This document shows, piece by piece, positions 1 through 53,387 of a stretch of DNA of 53,387 nucleotides. The stretch covers positions 5,150-58,536 of the forward strand of contig JALWMA010000040.1 in the NCBI GenBank assembly GCA_027081015.1, in the 5' to 3' direction. A model generated the notes under the pieces. The model was not told the origin of the DNA and made no database searches. It worked only from the letters and a program-made list of their open reading frames with translations. How positions within the stretch are numbered: position 1 is the stretch's first letter; the number at the start of each line of letters is the position of its first letter. The stretch comes from Campylobacterales bacterium. GTDB lineage: Bacteria > Campylobacterota > Campylobacteria > Campylobacterales > Hydrogenimonadaceae. Position numbers and translations under genes: made by a program.

Positions 1-53
1 GTCACGGTAGAGTCTACACCCCCGCTCATTCCGACCAAAACTTTTTTATTCAC
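1..53 (-). CDS. mnmA: MnmA, tRNA 2-thiouridylase (N-terminal fragment)
   Basis: Only the first 17 codons lie in the window; the rest continues past the left edge. The reading is VNKKVLVGMSGGVDSTV, which holds the PP-loop ATP-pyrophosphatase motif SGGVDS in the context typical of MnmA, the enzyme that thiolates uridine 34 of several tRNAs. The start is GTG at 51-53, preceded by a good AAGGAG ribosome binding site about 6 bases upstream. Other PP-loop enzymes are possible, but the GMSGGVDS form is most typical of MnmA. Confidence 0.8.
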   Translation of the reverse strand, partial: MNKKVLVGMSGGVDSTV

Positions 54-121
54 TGGTCTCTCCTTGCAATATACGGAGAATCTCGACGACCGTCGATCCG
101 CTATAGAAAAAAGATTCTAAT

Positions 122-138
122 TCAGATCTGCTATCTGA
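122..138. repeat. Small perfect hairpin at the left edge of the repeat array
   Basis: TCAGAT-CTGCT-ATCTGA forms a 6-bp stem with a 5-base loop, 2 bp before the first copy of the 120-bp repeat. It may belong to the repeat boundary or to the mnmA leader. There is no T-tract, so it is not a clear terminator. Confidence 0.35.
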
Positions 139-140
139 TG

Positions 141-490
141 TTACGCAAATTCCGGGCTAAGCCCGCAATTTGGCAGGGGGTGAGCGGCCCTACAACCCCC
201 TGAAGCTTCGAAATCCAAGATTTCGAGACGATTTTACGCTTTTTGCGTAAGCCATCCATGTTATGCAAATTCCGGGCCAAGCCCGCAATTTGGCAGGGCC
301 TGGACGGCCCTACAACCCCCTAAAGCTTCGAAATCTAAGATTTCGAGACGATTTTACGCTTTTTGCGTAAGCCATCCATGTTATGCAAATTCCGGGCCAA
401 GCCCGCAATTTGGCAGGGCCTGGACGGCCCTACAACCCCCTAAAGCTTCGAAATCTAAGATTTCGAGATGATTTTACGCTTTTTGCGTAA
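141..490 (+). repeat. Tandem array of three structured 110-bp repeats (period 120 bp)
   Basis: Three copies lie at 141-250, 261-370 and 381-490, separated by an identical 10-base spacer, GCCATCCATG. Each copy starts with TTAYGCAAATT and ends with TTTTGCGTAA. It can fold into four successive hairpins: AAATT-C-CGGGC with its partner around a 3-base loop; GGGCC/GGCCC; CGAAATC/GATTTCG around a 3-base loop; and TTACGC-TTTTT-GCGTAA. Copies 2 and 3 are almost identical, while copy 1 differs mainly in loops and in the GGGCC stem. No ORF is conserved through it. It lies between mnmA and the end of the fliY operon. It looks like a REP- or MITE-type element, or a structured RNA; its function is unknown. 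Confidence 0.9.
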
Positions 491-555
491 AATCGGTTAC
501 AATTGCAGATATATGCAGATATAATTTGGGTGAATAATAGTAGCCTGTCGCTTCA

Positions 556-582
556 AAAAAGCTTAAGGTTAGCTCTTAAGTT
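556..582 (-). terminator. Weak intrinsic terminator after fliY
   Basis: On the minus strand CTTAAG and a second CTTAAG can pair around the fliY stop codon region and are followed by CTTTTTT. The stem is short and AT-rich and begins inside the last fliY codons, so termination would be modest. It is the only terminator-like signal seen between fliY and the repeat array. Confidence 0.4.
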
Positions 583-1423
583 TTTCAAGCCGTTCGCGTT
601 TTGTTCCTATATGGGTTATCTGCACTCCGAAGTTTCCGTCCACTATGACCACCTCTCCATAGGCAACCACTTTGTCGTCGACCAAAATCTCGAGCGGATC
701 GTTGGCGAGCTGGTCGAGCTCTATGACCGATCCTATATCCATGGAGAGCACATCTTTGAGCAGCATCTTCTTGCTCCCTATTCGCACACGAAGAGGCAGC
801 TTCACATCGAGTATGAGTCCGATATTCTTAAGTTCCGGATGATCCGACATTTCCGGAGCGGATCCTTCATCGGCGGCAGCCTCGGTTTGCGCCGGTTTGG
901 CCTCCGGTTCGGCACCCCCCAGAAGCGAGGTCAGATTCTCATCGAGAAGAGTCATGAATATGCCGCTGATGACACCCAGCGAAAAGGAGTAGGCAAGCAG
1001 CGTCGAATAGCCCCCCAGGTCTATATCTTCGCCCTCTCTGTAGAAGTGTATGCCGCTGACGGAAAAGGTTAGATCGGGAAACTCCTTCTGGGCCTTCATA
1101 GCGGTAGAGAGGCCGCCGAAGATATTCGATACGATCTCTTTGACCGCATCAAGATCGTCTTCATCCATCTCCTGTTTACTCTCACCTTCGCCGCCGAGCA
1201 TCATATCCGATAGAGCAGTTCCTATCATCGGCGATATGGCGACCGCCATTTTGCCCTCGAGGTCTCCGCTCACATCGATCGTCACGATCGACATGGGCGC
1301 TATCACGTTCGATATATCCGTAATCTCTTCACGGTTTTTGAATGCAACCTCCGGACGCTGCCCTGTCAACCCTTCGATGGTGGCGGCCGTCTCACTGGCC
1401 AGCAGCTCTATCCAGTCAGCCAT
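569..1423 (-). CDS. fliY: Flagellar motor switch phosphatase FliY
   Basis: This 284-residue protein has a CheC-like N-terminal part (about 1-170), an acidic Ala/Glu-rich linker (about 172-195) and a C-terminal FliN/SpoA domain (about 200-275) with the readings LDVKLPLRVRIGSKKMLL and VDGNFGVQIT. In this group FliY combines the switch-complex role of FliN with a CheC-type domain and works in the C-ring with FliM and FliG. The gene overlaps the end of fliM by 8 bases, so translation is probably coupled. It is the last gene of the minus-strand flagellar operon. Length and domain order are normal for the family. I did not assess whether the CheC phosphatase residues are intact. Confidence 0.93.
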   Translation of the reverse strand: MADWIELLASETAATIEGLTGQRPEVAFKNREEITDISNVIAPMSIVTIDVSGDLEGKMAVAISPMIGTALSDMMLGGEGESKQEMDEDDLDAVKEIVSNIFGGLSTAMKAQKEFPDLTFSVSGIHFYREGEDIDLGGYSTLLAYSFSLGVISGIFMTLLDENLTSLLGGAEPEAKPAQTEAAADEGSAPEMSDHPELKNIGLILDVKLPLRVRIGSKKMLLKDVLSMDIGSVIELDQLANDPLEILVDDKVVAYGEVVIVDGNFGVQITHIGTKRERLEKLKS

Positions 1424-2489
1424 TGACGACCTCCTCGTTCAGTGTTTTGGCAAGTTTCGCCCTTCTTTCGCTCTCTATCTGCTGCAGAATCTCTTTGACC
1501 TCATCTTTTTCATCCACTATCAGCTCGGTAACTTCCAGCGACTTTCTGAAGCGCCTCAGACCGATTTTGCCTATAAAACGGTCCTTCCCGTCGGCACTTA
1601 TCACGGCCGTATCGTCTGCCGGCCTGTCGAGCCTGATGATGTCGCCGCTCTTTAGAGAGAGGAGCCCGCCGAGAGTCAGCTCCGCCTCTCCGAGATATGC
1701 GCTCACATTCACGCGTGCACCGCCCACGAGCGCCTTCAGCTCTTTGTTGCGGCTCTTTTTTGCACTCGTCTCGGTCAGCATGAAGTCCCGGCTTCCGAGT
1801 TTGTTCAGGATCGACTCGAGGGTTATAACCGGATAACAGATGTTCATCATGCCGCTCGAGTGGCCGATAACGATCTCCATGACGACCATAACGACAATCT
1901 CGTTCTGCGCGACTATCTGTATTACATTGGGGCTCGACTCCTTCGACTCGACATTCGGGTAGAGCTCTATCACGGGCGCCCACGCCTCTTTGAGGGTGGC
2001 CATTATGATGCGCAGAATCGAATCCATCAGGTTGAGCTCTATATCTGTAAACTCCCTCGTCGTCTCGTACGGCTCGCCGGCACCCCCCAAAAGCCTGTCG
2101 ACCATCGGGAAAGCTATGGAGGGGTTTATCTCCAAAATACCGCTGCCGTCGAGCGGCTTCATCGAAAATACGTTGAAGCTGGTCGGGCTGGGCAGGCTCA
2201 TAAGGAATTCGCCGTAGGTCATCTGGTCCACGGAGTGGAGCTGTATCTCCACGATCGATCTCATTACGGAAGATATCTGCGATGCCAGTGAGCGCGCCAT
2301 CTTGTCGTGTATGCCCCTGAATGCCCTGAGCTGCTCTTTGCTTACACGGTTGGGCCGCTTGAAATCGTAAAGCGTGATCTGGCGCTGGTCGAAGACCTCC
2401 TCTTCACTCTCCAGAGCTTCGGGAGTCCCCTCATCCTCTACCGCCTCGAGCAGCGCGTCGATCTCTTCCTGGCTCAGTATATCTGCCAT
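1416..2489 (-). CDS. fliM: Flagellar motor switch protein FliM
   Basis: This 357-residue protein begins MADILSQEEIDALLEA, the conserved N-terminal EIDALL motif (about residues 9-14) that binds phosphorylated CheY. A middle CheC-like domain (about 45-250) contacts FliG, and a C-terminal SpoA domain (about 265-335) joins FliY/FliN in the C-ring. It controls rotation direction in response to CheY-P. The gene starts 4 bases after the fliA stop and overlaps fliY by 8 bases, as expected of stoichiometric switch components made from one mRNA. Nothing is missing. Confidence 0.96.
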   Translation of the reverse strand: MADILSQEEIDALLEAVEDEGTPEALESEEEVFDQRQITLYDFKRPNRVSKEQLRAFRGIHDKMARSLASQISSVMRSIVEIQLHSVDQMTYGEFLMSLPSPTSFNVFSMKPLDGSGILEINPSIAFPMVDRLLGGAGEPYETTREFTDIELNLMDSILRIIMATLKEAWAPVIELYPNVESKESSPNVIQIVAQNEIVVMVVMEIVIGHSSGMMNICYPVITLESILNKLGSRDFMLTETSAKKSRNKELKALVGGARVNVSAYLGEAELTLGGLLSLKSGDIIRLDRPADDTAVISADGKDRFIGKIGLRRFRKSLEVTELIVDEKDEVKEILQQIESERRAKLAKTLNEEVVNG

Positions 2490-2493
2490 AGCC

Positions 2494-3171
2494 TCATCCT
2501 ATACTGTCTCTCACTTTTGTAATCACCCTCTTGTGGACCTGCGATATTCTCGACGGGGTTATATCCAGAATCTCCGAGATCTCCTTGTATGTGAGCTCTT
2601 CGAAGTAGTACATCTGTATAATCATCTGGTCCCGCTCAGACATCGTTTTGAGAACATCCATGATCTTCTCTATGAGCTCCTCCTGCTCTATGGTCGAAAA
2701 GGCGTCCCTCTCGTTGCTCTCGAGCTGGTCATGCAGCGGCATGACGTTGTAGATCGCTGCGACGCGACGGGCATCTTTTATCTTCTGCTCATCCTCCTGG
2801 AGTATCTCGGCTATATATGCGTTTTCCGGCTCGACACCGTACTCGTCCATATATTGCGAGATTATCTCGTCTATCTGCTTTATAAGCTTTCTGTTGGCGC
2901 GACTCACGATATCCAGAGAGCGCAGGTAGTCGAGCATGGAGCCGTACACCCTGCTTTTGGCATACCCCCAGAACGAATCGTTCTGCTCCCTGTCGTAACG
3001 TCTCGCCAGTTTTATGAGCTCCTCCGCACCTATGCTGACCAGGTCGTCAAACTCCACCGATCTCGGAAGCCGCTCTTTGAGCCTGTAGGCCATCGCTTTG
3101 ACCGCCGGCAGATATTTGACCGCCATCTCGTCCTGATAGTGGCGAATATGCGCATCGTATCCTTCAACCAT
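2494..3171 (-). CDS. fliA: RNA polymerase sigma-28 factor FliA
   Basis: The product (225 aa from ATG at 3171) is a flagellar sigma-70 family factor with region 2 near residues 15-90 (readings VEFDDLVSIGAEELIKL and SFWGYAKSRVYGSMLDYLR) and a region 4 helix-turn-helix near the C-terminus (ITPSRISQVHKRV). It directs late flagellar genes and is held by FlgM in related bacteria. Its start overlaps the stop of the upstream membrane protein in a GTGATG arrangement, so GTG at 3174 is an alternative start one codon earlier. The neighbours are those of Campylobacter fliA. Confidence 0.94.
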   Translation of the reverse strand: MVEGYDAHIRHYQDEMAVKYLPAVKAMAYRLKERLPRSVEFDDLVSIGAEELIKLARRYDREQNDSFWGYAKSRVYGSMLDYLRSLDIVSRANRKLIKQIDEIISQYMDEYGVEPENAYIAEILQEDEQKIKDARRVAAIYNVMPLHDQLESNERDAFSTIEQEELIEKIMDVLKTMSERDQMIIQMYYFEELTYKEISEILDITPSRISQVHKRVITKVRDSIG

Positions 3172-3509
3172 CACCTATCCCCATCCTTTTTCACACCTTG
3201 CACCGATGTTTCGTCATCTTTCGAAATATATGCGTAGTTCGCATCCAGCTCGCTCTCACGCTGCAGCAGCTGGTTGTAGAAGTAGTCGAGCTTCCTGTCG
3301 TACTCCTCCTTTTCGAAATGTACCTTCCCGAACTCCATGAAGCGGACAAACAGAGCCACGCTAACATGTGCCAGCAGATAGAAAAAGAGTGTTACGGAGA
3401 GGACGACCGAGACTACCGCCATAGGGTCGCCCGTTCCCATAAAGGCGGCAAGCAGCCCTATAAAAAAGCCGCATACCACCCAAAAAGCGACAAAGTTGCT
3501 CTCACGCAT
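3171..3509 (-). CDS. Small membrane protein of the flhG-fliA interval (Cj0062c type)
   Basis: This 112-residue protein has two predicted membrane helices (about residues 5-24 and 30-54) and a charged, probably coiled-coil cytoplasmic tail. I chose ATG at 3509 because the longer reading would run back into flhG in another frame. Campylobacter has a similarly sized integral membrane protein of unknown function at the same place, between flhG and fliA, so this is a conserved member of the operon. A link to flagellar assembly is inferred only from position. Its stop overlaps the fliA start. Confidence 0.75.
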   Translation of the reverse strand: MRESNFVAFWVVCGFFIGLLAAFMGTGDPMAVVSVVLSVTLFFYLLAHVSVALFVRFMEFGKVHFEKEEYDRKLDYFYNQLLQRESELDANYAYISKDDETSVQGVKKDGDR

Positions 3510-3519
3510 TACAATCCCT

Positions 3520-4389
3520 CTAAAACTGCCCCAGCAGCTTTTTGAAAAAGGTGCCGATTCCGCCCTCTCTGCCTCTATCAAGCATTTTGTGTTCCTTTTT
3601 GTCCGCAAGAGCCAGCGCTATCGCCTCTATATCCGCGGCCGGGGCTATACTGGCGAGCTCCTTGCACACAAGAACCCTCTGCTTCACGCTCCTTGAAACA
3701 TGCACGTCCGATCTGACCGAACCGAGCATCCTGAGCTGCAGATCTTCGCCTATGTTTCCGGAAGCGACCTTCTTAATTGTATCAAATATCTTCGTCCCCT
3801 CTTTATGACCGCGCACCTGGTTCACCACCATGTACAGGTCGCTCTTTATCCTGCTTATTACCTTCACCATCGCGTATGCGTCGGTGATGGCGGCCGGGTC
3901 CGGAACGGTCACCACGACCACGTCGTCTGCCGCGCGCAGGAACATCTGTATCGTATCTCCTATGCCCGCCCCGGTGTCGATTATAAGAAAGTCGAGCCCC
4001 TCGAGCATCTGCGACTCGTCTATAAAGCGGCTCACTATCGTGGCGTCGGAGAACTTGAGTATCTCATCGCCGCTCTCTCCGGGTATGAGAAACAGATTCT
4101 CCTCCAAAGGTATCACGATATCTTTGAAACCCGCTTCACCCTTGAGAACATGGAGAATATTCTTCTGCGCACGAACGTTGAACATGACATCGAGATTTGC
4201 CAGCCCTATGTCGGCATCCATGAGCCCCACCTTGAAGCCGCGGGATGCAAGCACATAGGAGATATTGGCGCTGAGGGTGCTCTTGCCCACTCCCCCTTTT
4301 CCGCTGGTGATCGCTATGACCCTCGTTCCGCCGTTTTTGCTGCGGTGGGCATCCATCAGAGCCTCGAGCTTGCTCGCCTGCGTACTCAT
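3520..4389 (-). CDS. flhG: Flagellar number regulator FlhG (MinD-like ATPase)
   Basis: This 289-residue ParA/MinD-type ATPase has a deviant Walker A motif SGKGGVGKST at residues 29-38, followed by LMDADIGLANLDVMF and a Walker B-like DFLIIDTGAGIG. FlhG partners FlhF and limits flagellar number; in Campylobacter it also affects division placement. ATG at 4389 is chosen over a start 21 codons upstream because GGGAGG precedes it and its ATG overlaps the flhF TGA (ATGA). The N-terminal TQASKLEAL then resembles the DQAxxLR-type segment that FlhG proteins use to stimulate the FlhF GTPase. The C-terminal helix (GTFFKKLLGQF) may bind membrane. Confidence 0.93.
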   Translation of the reverse strand: MSTQASKLEALMDAHRSKNGGTRVIAITSGKGGVGKSTLSANISYVLASRGFKVGLMDADIGLANLDVMFNVRAQKNILHVLKGEAGFKDIVIPLEENLFLIPGESGDEILKFSDATIVSRFIDESQMLEGLDFLIIDTGAGIGDTIQMFLRAADDVVVVTVPDPAAITDAYAMVKVISRIKSDLYMVVNQVRGHKEGTKIFDTIKKVASGNIGEDLQLRMLGSVRSDVHVSRSVKQRVLVCKELASIAPAADIEAIALALADKKEHKMLDRGREGGIGTFFKKLLGQF

Positions 4390-5708
4390 CGGCCCTCCCT
4401 CCCCGCTTTCGACTCCATCAGGCACTCGACAAGGTAGTCGCTGTCGGCACACATCAGATCGTCGGGAACCTCCTGCCCGGTCGAGAGATAGCTGACCGGT
4501 TTTTCGGTCTCGTATACGAGTGAAAAGATGTTTCCGAACCCCCTTGTCTCATCCAATTTGGTGAATATGAGCGTATCTATGCCCAGTATCGAAAAGTTGT
4601 TGTAGATGGCCCTGAGATCTTCGAGCTTGGTCGGAGCGCCCATTACGAGGCTCACATCGATCCCGACATCGGTATTCGACGAGAGAAACTGCTGCAGCTT
4701 CTCTATCTTCTGCTTGTCGTACTGGCTGCTTCCGACGGTGTCTATGAGTATGATATCCATATGCCTTAGCGCCTGCAGGGCCGTCAGAAACTCCGGCGGA
4801 TCGACGACGGCCTCTATGCCTATGCGCATCATCTTCGCATACTGCATCAGCTGCTCCACGGCGCCTATGCGGTAGGTATCGAGCGTAATTATGCCCACTT
4901 TGTACTTTTTCTCCATCATATACGCATACCTTGCGGCCAGCTTAGCGAGGGTGGTCGTCTTGCCTACCCCGGTCGGTCCGACGAGCATCAGTATCCGCTT
5001 CTGGGGCGGTACAAGCTCACGCTCTATTCTTACCGGGACCATCTTTCGAAGCAGCGTCTTGAAGTAGCGGCGCACCGTCTTTGTGGAAGAGCGCATCTGC
5101 AGAGGCATATGCTCCAGTGTCAGGCGCATTATCTCATCGAGGTGAACCGGATCCATCCCGCTGTTTTTCGCGATTCGGTAGATCTCGGCGAACTCGGGCG
5201 GAATCATTCCTGGATTTAGGGGTTTTTTCTCCTCCCAGACCATATTCTGTATGAGTTTGATCTTGTCGGAGAGTTTGAGCAGTTCGCCCTTTATCTCCTT
5301 GAGCTCCTCCACCTCCACTCCCCTGTCGAAAGAGGCTCCCTTCTCCTCTTCGACCTCCACCCTGACCCTGGGCCGGCGGCGCTCAGGGGTGGAGAGATTC
5401 GCTATTTCGGAGATCTCCTTCGCCGCTTTCGATATGTTCACCAGCACATCTTCATGGGGGTTTTGACTCTCTCTCTTTTCGCCCCTTCCCCCGGACGTCG
5501 GCTCTTTGGCCCTCTCTCTATCGCCCTTTTTTCTCTTTGCGGGAGGTCTGTCCTCTATAGCCACGACAACTTCGTAGAGCGCCGGCTGGCTGAGACTCTT
5601 CTTTCTTATCTGCTTGGTACTGACAACCAGGGCATCCTCACCGCACTCCTGCTGCGCCGCCTTAAGCGCCTGTGCGGGTGTGGGTGCCGTAAAAGTCATC
5701 AACTTCAT
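4386..5708 (-). CDS. flhF: Flagellar biosynthesis GTPase FlhF
   Basis: This SRP-type GTPase (440 aa) has a basic, low-complexity N-terminal B region and an NG domain. It shows LMLVGPTGVGKTTTLAKLA (P-loop), DTYRIGAVEQL, IDTVGSSQYD (the G3 motif, with V where many have A) and FTKLDETRGFG (G4). FlhF recruits early flagellar components to the pole and controls number with FlhG. ATG at 5706-5708 is chosen because AGGAGG lies 4 bases upstream; a longer reading begins at 5756. The start region lies inside the extended 3' end of folK. Confidence 0.94.
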   Translation of the reverse strand: MKLMTFTAPTPAQALKAAQQECGEDALVVSTKQIRKKSLSQPALYEVVVAIEDRPPAKRKKGDRERAKEPTSGGRGEKRESQNPHEDVLVNISKAAKEISEIANLSTPERRRPRVRVEVEEEKGASFDRGVEVEELKEIKGELLKLSDKIKLIQNMVWEEKKPLNPGMIPPEFAEIYRIAKNSGMDPVHLDEIMRLTLEHMPLQMRSSTKTVRRYFKTLLRKMVPVRIERELVPPQKRILMLVGPTGVGKTTTLAKLAARYAYMMEKKYKVGIITLDTYRIGAVEQLMQYAKMMRIGIEAVVDPPEFLTALQALRHMDIILIDTVGSSQYDKQKIEKLQQFLSSNTDVGIDVSLVMGAPTKLEDLRAIYNNFSILGIDTLIFTKLDETRGFGNIFSLVYETEKPVSYLSTGQEVPDDLMCADSDYLVECLMESKAGREGR

Positions 5709-6228
5709 CCAACCTCCTCCTATCTCGACTGCAACGCGCTCCGCAGCCACCGGCATGCAGGTACCGCAGCGGTATCGTCACGCTTTCTCGCTCTAAAAAG
5801 TGCGGATGCGGAACGGTGAGCCGCCGGCTCTTCAATCGCAGATTGTCAAAAAATATTATATCCAAATCGAGAGTTCTCGGGGCGTTCGGAAAGCTCCTCT
5901 TTCGGCCGAAGCGCTTCTCTATCCATAGCAGGTAGCGCAACAGTGCGTGCGGCCCCAGCCCGGTTTCGACAAGGATGGCGGAGTTTATGAAATCGGGCTG
6001 ATCTTCGTAACCGAAGGGCGGATTTTCGAACAGTATCGACGTCGCTAACGGATTCAGAAGAGAGGAGGACTCGAAGCGGCGCAGCACCATCTCAAAACGC
6101 TTTTCGACGTCGCCGATATTGCCGCCGATCCCTATCAGTGCGCGATGCGGCATACCGGTAGGGCGAAAGCGCTTCGGAAACCCCCGGCCGCAAAAGAGCC
6201 TGTACCCTTTTTTCGGCTCTTTCGTCAC
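5662..6228 (-). CDS. folK: HPPK, 6-hydroxymethyl-dihydropterin pyrophosphokinase
   Basis: This folate enzyme transfers pyrophosphate from ATP to 6-hydroxymethyl-7,8-dihydropterin. Family motifs are present: LIGIGGNIGD, LFENPPFGYEDQPDFINS and RTLDLDIIFFDN. The start is GTG at 6228, overlapping the pepP stop as GTGA, with GGAG upstream. A 25-residue N-terminal extension precedes the usual start of the fold, as seen in some epsilonproteobacterial versions. After ESVTIPLRYL, where the family usually ends, the frame runs on for about 30 residues of Gly/Arg/Cys-rich sequence and overlaps the flhF start by 47 bases. The extension is probably non-functional read-on, but this was not tested. Confidence 0.88.
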   Translation of the reverse strand: MTKEPKKGYRLFCGRGFPKRFRPTGMPHRALIGIGGNIGDVEKRFEMVLRRFESSSLLNPLATSILFENPPFGYEDQPDFINSAILVETGLGPHALLRYLLWIEKRFGRKRSFPNAPRTLDLDIIFFDNLRLKSRRLTVPHPHFLERESVTIPLRYLHAGGCGARCSRDRRRLDEVDDFYGTHTRTGA

Positions 6229-7247
6229 AGAATCTCCGCCCTTCCGTTCAAGACGACCACCATATCCTCAATCCGTATGCCGAACTCTCCCGGAACATAG
6301 ATGCCCGGCTCTATCGTGAAGACCATTCCATCTTCTATTACGGTATCGCTGCGTGCAGAAATGTAGGGCATCTCGTGTATATCGAGCCCTACACCGTGGC
6401 CGGTGGAGTGGACGAAAAACTCACCCATTCCTCCCCTCTTTATCACCTCTCTCGCCAGCCGGTCTATCTCGGATCCGGTCATTCCGGCTCTGGCACCCTC
6501 TATCGCCCTGTCGTGAGCACTTCGTACCAGGTCGTAGGCCTTCTGGATACTGGAAGAAGTGAAGCGCTGCTCATCTTCGAAGCGGAGCCCTTCGGATACG
6601 TGGACGGTTCTCGTTCTGTCGGAGCAGTACCTCTCGTATTTGAGCCCGGCATCCACCAGCAGAAGATCCCCCTCTTTGAGTACCCTCTCCGTAGGTACGG
6701 CATGTGGCTTCGCCGCATTCGCCCCGATAGCCACGATCGGGTCGAAGCTCAGATCGAACTCTCCGTAACCGCTCATCGCCGCCTTGGCTTCGAAGTGGAG
6801 CCTCTTCTCGCGCCTGTCGAGACCCGAGAGGTTGAGATAGTTCGCGAATGTGTCGAACCCCTCTCGTCCGAGCTCCGCCGCCCTTTTTAGCAGCGATATC
6901 TCCTCTTCGCTCTTGACGATCCTCTTTTTATGTGAGAGGTCCGGCTTCGGAACGAAACGGATATGCGTAAGCTTGTCACGGATCCGCCCTATCGCGTATG
7001 CGCTCCACTCCTTCGGATCGTAGACCACCCTCTTTACGGCGCCCCTTCTCAAAATGGAGCGCAAGGCTCCCAGTAGATCCGAAGCCTCCACAACTTCGGC
7101 CCCCTTTACCGCCTCTTTCGCCTCGACGGTGTAGCGGCTGTCTGTTATGAACCTCTTCTCGCTTCCGAGGCTGACGAAAATCGCATTGTCACAGCTGTAA
7201 CCGCACTCGTAATAGAGGGCATTTTCGTCACGGAGAATGTAGTTCAT
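6225..7247 (-). CDS. pepP: M24 Xaa-Pro aminopeptidase
   Basis: This 340-residue creatinase/aminopeptidase-type hydrolase has an N-terminal creatinase-like part and a C-terminal pita-bread domain. All five metal ligands are visible: two Asp in LLVDAGLKYERYCSDRTRT, His in HSTGHGVGLDIHE, Glu in FTIEPGIY and Glu in GIRIEDMVVV. It removes N-terminal residues that precede proline. It lies directly after aroQ (2-base gap) and overlaps folK by 4 bases, the same order as in Campylobacter. The assignment to Xaa-Pro specificity rather than methionine aminopeptidase rests on length and the N-terminal domain. Confidence 0.88.
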   Translation of the reverse strand: MNYILRDENALYYECGYSCDNAIFVSLGSEKRFITDSRYTVEAKEAVKGAEVVEASDLLGALRSILRRGAVKRVVYDPKEWSAYAIGRIRDKLTHIRFVPKPDLSHKKRIVKSEEEISLLKRAAELGREGFDTFANYLNLSGLDRREKRLHFEAKAAMSGYGEFDLSFDPIVAIGANAAKPHAVPTERVLKEGDLLLVDAGLKYERYCSDRTRTVHVSEGLRFEDEQRFTSSSIQKAYDLVRSAHDRAIEGARAGMTGSEIDRLAREVIKRGGMGEFFVHSTGHGVGLDIHEMPYISARSDTVIEDGMVFTIEPGIYVPGEFGIRIEDMVVVLNGRAEIL

Positions 7248-7248
7248 C

Positions 7249-7734
7249 TCAAGCCTGCTGCTGACCCTGCTGTTGCTGCTGCATATCCTTCATCGCCTTT
7301 ATCTCGTTTAGAATCTGCAGCATCGCCACCATCGCCAGATGGTAGCTGAACGGCCCGAAACCGGCTATCTGGCCGGCACACACAGGCGCTACGAGACTCT
7401 TTTTGCGAAACTCCTCACGCGCATATACGTTCGAAATGTGAACCTCGATGGCAGGCAGCGAAACCGCCGCTATAGCATCCCTGATCGCTATGGAGGTGTG
7501 GGTGTAGGCGGCGGGGTTGATGATGATGCCGTCGGCGTCGCCGAGACACTCCTGGATCTTGTCCACAAGCTCCCCCTCGAGATTGCTCTGGAAAAACTCT
7601 ATCTCGACGCCGTTTTGCTGCGCGAACCCCCTCATCTGCTCGTGTATCTGCTCGAGCTTCATCGGCCCGTAGATGTTCTGCTCCCTGAGACCGAGCATAT
7701 TGAGATTCGGCCCCTGTATTACCATTATTTTCAT
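7249..7734 (-). CDS. aroQ: Type II 3-dehydroquinate dehydratase
   Basis: This 161-residue dodecameric type II enzyme dehydrates 3-dehydroquinate in the shikimate pathway. It starts [18 protein letters not shown], and [19 protein letters not shown] and [17 protein letters not shown] carry the catalytic His and Arg region. It is the first gene of the flagellar/folate operon, with AAAGGA before the ATG and a candidate -10 (GATAAT at 7765-7770). The C-terminus ends in an unusual glutamine run, [11 protein letters not shown], outside the conserved fold. Confidence 0.95.
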
Positions 7735-7764
7735 ACAAATCCTTTATCTTCTAAGATTTTAGCT

Positions 7765-7770
7765 ATTATC
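7765..7770 (-). promoter_or_regulatory. Candidate -10 box for the aroQ-fliY operon
   Basis: GATAAT on the minus strand lies about 30 bases upstream of the aroQ ATG, immediately beside the end of the repeat array. There is no clear -35, which is common for sigma-70 promoters in this phylum. Confidence 0.45.
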
Positions 7771-7775
7771 CGATT

Positions 7776-8005
7776 TTACGCAAATTCCGGGCCGAGCCCG
7801 CAATTTGGCAGGAGGTGAGCTGCCCTACAACCCCCTAAAGCTTCGAAATCTAAGATTTCGAGATGATTTTACGCTTTCTGCGTAAGCCATCCATGTTACG
7901 CAAATTCCGGGCCAAGCCCGCAATTTGGCAGGGCCTGTGCGGCCCTACAACCCCCTAAAGCTTCGAAATCTAAGATTTCGAGATGATTTTACGCTTTCTG
8001 CGTAA
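7776..8005 (+). repeat. Two tandem copies of the 120-bp structured repeat
   Basis: Copies lie at 7776-7885 and 7896-8005, with the same 10-base spacer and the same orientation as the array at 141-490. The array is flanked by GATTTTACGCA on the left and TGCGTAAAATC on the right, giving an 11-bp terminal inverted repeat. The last hairpin has TTTCT instead of TTTTT as its loop, and the first hairpin of the first copy has loop CGA instead of CAA. Again the stems are kept while loops vary. It separates the divergently placed aroQ and mqnF. Confidence 0.9.
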
Positions 8006-8122
8006 AATCAGCTATTATTTTATCTTTACTTGCCATAATTCTAATTAAAACCGATAACGGCGCCGGTGTTGTCCGCTTGTGCGGCCTCTGCGCAAAGGTC
8101 GGAAGGTACGGGTTTGAAAAAT

Positions 8123-9337
8123 ATGAAAATAGTTTCGGCAGAGTGGCTGTTCGACGGCGAGGAGATCCACAGAGATAAAGCGGTGGCTTTCGAAGAGAGA
8201 ATCGAAGCGGTAGATACGAAGGAGCGGTTGTGCGCCCTTTTTCCAGATGCGGAGGTGACTGAGGGCGGCATGCGGAGCCTCTTGATGCCCGGCCTGATCA
8301 ACCCTCACGTTCACCTCGAATTCGGCGCGAACAGGACGCAGCTCAGATACGGCGACTTCATGGAGTGGCTCAAAAGCGTCATCGACAGGCGCGACGAGCT
8401 TGTCGATGCGTGCAAAGCCCGATGCTACAAAGAGCAGATAGAGCAGATGCTGCAGGCGGGGATCACGACATTCGGCGCGGTAAGCAGCTACGGGCTGGAG
8501 ATGAAAGCATGCAAAGCCGCTCCGCAGAGAGTCGTATTTTTCAGTGAGGCCATAGGGTCGCAGCCGGCTGCGGTCGATGCACTGTACGCCGATTTCATGC
8601 AGAGGCTCGAGGAGAGCAGGAAGCTTGCCGACGAGCGCTTCATCCCGGCCGCGGCCATACACTCCCCCTACTCCGTACACCCGGTGCTCGCAAAGAGGAT
8701 ACTCTCGGAGACGAACGATCTGCCGCTAAGTGCGCACTTCATGGAGTCTCCCGCCGAAAAGGAGTGGCTCGAAAGCGGCAGCGGCCCTTTCAAGCCCTTC
8801 TTCGAAAACTTTCTCGGCCAGAGCACCCCGCTCTGCTTTCCCGAGGAGTTCCTGCAGCTTCTAAACGGCAGAAGGGCCCTGCTCACCCATGCCGTACAGG
8901 CGGACGACAACCTCCTTGAAATGGTGGCCGATGCGGGCCACACCGTCACCCACTGCCCAAGATCGAACAGGCTTCTGGGGTGCGGGAGGCTGAGGCTGGA
9001 GAGGCTGGACGAACTCGACATTCCCTGGCTTCTCGGAACCGACGGACTCAGCTCCAACACCTCTTTGAGCCTCTGGGACGAGATGCGCGCCGCACTGATG
9101 CTCCACTACCGGGCCGATGCCAACCTTCTGGCGAAAAGAGTTCTGCGCGCAGCCACAGCCGCGGCCGCAGACGCACTCGGTATCGAAGCGGGCCGAATCC
9201 GCAAAGGGGCGTTTGCCGACATCGTCACGCTCGAACTTCCCTCGCCCGTGGAGTCTTCCGAAGATCTCCCTCTCCAGCTCCTTCTGCATGCCCAAGAGGC
9301 CGAGAAAGTATATATAGCCGGAGAGAGAGTCCGTTAA
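8123..9337 (+). CDS. mqnF: Aminofutalosine deaminase MqnF (amidohydrolase)
   Basis: This metal-dependent deaminase of the amidohydrolase superfamily shows the metal-binding LINPHVHLEFG, the later AAAIHSPYSVHP, a conserved GHTVTHCPRSNRLLG and the LGTDGLSSNTSLSLWDEM segment. In epsilonproteobacteria this family converts 6-amino-6-deoxyfutalosine to futalosine, or feeds the equivalent step, in menaquinone synthesis; Cj0067c of C. jejuni occupies the same place beside the flhF operon. The start is uncertain. ATG at 8123 fits the family N-terminus (MKIVSAEWLFDG), but TTG at 8114 has a better placed GGAAGG. The general amidohydrolase call is firm; the exact substrate is inferred. Confidence 0.85.
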   Translation: MKIVSAEWLFDGEEIHRDKAVAFEERIEAVDTKERLCALFPDAEVTEGGMRSLLMPGLINPHVHLEFGANRTQLRYGDFMEWLKSVIDRRDELVDACKARCYKEQIEQMLQAGITTFGAVSSYGLEMKACKAAPQRVVFFSEAIGSQPAAVDALYADFMQRLEESRKLADERFIPAAAIHSPYSVHPVLAKRILSETNDLPLSAHFMESPAEKEWLESGSGPFKPFFENFLGQSTPLCFPEEFLQLLNGRRALLTHAVQADDNLLEMVADAGHTVTHCPRSNRLLGCGRLRLERLDELDIPWLLGTDGLSSNTSLSLWDEMRAALMLHYRADANLLAKRVLRAATAAAADALGIEAGRIRKGAFADIVTLELPSPVESSEDLPLQLLLHAQEAEKVYIAGERVR

Positions 9338-9553
9338 CCCGCCCTACCTTCACACCTGCGCAACGAAAACTGAATTTTAATAGCATTTCTGTAGGCGCTG
9401 ACAGGCTTCGCAGAGAGCAGGAAGCTACCCGTACCAAGCCGTAGCATAGTCGGAAAGGGGAATTGCGACACAAAGGCTTTCATATCCTTTTACAAATTTA
9501 CAAATGTTTTGCCGGACCGGAGCGAAGCCGGCTCGATCGGGCTCTCTTTTTGC

Positions 9554-9559
9554 TATAAT
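9554..9559 (+). promoter_or_regulatory. Candidate promoter -10 for sppA
   Basis: TATAAT is preceded by the T-rich run CTCTCTTTTTGC, the usual look of housekeeping promoters in this phylum. It is 61 bases upstream of the sppA GTG. The rest of the 283-bp gap 9338-9620 holds no convincing gene; the stretch GCAGGAAGCTACCCGTACC near 9418-9436 faintly recalls an IS200/IS605 end but is too short to call. Confidence 0.55.
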
Positions 9560-9620
9560 TTTCAAAGATTCAAAAACTGTGCGGCATATTCATACCCGAT
9601 GCCCGTAAAGAGAGGTTTAC

Positions 9621-10493
9621 GTGTCAGATTTTTTCAAGAAGCTTTTTTACCCCATCACCGCGACACTGGAGTTCATGCAAAAGTACTTCAAGTCGCTTCT
9701 ATTCATCCTGATCCTGGTTCTGATACTGGCACCGGCCGGAACGGAGTCCGTAAAGCCTCCGAACCTGGCCAAAGTCGATCTGGTCGGTCCGATCATGGAC
9801 TCATCGAAGATCGTGAAGCAGCTTGACGAACTGGCGAACGAAAAGAGTATAAAGGGTGTGCTATTTGTCGTGAACTCACCCGGCGGAGCCGTCGCACCGT
9901 CTGTCGAGATCGCACTTGCACTCAAACGTCTCAAAGAGAAGAAACCGGTAGTGGCCTATGCGGCGGGCACGATGGCCAGCGGCAGCTACTACGCATCTAT
10001 CTGGGCGGACAGGATCGTGGCCAATCCGGCCGCTACAATCGGTTCCATCGGCGTCATAATGGAGGGGATGAACATAAAGGGGCTGATCGACAAGATAGGT
10101 ATAAAGCCGCAGGTCGTCAAAGCCGGAAAGTACAAAGAGGCAGGAACCCCTTTCAGGGAGTGGACGAAAGATGAGCGAAGAGAGATCGAGACACACGTTT
10201 TCGATATCTACAAAATGTTCGTGGAAGATGTGGCAAAAGCGAGAAATCTGGACCCGAAACACCCCGAAAAGTTTGCCGATGCAAAGATTTTCATAGCCAA
10301 AAAAGCGAAAAAAGCGGGTCTTATAGATGAGATAGGCTCGATAAAAACGGCCGAAGCTTTGACAAAGAGGCTAAGCGGAGTTACCGAGGCCAGATGGAAA
10401 GAGAAGAGCAGGTTCGAGCAGTATATGGAAAACTTCGCCGAAGAGTCGGCCAGAATCTTCGTGGAGCAGCTGAAGGGGTGGATTATAAAATAG
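9621..10493 (+). CDS. sppA: Signal peptide peptidase SppA (S49 family)
   Basis: This 290-residue membrane-anchored serine protease degrades cleaved signal peptides. A membrane segment lies at about residues 27-42 (SLLFILILVLILAPAG). The catalytic Ser is in GTMASGSYYAS and the general-base Lys in VKAGKYKEAGTPFREW. This is the short, single-domain form rather than the 67-kDa E. coli type. The start is GTG at 9621 with AGAGG upstream. The gene ends only 8 bases before the convergent trhA, with no obvious terminator between them. Confidence 0.92.
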   Translation: MSDFFKKLFYPITATLEFMQKYFKSLLFILILVLILAPAGTESVKPPNLAKVDLVGPIMDSSKIVKQLDELANEKSIKGVLFVVNSPGGAVAPSVEIALALKRLKEKKPVVAYAAGTMASGSYYASIWADRIVANPAATIGSIGVIMEGMNIKGLIDKIGIKPQVVKAGKYKEAGTPFREWTKDERREIETHVFDIYKMFVEDVAKARNLDPKHPEKFADAKIFIAKKAKKAGLIDEIGSIKTAEALTKRLSGVTEARWKEKSRFEQYMENFAEESARIFVEQLKGWIIK

Positions 10494-10501
10494 GGTTTTC
10501 A

Positions 10502-11146
10502 TTACTGTCTGACAAGCAGAAAGACGGCAAAGTAGTGGAAAACGGTGCCGCCGAGCACAAAGAGGTGCCACACTGCGTGGTTCAGCCTCATCGACGATTT
10601 TACATAGAAAAAGATTCCCAGGGTGTAGATGAGACCCCCCGTAAAAAGGAAGATCATCGGCAGCCAGCCGGCATGCTCCACAAACGGCCGCCACACCACC
10701 ACTATCATCCACCCCATAGCGGCATACAGAATCAGAGAGAAGAGCTCGAAGCGGCCGGGATACACAAACTTCAAAAAGATCCCTACTGCCGCCGCCCCCC
10801 AGATGATGCCGAAGAGTATCCATCCGAAAACCCCTTTTACGCCGAGCAGCAGAACAGGCGTATATGTTCCGGCTATCAGCATATATATCGATGCGTGATC
10901 GAGCTGCTGGAGAATGGACTTGGCTTTCGGATGCGGTATGGCGTGGTAGAGCGTGGATGCACCGTACATCAGAATGAGCACGATACCGTAAAGAGCGGCG
11001 GTAAGAATTTTGGTGACATCTCCGCTCAAAGCGGCAAGCGTCACGAGTACTCCGAATCCGAAAGTGCTTAGAAAAAGTCCGAATCCGTGCGATACGGCGT
11101 GCCAGATCTCTTCAAATAGCGTAAAGTCGTTGACGCGCCTATTCAT
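10502..11146 (-). CDS. trhA: Hemolysin III / TrhA family membrane protein (PAQR)
   Basis: This 214-residue protein has seven predicted membrane helices. It shows the PAQR-type markers EEIWHAVSHGFG at the N-terminus, MYGASTLYHAI with LDHASIYMLIAGTYTP in the middle and LNHAVWHLFVLGGTVFHY at the end; the conserved Ser, Asp and His residues are thought to bind a metal ion in the PAQR fold. Despite the hemolysin name, the bacterial role is mostly linked to membrane homeostasis. It is convergent with sppA and is a single gene. Confidence 0.9.
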   Translation of the reverse strand: MNRRVNDFTLFEEIWHAVSHGFGLFLSTFGFGVLVTLAALSGDVTKILTAALYGIVLILMYGASTLYHAIPHPKAKSILQQLDHASIYMLIAGTYTPVLLLGVKGVFGWILFGIIWGAAAVGIFLKFVYPGRFELFSLILYAAMGWMIVVVWRPFVEHAGWLPMIFLFTGGLIYTLGIFFYVKSSMRLNHAVWHLFVLGGTVFHYFAVFLLVRQ

Positions 11147-11206
11147 CGTCTATCCGTCATGAGAAAACCTGAGTCTGTCACCGTTTTTGAAAGTTAGAAA
11201 AGAGGT

Positions 11207-11232
11207 GGGGAGCGGAGGAAGCCCGGCTCCCC
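11207..11232 (-). terminator. Intrinsic terminator after the RRM gene
   Basis: On the minus strand GGGGAGC and GCTCCCC pair around a 12-base loop and are followed by ACCTCTTTTCT. It sits about 45 bases after the RRM-protein stop, as expected of a rho-independent terminator. Confidence 0.65.
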
Positions 11233-11277
11233 CTTGCCGCGGACGCCATGCCTCGTTCGACACGGCTTGAAACGGTA

Positions 11278-11559
11278 TCAGAAGTTTCGGTTGAAGTCGC
11301 TTCTTGGCTGGCGCGGTTCTCTCGGGCGCGCTTCGTTTACGCGGATATTCCGCCCCTCTACCTCTTTTCCGTTCAGAGCCTCTATAGCTTCGTTCGCCGC
11401 ATTGTCATCCGGCATCTCGACGAAACCGAATCCTTTCGAGCGGCCGGTTTCGCGATCGCTGATAACTCTGGCGCTGCTCACTTCGCCATACGCTTCAAAA
11501 ACTTCTCTAAGTTCACCATCACCCATTCTGTACGACAGATTTCCAACGTAGATGTTCAT
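11278..11559 (-). CDS. RNA-binding protein with a single RRM domain
   Basis: This 93-residue protein is essentially one RNA recognition motif: RNP2 reads NIYVGNLSY (residues 2-10) and RNP1 reads RSKGFGFVEM (about 44-53), with the expected beta-alpha-beta spacing. A short basic tail (RPREPRQPRSDFNRNF) resembles those of small bacterial Rbp proteins, often cold- or stress-related RNA chaperones. The targets cannot be told from sequence. It appears monocistronic with its own terminator. Confidence 0.92.
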   Translation of the reverse strand: MNIYVGNLSYRMGDGELREVFEAYGEVSSARVISDRETGRSKGFGFVEMPDDNAANEAIEALNGKEVEGRNIRVNEARPREPRQPRSDFNRNF

Positions 11560-11755
11560 TCTACTTCTCCAAAAAAGACTCTCCCCTTCTACTCAAAGTA
11601 TAACTTTTTGTAAAATGGGTGAGATACTATACCATAAAAAAGTTTCAGCTTATACCTCATAGTGCAAAGCAACATCGGATTGTAACTTAGGTCGCAGATT
11701 TTTTTCACCATAAAGCGTAATATTTCTACAAAACAAAAATATACAAGGAGCGAAA

Positions 11756-13612
11756 ATGGTTGTCAAGAAAGAAGCAGCCGATATCATCTTTGAGCTTGCC
11801 AACGGGAAAAAGCATATAACAGATATAAAAAATCTCAATAAAGGTATCGTCGAAGAGCTAAACTTGGGAGGTATCGTACACTATCCGATTCCAGCGGAGA
11901 TCGAACTCACCTACGGCGGGGAATTACTTGCACAAATACTGCAGAGTGCAAAAAAGCATATAATTGACTACGAGAGTTGGAAAGAGAATTTCAAGTGGAT
12001 CAGCAGTGAAGTGATGATTATGATCGATGACGCGATCAACAGCAAAAACGAAACCACTTCCGTTTCAGACACGCCGCTTTCCCAAAGAGGTTTCGCTAAA
12101 AACGGTAAACTCACGCAGGAGGCGATCGACCTTCACGAGGTCTATCATAAGATCGATCCCGAGCTTGTCATCGATGCGCAACTTGCGGAATATATTCGTA
12201 AAGCGCCGACGGGGCCGACCGATGCACATTACCTGCCGATCGAAGGGAATCGGAAAGATCTGCTCGAAGCGATGCGCCTGATCGCCTACTCCGTGCCGAA
12301 AGGGGAATATTATACTTTCACCGGAATCGGGCAGGCCGTAAAAGATACGCTTGCCTGTGGAGGATGGGTTTCTGAAGGGAGCGTTCTCGATTTGTCGATT
12401 CTCGAAAGTATCGCCAAAGTGGCAGACGGTGAAGAGGTTGATCTGGAAACGCTCGTCCATCTGGAGAGTCTCGGTTACGTCGAAGGGGCAGATAGCCTCA
12501 GCAGCGGTGGAGAAAGAGCTATGGAGGTATACAGACTCTATAAAGACAAGACAGATCGTCCGATCAAAACGTTCGCGATCGATAGAGAAGAGATCCTGAC
12601 ACTCAAGACGATTCAAAAAATCTGGGAGGAGAAATTTCCGAATAATCCGGAAGAGAAACCGACTCTGGAAGAGATCAAAAAAGAGTTAGTCGAGCGTAAA
12701 GTGCGCGAATATAGACAGCTGCTCGAAAATTACGGTAAAAGATTGAATGAAATGCCGCTCAAAAAACGTGAAATCGCATCCAAATTCACGGAAGCAAAAA
12801 ATAGTGCCGAGTGGTTCGAAGAGAACTTTGACCTACGCACTTACCTATACAGCCTCGAAGCGTTCGGACTCATATATGAGGGTGCCGGTGAAGACGGGAA
12901 AACCGTCTACTATCTGACCGAAAACGGACAGAAAGTGTTCGAAGATCAAAAAGCGGACGAACGCACCATCCATTCCAGCTCCGTAAAGACACTTTATATA
13001 TCAAACAAAATTTTCGATGCACCAAACGGGGAGTGGATCATCCAGGCAAGAAAAGAGCGTATACTCGGTACATTCGAAGCGACACACTCCGGACTGCTTT
13101 ACGAGAGCTTGGCCGAAGCACCGAAAAAACCTTTCATCACAAAATATGAGATGGAGATTTTCAAGATGATCCCGCAAAGCGGTGTTACACTCACTGAGCT
13201 AACTGAAAAGAGGAATGAAATCGAAACCATGCACCTGCTCGAAGCGATCGACAAACTGGAAGCGAAAGGGTTTATCGAAGTTCTTTCGGACGGACATATT
13301 GTCGAAACAGAGTTCGGTACCATGATGGACAAAGCTATGAGCGGTGTCCCTGGAGGCTTCGGCGCACCGATCAATCCTATAATTTACCGGGTAGTGAAAG
13401 CTGTTGCCGAAACTGGAACCATGTATGTCAAAGAACGAAAAATAAGAGTACTGCCAAAGCATATCAAAGATGCGATCAAAAAAAGCGGATTGGGAAGGGA
13501 GAGTTTCGAAAAAGCCTATATAGCCGCCAGAGAGGCGAAATATCTCGGCAAGAACAGTGTTAACGAAGCTGGCTTGCTGATGCTTGAAGCGGTCGAAAAG
13601 ATGGCTACCTGA
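11756..13612 (+). CDS. Large protein of unknown function with repeated winged-helix-like segments
   Basis: I do not recognise this 618-residue cytoplasmic protein with certainty; its length and tone recall the uncharacterised DUF505 family found in archaea and thermophilic bacteria, a tentative match. It has no signal peptide or membrane helix. Several stretches look like winged-helix units ending in a Gly-turn, such as [35 protein letters not shown] and [15 protein letters not shown], and there is a conserved-looking ending ([21 protein letters not shown]). The start has a strong AAGGAG 5 bases upstream. The gene is visibly richer in A+T than its neighbours and stands alone, which hints at horizontal transfer. 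Confidence 0.75.
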
Positions 13613-13830
13613 GTTTCAGGTTAGAGAGCGTTTAGTCTGACACTTCACGATCTCTTCCGAAGCCGGTGTCAGATGAGCAGGAAGCCGTTATTCCTGTAAC
13701 TTTTCCCCTGCGCCCCGGCCTCTTTCTTCCATCCAATCCTTTCGATATGAGAGAAGACTTCGCCCAGTACTGGGCAAGCCTTCATAAAATCGCGCTTTTA
13801 GAGATCTTTTGACTAAACATTTCAATAATA
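13613..13830. other. Intergenic stretch with small hairpins, no gene seen
   Basis: A short stem ACCTGA/TCAGGT overlaps the stop of the preceding gene, and CAGGAA/TTCCTG forms another hairpin near 13678-13697. No tRNA-like cloverleaf and no supported reading frame are seen here. Confidence 0.4.
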
Positions 13831-14128
13831 ATACCAATCCCAAATAAAAAGAGAACGAAGCATTCGGTCGTCACCGCAGCGAGACCTGCGGGAGCGAGTC
13901 GAACGAAAGCCGGTCGAAAATCGTGCTCAAACCCGCAGAGGGAGAAGCGTATAGCGAAAGTAAACTGCTTTACTTTCGCAGCTTCGCACGACGCTGCGTA
14001 TATGCCTAAGGCATAGCAGACGTCCGCTGTTCACGATTTTCAGGCTTTCGTCGACGACTTGACGGGCGTGGAGCACTCGTCGAGCGAGGATGACGGCCGG
14101 GTGTTTCGTTTTCATTTGGGATCGGTAT
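13831..14128. mobile_element. 298-bp palindromic element with terminal inverted repeats (MITE-like)
   Basis: The left end ATACCAATCCCAAATAAAAA and the inverted right end ATACCGATCCCAAATGAAAA match at nearly every position and continue into ...AACGAAGCA / ...AACGAAACA. The interior holds a perfect 11-bp stem GCGAAAGTAAA-CTGC-TTTACTTTCGC at 13954-13979 and the palindrome ATGCCTAAGGCAT at 14002-14014. No supported coding frame lies inside. A shorter relative with the same end sequence lies at 44409-44509. This pattern fits a non-autonomous mobile element; no transposase is in the window. Confidence 0.6.
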
Positions 14129-14202
14129 AAGTCGCCGTTTACCGATCGACACTGTTTGATGACAAATCTCACTTGGAAAACCTCTTCATAAATATTCACA
14201 TT

Positions 14203-14232
14203 TTGACAAATAAAAGAGAATTGTTGTATGCT
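14203..14232 (+). promoter_or_regulatory. Promoter of the tetR gene
   Basis: TTGACA at 14203-14208 and TATGCT at 14227-14232 are separated by 18 bp, an unusually clear -35/-10 pair for this genome. The start codon follows 34 bases after the -10. Confidence 0.65.
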
Positions 14233-14250
14233 TACCTATCGTTCAGTAAG
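14231..14250. promoter_or_regulatory. Palindromic operator, likely TetR autoregulation site
   Basis: CTTAC and GTAAG flank a 10-base centre (CTTACCTATCGTTCAGTAAG), extended by GC/GC outside with a 2-base gap. It begins inside the -10 box and covers the transcription start region, so a bound repressor would block the promoter. The TTAC...GTAA arms are typical of TetR-family operators. The link to the adjacent regulator is inferred. Confidence 0.55.
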
Positions 14251-14265
14251 AAGCAAGGAGAGAAG

Positions 14266-14877
14266 TTGCGCGACAGTAAAAGAGAGAAGATTCTGCTTGC
14301 CGCGGCAAAGCACTTTTCCAAGTTCGGTTTCGAAGCCGCCTCTTTGGAGGATATCGCAGCAGAGTCGGGTGTGACCAAGCCGGCCATATACTACCACTTC
14401 AAAGACAAGGCGGCGCTCTACGAAGCGGTACTTCTGTTCAGACTAAAGCTGCTTGCAGACCAGGTAGAGAGGGCCGTCGAGAGCGCGACGGGGCCCGAAG
14501 AGAGGCTGCGTGCATATATAGAAGCCTTCGGGGCCTTTTTGAACGAACACGGCTGCTTCGCCGCAATTTTGGCCCACGAATTCTCCGATGACGGAAAGCA
14601 GATGAGCGACCGGGCGGCTAAGGAGCTCTCAAGAACCCTCTCGACCGTGACCGCCATACTGAACGACGGCGCCGAAAAGGGGGTTTTCAAAATAGAGAAC
14701 CCGATGGTAGCGCAGATGATGATCGTCTCCACACTCATAATGCACCAGACGACAAGGACGATAAGAGCACGGGTAGCCTCGTATGTACGCGGAGATCACA
14801 AAATAAGCCCCGACCCGAGCATGAGAGACCTGACCAGGATACTGGCGGACAAAATTCTAAAGTCGGTTAGAGCATGA
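14266..14877 (+). CDS. TetR/AcrR family transcriptional regulator
   Basis: This 203-residue repressor-type protein has an N-terminal helix-turn-helix (about residues 20-45) with the family signature AAKHFSKFGFEAASLEDIAAESGVT broken here as AAKHFSKFGFEAASLEDIA followed by VTKPAIYYHFKDKAALYEA. The C-terminal ligand domain is all-helical and of normal size. I chose TTG at 14266 because AAGGAG lies 5 bases upstream; a longer reading would start at 14173 and run through the promoter and operator. No efflux or enzyme gene follows on this strand, so the regulator seems orphaned and its target is unknown. Confidence 0.85.
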   Translation: MRDSKREKILLAAAKHFSKFGFEAASLEDIAAESGVTKPAIYYHFKDKAALYEAVLLFRLKLLADQVERAVESATGPEERLRAYIEAFGAFLNEHGCFAAILAHEFSDDGKQMSDRAAKELSRTLSTVTAILNDGAEKGVFKIENPMVAQMMIVSTLIMHQTTRTIRARVASYVRGDHKISPDPSMRDLTRILADKILKSVRA

Positions 14878-14944
14878 TCCACCGAAGTTCCTGGGCTGCA
14901 TTATCGATCGGTAGAGCCATGCAGCGGCTTCGAACGTTCGAGCA

Positions 14945-16201
14945 TTACCCCTCTATCGGAGCGACTCCTTCTATCCTGGCCTCGGCTTTGAGACGGCCGT
15001 CCTGAAGCGCGACGAGATCTCCCGCCTTCACCTTGTCGAGTCCGACCGCCCTTCCACCCTTTACGAGCTGCACATATCCGGGTCTCAGTTTATGGCGCGG
15101 ATCGAGGGCCTCCATCTGCTCCACCATCGAGCGGAGCGTCTGCTCTTTTCTGTTCAAAGCGGCCTTCCGAGCCGAACATATCTGAGAAGCGATCGGCTCG
15201 AGATGCGCCGATTTTGCATCGAGCACCCTTCGTATCTGCAGAGTGAGGCTCTCTCTCAACATCCGCAGATCCTTCAGACGCATAGCGATCCGCCTTGAGA
15301 TGGCGAGCTGCTCGAGTCTGGATAGCAGGTGACGGAAGTTCTCCTCTTTCAGTGCCGTTATCTGATGCATCCTCTGCGACATCCTGTTCATCATCTCGTC
15401 GAGTGCATAGAGCACCTCCACACGGTCCGGGAGTATCTGCTCCATTGCGGCGGAAGGGGTAGGTGCACGCATATCGGCAACGAAGTCCGAGATTAGGGTA
15501 TCCACTTCATGCCCGACGGCAGAGACCACCGGGGTTTTGCACGCGGCTATCGCCCTCGCCACCACCTCTTCGTTGAACGCCCAGAGATCCTCGATGCTTC
15601 CGCCTCCGCGCCCTACTATGAGTACATCGGCTCCGAGCCGATCGGCATAGGCGATATGGCGGGCTATCTCTTCGGCGGCTTCGGCCCCCTGTACCAGCGT
15701 ATCCACCATGGTGATCCTGAGCAGCGGCCAGCGCTTGCCGGCTACACGTATCATATCCTGTATCGCCGCACCGGTTTTGGAGGTGACCACCGCTATATGG
15801 CGAATAGTGCGCGGTATCGGACGCTTTCTCTCGGGTGCGAAGAGCCCCTCCTCCTGCAGCCTCTTTTTCAACTGCTCGAAAGCCACCGCAAGCGCACCTG
15901 CTCCGTACGGCTCGGCGCTTTGCACCATCATCTGGTAGTTTCCGCGGGGTACATATACGGTGATGGAGCCGCCGAGCACGACATGCTGACCCTCTTCGAG
16001 CCTGAAGCGGAGTCTCGCCGCGTTGGATCGGAACATTACGCACGAAAGAGAGCTCTTCTCATCTTTAATCGAAAAGTATATGTGTCCGCTGCTGTGGTAG
16101 GTAACGCGTGAAAGCTCCCCCTCCACGCGTATCTGGATAAACGTAGACTCGAGCAGCGACTTTATCTGCTCGTTGATCTGCGAAACAGTCAGAGTCTGCA
16201 T
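14945..16201 (-). CDS. xseA: Exodeoxyribonuclease VII large subunit
   Basis: This 418-residue subunit of the single-strand-specific nuclease ExoVII has an N-terminal OB-fold (about 5-100, with GHIYFSIKDEKSSLSCVMFR) and a catalytic domain showing IAVVTSKTGAAIQDM and VLIVGRGGGSIEDLWAFNEE, then a long coiled-coil region. ATG at 16201 follows the menG stop in a GTGATG arrangement; GTG at 16204 is the alternative. No xseB is seen nearby. It is the last gene of the long overlapping minus-strand series. Confidence 0.94.
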   Translation of the reverse strand: MQTLTVSQINEQIKSLLESTFIQIRVEGELSRVTYHSSGHIYFSIKDEKSSLSCVMFRSNAARLRFRLEEGQHVVLGGSITVYVPRGNYQMMVQSAEPYGAGALAVAFEQLKKRLQEEGLFAPERKRPIPRTIRHIAVVTSKTGAAIQDMIRVAGKRWPLLRITMVDTLVQGAEAAEEIARHIAYADRLGADVLIVGRGGGSIEDLWAFNEEVVARAIAACKTPVVSAVGHEVDTLISDFVADMRAPTPSAAMEQILPDRVEVLYALDEMMNRMSQRMHQITALKEENFRHLLSRLEQLAISRRIAMRLKDLRMLRESLTLQIRRVLDAKSAHLEPIASQICSARKAALNRKEQTLRSMVEQMEALDPRHKLRPGYVQLVKGGRAVGLDKVKAGDLVALQDGRLKAEARIEGVAPIEG

Positions 16202-16920
16202 CACTTTCTGGCTATCAGCAGTGTCGATATACCCATCGAAAACGATTCGGTATACTCCATCCGGAACCCGGCACTCTCGAGCTCCTCCTGAAGCATCCCG
16301 GTCGTAAGGAAACCCTCTATCGAATCGGGGAGGTAGCGGTAGGCTTCATAGTTCCTGCTGACAACTCCTCCGAGCCTCGGGAGAATTTTGTGCATATAGA
16401 AATCTACAACTCTGCCCTTCAGCCCTCTGTTTTCGCGCTTGGTAAACTCCAGAATGACCACCATGCCTCCCGGTTTGAGGACTCGGTAGAACTCGTTTAT
16501 AGCCTCCTGCCGGTCTACGACGTTTCGTATGCCGTAACTGATGGAGAGTATATCGGCACTGTTCTCGTCTATCGGCATCTGCTGCGCTTTTGCGACTATG
16601 AATTCGGCGTAGTCGACCTTCTCTCTGGCCACTTTCAGCATCCCTTCGGAAGGGTCCACCCCGATAAACCGCTTGATCTCGGCACCCGCCGCCTCGCCTC
16701 TGTCTCTCCACCACTGCAGCATATCTCCGGTGCCGCATGCGACGTCGAGCACGGTGAGACCTTCGCTCCTCTCAAGCAGTTCGAAAGTCTTGTCGCACCC
16801 CTTTTTGCGCCACGACTTGTCGATTCCCATGCTCAAAACGCGGTTTGTCACATCATAGGTCGATGCGATCTCGTCGAACATCGAGACGATCTTCTCCTGC
16901 TTCAGACCCTTATCTTCCAT
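16201..16920 (-). CDS. menG: Demethylmenaquinone methyltransferase MenG/UbiE
   Basis: This 239-residue class I SAM methyltransferase shows motif I as LTVLDVACGTGDMLQWW and the UbiE signatures FDEIASTYDVTNRVLSMG and VLKPGGMVVILEFTKRE. It performs the last C-methylation in quinone synthesis. Since the futalosine pathway enzyme MqnF is in the same window and this phylum uses menaquinone, the substrate is taken to be demethylmenaquinone. It overlaps ribD by 11 bases and abuts xseA. Confidence 0.93.
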   Translation of the reverse strand: MEDKGLKQEKIVSMFDEIASTYDVTNRVLSMGIDKSWRKKGCDKTFELLERSEGLTVLDVACGTGDMLQWWRDRGEAAGAEIKRFIGVDPSEGMLKVAREKVDYAEFIVAKAQQMPIDENSADILSISYGIRNVVDRQEAINEFYRVLKPGGMVVILEFTKRENRGLKGRVVDFYMHKILPRLGGVVSRNYEAYRYLPDSIEGFLTTGMLQEELESAGFRMEYTESFSMGISTLLIARK

Positions 16921-17929
16921 TTTTCGCCCTTAACCATAAAATAGCGTCCCCGCCGCGGCTGCTTTGGTGCAGCAGTTCGAAACTCTGTGCGCCATTATAA
17001 CCCATTCCCGCTTTCACGAAGGGGGCCACGAAAAGAACCATCCAGTCCATCTCCTTTTTCAGAGCCTCGAACATTCCGCTTCCTCCCTCCGCCATAACAA
17101 GCCCTTCAAGCTCCGAAACGCCTCTATAGTCCACAAACTCCACGCTCCGACCCTCCACGCCAAAGAGCGGAATATCTCTTGCTATCGTATCGGGATTTCG
17201 CGTCAAAACGGCCACATCGGGAGCCTTGGTGCCCGCAAGCCTGCCGTCGAGCATGGGGCGATCCGCCCTGACGGTACCTCCGCCGATCAAAAGGGTATCT
17301 ATCTTGCCCCTTACGGCGTGAACCCACCTTCGCGACTCTTCGGAGCTTATGGTGCCGCCGTCTATGACGCCGTTTAGGGTCTGCGCCAGTTTGAAAAAGA
17401 GAAACCTTCCCTCCATCCACTTTTTAAACGGCTCTATCAGCTCCTCGCACCGCTTCCTCTCTACCCCCACTCTCACCTCTATACCGGCGTTTTGAAGCAT
17501 TGCGGCGCCGCCGGAGGCCTCAGCGTTGGGGTCGAGCGTTCCTATCACCACACGCTTGAAGCCCAGTTCCGCTATGAGACGGCTGCAGGGGGGTGTCTTT
17601 CCTTCGTGTGAGCACGGCTCGAGCGTAACGTAGAGAGTAGAGTCTCCAAAAAGATTTTTGGCTCTTTTTGGAAGCTCTCTGTGCAGAAATTCGGAATCCT
17701 CTGTAGCGCAAAGCGCCCTATCGGATGTAAGGGTGGTGTAGGCATCCCTGATCGCAAGCACTTCGGCATGGGCCGAACCTGCCTCTTTGTGCGCATCGAG
17801 GCCCAAAATAGCCCCGGAAGAGTCGACGACGACCGCGCCGACAGCCGGGTTGGGGTAGGTGAGCAGCTGGTACTTCCACGCCTCTTCGAGCGCCAGCCGC
17901 ATATAGAGACGGTCTCTGTTCTCTACCAT
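16910..17929 (-). CDS. ribD: Bifunctional riboflavin deaminase-reductase RibD
   Basis: This 339-residue riboflavin enzyme has an N-terminal cytidine-deaminase-type domain with zinc motifs SAHAEVLAI and TLEPCSHEGKTPPCS (about residues 50-110), followed by the 5-amino-6-ribosylamino-uracil phosphate reductase domain (FFKLAQTLNGVIDG, GGGTVRADRPML and MAEGGSGMFEAL). It overlaps both neighbours. The reductase half is slightly shorter than the E. coli form. Gene position within the rimP-menG series supports one transcript. Confidence 0.93.
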   Translation of the reverse strand: MVENRDRLYMRLALEEAWKYQLLTYPNPAVGAVVVDSSGAILGLDAHKEAGSAHAEVLAIRDAYTTLTSDRALCATEDSEFLHRELPKRAKNLFGDSTLYVTLEPCSHEGKTPPCSRLIAELGFKRVVIGTLDPNAEASGGAAMLQNAGIEVRVGVERKRCEELIEPFKKWMEGRFLFFKLAQTLNGVIDGGTISSEESRRWVHAVRGKIDTLLIGGGTVRADRPMLDGRLAGTKAPDVAVLTRNPDTIARDIPLFGVEGRSVEFVDYRGVSELEGLVMAEGGSGMFEALKKEMDWMVLFVAPFVKAGMGYNGAQSFELLHQSSRGGDAILWLRAKNGR

Positions 17930-18351
17930 TCAAAGTAGGTGCGGGCTTTTCTTATCTGTGCAAGAGGAAACTCCTCTTCGCCGGCCGAAGTCTCAAGAAC
18001 CGCTTTGCCATCTTCAAAGCCGAGCAGCCTGCCCTTTACGACATCGCCGCTGCTCAACTTCAGCCTGACATCACTGCCGACGGAGTTGATGAAGTGTTCC
18101 GGCTTTTTCAGGGTCCGTTCAACCCCCGGAGAGCTCACCTCCAGATAGTACTGACCGCTTACCGGCGGGTATACGTCGAGCATCGGCGACAGGTCGCGGC
18201 TTATATCGGCGCATAGATCCAGGTCCACGCCGCCCTCTTTGAGGATATAGACCCTGTAGATAGTTCTGCCGTCCTCGTTGACCACCTCGGAGTCGTAAAG
18301 TTTCGCTCCGTGAGACTCTACGACCTTTTTAACCTCCTCTTCGACGCTCAC
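17923..18351 (-). CDS. rimP: Ribosome maturation factor RimP
   Basis: This 142-residue protein helps assemble the 30S subunit. The family core is visible as VDLDLCADISRDLSPMLD and YYLEVSSPGVERTLKKPEHF, followed by an SH3-like C-terminal domain. It follows rbfA with a 4-base overlap and runs into ribD with a 7-base overlap, in the infB-rbfA-rimP order seen in Campylobacter. Length is normal. Confidence 0.94.
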   Translation of the reverse strand: MSVEEEVKKVVESHGAKLYDSEVVNEDGRTIYRVYILKEGGVDLDLCADISRDLSPMLDVYPPVSGQYYLEVSSPGVERTLKKPEHFINSVGSDVRLKLSSGDVVKGRLLGFEDGKAVLETSAGEEEFPLAQIRKARTYFEW

Positions 18352-18704
18352 TTGATCTCCTTTTCGATAATCGAAAAGAGTTCGTCGAGCCGCTTTGCGC
18401 GCTCCAGCTCTCTGTCGAACTTAAAGTGGAATTTCGGCGACTTGAACCACCCCTCGGCTTTGAGACAGTAGGCCTCCAGGCCCCTAACGACCTTTTTTAG
18501 CTGCTTTAGAATCTGCTTCTGCTCATCCTCTTCGTGCCCCGTCGGATCGAGGTAGACATCGGCGTCGCTTCGCCCCCTGCTGCAGACCACCTCCGTCACG
18601 GTAAGCCCGCGCAGCCGCTCGTCCCCGAGCTGCGAAAGCGCTTCGGGAATCAGCTCGCGCAAAACCGATTCTGTCCTGTGGCGTTTGATCTCTTCGACGG
18701 TCAT
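18348..18704 (-). CDS. rbfA: 30S ribosome-binding factor RbfA
   Basis: This 118-residue KH-like cold-shock factor acts in 16S rRNA 5' end maturation. The N-terminus [20 protein letters not shown] and the core [20 protein letters not shown] fit the family. ATG at 18704 is chosen because it overlaps the infB stop as ATGA; a reading 29 codons longer would run well into infB. The usual C-terminal end of the domain is present. Confidence 0.9.
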
Positions 18705-21367
18705 AGGGTCGCTTTCTCCTCTCTCTCTTCGTAGGCCTCTATTACGTCGCCCACCTTTATATCGTTGAAGTTCTCGAGCATGAGACCGCACTCATACCCT
18801 TTCCCGACCTCTTTGGCATCGTCTTTGAAGCGCTTCAGGGAGCTTATGCGGGTATCGTATATGACCACGCCGTCTCGGATGAGTCTCGCTTTCGCGTTTC
18901 TCTTTATGACACCTTCGGTAACGATACATCCGGCGATCGTTCCGACCTTGGCGACACTGAACGTCTCCCGAACTTCCGCCTGCCCGATCCCCTCTTCGCT
19001 GACGATCGGGCTCATCATTCCGCTTAGAAGCGCTTTCACATCGTCTATGAGATCGTAGATTATGGAGTAGGTCTTTATCTCTACACCCAGCTGCTTCGCC
19101 TTCTCTTTTATCTTGGCGTCCGGTCTGACGTTGAAGCCGAGTATCACGGCACTCTGATCGGCGTTTGCAAGGGCCACGTCGCTTTCGGTTATGCCCCCTA
19201 CACCGGAGTGTATGACCTCTATCTTCACCTCTTCGTTCTTGAGCTTCTCGAGGCTCCCTTTGATAGCCTCCAAAGAGCCCTGCACATCGGCCTTTATGAT
19301 TACCGGCAGAGACTTTATCTGCCCCTCGGCTATCAGGCTGCTGAGTTCATCGAGGGTGACCTTGGTACTTTTCGAGAGCTCTTTCTGCCTCAGATACTCC
19401 GCTCTCTTCTGGGCAAGCTCGCGAACCTCTTTGTCGCTCTCCATCGCTACCAGGACCTCTCCCGCACTCGGAACTTCATGAAGCCCCACAACCACCCCGG
19501 GATCGCTCGGGCCGAGCTGTTTGACCTGTCTGCCCAGATCGTTCAGAATGGTGCGCACCCTTCCGAACGTCCTGCCGCATATTACATGGTCTCCCACATG
19601 CAGCGTACCGTTTTTGACAATCACCGTAGCGACCGGGCCGCGCCCCTTTTCGAGAGAGCTTTCGATAACGATAGCCTTCGCCCGACGTTTCGGGTTGGCC
19701 TTAAGCTCCATGATCTCCGCCTGCAGAAGGATGGTCTCGAGCAGGTCCGGAATCCCGCTTCCGGTCTTTGCGGATACCTCTACGAACTCGTACTCACCGC
19801 CCCAATCTACAGGCATATAACCCAGCTCCGCAAGCTGCGACTTCACCATGTCGGGGTTCGCATCCGGCTTGTCGATCTTGTTTATCGCTATGATCATCGG
19901 CACTTCCGCCGCTTTGGCGTGGTTGAGCGCCTCTATCGTCTGCGGTTTTACACCGTCATCCGCCGCTACGACGATAACGACGATATCGGTGGCCTGGGCA
20001 CCGCGCGCCCGCATCTCGGTAAACGCTTCGTGGCCCGGCGTATCTATGAAGGTTATCCGCTTCCCGTCCTTTTCGACCTGGTAGGCGCCGACATGCTGGG
20101 TGATGCCGCCCGCCTCCCTTTCGGCCACCTTGGTCTCCCTGATCTTGTCGAGAAGCGAAGTTTTACCGTGGTCGACATGACCCATAATCGTGATTACAGG
20201 GGGTCTCTCTTCGAGATACTCATCCTCTACCTCGTCGTAGCTCCTGACATAGTCGAGCTCGTCGAGGGGATTCATAGTCTTGACCTCTACGCCGAACTCC
20301 TCGGCGAGTATCTCGATCTCATCCTTTTCGAGGAAATCGTTTTTGGTAACCATCTTGCCCAGGCCGAATAGAACCTTTATCACCTCACCGGTCGTTTTGC
20401 CGACCTTCTCCGCAAACTCGTATACTCTCACCTCTTCCGGAATCGTAACCACAGATGAGACCGCACCCTCTTTTTCCACCCGTTTATGACGCTTCTTGGG
20501 AGTAGTGCGGCTGACACTGCGGCTGCCCCTTTTCTGGGGGCCTCTACGACCAATCGGCTGCTTCTGGCGCGGCTGTTCCGGTTTGAGCGTGACCGGAGAC
20601 TTCGGCTCCTCCATCCTGTTGATCTCTTCACTGAAGTCGGGAAGTACAACCTCTTCGGTCGAGTAGTCTACCGGTATGGTATTTGAACTGCCGATATCCC
20701 TGTCTTCCATAAGGCTCAGCTTGATACCGCTCTCTTTGCCGGCCGGGGCCGGGGCAGGCTTTTTTGCCTTCTTTTTGCTCTTTTTCGTCACCAGGGTCTC
20801 GTCCGCGGCCGCTATGATGCGGTTTTCGAGCCCAATCTCGCTCTTCTTTATCGAGACGCCCTTTTCGGCGGTCGTCTCAACACTCTTCGGACGCTTCTTC
20901 TTCACTATAAAGATACCGCGGCGGCGCTTCACGGAGGCTTCCGCCAAGCTCTCCTTGGCTTCTGCGGCTTCGGCCTTCGGCTCCTCCGTCACCTTCGGTG
21001 CTCTCTCTACACTCTCTTTGGCCTCTACGGACTTCTTGGAAGGTTTTTCGGCCTCTTTTTTCTCCGCGGCCTCCTCTTTTGCCCTCTCTTCACTCTTCAC
21101 TGCGGACGGTGCCTCTTTTTCAGTTTCCGCCTGCTTTTTCGGCTCCTCTTTCTCAACCTTTTTTTCGGGCTTAGGAGATTTTACTGTTTTGGTTGAAGCG
21201 GGAAGTGTCCCGGTCATCACAAAATTCATAAGGTTTTGTGCATCTTCCGGGGCAACACTGCTAGAAGGCGCTTTGACGTCAAGACCCATCTCCTTGGCCA
21301 TCTCCACAACCTCTTTGCTTTTTATTCCCAACTCTTTCGCTATTTCATGGATGCGTACTTTATCCAT
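18701..21367 (-). CDS. infB: Translation initiation factor IF-2
   Basis: This 888-residue GTPase brings formyl-Met-tRNA to the 30S subunit. It has an N-terminal IF2N helix bundle ([20 protein letters not shown]), a long Lys/Glu/Ala-rich linker (about 70-300), a second IF2N-type unit, and the G domain near residue 395 with [25 protein letters not shown] and NKIDKPDAN. Beta-barrel domains follow and end in [19 protein letters not shown]. It overlaps ylxR by 8 bases and rbfA by 4 bases. Confidence 0.97.
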
Positions 21368-21605
21368 TCGCTGTCATCTCCTTTAGTAGTTCGCCCAATG
21401 TTTCCGTTAAGTAGGTTCGATTGCTGCACAGTTTCGCCAGCCGCTTTCCAAGCTTCCTGTCGTCGATACAGGTATGGCAAAGATAGAAACTTCTTCCGTA
21501 CCCCTGAAATGGTTGTATCTGATTGTTTTGACACTGTAGCCGTATAAGCTTGGCCTGCAAGTAGCGGCCGCGGCAATGGATGCACATTCTAACCGGATCG
21601 GACAT
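21360..21605 (-). CDS. ylxR: YlxR family protein (DUF448)
   Basis: This 81-residue protein has the YlxR markers RMCIHCRGR and [10 protein letters not shown]. It usually sits just before infB, as here, and has been proposed to bind RNA or act on transcription. ATG at 21605 is chosen from the family start ([14 protein letters not shown]). A -10-like TATAAT ends only 9 bases upstream, so the transcript may be almost leaderless; a longer reading to 21665 would pass through the promoter and lacks family similarity. Confidence 0.88.
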
Positions 21606-21614
21606 AATCGTGCA

Positions 21615-21620
21615 ATTATA
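21615..21620 (-). promoter_or_regulatory. Candidate -10 box very close to the ylxR start
   Basis: TATAAT on the minus strand ends 9 bases before the ylxR ATG. With normal spacing, transcription would begin about 3 bases before the start codon. The series ylxR-infB-rbfA-rimP-ribD-menG-xseA lies downstream. Confidence 0.5.
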
Positions 21621-21671
21621 CCAAAATAAGCCGCTTCGCACAACCCATCCCGCGGGCTGTTTCAAAGATCT

Positions 21672-22568
21672 CTAATCCCGAAACAGAACCCCGTCGTTGT
21701 CGAAGTCGTAAACGGCACTTCTGAAGTTGGGAAAACGCTCCCTGTACCTCTGTAGAAGCGGCTGGGCGTCGTCCTTGTAGGTCATGTTGAAGAAGGTCGA
21801 TCCGCTCCCCGAAAGGGTGCTCATAAGCGCATTGTTTTCGATGGCGAGCTTTTGGACATCGAAGAGTTCGGGAAGGTTCTTCATCCGGGCGGTCTGGTGA
21901 AACCTGTCCCTGGCCGCGATTCTGAGCATCTCCCACGACTCGTTGAAAAAGCATGCGGTAAGCAGCGAGGAGTGCGAGAGGTTGTAGATCGCATCCTCTT
22001 TACGGTAGCTTTTGGGCAGTACAGTCCTCGAACGGGCCGTCGATATCGGCTTGTCCGGTATGACGACGACCGCCTTCAGATAGCCCGGAATCCTCTTCTT
22101 CTGGCTGTAGACCTTCCTGTTTTCGACCACCGCCACATTGAAGCCTCCCATCACCGCCGGCGTAATGTTGTCGGGGTGGTGCTCATAGTAGAGCGCGAGG
22201 TTGAGCAGCTTCCGTTTAGAGATATTCACACCGGCCGCGCTGTAGGCGGAGGCGATGGCGCTCACTATGACGGCCGAGGAGCTTCCAAGCCCCCTCGAAA
22301 GCGGAATCTGGTTGTAGAACTTGAAGCGGAAAACCCCCTTTTTGCCGGTCAGGTGCCTGTAGTGGTCGTTAAATATGTTAATGAATAGATTGTTGCCCTT
22401 GAGGCGCGGATTGGACGCCCCTTCACCTTTTATGGATACGCTGAAAAATCTCGAGGGCTGAATGTGCACCCGGTTGCGAAGGGAGAGAGAGAGACCCAGC
22501 GTATCGAACCCCGGTCCCAGATTTGCGCTCGTGGCAGGTACACTGATGATCACACACCTCTCCTTCAT
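21672..22568 (-). CDS. thrB: Homoserine kinase
   Basis: This 298-residue GHMP-family kinase makes O-phosphohomoserine in threonine synthesis. It begins with the substrate segment [18 protein letters not shown] and carries the ATP-binding [29 protein letters not shown] near the C-terminus is the third GHMP motif. A good start with AGGAG-like context lies at 22568. It lies between the inverted repeat copy and ylxR; Campylobacter has the same thrB-ylxR-infB order. Confidence 0.94.
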
Positions 22569-22603
22569 TTTGTTGGCGAAATTTTATTACAAGTTAACTG
22601 ATT

Positions 22604-22713
22604 TTACGCAAAAAGCGTAAAATCATCTCGAAATCTTGGATTTCGAAGCTTCAGGGGGTTGTAGGGCCGCTCACCACCCGCCGAATTTCGGGCTCGGCCC
22701 GGAAGCTGCGCGG
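22604..22713 (-). repeat. Diverged inverted copy of the 120-bp structured repeat
   Basis: This single copy is in the opposite orientation to the two arrays. It keeps the TTACGC-AAAAA-GCGTAA hairpin, the CGAAATC/GATTTCG hairpin (loop CAA when read in repeat orientation), the CCCCCTGAAGCTT segment and the CGGGC/GCCCG hairpin with loop CGA. The end beyond about 22700 is degenerate. It lies between thrB and the tsaB-like gene, as with the other copies between genes. Confidence 0.85.
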
Positions 22714-22754
22714 CATGGAAAGTCAACCATAAGAGCTTCTCAAAAGCGGGCTTT

Positions 22755-23195
22755 TCAGACTGCAGGCAGGACGTAGAGCGGTTCGCTCCGCTCGGAAAAG
22801 AGTGATCTGTCGAGTCGTTCGGGAGCGCTAAACGGGGCGGCCTCTTCGGCGCAGTCGGGTTCTATCCGGATCGAACCATCTTTTTTTACAAAACAGCTCT
22901 TGCCTATCGCCTTAATGGGCCTGCCGCCGTTGAACGCGAAGGCATCCGTACCGTAAAGCGGGATATCGAGCGCACTCGATACCGTCTTTGCCATGACATA
23001 GGCGATCTTTATGGCCATGAAACTTCCGGGACCGTTGGCATAGTATACGGCTTTGACCCTGTAGCTGTAGAGAACTTCGTGCAGCAGGGGCGGCAAAACT
23101 TCGGAGCACTTCCCCTCTCTCCGATAGATCTCTATACACTCCCCCTCTTCATATATCGCCGCCAATATAGGCGAAGTGACGGCTATGAGAAGCAG
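22755..23195 (-). CDS. tsaB: TsaB-like protein (tRNA t6A modification)
   Basis: This is a short member of the TsaB/YeaZ group, a scaffold with TsaD for N6-threonylcarbamoyl-adenosine on tRNA. YANGPGSFMAIKIAYVMAKTVSSA matches the family GPGSFTGLRIG segment, and DIPLYGTDAFAF follows, as in Campylobacter, where the gene also lies between lpxC and thrB. The start is unusual: GGAGG lies 5 bases before CTG at 23193-23195, giving (M)LLIAVTSPILAA, which aligns with the family start ILAIDTS. A TTG at 23240, inside lpxC, is the alternative and has poorer spacing. The protein is shorter than the E. coli form. Confidence 0.7.
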   Translation of the reverse strand: MLLIAVTSPILAAIYEEGECIEIYRREGKCSEVLPPLLHEVLYSYRVKAVYYANGPGSFMAIKIAYVMAKTVSSALDIPLYGTDAFAFNGGRPIKAIGKSCFVKKDGSIRIEPDCAEEAAPFSAPERLDRSLFSERSEPLYVLPAV

Positions 23196-23220
23196 CTCTA
23201 CCTCCGGTCTATCGTTTGGG

Positions 23221-24108
23221 CTATGCGAAACTTTTTGCAAACTCCGCGCCCTCTTGCACCTTCAGGGTTACGATCTCGTACGCTTCCGGATCCGCCAGCA
23301 GGGCCAATGTAAGTTCATGGTTCAGGCCGTGGCTTCCGGCGAAAGCCTCGTATGCGCCGAGAATCGGCCTTCCAAGAAGTTTCATATCTCCCATCGCATC
23401 GAGAATCTTATGCCTTACGAACTCATCTTCAAAGCGGAGCCCTTCGGGGTTGAGCACCTTCGTATCGTCCAAAACGATAGCGTTTTCGAGGCTTCCGCCA
23501 AGAGCCAGGTTTTTGCTGCGAAGATACTGAACCTCCCGCAAAAAACCGAATGTTCTGGCCCTCGAGATCTCCCGCACAAACCCATGCTTCGAAAACACGA
23601 AGCGTCTGTGTTGTCGTGCTATAACGGGGTGGTCAAACCTGATCGTGAAGTCGAAAAAGGCCGTCTCGGACGGCTTTAGAGATACATACTTCTCTCCCGA
23701 TCTGACCGTAACCTCTTTCTTTATGCGGACAATCTCTTTTCCGGCCGGCTGCTCCTCTATGCCCGCTTCATCGAGCATCATGCAGAAGCTCGCGGCACTT
23801 CCGTCCATTATGGGCATCTCCGCATCGTCGAGCACAACTCGGAGATTGTCTATTCCGTACGCATATACCGCCGAGAGAAAATGCTCTATCGTAGAGACGT
23901 TGGAGCCGTCCTTTCCTATTACCGTGGCCATCTGTGTATCCACGACATACTCGGGGGAGAGGGGAATCGTAACACCGGTGTCTTTACGGTAAAAGAGTAT
24001 CCCGCTTCCCGGACCCAGCGGCTCCAGGCGCAGACGCACCGGTTTGCCCTTGTGCAGACCTATGCCCACACTCTCCACCGCCCTGGCGACTGTTCTCTGT
24101 TTTATCAT
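23221..24108 (-). CDS. lpxC: UDP-3-O-acyl-N-acetylglucosamine deacetylase LpxC
   Basis: This 295-residue zinc hydrolase commits UDP-GlcNAc to lipid A. The start QRTVARAVESVGIGLHKGKP, the zinc His in TIEHFLSAVYAYGIDN, the later His and Asp in RHKILDAMGDMKLLG and the catalytic FAGSHGLNHEL region are all present. GGAGG precedes the ATG. It shares a transcript with the tsaB-like gene, which begins just after its stop. Length is normal. Confidence 0.96.
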   Translation of the reverse strand: MIKQRTVARAVESVGIGLHKGKPVRLRLEPLGPGSGILFYRKDTGVTIPLSPEYVVDTQMATVIGKDGSNVSTIEHFLSAVYAYGIDNLRVVLDDAEMPIMDGSAASFCMMLDEAGIEEQPAGKEIVRIKKEVTVRSGEKYVSLKPSETAFFDFTIRFDHPVIARQHRRFVFSKHGFVREISRARTFGFLREVQYLRSKNLALGGSLENAIVLDDTKVLNPEGLRFEDEFVRHKILDAMGDMKLLGRPILGAYEAFAGSHGLNHELTLALLADPEAYEIVTLKVQEGAEFAKSFA

Positions 24109-24213
24109 GAGTTATAAACCTCCATCCTCTCCCCGCCGGTCACAGAGAGGGTATGCGGCGTCGATACACCTGCTTTTATAAAAACTGTTCTAAATCTCAA
24201 TAGCTTGCACTTC

Positions 24214-24219
24214 ATTATA
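24214..24219 (-). promoter_or_regulatory. Candidate -10 box for lpxC
   Basis: TATAAT (minus strand) lies about 105 bases upstream of lpxC, in the gap 24109-24322, with TTTTATGG upstream of it. It implies a leader of about 100 bases for lpxC. A GC-rich imperfect hairpin (CCCGGATGGGG with CCTCCATCGGG) lies further upstream, near 24254-24280, and may end the M23 transcript. Confidence 0.5.
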
Positions 24220-24322
24220 CCATAAAACGTTACCGCTTACGTTTTTTTCTGCCCGATGGAGGCAAAACCCCATCCGGGAGAGATCGACTCTCACCCCGAA
24301 ACGGTATTTGTCCCCAAGATAT

Positions 24323-25702
24323 CTATCGCTCGCTGCGGCGGTCGATCATCCTTCTTGCAGAGTCGAACACGGCGGTTATGTTGTCCTTTATCCAGTGCGG
24401 GTCCATCCACTCCACGGGACGCACCTCTACACCCTGCACAACGATACCGAAATGGAGATGGTCGCCAAGGGCCAGCCCCGTCTTGCCTGTCTTTGCGATC
24501 GGCTCCCCCCTCGATACGTCGTCCCCCTCTTTTACATCGACCGAAGAGCAGTGGCCGTAGATGGTATAGAGCCCGAGACCGTGGTCTATCATCGGCATGT
24601 TGCCGTATATTCCGTTGTATCCCGAGTATACTACGCGCCCCGGGTTCGAGGCAATTATCCGCGCCATCTTGACACTCGCCAGGTCTATACCGAGGTGGTA
24701 CGATTCGCTTACGCGCTTCCCTTTATAGTAGTAGTAGCGATGATCGCCGAAACTTGCAACCTTTTTCGCGTTTTTGAGCGGAGAGAAGGGTTTCACACTC
24801 CACCTTCTTATCAGCCGGTCGGAGACTTTCGAGCCCAAAGTGTGAATGAGCTTTTCGTTCTTGCGCCTGACATCTTCGTTGATGATCCTGAACTTTTCGA
24901 GCGGATCGCTTACGTTCGCCGTCTCGTCGAACTGAAATGCGAGGTCCGAGACTTTACCGTTCAAAAATCGATCTTTCAGCGCAATGTTCGAGCGGCGGTA
25001 GCGGTACCTCTCTATATAGAGCGGAATATGCGCTTTGGTCACGTTTCCGGCAAGATCGACAGCCTCCACCCACGCCCTGAAACTCTTCTCTGGAACGGGC
25101 CAGGCTATCAAAGCGGCATAGTATCCCGGTTTATAGAACGGCTCGGCTTTGAAGAGCTTTCCGAAGGATGTACGGATCGAGACATCCGCAAGATTCTTGT
25201 CTTTGGCGCTGAATATCACCAGTGCGCTTCCCCCCTGTGTGATTTTGTAGGAGTTTGAGAGCACAAAGGCACTCGGACGCACCGCGTCTATCTTTATATT
25301 TACACTCTTTTGCGCGCTGTTTCCCTTAAACAGGTTCCAGCTGCTCCCATCGGTAACCTCTATCCGCATGGTCGCCTCTACGGCTCTTCTGTTCCATCCG
25401 GCACGTGGAAGCTGTACCGCTATCGTCACCTCTTTCTGCGGCGCCGCCGTCTGCTCCTGCACGACCGTGAAATCGGAGGTACCGTCATTCAAAACCACCC
25501 TGTAGCTTCGTATACCGCTCTCATCTTCGAGCTTGACCCTAATCGGCTCCCTGAGGTTCCAGTATAGTGTTTCCGGCACATCAATCCTGGGCGCATTACG
25601 CTCGAACATAGGCGAGTTCGCCAGATATATCGCTCCGCCGATAACGGCCAAAAAAAGCGCGACAAGAAGGGTCACGCCGACACTGCTCCTCTTTCTTCTC
25701 AC
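24323..25702 (-). CDS. M23 family metallopeptidase, membrane-anchored
   Basis: This 459-residue protein has one N-terminal membrane helix (about 10-28), a large beta-rich periplasmic part and a C-terminal LytM/M23 domain. The zinc motifs are SYHLGIDLASVK and LGDHLHFGIVVQG, with GLYTIYGHCSS between them; all ligands are present, so it should be an active peptidoglycan endopeptidase rather than an inert activator. In epsilonproteobacteria such proteins (Csd/Pgp types) shape the cell. The start is GTG at 25702, overlapping the DHH gene stop as GTGA. Confidence 0.88.
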   Translation of the reverse strand: MRRKRSSVGVTLLVALFLAVIGGAIYLANSPMFERNAPRIDVPETLYWNLREPIRVKLEDESGIRSYRVVLNDGTSDFTVVQEQTAAPQKEVTIAVQLPRAGWNRRAVEATMRIEVTDGSSWNLFKGNSAQKSVNIKIDAVRPSAFVLSNSYKITQGGSALVIFSAKDKNLADVSIRTSFGKLFKAEPFYKPGYYAALIAWPVPEKSFRAWVEAVDLAGNVTKAHIPLYIERYRYRRSNIALKDRFLNGKVSDLAFQFDETANVSDPLEKFRIINEDVRRKNEKLIHTLGSKVSDRLIRRWSVKPFSPLKNAKKVASFGDHRYYYYKGKRVSESYHLGIDLASVKMARIIASNPGRVVYSGYNGIYGNMPMIDHGLGLYTIYGHCSSVDVKEGDDVSRGEPIAKTGKTGLALGDHLHFGIVVQGVEVRPVEWMDPHWIKDNITAVFDSARRMIDRRSER

Positions 25703-26661
25703 TCCATCTCCTCTTCTATCATCTTGATCACTCTATCTCTCAGCACATTCCGTTCCATATCCCGCACACTGAAGCCCGCCGCCCTTATATGGCCGCCGCC
25801 GCCGAATCTTACGGCTATTTTGCTTACATCGACCATACTCTTCGAGCGCAGCGAAACCTTCAGCGATCCGTCGCTCTCCTCCCTTATCAGAAAACCGACC
25901 TCGACAGTCGCGAGAGAGCGGGCGTAGTTGACCATATCTTCCGTCTCGTTTACCGTAGCCCCCGACTCTTCGAGCATCTGCCTGGTCACATCCAGCCCCG
26001 CTGCGCGCCCCTGCAGATAGAGCCTCAGCGTCTGCAACACTTTCGGCAGCAGACGAAGCTTGCTCAGAGGCTGGTTCTCCCTGAGCATTCGCGCCGTCCA
26101 CTCGGCATCGGCACCGAGGGCCAAAAGCTCCTTCGCAAAGTCGAAGACACGGCTGTTGACACCCTCGTACCCGAAGAAACCGGTGTCGCTCAAAAGTGCC
26201 GCATAGAAGTTGACGGCACTCTCTTCGGGAACGGGCCACCCGGCCTCTTTTGCCAGCCTGAAAGCTACTTCGGAAGCGCTGGCAAAGCCCGGTTCCACGA
26301 TATCTATATCTCCATATCGCGTATTGCTGCGGTGGTGGTCGATGTTTATCAAAAACGCGTTCGGAGGCTTCGAGATGCCGAGCCTGTCGAAGCTGCCGCA
26401 GTCGACGCTCACAAGCAGGTCGCTTCTTGGGCTTATATCGGTTCGTATCTTTTCAAAACCGGGCAGAAACGAGAGGTTTTGCGGCAGGGGGGTGCTTTTG
26501 AAAACCACATCTACACGCTTCGAGAGGGCTTTGAACAGATGCCGCAGTCCAAGCCCGGTACCAAGCGCGTCCGCATCGGGATTCAGGTGGCCCACGACCG
26601 TTATGTGGCGGCTCCCCTCTATACGCTCTTTCGCCTCTGTATATAGTGCTTTATCAACCAT
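25699..26661 (-). CDS. DHH/DHHA1 phosphoesterase (NrnA-like)
   Basis: This 320-residue cytoplasmic enzyme of the DHH superfamily has metal motifs VVGHLNPDADALGTG, VSVDCGSFDRLG and FLINIDHHRSN, and the DHHA1 motif VRFGGGGHIRAAGF at the C-terminus. Members degrade very short RNA (nano-RNase) and pAp. Substrate preference cannot be told from sequence. It starts 25 bases after the flhB stop and overlaps the M23 gene. Confidence 0.88.
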   Translation of the reverse strand: MVDKALYTEAKERIEGSRHITVVGHLNPDADALGTGLGLRHLFKALSKRVDVVFKSTPLPQNLSFLPGFEKIRTDISPRSDLLVSVDCGSFDRLGISKPPNAFLINIDHHRSNTRYGDIDIVEPGFASASEVAFRLAKEAGWPVPEESAVNFYAALLSDTGFFGYEGVNSRVFDFAKELLALGADAEWTARMLRENQPLSKLRLLPKVLQTLRLYLQGRAAGLDVTRQMLEESGATVNETEDMVNYARSLATVEVGFLIREESDGSLKVSLRSKSMVDVSKIAVRFGGGGHIRAAGFSVRDMERNVLRDRVIKMIEEEME

Positions 26662-26686
26662 GAAGGCGATTTTATCCTAAAAAAGG

Positions 26687-27742
26687 TCAAAGAGCCCTTT
26701 TGCTTTTGTAAACAAAGGCCAATACCTCGGCAACAGCATGGTAGAAGCGTTCGGGAACCTCGCTGTCGACCTCGACATGCTTGTACAGCTCCCTCGCAAG
26801 CGGCGGGTTCTCGACTATCTGCACCCCGTTCTCCCTCGCTATTTCACGAATCTTCAGGGCTATCAGGTCGGCACCCTTTGCGACCACTTTGGGAGCGTTC
26901 GACTCGCTCTCCCTGTATTTGAGGGCGACCGCATAGTGCGTGGGGTTGGTTATGACGACATCGGCATTGGGGACCTCCGCAAGCATCCTCTTCCTGGCCA
27001 TCTCCATCTGGATTTGGCGTATTTTTGCCTTGATCTCCGGGTTTCCTTCCATCTGTTTGATCTCATCCTTGATCTCCTGCTTAGACATCCGCAGACCCTT
27101 GAAGTAGTTGTAGCGGACAAACAGAATATCTATGAGCGCAAGCACGAGAAGCAGTACGAGCATAACGGCCGCCAGTATCAAAGCCCTCTCTCCGAGCCAC
27201 GCCGTCTGCTGCAGAATCTGAGCGCGTGATACCGATACAAGCTCCTCGATGAAGCCCAAAAAGACGGAAAAGGCCACTACGAATACAGCCGCCACCTTCA
27301 CCGTTATCTTTGCACCCTCCACCAGCTTTTTCAACGAAAAGAGGTTTTTGGCCCCCTTTATCGGGTCTATTTTGGTAAGATCCGGCACCAGCGGCTTGGT
27401 CGTAAAGAGAAACCCGAACTGAATCCACCCCGCGAGCATACCGGCTATAGCCACCGGCAGGGCGAGAGGGAGAACGATTATAGCTACCTGCACTATAGTG
27501 TAGGTAGCTATCTCCGCCGTCAACGCGGGGGTGAGCTCGACACCGAAAAAGTGCGTATAGTAGCGGTAGAGCGACTCGAGACGATCCATGATCCACGAAA
27601 AGAGCGCCGTTACGGTAATGACCGCAACAAGAAGGGTTATGAAGCCGGATGTATCCATGCTTCTGGGGACATTGCCCTCTTTTTTCGCGTCTTCGATCTT
27701 TTTGGGGGTGGGTTCTTCGGTCTTTTCGAGATCGTCGGCCAT
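26687..27742 (-). CDS. flhB: Flagellar export apparatus protein FlhB
   Basis: This 351-residue protein of the type III export gate has four membrane helices (about 25-210) and a cytoplasmic autocleaving domain with the motif ITNPTHYAVALKYRE (NPTH at about 265-268). FlhB switches export from rod-hook to filament substrates. The N-terminus DDLEKTEEPTPKKIEDAKKEG is typical. It lies away from the fliY operon in this window, preceding a DHH gene. GGAG lies just upstream of the ATG. Confidence 0.96.
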   Translation of the reverse strand: MADDLEKTEEPTPKKIEDAKKEGNVPRSMDTSGFITLLVAVITVTALFSWIMDRLESLYRYYTHFFGVELTPALTAEIATYTIVQVAIIVLPLALPVAIAGMLAGWIQFGFLFTTKPLVPDLTKIDPIKGAKNLFSLKKLVEGAKITVKVAAVFVVAFSVFLGFIEELVSVSRAQILQQTAWLGERALILAAVMLVLLLVLALIDILFVRYNYFKGLRMSKQEIKDEIKQMEGNPEIKAKIRQIQMEMARKRMLAEVPNADVVITNPTHYAVALKYRESESNAPKVVAKGADLIALKIREIARENGVQIVENPPLARELYKHVEVDSEVPERFYHAVAEVLAFVYKSKRAL

Positions 27743-27807
27743 CTTCTACTCCGCTGCAGGAGGATACGCTTCGAACATGGAGAGACCCGATCGAACAGCC
27801 AAGCTCG

Positions 27808-28629
27808 TCAGGTGACGATCTTCATGGAGAGGTCTATCCATCTCGACTGATGTATTATGCTGCCGGAGCTTATGGCGTCTATTCCGGTCTGAGCCACCTC
27901 TTTTATGTTTTCGAGGGTAATGTTTCCGCTCGCCTCCAGCAGGATACCCGGGTAGTTCTCGTTTCTGTAGAGCACCGCCTCTTTTATATGATCCGTCCGC
28001 ATATTGTCGCACATCACGATATCGGCTCCGACATCCATAGCTTTCGCGGCGGCCTCTACACTCTCGCACTCTATCTCTATCTTCGTCGTAAAGGGTATTT
28101 CGCGCCTTGCACGCCGGATGAAAGACTCCAGGTCGTCGATAAGGCTAAGGTGCGTATCTTTGAGCATAAGCGCATCGTCAAGCCCCATCCTGTGGTTCAC
28201 GGCGCCTCCAACGCGCACGGCATACTTCTCGAAATTGCGCAGCATCGGACGGGTCTTTCTGGTATCCAGAAGCAGCACACCGCTCCCCTCGAGAGCCTCG
28301 ACATACGGCTTTACCTGTGTCGCTATCGAGCTGGCGTGAAGAAGCATATTCAAAAGTGTGCGCTCCGCAGCCAGAAGGTCTGCCGCGCCGCCCTCCACCT
28401 TCAGGATCGTATCGCCTCCGACAAAACTCTCCCCATCTTTTTTGAGCCAGTAGAGATTCAGCCCGCAGAAGCGCGCAAGCGCTTCGAGGTAGGGCTCGCC
28501 CGCCACAATTCCGTCGCTCTTGGCGATCACCTCCGCCGTCGCTGCCCTTTTGGGCGCAACACGCCCGAATAGATCGCCGCGGCCTATATCTTCGAGCAGT
28601 ACCTCTTTTACGAACTCTTCTATTATCAT
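27808..28629 (-). CDS. nadC: Nicotinate-nucleotide pyrophosphorylase (carboxylating)
   Basis: This 273-residue enzyme converts quinolinate and PRPP to nicotinate mononucleotide. It shows the family readings LLEDIGRGDLFGR, LLLDTRKTRPMLRNFEKYAV, GGAVNHRMGLDDALMLKDTH and the final LEASGNITLENI. ATG at 28629 overlaps the nadA stop as ATGA; a longer reading would extend 48 codons into nadA. nadA and nadC clearly form a two-gene NAD operon. Confidence 0.95.
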   Translation of the reverse strand: MIIEEFVKEVLLEDIGRGDLFGRVAPKRAATAEVIAKSDGIVAGEPYLEALARFCGLNLYWLKKDGESFVGGDTILKVEGGAADLLAAERTLLNMLLHASSIATQVKPYVEALEGSGVLLLDTRKTRPMLRNFEKYAVRVGGAVNHRMGLDDALMLKDTHLSLIDDLESFIRRARREIPFTTKIEIECESVEAAAKAMDVGADIVMCDNMRTDHIKEAVLYRNENYPGILLEASGNITLENIKEVAQTGIDAISSGSIIHQSRWIDLSMKIVT

Positions 28630-29618
28630 AACGCCAGCATTCTCTCGAGGGCGATATTGGCCCACTTCGCCGTCTCTTCGTCTACGAATATCTCCGTAGG
28701 CACCTCGTTTTTCTCTATCGCCACAAGCGTATTGTATACATCTTCGAGCGTCGTCTCGTTCATCGTCGGGCACTCCGGCTTGGTCGAAGAGAGGACATAG
28801 GTGTTCTTGTCGCGCATCCTGTGGACGAGGTTGTATTCGGTCCCTACCGCCACCTTCTGATCTTCGGGAAGTTCGTTTACATATTTAATAAGCTGGCTGG
28901 TAGAGCCGCAGAAGTCGCTGACGGCCACTACCGACGGGTCGCACTCCGGGTGAACGGCAATCTTGATGCCGGGGTAGCGCTTTCGGTAGAAGTTCACATC
29001 GTCGACGGTAAAGAGCTGATGCACCGAGCAGAAGCCGTTGTAACAGATGATGTCGGCTTTGTTGGGATCTTTTCCGTCCCCTATCACACATGAGCGAAGC
29101 CCCATCATATTGGCTATATTCTGCCCCAGGCAGCGGTCCGGCACGAAGAGAATCTTTTTGCCGCTTTCAAGCCCCTGCTCTATGATTTTGTAGGCGTTGG
29201 AGCTCGTGCAGACCATACCGCCCATCTTAGCGACGCTCGCCTTGACCTCGGCACTCGAATTTATATAGGTAATAGGCATCACATCGGACTCTTTGATGCC
29301 GTGCTTTTCCAAAAACTCCACGGAGTCGTCGTAACACTGCTGATCTATCATCCTGGCCATGGCGCAGCAGGCGATCCTGGGCATCGCTACCCGCTTGTGC
29401 GGGGCGATAACCTTGACGCTTTGGCCCATAAATCCCACGCCGCAAAAGAGCACCCATTCACGCTCGTCCGCCTTGCAGCGCCGGGCAAGCTCCAGGCTGT
29501 CACCGGTGATGTCGGCCAGTTCGAACACTTCGTCGCGCTGATAGTAGTGGGCGACTATCGTAACCGGCAGCCTCTCTCTCAGTTCGGCAATCTTTTTTTT
29601 GAGTTCCTGCTGTTGCAA
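28626..29618 (-). CDS. nadA: Quinolinate synthase NadA
   Basis: This 330-residue iron-sulfur enzyme condenses iminoaspartate and dihydroxyacetone phosphate. It shows VAHYYQRDEVFELADITGDS, VMPITYINSSAEVKA, MVCTSSNAYKI, the conserved FVPDRCLGQNIA and VAVHPECDPSVVAVSDF, with cysteines suited to a [4Fe-4S] cluster. The start is TTG at 29618 with AAGGA 7 bases upstream. It is divergent from plsY. Confidence 0.94.
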   Translation of the reverse strand: MQQQELKKKIAELRERLPVTIVAHYYQRDEVFELADITGDSLELARRCKADEREWVLFCGVGFMGQSVKVIAPHKRVAMPRIACCAMARMIDQQCYDDSVEFLEKHGIKESDVMPITYINSSAEVKASVAKMGGMVCTSSNAYKIIEQGLESGKKILFVPDRCLGQNIANMMGLRSCVIGDGKDPNKADIICYNGFCSVHQLFTVDDVNFYRKRYPGIKIAVHPECDPSVVAVSDFCGSTSQLIKYVNELPEDQKVAVGTEYNLVHRMRDKNTYVLSSTKPECPTMNETTLEDVYNTLVAIEKNEVPTEIFVDEETAKWANIALERMLAL

Positions 29619-29655
29619 ATAGCTATCCTTAATGGCGTTGTAACCGATTTTATTC

Positions 29656-29661
29656 TATAAT
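29656..29661 (+). promoter_or_regulatory. Candidate -10 box for plsY-folB
   Basis: TATAAT preceded by TTTTATTC lies 28 bases before the plsY ATG, in the 70-bp gap divergent from nadA. Confidence 0.55.
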
Positions 29662-29688
29662 TGCGCAATTTTACCATAAAAGGTCACC

Positions 29689-30315
29689 ATGGATTTTCTG
29701 ACAAACCCGAATATAATATTTTATCTTGCGGCTTTTTTGATCGGAGGGATCCCTTTCGGCCTGATACTGGCGAAGATCTTCGCCGGAGTCGACATAAAAG
29801 AGAGCGGCAGCCGGAGCATCGGGGCGACCAATGTCCTCAGGGTCGTCAAGGAGAAAAATCCGAAACTTGCCAAAAAGCTCGCCGTAGCCACAGTCATCCT
29901 CGATGCGCTAAAAGGTGTGGCTGTACTGCTTGCGGCCAAACTCTCCGGCATGCCGGATGCCACGCTCTGGGCCGTCGCGGTGCTTGCCGTAGCCGGCCAC
30001 TGCTTCAGCCCATACCTGATGTTCGAAGGGGGCAAGGGTGTCGCTACGGGTGTCGGAGTCCTGGCCTTCATGATGCCAACGGTGGCGGCGATAGCGATAG
30101 CCGCATGGTATATACTGGGCAAAACTTTGCGTATATCATCGCTCGCATCGCTCGGAGCGCTGATCGTGTTCATCGTGGCCAGCTACATCATTTACCCCGA
30201 CGTACCCAATATCCATTCGCACGCTCCCATATGGATAATCGCCATCATCGTAGTCTACAAGCATATGCCCAATATTGCCCGCCTTCTAACCGGCAGGGAG
30301 GCAAAAGTAGCGTGA
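29689..30315 (+). CDS. plsY: Acyl-phosphate:glycerol-3-phosphate acyltransferase PlsY
   Basis: This 208-residue membrane enzyme makes lysophosphatidate from acyl-phosphate. Five to seven membrane helices are evident. The three conserved motifs are present: SGSRSIGATNVLRV, AGHCFSPYLMFEGGKGVATG and, toward the end, YKHMPNIARLLTGRE. The start follows AAAGG. folB begins within its stop codon (GTGA), the same order as in Campylobacter. Confidence 0.95.
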   Translation: MDFLTNPNIIFYLAAFLIGGIPFGLILAKIFAGVDIKESGSRSIGATNVLRVVKEKNPKLAKKLAVATVILDALKGVAVLLAAKLSGMPDATLWAVAVLAVAGHCFSPYLMFEGGKGVATGVGVLAFMMPTVAAIAIAAWYILGKTLRISSLASLGALIVFIVASYIIYPDVPNIHSHAPIWIIAIIVVYKHMPNIARLLTGREAKVA

Positions 30316-30641
30316 AGATTTCGATCGGGGCTCTCAGGTTCGAGGCGATCATGGGAGTTCTCGATTTTGAACGCGAAACTCCGCAGATGATCGAGATAGA
30401 TTGTGAAATAGTCTACAGCTACAGTGACGGCGACTATCTCGACTATTCGGTAGCCGCTGATCTTTTGGAGAGTACCGTCAAAGATGGAAAATTTCTCCTT
30501 ATCGAGGATGCGCTGGATAAACTTTTTCGCAAAATGAGAGAAAAATTCCCTCAGATAGAGACGATCGAGATCTCAATCTCCAAACCCGACATACTCCCAA
30601 ACTGCCGCGTCTGCGTCTCAGATTTCCGCTCTTATCTTTAA
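30312..30641 (+). CDS. folB: Dihydroneopterin aldolase FolB
   Basis: This 109-residue folate enzyme starts at GTG (30312), overlapping plsY by 4 bases. VKISIGALRFEAIMGVLDFE fits the FolB family N-terminus, with the LLIEDALDKLFRKMREKFP helix and VCVSDFRSYL end. It is short, as in other epsilonproteobacteria. Together with folK in the flagellar operon it supplies steps of folate synthesis. Confidence 0.88.
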   Translation: MKISIGALRFEAIMGVLDFERETPQMIEIDCEIVYSYSDGDYLDYSVAADLLESTVKDGKFLLIEDALDKLFRKMREKFPQIETIEISISKPDILPNCRVCVSDFRSYL

Positions 30642-30681
30642 AGATTTTTGAAAAAGAGTTTAAATTTAGCTAAAAATATGC

Positions 30682-30687
30682 TATAAT
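30682..30687 (+). promoter_or_regulatory. Candidate promoter of the HsrA/CosR-like regulator
   Basis: TATAAT within ATATGCTATAATCCC lies 36 bases before the ATG. TTTAAATTT-like words lie on both sides (about 30660 and 30693); these could be autoregulatory sites, since the Helicobacter relative binds AT-rich direct repeats, but that is a guess. Confidence 0.55.
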
Positions 30688-30722
30688 CCCGCTTAAATTT
30701 CACACCACAAGGACCTTATACC

Positions 30723-31403
30723 ATGCGTATACTGATTGTAGAAGATGAAACAACCGTCAACAAGACCCTCTCCGAAGGACTGAACGAATTCAACTATCAG
30801 ACAGACTCGGCTGAAAACTTCAAAGACGGCGACTACTATCTGGATATAAGAAACTACGATCTGATTCTTGCCGACTGGATGCTGCCTGACGGCAACGGGC
30901 TCGAACTGATACAGAAAGCCAAACAGAACAATCCAAAAACGGCGGTAATCATACTATCGGCAAGAGACGACAAAGATAGTGAAATAGAGGCACTGGAAGC
31001 GGGAGCCGACGACTACATCAAGAAGCCTTTCGACTTCGATGTCCTCATCGCCCGCATCAAAGCGCGCCTCAGATTCGGCGGAAGCAATGTTATCGAGATA
31101 GACGACCTGAGCATCAATCCGCAGGAGGAGAAGGTCGTATACCGCGGCAAGGAGATAGAGCTGAAGGGTAAACCTTTCGAAGTACTCACGCACCTCGCAC
31201 GCCACAGGGAGGAGATAGTATCGAAAGAGCAGCTGCTCGATGCCATCTGGGAAGAGCCCGAACTGGTGACACCCAACGTCATCGAAGTCGCCATAAACCA
31301 GATAAGGCAGAAGATGGACAAACCGCTCGGTATTCAGACCATAGAGACGGTACGTCGACGGGGATACCGCTTCTGCTATCCGCAAAAGAAGGGTGAAGAG
31401 TAG
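30723..31403 (+). CDS. hsrA: OmpR-family response regulator, HsrA/CosR (HP1043/Cj0355c) orthologue
   Basis: This 226-residue protein has a receiver domain (1-115) and a winged-helix DNA-binding domain (125-222). The DNA-binding half is strikingly like Helicobacter HsrA and Campylobacter CosR: LKGKPFEVLTHLARHREE, SKEQLLDAIWEEPE, TPNVIEVAINQIRQKMDK and VRRRGYRFCYP. Those proteins are essential regulators of oxidative and general metabolism. Unlike Helicobacter HsrA, the receiver here has a complete acidic pocket (IVEDE near residue 8), an acceptor Asp in ILADWMLPDG (about residue 47) and the KKPFDFD lysine. A sensor kinase follows 122 bases downstream, so it may be phosphorylated. Confidence 0.93.
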   Translation: MRILIVEDETTVNKTLSEGLNEFNYQTDSAENFKDGDYYLDIRNYDLILADWMLPDGNGLELIQKAKQNNPKTAVIILSARDDKDSEIEALEAGADDYIKKPFDFDVLIARIKARLRFGGSNVIEIDDLSINPQEEKVVYRGKEIELKGKPFEVLTHLARHREEIVSKEQLLDAIWEEPELVTPNVIEVAINQIRQKMDKPLGIQTIETVRRRGYRFCYPQKKGEE

Positions 31404-31440
31404 AGCTCATACAAAACCGGCCGCTTATGTGCCGCTTGTA

Positions 31441-31500
31441 GGACCGTATTCAACGGTCCCTTAACCGTAACTACTTCACTAAATCCGGAACTCTGTTCCG
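31441..31500 (+). other. Two small hairpins between regulator and kinase genes
   Basis: GGACCGT-ATTCA-ACGGTCC (31441-31459) and CGGAAC-TCT-GTTCCG (31486-31500) are perfect stems in the 122-bp gap. Neither is followed by a T-tract, so they are more likely mRNA structures that tune kinase expression than full terminators. Confidence 0.45.
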
Positions 31501-31525
31501 AAACTCTCTGCTCCAAAGGTGATCG

Positions 31526-32845
31526 ATGGCCGGAAACCGCAGTATCCGCAACCAGTTTCTCACACAGCTGATTATCGCCTCTTCCATACTTCTCATCATA
31601 TTCTCCACGATGCTCTATACATACATAAAGCAGTCGCTCTTCGACGAACTCTCCCAGGAGCTTGTCAACCAGGCACGCTATATCGTAAGAACCTTTCCGA
31701 ACTACGAAGAGGGAGAAAAGATAGATGCGAAGAATCTGAAAAACGCCCTCCTGATAAGCGCGGAGGTGATCGGAGCACCCCACCACTTCTACAGCTCTAT
31801 CGAATGGCGCGAGCGCAAGGAGAACGGAAGGTACTATCTCGAACTGATCTACCCTTACAACTTCAAGGCGCAAACCTATCTTCGCATCACAAAAGATATA
31901 ACGGGCATGGCGAAGATGCTCAAAAAGATTCTACGTTCGATAATCGTAATAAACCTCATAAGCCTCATACTGATTGTACTATATGCGTTCGGGCTATCGG
32001 CCATGCTTCTGGTACCGATCACACGTATGAGCAAAAAGCTTTCGACTCTAAATGAAAACTTTCTCACTACGATAAACTTACGCGAGCTGCCGGAAGAGTT
32101 CGTGCCTCTGGGGGAGTCCATAAACCGCCTTATAAACAGGATTCAGACATTCGTGAAGTACCAAAAAGAGCTCTTCATCGGTGCCGCTCATGAGCTGAAG
32201 ACTCCGCTGAACGTCATGAAACTGAAAAACGACGTCACCCTGATAAAGCGACGCGAACCGGAGAAGTACATAGAGGCTCTCGAGCTTTCGAACAAGACGA
32301 TACTGGAGCTGAACAGAATGATAGGCTCCATACTCGAGATCGGACGACTCGAGGGTGCACATTTCGAACTTCCACAGCAGGTAGACATTATCGACTTTAT
32401 ACGCAAAAAGGGTGAGGATTTCACGCTTCTTGCCAAAGAGGAAAAAAGAAATCTCGTTCTTGACCTACAGCCGGATTCGCTGACCGGTCTTATTCAGACA
32501 ACTCTGCTGAACCAGATTCTGCAGAACTTTCTTCAAAATGCCATCAAGTTTACACCGGAGGGCAAAACCATACTTCTCAAAACCAGGCTTCTCGAAGAGA
32601 ACAGGATAAAGCTCGAAGTTATCGATGAAGGGCCGGGCATTGACGAGTCCATAGACCTCTTCGCACCGTTTAAAAGAGTCGGCAACGCCCCGGGGGCCGG
32701 CCTGGGACTCTTTCTGGCAAAATCAGCGGCCGACGCCATGGGAGCACAAATCTCTCTAAAGAACAGGACCGACGGCAGAAGCGGAACAATCGCAACCCTG
32801 ATCTTTGCGACAACTCCACGGTGCGAACTACCTAATATGCCCTGA
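31526..32845 (+). CDS. Sensor histidine kinase next to the HsrA-like regulator
   Basis: This 439-residue membrane kinase has two helices (about 13-33 and 140-165) around a roughly 105-residue extracytoplasmic region, then a linker, a HisKA domain with the phospho-acceptor His in IGAAHELKTPLNVMK, and an ATPase domain with N box NQILQNFLQNAIKFTPEG, G1 box VIDEGPGID and G2 box GAGLGLFLAKS. All catalytic motifs are present. The AAAGG ribosome site is 6-7 bases from the ATG. Its position directly after the response regulator makes it the natural cognate kinase. The signal is unknown. Confidence 0.92.
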   Translation: MAGNRSIRNQFLTQLIIASSILLIIFSTMLYTYIKQSLFDELSQELVNQARYIVRTFPNYEEGEKIDAKNLKNALLISAEVIGAPHHFYSSIEWRERKENGRYYLELIYPYNFKAQTYLRITKDITGMAKMLKKILRSIIVINLISLILIVLYAFGLSAMLLVPITRMSKKLSTLNENFLTTINLRELPEEFVPLGESINRLINRIQTFVKYQKELFIGAAHELKTPLNVMKLKNDVTLIKRREPEKYIEALELSNKTILELNRMIGSILEIGRLEGAHFELPQQVDIIDFIRKKGEDFTLLAKEEKRNLVLDLQPDSLTGLIQTTLLNQILQNFLQNAIKFTPEGKTILLKTRLLEENRIKLEVIDEGPGIDESIDLFAPFKRVGNAPGAGLGLFLAKSAADAMGAQISLKNRTDGRSGTIATLIFATTPRCELPNMP

Positions 32846-32966
32846 TCTATACAATACAAAGCACCTGTTTGCGGCACACGGTGCACATCTACGGCCTAAA
32901 ACGGAAAACAATTATTATACAACATTTTTCATTCTATATACGGTTATGATTTTAAGTGTCAGCTAA

Positions 32967-33265
<299 letters not shown>

Positions 33266-33266
<1 letters not shown>

Positions 33267-34732
33267 TGGCCAAACGCACCGCCGTCATCGATATCGGCTC
33301 CAACTCGGCCAGGATGGTGGTGTTCGAGCGCACCAGCCGTTACGGCTTCTACCTTCTTAACGAAACAAGAAGTCGTGTCAGAATATCGGAGGGCGCATAC
33401 GAAAAGGGGGGGAATCTCCAACCCGCGGCGATCGATAGGGCCTGCCGCGCACTCTCCGAATTTCTTACTATCGCAAAAAACCTCAAAGCACGAAAAGTTC
33501 TATGTATAGCCACATCCGCGGTTCGTGACGCACCGAACCGAAAAGAGTTCATAACACTCGCAAAAAGAGAGCTGAGCCTTAAAATAAAGGTGATCGACGG
33601 TGAAAAAGAGGCCTATTTTGGAGGTCTGGCAGCTGCAAATCTGCTCCCGATCACGGACGCCGTAAGCGTAGATATAGGAGGCGGCTCTACCGATCTGGCG
33701 CTTATAAAAAACAAGAGGGTGGTGGCGGTTCACTCCATGAACCTTGGCACTGTGCGCCTCAAAGAGCTCTTTTTCGATAAAAAGAGATCGCTTGAAGAGA
33801 CGGAAGCCTATATAGATGAGATACTCGACACCGTTCCGGAAAAGTTCAAAAACAGCTTAGCCGTCGGAATAGGAGGGACCGCCAGGGCGATCACCAAAGC
33901 TATTATGCAGAGAAACAATCACAGCGTCGAAAAGATTCACGCCTTCAGATACGACCTGGATCGGGAGAGCAGTTTTCTGAAAAAGGTTGCAGAGGCTTCG
34001 GTTCTGAAACTTTCGAAATACGGCATAAAGAAGGATAGGCTCGATACGATTCGCCCGGGAGCCCTTATTTTCATGAAAGTGCTGCAGAGAATTTCGGCAA
34101 AAGAGGTGATTACCAGCGGGGCCGGAGTCAGGGAGGGCCTTTTTCTGAGCGACCTGCTTCGCAACAGCAACCATCTCTTTCCCGCAAACTTCAACCCGAG
34201 TGTCAGAAGCCTGCTGGACCGCTTCTGCACGGATCCGAGGCTCGCATCCAATATAGCATCGACAGCGACGGCTCTATTCAGGGCTCTGCAGGAGCCGTTC
34301 AACCTGCCGGAAAATCTTCTTAGCCACCTTCAGACCGCCGCAAAACTCTCTCAAATCGGTACCAGGCTCGACTTTTACGGCTACCACAAACATAGCGCTT
34401 ATATGGCCCTGAACGATCTCGATTACGGTTTCTCGCATGAAGATATGATCCTAATCGCTACACTGATTCGTTTCAACAAACGGCGTCTTCCCAAAAGCAG
34501 CTTCACTAAACCGCACAGAAAACTCCTTCCGGACGACGAGACCCTCACCTGGCTCAGCTATATCGTCTCTCTCGCACAGACCGTCCACATTTCACGAGCC
34601 TATGGACATATCAGAGCCGAATACGACAACGAAGTTCTATATATCGACGCCCCTTTCGACACCTATCTGGCCGAAGAGCGCGTCAAAGAGCTACAGAAAC
34701 CGGCTCCCATCGCGGTACAATTTCAGTGTTGA
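33266..34732 (+). CDS. ppx: Ppx/GppA exopolyphosphatase/pppGpp phosphohydrolase
   Basis: This 488-residue enzyme of the ASKHA fold begins with the phosphate-1 motif AVIDIGSNSARMVVFE, has VDIGGGSTDLALI (phosphate 2) near residue 135 and an extended C-terminal HD-type helical domain. It hydrolyses polyphosphate and/or pppGpp. ATG at 33266 overlaps the ferredoxin stop (TGATG); a TTG one codon earlier is possible. Its neighbours match Cj0353c of Campylobacter. Confidence 0.92.
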
Positions 34733-34781
34733 GTTTTGAATACTGAGAGAGTCCATCCAACCGAAGATATTTCATAGTAAT

Positions 34782-34804
34782 GGAGGGCTGCAAAGCGGCC
34801 CTCC
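34782..34804. terminator. Hairpin between convergent ppx and bamA
   Basis: GGAGGGC and GCCCTCC pair around a 9-base loop. Flanks are not T-rich on either side, so this is a possible bidirectional terminator only. The rest of the 109-bp gap holds nothing else. Confidence 0.4.
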
Positions 34805-34841
34805 AAACTATCCACTTTTCACTAATCACTATTCACTGATT

Positions 34842-37058
34842 TTAAAACTGCGTTCCCATCGTAAACTCGAAACTTGAAGTCTGGTCACCATCTTTTTGCA
34901 TCAACGGACGTGCAAACACCAGACTTATCGGCCCCATAGGCGAAAACCACTCGAGTGTAACACCGGTTCCCGCACGTTTCTGGTCCGTAAACGCATTCTC
35001 CCCTATCATTCCGTAATCGAGAAAGAAGGCAAGTCTCATCTTGGCGGCGTCGACAAGCGGAATACTGGCTTCTATAGAGTTGGAGAAGGTATATTTTCCT
35101 CCCAGCAGGTAACCGTTTGCATCTTTATCCGAAATAGAGCCCGACTGATAACCGCGGACAGTACGTATACCCCCCATAAAGAACTTTTCGTTTACCGGCA
35201 GCTTCTCGCTCCACGGTATGAAACCGAGTCTCGCCTTGTATCTCAGAATCAGATCGTAATTGATCTCATCCTCGAGACCCCTGAAAACGGAGAGGTTTAA
35301 ATAGTTCTTGTTGAACCTGGCGCTTCCTCCGATTCCGGCATATTCGGCACTTATCCCGAATATCATCCCGTGACGGGGCAGATAGTAGTCATCGGTGTTG
35401 TTGAACTTGAGGGAAGGTGTGACGGCACTTGTATCGAATGGTTTATCGTAGTAAAGATCGTAGTCGGGATAGTCGGGATCCATACCTGTAAGCTGCGTAC
35501 TAAAGTACTGGTAACTAAGACCTGCATGCCAGTAACGCGCTATCTGACGGCCGATATTTATAGATCCCCCCTTTCTATTTTCCGTATAATCGTATGATTC
35601 GTACTGGGAGTTGTACGCATTGAATCCTACACTGTAGTCGCTGTCGAATATCCTCGGATTTGTGACGTTGAAGTTAAAGTAGCTTCTGCGTCTTGAAAAA
35701 TCGAGGCTGATTCCTACGGAGATCCCGCTCCCGAAGATGTTCCTGTCGTTTATAGATGCATTCACTATAAATCCGTCGTAGCTTCCGTATCCGCCGCCGA
35801 GCATAATGTTGCCGGTCTGAGTCTCTTTGACGTTCACGACAAGATCCATCTCGTTTTCGCTTACGCGCCTCTCATCTATAACCACCTTTTCAAAATAGCC
35901 GGTCCTCATCAGGGCCGACTTTGAGTCTTTCAGATCGGTAAGGTTGTAGGTATCCCCCGGAGCGAGAAAGATTTCACGCCTTATCACACGATCGAGAGTT
36001 CTGCTGTTGCCGGAGATTATTACATCCCGTATATGGACCTTTTTACCCGGGAATATCCTGTATTTCACGATCGCCGTATGGCTCTTCTCATCCTTCTCGA
36101 AATCCGGGACCACACGTACATATGCATAACCGAGGTTGGCTATCTTCTCCCTGATCTTCTCCATATCACGTCGCAAGTCGTCGATATTGAAGATCTCCCC
36201 CGGATCTACACGAAGATCCTCTTTCAGCTTTTTGGGGTCTATTACCGGTTCCGCCAGCTCTATAACGACATCTTTCACCCTGTATACCGCGCCCTCTTTT
36301 ATCTTGAAGTCGAGAATCGCCCTGTACTGGTTGAAATCGACCCTCAGAAGCGGCGGATCCACTTTTGCATCGAGATAGCCGTGACGCATATAGAAGTCCC
36401 TGATCCTCGGCGCTTCATACTCCAACTGGCCGATCTTCACCTTTCCGTCGTTAAGACCCCACATCCACCCCATGAAGTCACGCTCCCTGTTGGCGAGAAC
36501 ACTCTCTATTTCACCCTTTTCGAAATGTTCGGCACCGCATAGATTGAGCTTTTTTATTATGATGTTCTCGCCCTTGTTGATAACAAACTTCACCTTTACG
36601 CTACCGTTTTTCAGTGTCTCGGTCTCCGGTTCTATCGCAGTGTCGAAGTACCCCTCGGCCTCTATTATCGAGCGCAGCTTTTCGGCAGCCTTCTCTATCT
36701 TCCTCTCGTCGTAGATATCCCCCTTTTTCAGCCCGATCTGCGAAAGAAGCTCATCCTTTTTGCTCTCTCCGTAACCGACAAATACGATCTGTGAAATGAC
36801 CGGTTTCTCCTTGAAGTGAAAAGTGAGCACCCCCCTCTCTTCCGTAACCCAAATATCATCGAAGTAGCCCTGCGCATAGAGCTTTTTTATAGCTTCGTCG
36901 ACCTTCTCTATATCGATCGGCTCACCCGGAGATATACCGATTATCTCTTTTGCGATCTCCGGCGAAAGGTGGATCAGGCCCTCAAACTTGATCTCTTTTA
37001 TCTGCTGTGCAACCGCTAAGACGGCCGTCAGCAGGATAGCCGATACAATACGTTTCAT
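34842..37058 (-). CDS. bamA: Outer membrane assembly factor BamA
   Basis: This 738-residue Omp85 protein has a signal peptide (MKRIVSAILLTAVLAVA), five POTRA repeats (about 20-420; KIREKIANLGYAYVRVVPD and DSKSALMRTGYFEKVVID are typical) and a C-terminal 16-strand beta-barrel with the conserved FFMGGIRTVRGYQ and a final FTMGTQF. It inserts beta-barrel proteins into the outer membrane. It is divergent from tyrA, the order found in Campylobacter (Cj0129c/Cj0130). Confidence 0.96.
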   Translation of the reverse strand: MKRIVSAILLTAVLAVAQQIKEIKFEGLIHLSPEIAKEIIGISPGEPIDIEKVDEAIKKLYAQGYFDDIWVTEERGVLTFHFKEKPVISQIVFVGYGESKKDELLSQIGLKKGDIYDERKIEKAAEKLRSIIEAEGYFDTAIEPETETLKNGSVKVKFVINKGENIIIKKLNLCGAEHFEKGEIESVLANRERDFMGWMWGLNDGKVKIGQLEYEAPRIRDFYMRHGYLDAKVDPPLLRVDFNQYRAILDFKIKEGAVYRVKDVVIELAEPVIDPKKLKEDLRVDPGEIFNIDDLRRDMEKIREKIANLGYAYVRVVPDFEKDEKSHTAIVKYRIFPGKKVHIRDVIISGNSRTLDRVIRREIFLAPGDTYNLTDLKDSKSALMRTGYFEKVVIDERRVSENEMDLVVNVKETQTGNIMLGGGYGSYDGFIVNASINDRNIFGSGISVGISLDFSRRRSYFNFNVTNPRIFDSDYSVGFNAYNSQYESYDYTENRKGGSINIGRQIARYWHAGLSYQYFSTQLTGMDPDYPDYDLYYDKPFDTSAVTPSLKFNNTDDYYLPRHGMIFGISAEYAGIGGSARFNKNYLNLSVFRGLEDEINYDLILRYKARLGFIPWSEKLPVNEKFFMGGIRTVRGYQSGSISDKDANGYLLGGKYTFSNSIEASIPLVDAAKMRLAFFLDYGMIGENAFTDQKRAGTGVTLEWFSPMGPISLVFARPLMQKDGDQTSSFEFTMGTQF

Positions 37059-37252
37059 TAAAGTCCCCGCTAAAAAATTGTAATCTTTTTGAAAAAGGTT
37101 TCAATCTTATCATTTTTTCGATTAAACCGACGTTACGGAGCCTCCCGTCTCTTCCCACCGTATACCGGTTAATCTCAATTAAACTGATCATAGGTTACAA
37201 TTTCTGATTCGATTATAGATATGCTTTTTATAAAACGGCATAAAGGACGACC

Positions 37253-38080
37253 ATGACTGTAGGAATAGTGGGGCTCGGACTCATGGGAGGATCGATGGGG
37301 CTGGCCCTTAAGGGTGTGGCGGAGGTCGGCAGGATCGTAGGGTACGATCACAACAGCGAGCACTGCGAAACCGCACTCAAGCTCAACCTTGTAGATGCGA
37401 TTGTCTCATGGGAGGAGCTCAAAAAGAGCGATGTCATTCTCCTCGCCATCCCGGTGGAGGGGATAATCAAAGCGCTCAAAGAGCTCGAAGGCGTAGACAA
37501 AAACTGTACGATCATAGATCTGGGAAGTACCAAATCCAAAATCGTAAAAGAGATCCCCGCATCGATCAGAAAGAACGTGGTCGCGGCACACCCGATGACG
37601 GGAACCGAAAAGTTCGGCCCCGAAGCCGCGGTGGCGAATCTCTACCGCGATAAAATCGTGGTACTCTGTAACATAGAGCAGAGCGGAGAGCGCCAGAGGA
37701 TCACGGCATATACCCTCTTTGAAGCGATCGGAATGAGAGTGGTGACGATGGACGCCGACGAGCACGATCGCCATGCGGCATATATAAGCCACCTGCCGCA
37801 CGCCATCAGTTACGCACTTGCAAATGCCGTTTTGGCCCAGGAAGATGTAAACAGCATACTCATACTTGCCGCCGGCGGATTCAGAGATATGAGCCGCCTT
37901 GCGAAGAGCTCACCAGTTATGTGGGAGGAGATATTCAAACAGAATCGCAGAAACCTTCTTGAAGCGATGGACCACTTCGAAGAGGAGCTGCAGATCTGCA
38001 GAGAGATGATAAACGACTCCGACTGGGAAGGCCTTAAAAGATGGATGGAGGATGCAAACAGACTTCACGACATCCTCTAA
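37253..38080 (+). CDS. tyrA: Prephenate dehydrogenase TyrA
   Basis: This 275-residue NAD-dependent enzyme of tyrosine synthesis has the Rossmann motif GIVGLGLMGGSMGLAL at its N-terminus and substrate residues in AAHPMTGTEKFGP, with the later HDRHAAYISHLPHAISYAL. AAAGGA lies before the ATG. There is no fused chorismate mutase or ACT domain. The gap 37059-37252 with the divergent bamA holds AT-rich sequence with no clear consensus promoter. Confidence 0.95.
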   Translation: MTVGIVGLGLMGGSMGLALKGVAEVGRIVGYDHNSEHCETALKLNLVDAIVSWEELKKSDVILLAIPVEGIIKALKELEGVDKNCTIIDLGSTKSKIVKEIPASIRKNVVAAHPMTGTEKFGPEAAVANLYRDKIVVLCNIEQSGERQRITAYTLFEAIGMRVVTMDADEHDRHAAYISHLPHAISYALANAVLAQEDVNSILILAAGGFRDMSRLAKSSPVMWEEIFKQNRRNLLEAMDHFEEELQICREMINDSDWEGLKRWMEDANRLHDIL

Positions 38081-38108
38081 CTCCCATTTTCCGCCCCGCC
38101 AAAAGAGA

Positions 38109-39554
38109 CTACCCCCCTTCCCGCAGCTTTTCGAGCAGCCTCTTGTAAGAGCCTCGGTCGACTTTTATTGCCTTCCCTTCGAAAATATTGGCATATAGAT
38201 TCTCCGCGGTCTGAGCGGCCTCTTTCGACTCGGAGATATACGGAAGCAGCCGCTGAAGCATCTCGATCTCGTTTTTGGCGCCGCCTTGCAGCCCTCTTCT
38301 CCTTCGCCGCTTCCGCCCAAACCGCAAAAGAGCGTACATAAACGCCATCCCCGCGACAAAGGAGAGCAGCGGCGCAGCATAGCCCGCAAAGGTCCCGGAA
38401 GGCTCCGTCGAGCCCCCCTTTTCCGTCCTCTCCCCGCTCTCAGAGCGCACCGTGCCGCCTCCTGCAACCTCTATCCGAATCGGATCGCTCGAAACCCTCT
38501 CCACCCGCTCTTTCACCGGGTCGAAAAACCCAATCTCGAACTTCGGAATCGTAAACGATCTCTGCGCGATCAGCACATATTTTCTCTCCCAGCTACCGCC
38601 GTACACCCCGCCCCTGAAACTCTTCTCTATTTTCGGAGGCTCCTCATAGATCGTTACATCCGGAATCCTGAGCGGCGGAAGTTCGAAATCGTCTATGTTC
38701 CCCTCGGCTTCCACCCGGACGGTAAGGGTGACCGGGGCACCGGCCTCGAGCTTTTTCGGAGTCGCATCCGCTCTTATCGAGTATCTGCCTACAAGCTTCA
38801 ATCCGTCCGGCAGCGGTTTTACATGAAGCTTTACAGGCTTCGTGGCGACCGTTCTCCACTGCGGCTGCCTCACTATAAACCCGAAAGCGTCGCGAATCTT
38901 CTTTGCCGTCGCCACCTTCACCTCGGCCGGCCCTATCGTCAAATCTCCAGCCTTTTGAGGGAAAAAGAGGTAGCGGACTTCATGCACCAGGTAACCCCCT
39001 TCACTGTAGCGCCTGGGCTTGCCTACTCTCCTTACCCAGAAGTCCTCATACCGAATGGGAACGAAGTCGACACTCATCACAGGTACACTCCGCCTCTCCA
39101 TGAAGCGTATGACGACCTCCACGGTCTCTCCGACATACGCCTCCTTCCGGCTTACGTTCAGCTCCGCCCTGAAGTCGCCATCTCTCTCTGAAAGATTTCT
39201 CTTCACCTGCAGAAAAATCGGCTTCGTCATCTCCTCTTTACCATCTACGACCACCCTGAAAGAGGGGATAGTCAGACTCTTCTTCGGTGTAAAAGAGTAT
39301 ACCTGAGTCCACTTCAGAACGGTTCTGTTTCCCTCAAACCACTCGAGCCTCCGACTCCCTTCGGTGGTCACCTTTTCCCCGCCTATCGATTCGATCTTCG
39401 GGAACTCGACCCTATCGCCCGTAGCCTCTATCTCATACTCGACCCTCTCACCCGATATGACCGGATTCTCATCGACACGCGCACTCACATCCGCCAAAAG
39501 AGGCATAAATATAAGCAGCAACAGCATAGATACTCTTCTACCACTTTTTGGCAT
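38109..39554 (-). CDS. batD: BatD-like periplasmic protein
   Basis: This 481-residue protein has an N-terminal signal segment (MLLLLIFMPLLADVSA), a large beta-rich periplasmic region with DUF/BatD-style repeats, one membrane helix near 395-415 (APLLSFVAGMAFMYALL) followed by a basic Arg-rich stop-transfer, and a short cytoplasmic helical tail. ATG at 39554 is chosen because AGGAGG lies 6 bases upstream; the gene then overlaps the preceding one by 17 bases. It is the last gene of the moxR-bat operon. Bat proteins have been tied to aerotolerance or envelope stress in Bacteroides, but the role here is unproved. Confidence 0.87.
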   Translation of the reverse strand: MPKSGRRVSMLLLLIFMPLLADVSARVDENPVISGERVEYEIEATGDRVEFPKIESIGGEKVTTEGSRRLEWFEGNRTVLKWTQVYSFTPKKSLTIPSFRVVVDGKEEMTKPIFLQVKRNLSERDGDFRAELNVSRKEAYVGETVEVVIRFMERRSVPVMSVDFVPIRYEDFWVRRVGKPRRYSEGGYLVHEVRYLFFPQKAGDLTIGPAEVKVATAKKIRDAFGFIVRQPQWRTVATKPVKLHVKPLPDGLKLVGRYSIRADATPKKLEAGAPVTLTVRVEAEGNIDDFELPPLRIPDVTIYEEPPKIEKSFRGGVYGGSWERKYVLIAQRSFTIPKFEIGFFDPVKERVERVSSDPIRIEVAGGGTVRSESGERTEKGGSTEPSGTFAGYAAPLLSFVAGMAFMYALLRFGRKRRRRRGLQGGAKNEIEMLQRLLPYISESKEAAQTAENLYANIFEGKAIKVDRGSYKRLLEKLREGG

Positions 39555-41178
39555 CTATATCCTCCTCGGGCGGTATCAGCGGGTAGAGTTTCGATTTCAG
39601 CGGCCGGTTCTGAATCAGGCGCATCCACTTCTTCTCCTCGGCTTCGCTCAACTTCCTCGGCCTCCCTTCACCCTTTTTGCCCCCCGGCTTCGAGCTGCTA
39701 CGTTCAGACTCTTTCGCGGCGGACCCCCCATCTTTTCTCTCTCTGCTCTCGTCACCCTCGCCCGACCCGCTCTTTTTCCTATTTTTGCGTTCGCGCAAAA
39801 TCTTCATCACGAGCTCCAGATTGGCCCTCGCATCGGCATCTTCACCCATTTCCAGCACCTTTCGGTAGAGATCCGCACCCTTTTGGAGCTCCCCGAGCTT
39901 TACATAGCAGTTGGCCATGGAGTAGAGTTTGGCCATCTCCAGTTTTCTGTCGTCGGTTACGATCTTCCTGTATGTCTGAAGCGCCCTTTTATAGCGTCCG
40001 CTTTTGTAGTAGCTTCCGGCAAGATCGAACCAGACCTCGTTTTTGGGCAGGCTCATGCTGAGCTTCTCGAACGCTTCTATGCTTCTGTTGTAGTCTCCAC
40101 TCAGATAGGCCCTCTCACCTTTCTCTATAAGCTTGAAATCCATGATGCCGGCCCCGGCGTCCTGAGCGGCGAAAAGGAGCGAAGATGCCGCTAAAAAGAG
40201 CATCGTCGACACCCTCTCCCTTCCTCCGAACGAGTAGAGAGCAAACGGAAGGATCAAAACGGCCAGAAAGAGGGGGTAATAAAAGAGCTCGATCCTGTCG
40301 TGAACGATCCTCTCCCTCTCGGTCGCCGTAGCAGAGAGGGTTTCAAGATACGAAACTATCCTCTCTTCATCCTCCTGCGAAACGGTAGCCTCGACATAGA
40401 TCCCGCCGCTTTCGGCCGCAAACTCGGCAAGAGCCGTGTTGGCCCTGCTTATTACCGGCTCTCCCCTCTCGTCCTCGAGCAGTCTGCCCCCTTTTGTCAC
40501 TATAGGCGCCCCGCGCTCTGTAGCCGTCATCCATACAATAGGAACCATAGAGCTCTCTTCCACGACTTTACGCAATCTCCCAAGATCTTTTTCATCTCCC
40601 CCGTCCGTCACAAGAAGCACAATTTCGGTGCCGCTTTTTCGCAGAAGGCGGGCGGCCCCTCTGATTGCGGCAGCCAAATCTGTCCCTTCCGCCGAAACAC
40701 TCTGCGGTTTGACTCTCCGCAAAAGAAAGCGGATCGTATCGATATCGTCCGTAAGCGGCGCTATGACGAATGCGGCCGACGTGAACCCCACGACACCTAT
40801 CCGTCCGGCGGGCAGCTTGGGCAGAATCTCTTCGAGCTTCTGCTTCGCGAACGTGAGCCTGTCGGGGTAGAAGTCCGCCGCACTCATCGATCGCGACAGG
40901 TCCAGTGCGATTACCATATCCGGCGCCCTGCTCTTTATCTTCGTCTCGCCCCTCTCTATAACCGGCTCCGCAAGCGCCAGCGTCATGAAAAAGAAGGCTG
41001 CAAAAGCGAGCAGGTTGTGACCCGCTCTTCCAAGTGCGTCCCCGCTGATCCTGAGGCGCTCGAGCGCTTTCGGCTCGAACACCCTCTCGAGCGCATCCTT
41101 GTTGGTAGAGACAAGATAAAAAAGTAGCACCGCCGGTATCAGCATCAGGTATAGAAACTCGGGGTAGAGAAACCTCAT
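39538..41178 (-). CDS. batB: BatB-BatC fusion: von Willebrand A protein with TPR domain
   Basis: This 546-residue protein is a fusion. Two N-terminal helices (about 6-22 and 54-72) are followed by a VWA domain with MIDAS residues MVIALDLSRSMSAAD, EGTDLAAAI and LLVTDGGDE (about 85-285). A third helix follows near 310-330, then at least three TPR-like units (AYLSGDYNRSIEAFEKL, YYKSGRYKRALQTYRKI, CYVKLGELQKGADLYRKV) and a charged Ser/Gly/Lys tail. In Bacteroides BatB (VWA) and BatC (TPR) are separate. It overlaps batA by 4 bases. Confidence 0.9.
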   Translation of the reverse strand: MRFLYPEFLYLMLIPAVLLFYLVSTNKDALERVFEPKALERLRISGDALGRAGHNLLAFAAFFFMTLALAEPVIERGETKIKSRAPDMVIALDLSRSMSAADFYPDRLTFAKQKLEEILPKLPAGRIGVVGFTSAAFVIAPLTDDIDTIRFLLRRVKPQSVSAEGTDLAAAIRGAARLLRKSGTEIVLLVTDGGDEKDLGRLRKVVEESSMVPIVWMTATERGAPIVTKGGRLLEDERGEPVISRANTALAEFAAESGGIYVEATVSQEDEERIVSYLETLSATATERERIVHDRIELFYYPLFLAVLILPFALYSFGGRERVSTMLFLAASSLLFAAQDAGAGIMDFKLIEKGERAYLSGDYNRSIEAFEKLSMSLPKNEVWFDLAGSYYKSGRYKRALQTYRKIVTDDRKLEMAKLYSMANCYVKLGELQKGADLYRKVLEMGEDADARANLELVMKILRERKNRKKSGSGEGDESRERKDGGSAAKESERSSSKPGGKKGEGRPRKLSEAEEKKWMRLIQNRPLKSKLYPLIPPEEDIDAKKW

Positions 41179-42074
41179 ACTTCGCTCCGGTTCAGCAGCA
41201 GTAGGTAGGCCAGCAGCGACATGGCGGCCGCAAAGAGCGGATAGCTGAAAAGATAGGTGGTCTCCGTAACCGGTTTTTGCTTCAGCATCGAAGGCTCCAG
41301 TCTGTCGATGGTCTCATACACCTTTTCGAGCATTTCGGGATCGGAAGCGGCGAAGAACTTGCCGCCCGTCTCCTCCGCAAGTTTGCTCAGGCTCCTCTTG
41401 TCGTAGTCTCCGGCCCTTCCAACTCCGATGGTATAGAGTTTTATGCCGTACTGCTTAAGCAGCTTTACTACGACCCTAAACGGTATCCTGCCCGCCGTGT
41501 TGCGCCCGTCTGTCAAAAGTACCGCCACTCTGCTCTTTGCATCCGATTTCTCGAGCAGCTTGACGGCCATCGCGATCGCATCGCTTATCGCCGTTCTCTC
41601 ACCCGCCATCCCCACTTCGAGATACGGAACCATCTTCGCGAGCATCTCATGGTCGAAGGTGAGCGGAGAGGCGACATAGGCGAACTCTCCGAAAACGACA
41701 ATACCGAGCCTGTCGCCTCCCCTTCTTTTTACAAAATCCTCCAGTATCCTCTTCAGGGTTTCGAACTTGTTCTCCCTCGTAACGATCGAGAACTCCTCGT
41801 CCATCGATCTGCTCGTATCCAAGACAAGCACCATGTCGCGTCCTGCCGCATAGGCGGGAGTCACCTCTTTGGTTATAACGGGCGATGCCAGCGCGACGAG
41901 GGCCCCGGTAATCGCCATCCATTTGAATGCCTGCAGCAGCGACCCTCTTTTCGAGAACCCGCCTATACGCTCAATATGCGGAAAGTAGAGCATATCGAGA
42001 CGCAGCGGACACCTCTTTTCGCAAAAGATAAAAGGCAGAAGGGCCAGCAGTACCCACGGATACTCAAAGTGCAT
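41175..42074 (-). CDS. batA: BatA-like von Willebrand A membrane protein
   Basis: This 299-residue protein has an N-terminal helix (FEYPWVLLALLPFIFC), a second near 50-65 and a VWA domain with MIDAS DMVLVLDTSRSMDEE, RTAISDAIA and VAVLLTDGRNT, ending in a C-terminal membrane helix. The metal-ion-dependent adhesion residues are intact. Two VWA genes side by side are usual for the bat operon. The start is at 42074, overlapping the upstream small protein by 11 bases. Confidence 0.9.
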   Translation of the reverse strand: MHFEYPWVLLALLPFIFCEKRCPLRLDMLYFPHIERIGGFSKRGSLLQAFKWMAITGALVALASPVITKEVTPAYAAGRDMVLVLDTSRSMDEEFSIVTRENKFETLKRILEDFVKRRGGDRLGIVVFGEFAYVASPLTFDHEMLAKMVPYLEVGMAGERTAISDAIAMAVKLLEKSDAKSRVAVLLTDGRNTAGRIPFRVVVKLLKQYGIKLYTIGVGRAGDYDKRSLSKLAEETGGKFFAASDPEMLEKVYETIDRLEPSMLKQKPVTETTYLFSYPLFAAAMSLLAYLLLLNRSEV

Positions 42075-42465
42075 CTTTGCACATCTCTATAAAAAGCTTC
42101 ATGAAACGTTTGGTCTCTTCATCGAGCGGCGGCACCTCTTTTTTGTATTTGTAGCACTCCAGCCTCGGCAGAAGCTGCGACAGTATCTCCCGGCGTCTCT
42201 TGTCTTCGGCCAGGAGCCTGCCGTAACGCGTCATTATATACGCACTCCTCTTTGCATCGGAAAAATCGATACTGTCGAGCTTCCGCAGCCATGCGATGCG
42301 GGGATCGGCCTTTCTGCCGCGGCGCCACAGGCGCCAGAGAAACATCGCGACAACTGCAGCCGCTAGCAGACCGGCTGCCACAAGAGCCGAAAAGATATAC
42401 AAGGAGATATCCGGGATCGGCATCAAAGGCTTTATGTCGTGAATCGGTATATCCGAAGGACTCAC
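42064..42465 (-). CDS. Small membrane protein of the bat operon (DUF4381-like)
   Basis: This 133-residue protein has one membrane helix (about 22-46, LYIFSALVAAGLLAAAVVAMF), a basic stop-transfer (RRGRKAD) and a cytoplasmic helical domain. Its place between the DUF58 and batA genes is that of DUF4381 in other bat operons, which supports the name, though the match is by position and layout rather than a recognised motif. It overlaps both neighbours. Confidence 0.7.
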   Translation of the reverse strand: MSPSDIPIHDIKPLMPIPDISLYIFSALVAAGLLAAAVVAMFLWRLWRRGRKADPRIAWLRKLDSIDFSDAKRSAYIMTRYGRLLAEDKRRREILSQLLPRLECYKYKKEVPPLDEETKRFMKLFIEMCKDAL

Positions 42466-43298
42466 ACTCTGCCCCCGAAGAGTTTGACGAGCTTGCCGAA
42501 CGGATCCTCGTCCGTGTAGATCTTGACGAACCGTATTCTATGCCTGTTTAGATGTTTGTATAGCCTCTTGTCGTTTTCGACAACTTTCGCACGGTAGTTC
42601 CGTACGCTGCGCTCCCCAAAGTGCGTCAGCATACTCTTCCCGCTCTCCGGATCTACAAGGTGCACCTGCCCAAGCGGTGCGGGCTCCTCTTCGAAACGGT
42701 CTCTGACAATAACGGCTATCACTTCGTGCCTCCTGCTAAGCAGGGCGAGGTCTACAGCCGATAGAAAGTCACCTACGACAAAAAGAATGCTCCTTCTCTT
42801 GATGCGATCGAAAAGGTTGCGTATGCCGCCTATATAGTCTGCACGCCTGCCCAGCAGTTTCAAACCGTCTACACTCTCCACAAACCTGTTTACACCGAAA
42901 ATCCGCTTTGTAGGACGCTCGATAGATTCGACAGATTCGCTTACCACGGCACCAGAAAAGAGGTCGCCGTTTTTCACGGCGGAGTATCCCAAAATTGCGA
43001 CAATCTCCGTCACGAGATCCTGCTTTATCCTGCGGGTGCCGAAAAAGAGCGAACCTCCGGCCATACAGGCGCAGACTATATTGAGCTCCCTCTCCTCATG
43101 GAAGATCTTGACATAGGGCTTTTGCAGCTTGGCGGTAATGGTCCAGTCTATTTTGCGGATATCGTCACCGACCTGATACTCTCTGAGCTCGCTGAAATCG
43201 TACCCCTCCCCGTGAAAGAGGGAGGGGTTGTTTCCTATCATCTCGGAAAAGACCTGCCTCCTGGTTTTGATAAGAAGAGTTTTAAGACGCCTGTTCAC
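42462..43298 (-). CDS. DUF58 domain protein
   Basis: This 278-residue protein carries the DUF58 core HGEGYDFSELREYQVGDDIRKIDW across residues 28-50 (given here in parts: FSELREYQVGDDIRKIDWT, with PYVKIFHEERELNI after it), a VWA-like fold with a non-canonical metal site. It always sits with MoxR ATPases. The start is GTG at 43298. Its C-terminal half has LFDRIKRRSILFVVGDFLS, as in the family. Confidence 0.88.
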   Translation of the reverse strand: MNRRLKTLLIKTRRQVFSEMIGNNPSLFHGEGYDFSELREYQVGDDIRKIDWTITAKLQKPYVKIFHEERELNIVCACMAGGSLFFGTRRIKQDLVTEIVAILGYSAVKNGDLFSGAVVSESVESIERPTKRIFGVNRFVESVDGLKLLGRRADYIGGIRNLFDRIKRRSILFVVGDFLSAVDLALLSRRHEVIAVIVRDRFEEEPAPLGQVHLVDPESGKSMLTHFGERSVRNYRAKVVENDKRLYKHLNRHRIRFVKIYTDEDPFGKLVKLFGGRV

Positions 43299-43305
43299 TT
43301 AAACC

Positions 43306-44253
43306 TCACGGAATCGCGACAGCTTCGAGCACTTTGTCTATCACCATATCCGGGCTTATCTCTTCGGCCTCGGCCTCGTAGCTCAAAATGATCCTGTGGC
43401 GAAGAACACTCTTGGCGACATAGGCTATGTCTACCGGAGAGACAAAATCCTTGCCGCGCAGATAGGCCTGGGCGCGGCTCGCTTTGTAGAGGTCTATCGA
43501 GGCTCTGGGGCTTGCACCGTACATGATCCAGCTCTCGATAGATTCTATACCGTACTTCGCCGGCTCTCGGGTGGCGAAGACCAGATCTACGATATACTTC
43601 TCCACCTCTTCATCGATGTGGATCTTCTTCACCTCCTCTTTCATAAAGAAGAGATCCTCCTTGGCGGCTACCTCGTCTATATCGCCGAGCGCGTCGTTCG
43701 CGACGCGTCTTGCAATTTCGAGCTCCTCTTCGGGCGTGTTGTACCCGACTACGAGCTTCATCATGAAACGGTCGAGCTGCGCTTCGGGAAGATTGTAGGC
43801 CCCCTCCTGCTCGACCGGATTTTGCGTAGCCATGACAAGAAACGGCAGATCTATCTTGAAGCTCTCTTCACCGATCGTAACCTGCCTCTCCTGCATCACT
43901 TCAAGAAGCGCAGACTGCACCTTTGCCGGAGCGCGGTTTATCTCGTCGGCAAGCAGAAGGTTCGTAAAGACAGGCCCCCGCTTTATCTTGAAACTGTTGT
44001 TCTTCGGATCGTAAATCTCCGCACCGATAATGTCGCTTGGAAGCAGATCGGGAGTGAACTGAACCCTTTTGAATTTCAGCCCAAGAGCTTTCGCGAGAGC
44101 GTTTACCGTAGTGGTCTTCGCCAGACCGGGCACCCCTTCGAGCAGTATATGGCCCTCGCATGCAAGGCCGATAAGAAGACCGTCTATCATCTTCTCCTGA
44201 CCGACCACAACTTTGCGGATTTCGTTGCGTATCTTTTCGACAATTGTCGCCAT
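43306..44253 (-). CDS. moxR: MoxR-family AAA+ ATPase
   Basis: This 315-residue chaperone-type ATPase has Walker A EGVPGLAKTTTVNALAKA, Walker B ADEINRAPAK, the sensor region FLVMATQNPVEQEGAYNLPE and the arginine segment ASPRASIDLYKA. The Walker A reads GVPGLAKT, usual for MoxR. ATG at 44253 is chosen for its GGAG 5 bases upstream; an upstream start at 44268 is possible. It probably remodels the VWA proteins encoded behind it. Confidence 0.93.
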   Translation of the reverse strand: MATIVEKIRNEIRKVVVGQEKMIDGLLIGLACEGHILLEGVPGLAKTTTVNALAKALGLKFKRVQFTPDLLPSDIIGAEIYDPKNNSFKIKRGPVFTNLLLADEINRAPAKVQSALLEVMQERQVTIGEESFKIDLPFLVMATQNPVEQEGAYNLPEAQLDRFMMKLVVGYNTPEEELEIARRVANDALGDIDEVAAKEDLFFMKEEVKKIHIDEEVEKYIVDLVFATREPAKYGIESIESWIMYGASPRASIDLYKASRAQAYLRGKDFVSPVDIAYVAKSVLRHRIILSYEAEAEEISPDMVIDKVLEAVAIP

Positions 44254-44408
44254 GTAGTCTCCATCCAATATTCTGGTACTATTGTATCCAGATTTTGGTT
44301 ATCGAGGGCTTTTAAAAATATGGCAGTCGACCCTTTGAGCCGAGCTTTAAGAGTGCCGTAACAGAACGTTCAAAGATGAGAAAATATCGAAAAATGGGTA
44401 GCAGTCAC

Positions 44409-44509
44409 GTTATGCAGAACACAACTGAAAACGAAACATTTGGCATTGTCCTCACTTGAGGGTGCTTCGTTCTCTTTTTATTTGGGTTTGGTGTTGCAAA
44501 CTACATAAC
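44409..44509. mobile_element. Short hairpin element related to the 298-bp element
   Basis: Read on the minus strand, the right arm ACCAAACCCAAATAAAAAGA followed by GAACGAAGCA is nearly the same as the left end of the element at 13831-14128. The left arm has AACTGAAAACGAAACA, like that element's inverted right end. The centre is the near-palindrome CCTCACTTGAGG, and GTTATG/CATAAC bound the structure. It is an internally deleted copy. The remainder of the 284-bp gap 44254-44537 holds no gene. Confidence 0.6.
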
Positions 44510-44537
44510 AAATCAGAGAGTATCAAAAGAGATTTTT

Positions 44538-44885
44538 CTAATCTTTCGGTACGACGATGCGCGGTATGAGATCCTCTTTTTCAATAAGCTTGTCGACGGC
44601 CTCTTTCGCGACAGATGTGGCGAACGCTGGGTGGTTTTGGGGGTTGAAGCGGTTTTTCATTCCCTCGGGCATCGCACTCTTCTCTTTCGATGGAGCTGTC
44701 AGGAAATCGACCATCTTTTTTTCTATTCGCGCCTTGGAGCTGTATAGCATGAGGTACCGACGATATACAAGAGAGAGCGGCGGTGCACTCTTTTCATGGC
44801 AGACAGTACACCGTTGGGGTATGGCGCTTTGACCGGCGGCTATAGAGTGAAATCCCAGAAACAAAACCAGTACTACTCTTTCCAT
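44538..44885 (-). CDS. Small c-type cytochrome
   Basis: This 115-residue secreted protein has a signal peptide (MERVVLVLFLGFHSIAAG) and one heme c motif, RCTVCHEKS (Cys-Thr-Val-Cys-His) at about residues 26-30. A candidate axial Met lies in SAMPEGMKNRF. It has a single heme and is compact, so it may pass electrons or act as a heme sensor; function is unknown. Its ATG lies within the last codons of the histidine kinase (13-base overlap), so it is co-translated with the sensor, an unusual partner. Confidence 0.82.
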   Translation of the reverse strand: MERVVLVLFLGFHSIAAGQSAIPQRCTVCHEKSAPPLSLVYRRYLMLYSSKARIEKKMVDFLTAPSKEKSAMPEGMKNRFNPQNHPAFATSVAKEAVDKLIEKEDLIPRIVVPKD

Positions 44886-46048
44886 GCAACCCTCACTCTC
44901 GTTCCTAAGCCTTTTTCACTACTCAAATCAAAACTCAATCCGTAGAACTCCACGATTTCCCGAACGATATTCAGTCCCAAACCGAATCCCCCCACACTGG
45001 TATCTGCACGGAAAAAACGTTCGGTCGCCCGCCTCATATCGCGGGCATCCATACCGATCCCGTCATCCTCTACCTCAAATGAACGTTCATCAAGTCTCAC
45101 GACGATCCGGCCGCCCGGACGGGTATACTTGATTGAGTTTGATAGAAGGTTGTCGATGAGCTTGGCTGCATCCTCTCGGTCCATTTGAAGAGTCGGAGCA
45201 GACAAAACTTCACTCTCAAACCCAATATCTCTACGTTGCGCCATCGGAGCGAAATATGAAATACGCTCCTCAAGGATTTCATGGAAGTCGATCCTCTCTA
45301 TATGGCGTCTTCGCCTGTGCTTTAGTTGCAGATAGGCCAGGTCGTCATATAGGCGACTCAGACGTTTCGATGCCACTTCGATACGGCGAAGCTCTTCACT
45401 CGACTCCAGTTCCGGATGCAGACTCTTGAATAGTTCTACATTTGTCAAAATGGTGCTGACCGGAGTGTTGAGTTCATGGGTTGTATCCTGTATAAAACGA
45501 TCGAGCAGCTTTATCGTATGGTGGACCGGCGCAAGAAATAGCCTTCCGAGCCAACGGGCGATAAAGGCGACAAATATTGCGGACAGAACAAGTGCGACAA
45601 CTATCTTTGCCTGCAGGGCGAGAATTGGAGTTTTATCCAGAGGTATTGACGAAACGATCGTCGCCGCCCCCAGATAGTACGGCTGCATCTCATCTCGGTA
45701 GTATATAGTGTCGCCCTCCTGCCAAAACTCTCTGTTCCAAAGAACTTTGTCCGGCTTGAAGTCACCTATGAGATAGTGGCGGTCGATATCGTATAGAGCA
45801 GTACTGATCCCATCTATCCTGGGATAGACGAGACGGTTTTCGGTCGAAGTGTGCAACTCCCGCAGCCTTGGACGGATCAAGGCGGTTTTAAGTTTAAGCG
45901 TTTCGTTCTGGTGGTCGACGATACGGTGAAGGCTATAGCTATAAAAGATCGCCAGCCCTATACCGATAAGAAGCAGCGTCGATACGAGGTAGATGGCAAG
46001 AAAACGCCTGTGACTCTTCTTTTCACTCTCAAAAACGTGAAAATTCAT
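44873..46048 (-). CDS. Sensor histidine kinase of the efflux operon
   Basis: This 391-residue kinase has two helices (about 15-37 and 145-170) around a periplasmic sensor of about 110 residues, then a HisKA domain with the acceptor His in FIQDTTHELNTPVSTIL, and an ATPase domain with N box LIDNLLSNSIKYTRPGG, G1 box VEDDGIGMDA and G2 box GGFGLGLNIVREI. There is no obvious HAMP domain. It overlaps the regulator upstream by 4 bases and the cytochrome downstream. It probably controls the efflux genes of its own operon. Confidence 0.92.
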   Translation of the reverse strand: MNFHVFESEKKSHRRFLAIYLVSTLLLIGIGLAIFYSYSLHRIVDHQNETLKLKTALIRPRLRELHTSTENRLVYPRIDGISTALYDIDRHYLIGDFKPDKVLWNREFWQEGDTIYYRDEMQPYYLGAATIVSSIPLDKTPILALQAKIVVALVLSAIFVAFIARWLGRLFLAPVHHTIKLLDRFIQDTTHELNTPVSTILTNVELFKSLHPELESSEELRRIEVASKRLSRLYDDLAYLQLKHRRRRHIERIDFHEILEERISYFAPMAQRRDIGFESEVLSAPTLQMDREDAAKLIDNLLSNSIKYTRPGGRIVVRLDERSFEVEDDGIGMDARDMRRATERFFRADTSVGGFGLGLNIVREIVEFYGLSFDLSSEKGLGTRVRVAWKE

Positions 46049-46728
46049 CTCCTATTCTTTTTACTTCTGTAACGGTATCCAATCTCTTTGACGGTCTCTA
46101 TGCGCTCTTTGCCCAGATGCTTACGCAAGACCTTTACGAAAGTCCTGAGGCTCCCTTCGTTCGGTGTTTCGCCGTAGTCCCACAAAGCACTCAAAATCTC
46201 CTCTTTTCGCAAGGTTTTATCGGGATTTTGTAAAAAGAGTGCCAGCAGCCTGCTCTCTTTCGGTTTTAGCGGAATCCGTTCACCCTCGAACGAAAGAGTG
46301 AAGTCTATTGGATCGAAACGGAGCTTTTCATCTATGGTGACAGTATTGTTCGCTCCCGGATAACGCCTTTTTATAACCGCCTCTATACGTGCGAGCAGCT
46401 CCTTTAGGGCAAAAGGTTTGCGAATGTAGTCATCGCAGCCGGCATCGAAACCGCGGGTGGCATCGTCGGCACCGTGCAGAGAAGTAATGAAGATGGCAGG
46501 AGTATCCTGCCCGATACGGCGAAACTCCGACAGAAGGTCTATACCGTTTTGAAGAGGCACCTTCACATCCAGCAACCATAAGTCGAAACCGTTTTCATAC
46601 ATTTTCTCGGCAGCCTCTTCACCATCGAAACTCTGCACCACCTCAAACCCTTCAGTACGCAGGAACTTGGCAATCGTATCGCTAAGTTCCATATCGTCTT
46701 CAAGCAGAAGGATTTTAGGTCTCATCAT
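46045..46728 (-). CDS. OmpR-family response regulator of the efflux operon
   Basis: This 227-residue regulator has a receiver (2-115) with the pocket LLLEDDMEL, acceptor Asp in LWLLDVKVPLQNGID and Lys in IRKPFALKELL, and a winged-helix DNA-binding domain ending in TFVKVLRKHLGKERIETVKEIGYRYR. The start ATG at 46728 (or 46725) lies just after the ATPase stop. OmpR-type proteins bind tandem direct repeats about 10-11 bp apart, which matches the GTTCA repeats upstream of tolC, the small ORF and the DUF2202 gene. Confidence 0.92.
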   Translation of the reverse strand: MMRPKILLLEDDMELSDTIAKFLRTEGFEVVQSFDGEEAAEKMYENGFDLWLLDVKVPLQNGIDLLSEFRRIGQDTPAIFITSLHGADDATRGFDAGCDDYIRKPFALKELLARIEAVIKRRYPGANNTVTIDEKLRFDPIDFTLSFEGERIPLKPKESRLLALFLQNPDKTLRKEEILSALWDYGETPNEGSLRTFVKVLRKHLGKERIETVKEIGYRYRSKKNRR

Positions 46729-46732
46729 TGGC

Positions 46733-47449
46733 TCATACAATCAAGTGGGCGCTCTGGGTCGTCGTAACAACTTTACGATTCTCAATAGAGAGTATTTTAT
46801 CACAATAGGGCAGGAGCCGATCATCATGAGTCACCATGATGATCGCGACATTCTGCTCCTCAACGATCCTGCGCAGCATCTTGACAACACTTACGGCTCT
46901 CTCCATATCCAGTGCAGCCGTAGGCTCGTCGGCAAGGATGATCTTCGGCTCGTTGGATAGTGCCCTCGCGATAGCCGCCCTCTGATTCTGTCCGCCTGAG
47001 AGCTGAGAAGGCATCGCGTTGCGCTTGTCCGCAATATCGAAATACTCCAACAGTTCCATCGCCTTCTTTTCCGCCTTTTCATCGGGCCATCCGTTTACAA
47101 GAGGAATAAGCTTGACATTCTCTACAATATTCAAAAACGGAATAAGATAGTGGGCCTGAAAGATAAAACCTATTTTCTCTCTGCGAATGCGCCTCGTATC
47201 AGGTGTACTCCAACGATCTTCATCCCATACCAGTTCATCACCGAGCCAGATCTTTCCGGCAGTCGGCTCGATAACACAGCCAAGCATCATCAACAGTGTA
47301 GTCTTACCCGCACCGCTGGGTGCGACAAGGGCGGCGAACTCACCCTTTTTTACCTCCAAAGAAGCGTTCTCCAAAACCCTGACTTCACTCTCTCCCGACC
47401 CGAATATCTTCGTGAGGTTTTCTACTTTGATACCGACTTCATTGGTCAT
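46733..47449 (-). CDS. ABC transporter ATPase (LolD/MacB type)
   Basis: This 238-residue ATPase has Walker A ALVAPSGAGKTTLL, signature PSQLSGGQNQRAAIARALS, Walker B IILADEPTAALD and switch His in IIMVTHDDRL. The first Gly of the Walker A motif (GxxGxGKT) is replaced by Ala; the key GxGKT part is intact, so activity is likely. It forms the motor of a MacAB-like, tripartite exporter with the permease, fusion protein and TolC encoded upstream. It is followed by the response regulator. Confidence 0.93.
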   Translation of the reverse strand: MTNEVGIKVENLTKIFGSGESEVRVLENASLEVKKGEFAALVAPSGAGKTTLLMMLGCVIEPTAGKIWLGDELVWDEDRWSTPDTRRIRREKIGFIFQAHYLIPFLNIVENVKLIPLVNGWPDEKAEKKAMELLEYFDIADKRNAMPSQLSGGQNQRAAIARALSNEPKIILADEPTAALDMERAVSVVKMLRRIVEEQNVAIIMVTHDDRLLPYCDKILSIENRKVVTTTQSAHLIV

Positions 47450-47450
47450 A

Positions 47451-48602
47451 TCAACCCCCTATCGCCGCACTGGGATCTGCTTTGATCGCTTTATATACAC
47501 CAAAGAGACTGGCCAAAACGGACGCAACCAGTATTATGCTGAAGAGTGCCCAGGCGTCATCCATCTCAAGAACTACACGTTTCGGAAACTTATCCCAGAT
47601 TGCATGGGCAAAGAGATTACCGAATATGAAGGCCAAAACGCCCAGCGTTACCGTCTCTTGGGCAATCATTTTGGTTATCGTCATATTTGGCAGCCCAACA
47701 AGCTTCATAATCGAAATCTCCTTGATCTTTTCAAGGGTCATCGTATATATTATCAGCGCAATTATTATCGTCGAAACCCCTACCAAAATCACTGTGAACA
47801 TCCCTATCTGTTTGCTGGCGGTCTCTATGACATTCTTTGTCAAAATATTTCGCTCATCGCTTACGGTAAAGGCGCTCAAGTGTTTCCAGCGGCGGATATT
47901 CTCGGCCACAGCATCGGGATCGCTCCCTTTTACGACTGTAGCGACAACCGCATTGACAAGATGGTTGTCGGCATCTACTTTCAACCCACGGGCCCGGTCG
48001 TTTCTGATTCGTGCGTTGGAGTATAGAAACTGTAACTCCTGTGCATCTTTTAGACTCACATATATCACAGGATCTCCACCGGAGGAGACTGCCCCTTTGG
48101 TAATACCTACGACTGTATATATGTTTCGCCCAAGTCGAATCTTATCCTGCAGCCTGAAACCAAGCTTTTGCGAAACCACAATCTCGTAATGACTCTTTTC
48201 GATAGAACGTCCCGCAACAAGCCGTTCAGGATTAATAGCCGGAAGATCGCCATGAGGGTCGTAGCCGACACTGTATACCCGTTTCATTATACCGTCAGGT
48301 GTTTTGATCTGCAGATTCAAAAATGCCAGAGCGGCAGTCTTATCGATCTCCGGGTTGACCCGCAGCGTATTCTTTAGATCTTCGTGAACACGGGAGCTCT
48401 CGGCAAAAGGTCCAAGAGTGTTCTCCTGCACCACCCATAAATCGGCACCGATATCATCCAGCAGTACCTGAGCATCGATGACCATACCTCTATAGACCCC
48501 TATCATAATAAGGACTATACCAAGCAACATTCCCACTCCCATTGCCGTGACTATGAACTTGAGGTATGAATGGGCAATATCTTTATAGGCAAGATTGATC
48601 AT
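47451..48602 (-). CDS. ABC transporter permease, FtsX/MacB type
   Basis: This 383-residue permease has a helix at about 14-36, a large periplasmic domain (about 40-265) and three helices at the C-terminus (about 270-375), including the FtsX-like TLEKIKEISIMKLVGLPN cytoplasmic segment after the second helix. It is of the mechanotransmission class that does not itself carry substrate through the membrane but drives the fusion protein/TolC conduit. It lies between the fusion protein (4-base overlap) and the ATPase. Confidence 0.9.
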   Translation of the reverse strand: MINLAYKDIAHSYLKFIVTAMGVGMLLGIVLIMIGVYRGMVIDAQVLLDDIGADLWVVQENTLGPFAESSRVHEDLKNTLRVNPEIDKTAALAFLNLQIKTPDGIMKRVYSVGYDPHGDLPAINPERLVAGRSIEKSHYEIVVSQKLGFRLQDKIRLGRNIYTVVGITKGAVSSGGDPVIYVSLKDAQELQFLYSNARIRNDRARGLKVDADNHLVNAVVATVVKGSDPDAVAENIRRWKHLSAFTVSDERNILTKNVIETASKQIGMFTVILVGVSTIIIALIIYTMTLEKIKEISIMKLVGLPNMTITKMIAQETVTLGVLAFIFGNLFAHAIWDKFPKRVVLEMDDAWALFSIILVASVLASLFGVYKAIKADPSAAIGG

Positions 48603-49732
48603 AGCCGAATATCCGCACCTTCAAACAGCGGTTTTTTATGTGGATCCGGAACAAGGATCTTCTCACCCTCTTCTATACCTTTAACCCCGGCGAACTTGTC
48701 GTTTTTGCCTACTATTTCGATCTTTTTGAAGTGCGCCTCTCCATTTTTATAGACCCATACGCCTCCTCGTCGTATAAGGTCGAGAGGGATAAGCAAAACA
48801 TTGCTCAATCGCCCCGTCTCGATAATCACTTCCGCCTGTTCATTGATATAGAACGGAAAAGGCACCTTTTCAAACGCCACATCAACTACACGCTCTTCTG
48901 TAACAGGATCGCTCTCGGCTTCAATTCGCGCCACATAACCCTGAAGTTTCTCTCCAGATTTAGAACGTAGCAGTATTTCGGCTTTTTGGCCTTTGGCTAT
49001 TTTTCCACTGATACGCTCATCAACATAGGCTTTCACCCATACCTCTTGCGGATCCACGACTGTAATCAGAGGCTGCTGTGGCACAATAGTTTGGCCCACT
49101 TCAGCATCTTTTCGTATTACATAGCCCTCTGCAGGGGAAACTACACGAAGACGTGCAATTTTCTGCATGAGAGCATCGATACTCTTTTGAGCTCGTTTCT
49201 GCTCCGAAATAGTGGACTCAATCCGGGCTCTTGACGCTTCAATCTGCGCTTCGATCGCCTCCAGATCGGTACGTGCTTTGTCATACTCCGCCTGAGCCGC
49301 ATACCCTTTTTGAAACAGTTTGTCGTATCGGTCATATGTAAGTTTGGCCAGTTTTCGCTGCGCCAGAAGTGCTTCCAGCTCTTTTTTTGCAGCTACGGTT
49401 TCATGGCCGGCTTTTTCTAACAGTGCCTTGGCCTGAGCAAGTTGATCAGGTAGATCGACAGGATCGAGAACGGCTACCGTTTCACCTTTTTTGACCCACT
49501 CCCCCTGATCCTTTAAAATTTGTATAACCTTCCCGCCTGTATTCGATGCGACAGGACGAATAATTTTGGAACTGACTGTTCCGATGCCGTAAACCGTTAA
49601 AGATAGTTCGCCTTTTTTTGCCGTGACACTCTCGTATGTCGCTTTGGGAATGTAAACTTTGGTATAAAAAAGCGTAGCAGCCGCCACCAAAACAAGAGCT
49701 GCTATAGCCCACTTCAACCATCTATTTGCCAT
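48599..49732 (-). CDS. HlyD/MacA-family membrane fusion protein
   Basis: This 377-residue adaptor has an N-terminal helix (about 6-24), a lipoyl-like half (GKVIQILKDQGEWVKKGETV), a long alpha-helical hairpin (about 90-190, with many Ala/Lys/Glu), the second lipoyl half (LRVVSPAEGYVIRKDAEVGQ) and a beta-barrel part. It bridges the permease and TolC. ATG at 49732 is chosen for GGAG 7 bases upstream; a reading 10 codons longer runs further into tolC. Confidence 0.92.
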   Translation of the reverse strand: MANRWLKWAIAALVLVAAATLFYTKVYIPKATYESVTAKKGELSLTVYGIGTVSSKIIRPVASNTGGKVIQILKDQGEWVKKGETVAVLDPVDLPDQLAQAKALLEKAGHETVAAKKELEALLAQRKLAKLTYDRYDKLFQKGYAAQAEYDKARTDLEAIEAQIEASRARIESTISEQKRAQKSIDALMQKIARLRVVSPAEGYVIRKDAEVGQTIVPQQPLITVVDPQEVWVKAYVDERISGKIAKGQKAEILLRSKSGEKLQGYVARIEAESDPVTEERVVDVAFEKVPFPFYINEQAEVIIETGRLSNVLLIPLDLIRRGGVWVYKNGEAHFKKIEIVGKNDKFAGVKGIEEGEKILVPDPHKKPLFEGADIRL

Positions 49733-50969
49733 TGAGATACTCCAATCTGTAGAGTTGTTCAAGTCTTGTATAATAAGTGTTTAGAAGGCCAAGTTTGGCA
49801 TCCAACCAGACCGCTTCCGAATCGAGAACCTCCATATATGTGGCCAATCCCTGTTCGTAGCGTGCTTCAATCAAAGACTTGGTCTCTTCGGCCGAGTGCA
49901 ACTGGGAAAGACGCGCATCTATCCTCTTCTGAACCTCACTCAGATCAGCCAAAAGAGAACGAACCTCCTTATCGATAGACCGTTTCTTGGATTCTCTCTC
50001 CTCTGCCGAAACCATCTCTTCGATTCTGCTCTGCTGAGCCTGGGCACTAAGGCGTCCGCCACTGTAAATAGGTGCACTGTAACGAATACCTATCACGGTA
50101 GAGTCGTAACTAGACAGAGTATCGAAATGGCTCGCTTCCGCCACCAGGTCAATCGATCCGAAACGCTCTACCCGTTTGGAACGGTACGACTCATAGGATG
50201 CTTCCCGACTCTTTTGTGCTATTTTAATCTGCAGGTTATTTGCAACCACTTTATCCGGATCACTATTTTCAGGCTGCCCCTCTGAGCCGTTCAATCTCCA
50301 CTCCTCAAACCTTGTATCTTCGGTGATCCGTTCACCGATATACTCTTCGAGCGTGATTCGTGCCTTTTTGTAGTCTGCCTGAGCAAGGGCAAGGGCATCT
50401 TCGGCCTGACGAACCGAAGATAAGAAACGGCTCTCGTCAGCCCTTGTCTTCAATCCCTGTTTCACAAGTGCCCTGGCTTGTTCATAGAGAGCTTTTTTTG
50501 CTTCAAGATCTTTCCTGCGGGCATCAAGAGCCGCCTCTTGAACCAGTATCTGCGCATACGCCACCCGTATACGGTATCGCATAAGCGCCTTGGCCTCTTC
50601 AAGTGAAAGACGGGAAACTTCATGACGAATTTTAGCCGATTGTATGGAGTGGGAGGATTTTGAGAAGTCATAGAGCTTTTGACTTGCACTGATTCCGACG
50701 CTCCACCCGTCACTATCGATAGTATTGAACTCTCCGTTGAGTGGAATGACATATGTGCGTCGAGGGTCATATTCGGCATATATGGATACCTTTGGAAGCA
50801 AGGCCCCTCTCTCCATTTTCACCCCTTCATTCTGCTGTTTGACCTTAAGCATAAAGGTACGTACATCGGGATGGGTAGCCAAAGCTTTATCGATACATGT
50901 ATCCAGACTCAAAAGTTCTGCCTGTAAACCTATGGCGGCGACTATGATCAGTATCGTAATTTTTTTCAT
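49722..50969 (-). CDS. TolC-family outer membrane efflux protein
   Basis: This 415-residue outer membrane channel has a signal peptide (MKKITILIIVAAIGLQA), then two repeats of coiled-coil hairpin and beta-strands typical of TolC: IDKALATHPDVRTFMLKV, YDFSKSSHSIQSAKI, and in the second half RYSAPIYSGGRLSAQAQQ with ARYEQGLATYMEVLDSE. It is the first gene of the efflux operon. The GTTCA direct repeat and a candidate -10 lie 7-39 bases upstream. Confidence 0.92.
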   Translation of the reverse strand: MKKITILIIVAAIGLQAELLSLDTCIDKALATHPDVRTFMLKVKQQNEGVKMERGALLPKVSIYAEYDPRRTYVIPLNGEFNTIDSDGWSVGISASQKLYDFSKSSHSIQSAKIRHEVSRLSLEEAKALMRYRIRVAYAQILVQEAALDARRKDLEAKKALYEQARALVKQGLKTRADESRFLSSVRQAEDALALAQADYKKARITLEEYIGERITEDTRFEEWRLNGSEGQPENSDPDKVVANNLQIKIAQKSREASYESYRSKRVERFGSIDLVAEASHFDTLSSYDSTVIGIRYSAPIYSGGRLSAQAQQSRIEEMVSAEERESKKRSIDKEVRSLLADLSEVQKRIDARLSQLHSAEETKSLIEARYEQGLATYMEVLDSEAVWLDAKLGLLNTYYTRLEQLYRLEYLNGK

Positions 50970-50975
50970 ACCGAT

Positions 50976-51008
50976 ACTTTAACATATAATGCTGAACGCA
51001 ATGTGAAC
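50976..51008 (-). promoter_or_regulatory. GTTCA direct repeat and promoter upstream of tolC
   Basis: On the minus strand GTTCA (51008-51004), six bases, GTTCA (50997-50993) are followed after 11 bases by TAAAGT (50981-50976), a fair -10. The 11-bp period places both half-sites on one face of the helix next to the -35 position, as for OmpR-type activators. Confidence 0.55.
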
Positions 51009-51067
51009 ATCTACGGGAAATCTATTTTTCGGAGTACCATCGCCCACATAACTGCCTGCCACAGATC

Positions 51068-51167
51068 AAACTACAAATAATTGGGATGGCTTTTCGTCGT
51101 TTGTAGTTTAAAAGGGGCTGCGCCCCTTTTAGTCACCAGTCGATAGAAGGCTGCGCAGCAGCCATCC
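51068..51167. repeat. Structured intergenic region with nested inverted repeats
   Basis: AAACTACAAA (51068-51077) pairs with TTTGTAGTTT (51100-51109). AAAAGGGGC-TGC-GCCCCTTTT (51110-51130) is a strong hairpin that could terminate transcription of the small ORF or DUF2202 message. GGATGGCT (51084-51091) matches the inverse AGCCATCC (51160-51167), and GGCTGC/GCAGCC forms another stem near 51149-51163. No coding frame is supported in 51009-51271. Confidence 0.55.
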
Positions 51168-51271
51168 TCAACTGTTAACTTTCCGTTTTTCACTTTTCAC
51201 TAAAAAAGTAGTTACCTAAAGAGGTTTATTATCTCATCCCTCTTCCCATTCCCGTACCGTGCATTTTTGCT

Positions 51272-51445
51272 TTACAGTTGCATTGCACTGTTTGCACACA
51301 TATATGGCGTTTGCCCTTTGAGCAGTTTTTGATAGATTTCATAATGGTAGTTCAAAACTTCTCTCGCCTTCCGTACGGTTTTATACGAGTCGTTAATCAT
51401 TGATGCTCCTGAAGCGATAGTAAAGGCGGCTCTTTTCCTCTTCAT
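51272..51445 (-). CDS. Small ORF downstream of the DUF2202 gene, unknown function
   Basis: This 57-codon frame starts at ATG 51445 (GGGG about 8 bases upstream) and has its own GTTCA-type site and -10-like sequence just upstream, which supports it. The product is basic, with helical MINDSYKTVRKAREVLNYHY and KLLKGQTPYMCANSAMQL at the end. Near the stop, both other frames read Cys-rich sequence: YVCKQCNATVKQKC in one and ICVQTVQCNCKAKMHGTGMG in the other. Loss of one AT from the short run ATATAT would join the ORF to the first of these and give about 69 residues. It may therefore be a frameshifted gene. Confidence 0.45.
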   Translation of the reverse strand: MKRKRAAFTIASGASMINDSYKTVRKAREVLNYHYEIYQKLLKGQTPYMCANSAMQL

Positions 51446-51468
51446 CTATCACCCCTTTCTTACATCGG

Positions 51469-51500
51469 TTATTACACAGTAACATGAACCTAATATGAAT
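51469..51500 (-). promoter_or_regulatory. Direct repeat ATTCA-N6-GTTCA upstream of the small ORF
   Basis: On the minus strand ATTCA (51500-51496), six bases, GTTCA (51489-51485) have the same 11-bp period as the tolC and DUF2202 sites. TGTAATAA follows 8-10 bases later as a candidate -10. The ATG follows about 24 bases after that. Confidence 0.5.
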
Positions 51501-51534
51501 GGAGCGTAGATGAGGGCTGATCTACTCAGCGTCC

Positions 51535-52803
51535 TTAATTGTAGCCTTGCCCGTTGCCGGCAGGATACTCCTCTTCCGTTTTACAGTACTCTTCACCCAA
51601 CGAACAGCATCCATCGGTAACGCCCAGGTTTTTGAGCGCCCGGTCGAAGGCCCAATAGTGGTTGTAACTACCGCTGCGAAGAAAGCTTAATACGATAGTA
51701 ATGTCTTCTGCATCACCGGCTATTTCGATATCTTCATCCAAGTCGTTTACATCGGTTACTTCGACCATACATCCTACCTCCAGGGCGTCTTGAAGCGACT
51801 GGCTTCCCTTGCTATATAGTGTGTCGTAAAGCTCTTGAACTTCCGGTACACTGAACTGGCCGGGTGCCAAGGCTCTAAGCTCCTCTTCGGAGTATCTGAT
51901 TTCGTAGTTATCAAGGTTGGTAATATTGATATCGTACTTTTGTACCAGACTCTCCACAGCGGCTTCGTGTCTGGTTTCCGAACGCGTCGCGATATTGTAT
52001 AGGGTCTGATGCGGCGTCAAATCGTTAAGGGCGAGATAGATATCTTTGGCCATTTTCTCTTCGTTCCACATATAGGCCAATGTATATTTCTGTTCATCGG
52101 TCAGATTCGATTCGGGAAGTTTATCTACAATTTCTCCGATATCGAATTGTGACAGATTCTCATCTCCGGTCAATTTAGGAATAGCCAGCTCGTCTACCAG
52201 TTCGTTTTCGAGCTCCGAAGCCGGCGTGTCGGTCTCTAAATAGGACTGAATCCGGTTTTGAATCCGTGCCTGAATCGTCTCCAACTGTTGCAACGTCAGA
52301 GTCGAGGGATCGGCAATACGGTTTTCGATACAGTAGGCAAAAACTTCGTCACTTATTGCCGCAACCGTACGGTTTGTCGAAGGTGTCGCGTCGTCTATTG
52401 TCGTGTCGTCCAGACCGAAAATATCTTTCAACCAGTTGCGAGTATCTGCATTCGCCGCGATCGTATTGACTAGAGTTGCAGCTTTGCCCGTGGAGGCTTT
52501 CAGGATGACGGAGTTGTTGATGTCCCCGGCATTCACTACACCGTCGCGGTTAAGGTCAATAAAGCCGCCATAGGCTGAAACAGGGTATTCTGGTGTCTCG
52601 GTGAACCGATAACGGCCTTGACCGATTTCCCGGGCCTGACTACCGGCCTTGTCAAGAACCAGGGCGTGGAGAACCGGCCCTCTCTCTACGGTGACGTCAT
52701 AGCCGGTCACCGCAGTCGTGTCGTCCAAAGAACTCCCGCCACCACAACCAGCCATAAGCATAATCCCCAAAATTGCTCCCATAGAGGTCGTTACTTTTTT
52801 CAT
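51535..52803 (-). CDS. DUF2202 ferritin-like lipoprotein
   Basis: This 422-residue lipoprotein begins with a type II signal peptide ending in MLMAGCGGG (lipobox Cys at about residue 20). FIDLNRDGVVNAGD resembles a dockerin/EF-hand calcium loop (about residues 85-98). The C-terminal part is a DUF2202 domain: KYTLAYMWNEEKMAKDIYLA, ATRSETRHEAAVESL and YNHYWAFDRALKNLGV, with paired Glu/His as in ferritin-like diiron folds. It ends with a Cys-rich DGCCSLGEEYC. ATG at 52803 has AAGGAG 6 bases upstream. The role is unknown, perhaps metal binding at the outer membrane. Confidence 0.85.
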   Translation of the reverse strand: MKKVTTSMGAILGIMLMAGCGGGSSLDDTTAVTGYDVTVERGPVLHALVLDKAGSQAREIGQGRYRFTETPEYPVSAYGGFIDLNRDGVVNAGDINNSVILKASTGKAATLVNTIAANADTRNWLKDIFGLDDTTIDDATPSTNRTVAAISDEVFAYCIENRIADPSTLTLQQLETIQARIQNRIQSYLETDTPASELENELVDELAIPKLTGDENLSQFDIGEIVDKLPESNLTDEQKYTLAYMWNEEKMAKDIYLALNDLTPHQTLYNIATRSETRHEAAVESLVQKYDINITNLDNYEIRYSEEELRALAPGQFSVPEVQELYDTLYSKGSQSLQDALEVGCMVEVTDVNDLDEDIEIAGDAEDITIVLSFLRSGSYNHYWAFDRALKNLGVTDGCCSLGEEYCKTEEEYPAGNGQGYN

Positions 52804-53279
52804 TTTTTCTCCTTCAAGATTCGATCTTGCCATTATAAAGCAATAGCATTAGCGAAGTATTACCTGTTTCCTTAGCTCAAAGGGATAATATCGAGACAGT
52901 GTGAACACAATTTGAACAGCTTGTTGTAATTTTTTACTTGTAATTCATGGAATAAATCAACAATGAAATTCATGACTATTAATAGTGCAGGTGGGTTGGC
53001 AGTGATAATAGATACGACTTTCTTCCTGTCTACCATGATTCGAACTATGAGACTACTTGTAGCGGGCAACCTCTAACAAAGACAGATGTTTGAAAGAGAA
53101 AAGGTGTGGAAATAAACTGCGCTATCGGTTTTCATCTTGTGAGATGAATGGAAAGTATATATGGAAGCTCAAACAGATTGTTTATGTGCCAGAATCCTCG
53201 CTAGAAGGGTTCTACGTCGAGTCCATGAATCTATATTGGGAGTAAGCAAAAAGAGTTGTAAATAAAGAAGAAAGCCTCA
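52804..53279. other. Intergenic region between DUF2202 and 5S rRNA
   Basis: Apart from the direct-repeat promoter at 52885-52917, I see no supported gene in these 476 bases. A short plus-strand reading near 53100-53245 (RCGNKLRYRFSSCEMNGKY, stop at 53243) might be a remnant, but has no start or known relatives that I can name. Confidence 0.4.
52885..52917 (-). promoter_or_regulatory. GTTCA direct repeat and promoter upstream of DUF2202
   Basis: On the minus strand GTTCA (52917-52913), six bases, GTTCA (52906-52902) are followed after 11 bases by TATTAT (52890-52885), a good -10. The layout repeats that seen upstream of tolC. The gene begins 82 bases downstream. Confidence 0.6.
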
Positions 53280-53387
53280 AGTCCGGCACCGACCTACGTT
53301 CCCACACCCGAGGGGTGCAGTATCATCAGCGCTGAGGGGCTTGACTTCCGGGTTCGGTATGGGACCGGGTAGGACCCCCTCGCTATA
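53280..53387 (-). rRNA. rrf: 5S ribosomal RNA (5' end beyond the window)
   Basis: Read on the minus strand, this starts TATAGCGAGGGGGTCCTACC and continues with the universally conserved CCCATACCGAACCCGGAAGT, GATGATACTGC and GGGAACGTAGGTCGGTGCCG of 5S rRNA. The 3' GCCGGACT should pair with a 5' end outside the window. About 108 of roughly 118 bases are present. A T-rich stretch follows the gene. The 23S gene is expected just beyond the right edge. Confidence 0.95.

Follow-up and report, generated by a model that had tools for sequence, protein, structure and literature searches.

A putative GTTCA-repeat regulon of an OmpR-family regulator joining a MacAB-like exporter, a DUF2202 lipoprotein and haem proteins in a Campylobacterales bacterium

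The window (the whole stretch of DNA analysed here, 53,387 nucleotides of contig JALWMA010000040.1 from a Campylobacterales bacterium of the Hydrogenimonadaceae) carries on its minus strand an operon with the gene order tolC-hlyD-permease-ATPase-response regulator (RR)-histidine kinase (HK)-cytochrome. The leading gene is predicted to encode a TolC-family outer membrane channel (49722..50969; PF02321, E=1e-52) and is followed by genes for an HlyD/MacA-like periplasmic adaptor (48599..49732; PF16576, with TIGR01730 over its cut-off), an FtsX/MacB_PCD permease encoded apart from its ATPase (47451..48602; PF02687 and PF12704) and an ABC ATPase of the LolD/DevA/MacB-like kind (46733..47449; PF00005, with TIGR02211 and TIGR02982 below cut-off). 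Behind these lie an OmpR-family RR (46045..46728; PF00072 and PF00486), which is the proposed activator and which did not reach the cut-off of the PhoB model, a sensor HK (44873..46048; PF00512 and PF02518) and a mono-haem c-type cytochrome with the motif CTVCH (44538..44885), whose gene overlaps that of the kinase and which matched no Pfam family over its cut-off. The RR-HK-cytochrome trio is kept across the order, and a mono-haem cytochrome with no Pfam family over its cut-off comes after the kinase gene, in many cases overlapping it, in the window, in locus L188 and in loci L221-L235 and L238-L250, which represent several Campylobacterales families.

A first-pass annotation of the sequence had described the transport genes as a MacAB/TolC-type exporter, which is accurate as far as likeness to MacAB is concerned and too specific if a MacB equivalog is meant. 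The locus shares with the MacAB-TolC and DevBCA-TolC systems an adaptor, a MacB_PCD/FtsX permease, a LolD/DevA-like ATPase and a TolC channel, but none of the exporter proteins reached the curated cut-offs of the MacA, MacB, DevA, DevB or DevC models. In place of a fused ATPase-permease the locus encodes an ATPase of 238 and a permease of 383 amino acids; the ATPase scored 168 bits against a MacB model cut-off of 966 and the permease gave no match to that model, so that assignment as a MacB equivalog was rejected. No relative of the permease was found among solved structures at E<=0.001. A scan with the permease returned 50 loci, mostly from Campylobacterota, the closest named relative being from Hydrogenimonas sp. 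(99% identity). Relatives were also observed in Thiomicrorhabdus (L040-L043 and L046; 62-66% identity) and in Azoarcus/Aromatoleum (L067-L070; 43-44%), and their occurrence in gamma- and betaproteobacteria suggests horizontal transfer.

Upstream of the operon, also on the minus strand, is a gene for a predicted DUF2202 lipoprotein (51535..52803; PF09968, E=1e-27) with the lipobox LMAGC and a dockerin-like segment (DLNRDGVVNAGD); we take DUF2202 to belong to the ferritin clan. Between the two lies a 57-codon open reading frame (51272..51445, minus strand) which had been read as a small Cys-containing protein. That reading was ruled out by alignment to a related locus (L031, positions 2833-3694), in which three collinear blocks in two reading frames were recovered, corresponding to the promoter and start of a Haem_bd gene, an inner part of a cytochrome c gene and, in the other frame, the cytochrome c tail (VQCNCKAKMHGTGMGRGMR), the rest having been deleted; the open reading frame is not an intact gene but the remnant that deletion has left of a Haem_bd and cytochrome c unit. 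No intact copy of the remnant's cytochrome c was found in the window's genome, and its sequence is present in genomes G006 and G007. A Haem_bd paralog (81% identical) is located on contig C124, with no recognisable site of the kind described below in the retrieved flank. The end of the window (53275-53387, minus strand) resembles a 5S rRNA gene.

Three direct repeats of the form GTTCA-N6-GTTCA had been reported before these genes, and all three were found on the minus strand, two exact and one with a single mismatch. Operator 1 (GTTCACATTGCGTTCA; 51008-50993) is exact and lies upstream of tolC, 39 bases from its start, with a -10 box TAAAGT (50981-50976) 11 bases past it. Operator 3 (GTTCAAATTGTGTTCA; 52917-52902), also exact, lies upstream of the DUF2202 gene, 114 bases from its start, and is likewise followed after 11 bases by a -10 box, TATTAT (52890-52885). 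Operator 2 (ATTCATATTAGGTTCA; 51500-51485), with one mismatch, precedes the remnant, has a weak -10 box, and in relatives would drive Haem_bd and cytochrome c; on the alignment, this putative operator has outlasted the genes it served. The gap between repeat and -10 box, first put at 8-11 bases, is better given as 11.

The scarcity of the pattern was then assessed by pattern searches over the 2.14 Mb genome. Exact GTTCA-N6-GTTCA occurs three times, twice at this locus and once within a 439-codon open reading frame; at up to one mismatch there were 79 matches against 20 for the reversed pattern. A central TT (positions 8-9) was common to all good sites, and comparison with relatives refined the operator to RTTCA-NN-TT-NN-GTTCA followed 11 bases on by a -10 box TANNNT. 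In its refined form (RTTCANNTTNNGTTCA) the operator was found three times in the genome, all at this locus, with none for the reversed control, bearing out the expectation that the pattern would be rare elsewhere. Over 18 genomes of the genus there were 22 matches and 0 for the reversed pattern, counts to be read knowing that the refined motif was derived partly from the same sites. Eighteen of the 22 are clearly placed as promoter elements, ahead of genes for c-type cytochromes, an EF-hand/DUF1104 protein, Haem_bd (or what remains of it), DUF2202 or tolC. Three others fall within coding sequence, and one (G013:C123), before a 237-codon open reading frame, has no clear -10. Eleven one-mismatch sites were also found in the genome, seven within long open reading frames and four outside; as those four lack a convincing -10 box, a larger regulon in this genome was rejected. 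The least bad of the four (C73:7474; GTTCATCTTCGGTACA) precedes a 155-codon open reading frame with a signal-like internal start.

TANNNT stands exactly 11 bases past the repeat in 14 of 19 tabulated promoters and at 10-12 bases in 17 of them, and no consensus -35 hexamer was seen at the 17-base position of these promoters. Given this spacing, the repeat occupies the place of the -35 element, which by analogy with PhoB/OmpR-type systems would be the geometry of class II activation. Pho boxes of the PhoB type are head-to-tail 11-bp repeats that replace the -35 element, with the -10 about 11 bases downstream; the repeat layout is the same as at this locus and the half site differs.

Orthologous tolC and DUF2202 genes of the relatives were examined for the site, and its conservation before them was confirmed. 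The distance from the operator to the tolC start is exactly 39 bases in the window, L031, L032, L033, L034, L036, L077 (a truncated contig) and G001, and 40 bases in G012 and G013. A site is present wherever an RR that is at least 70% identical sits behind exporter genes with a readable tolC promoter (L031, L032, L033, L034 and L036), and exporter loci without such an RR (L035, L037, L038, L039 and G003) have none. In G016 an RR of 67% identity is encoded away from the exporter, and the exporter promoter has no site. All three sites (before DUF2202, before Haem_bd followed by cytochrome c, and before tolC) were found in L031 and L032.

In genomes G002 and G017 (L177 and L184) the genes RR-HK-DUF2202-tolC-hlyD-permease-ATPase, with Haem_bd in addition in G002, form one unit with a single site (ATTCACGTTGCGTTAA) near the RR start and a -10 at N12. 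What is predicted to be a three-operator regulon in the window is thus apparently a single-promoter operon in these two genomes, and no other independent evidence speaks as strongly for a functional regulon as this interchange of operon and regulon. The RR of G002 and G017 is divergent (40-43% identity), so that similar half sites go with more than one RR clade. The trio of RR, HK and cytochrome genes is widespread in other families, where diverged sites (ATTGATATTTGGTTGA, GTTGATATTCAGTTCA, ATTGATATAGCGTTCA and GTTCACATTGGGTTTA, with the -10 mostly at N11) were found before the RR gene (L222, L224, L225, L227 and L235) and ahead of DUF2202 or of whichever gene follows the cytochrome (L225, L227, L231, L232 and L235), at p<=0.01 against shuffles. 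Several genomes carry a core version of the trio in which the cytochrome gene is followed by TTCAC-N6-TTCAC and then by small periplasmic and cytochrome c genes.

The window's genome also encodes on contig C107 (L188, G000:C107:1-6000) a related RR, 52% identical, in the same RR-HK-cytochrome order, and this paralog might bind the sites as well; a core RR of about 50% identity is found in the majority of the genomes of the genus, and the core-type TTCAC-N6-TTCAC sites agree with those of the window in period and in distance to the -10. It is nevertheless unlikely that this paralog is the main reader of the sites and that the operon RR has another target. Genomes with the approximately 50% RR and without the operon RR (G002, G003, G008, G009, G011 and G017) have no exact RTTCANNTTNNGTTCA site, and the C107 trio has a different site of its own after the cytochrome (TTTCACGATCACTCCA-N11-TACAAT, which is weak at p=0.1, with an exact TTTCACGATCACTTCAC in G006). 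The window RR also falls in a clade apart from the core clade, which includes the C107 paralog, and their recognition helices (NEGSLRTFVKVLRKHLGK and SESSLRTYIKNLRKIIGK; TFVKVLRKH versus TYIKNLRKI) are unlike; separate clades and helix differences together fit with operators that have diverged.

Direct repeats lying across the -35 region could also block polymerase, and the sites might be repressor sites or be bound by an unrelated regulator that happens to precede these genes. Such a reading is very improbable given the missing -35 hexamer, a gap to the -10 fixed at 11 as in PhoB/OmpR-type activators, and the fact that the site travels with the RR-HK genes, being found directly ahead of the RR gene in G002 and G017 as well as in several other families. 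Least probable of all, to the point of being negligible, is that short A/T-rich direct repeats arose by chance and are functionless. The window taken alone might allow it, as its six matches at up to one mismatch are only mildly unusual (shuffles gave a mean of 2.63, and six were reached in 3 of 100), but the restriction to this locus genome-wide, the 22 matches against none for the reversed control, the fixed distances to the -10 box and start codon, and the conservation across families all speak against it.

We consider it highly probable, from the distribution of the sites, that the three repeats are putative operators of the RR encoded in the operon (46045-46728), joining the exporter operon, DUF2202 and, in relatives, Haem_bd and cytochrome c. 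The compact regulon proposed in the first-pass annotation, in which an OmpR-family activator from the first operon would control exporter, cytochrome and DUF2202 lipoprotein, is supported by both the genome restriction and the conservation in relatives; judged on sequence, it appears to be a real and conserved regulon that was rightly deduced from three short repeats, with one gene mis-called. In the proposed mechanism a dimer of the phosphorylated RR would bind the two GTTCA half sites head-to-tail, the half sites would stand in for the missing -35 element, and the bound RR would recruit RNA polymerase to the -10 box 11 bases downstream, by class II activation rather than repression. This would place the exporter/sensor operon under positive feedback and would at the same time induce the DUF2202 lipoprotein as well as, in relatives with the intact unit, the Haem_bd protein and cytochrome c.

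In its layout the locus follows the logic of the published DccRS regulon, a parallel that the first-pass annotation had not drawn, and it appears to be a branch of a known kind rather than a new category. The consensus for DccR of Campylobacter jejuni is reportedly WTTCAC-N6-TTCACW (Wosten 2010). As with DccRS (Cj1223c-Cj1222c), the locus has an OmpR-family RR with its HK, a TTCA-core direct repeat of 11-bp period in place of the -35, and a MacAB-like exporter as a target. The exact consensus is absent, as in the window the first TTCA of a site is preceded by G or A and the second by G, and the half site here is GTTCA with a central TT; WTTCACN6TTCACN10TANNNT was not found in the window's own genome. 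Unlike in DccRS, the RR and HK genes are part of the operon that encodes the exporter, the kinase gene is followed by one for a haem cytochrome, DUF2202, Haem_bd and cytochrome c are predicted targets, and the exporter ATPase and permease are separate rather than a fused 642-aa MacB. Across the order, 176 of 399 genomes carry the WTTCACN6TTCACN10TANNNT pattern, for which control sites numbered about 44. In one genus with a Campylobacter-like gene order the TTCAC site, with the same distance from repeat to -10 as at this locus, lies before MacA, a 642-644-aa MacB and MacC; before a 138-aa periplasmic protein with genes of 440 and 454 aa behind it; and before a 127-aa protein followed by genes resembling rarA, dapB and purF. 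These three contexts are presumably Cj0606-0608, Cj1626c and Cj0200c of the DccR regulon. In one Campylobacter-like locus (L288, G253:C33), TTCAC-N6-TTCAC and a -10 were also observed before an apparent RND efflux adaptor-pump pair. CrdRS of Helicobacter pylori, which is linked to copper and nitrosative stress, likewise controls an envelope efflux system and differs from the locus in controlling the copper resistance determinant CrdA/CrdAB-CzcBA. It is a small Campylobacterota OmpR-type two-component system (PMC9449129). In C. jejuni, MacABC (Cj0606-0608) and Cj0200c have been linked to DccRS (PMC11365321), whose targets include the tripartite MacAB-like exporter and small periplasmic proteins (PMC11365321; PMC7118207) and which is activated by growth phase and not by copper (PMC7118207). 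The regulon described here may represent a DccRS-type branch within the Campylobacterota in which specificity has moved from TTCAC-N6-TTCAC to GTTCA-NN-TT-NN-GTTCA.

The predicted targets (exporter, DUF2202 lipoprotein, haem proteins and, in G001, an EF-hand protein) are all periplasmic or envelope proteins, and the most likely stimulus would be envelope or periplasmic redox stress, with a metal also possible. The cytochrome after the kinase has a conserved C..CH...YL..YS pattern, and we tentatively suggest, as a minority possibility, that it could be the kinase's sensory subunit, a periplasmic haem sensor that serves systems of the DccRS type by reading redox state or a ligand (oxygen, NO or electron-transport state); the predicted targets here are haem and ferritin-like periplasmic proteins themselves.

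The same regulatory logic as that of C. jejuni DccRS would operate in a free-living vent relative, tying together a regulator, an exporter, haem proteins and a ferritin-like lipoprotein, and the cytochrome gene kept beside the kinase gives a concrete hypothesis for what DccRS-type kinases may sense. The locus provides a clean example of a predicted regulon whose genes share one operon in some species and are divided among three units elsewhere, as well as an example of paralogous regulators, two in the same genome, whose operators appear to have diverged. The operator GTTCA-NN-TT-NN-GTTCA-N11-TANNNT may be used for the prediction of regulons across the Campylobacterota.
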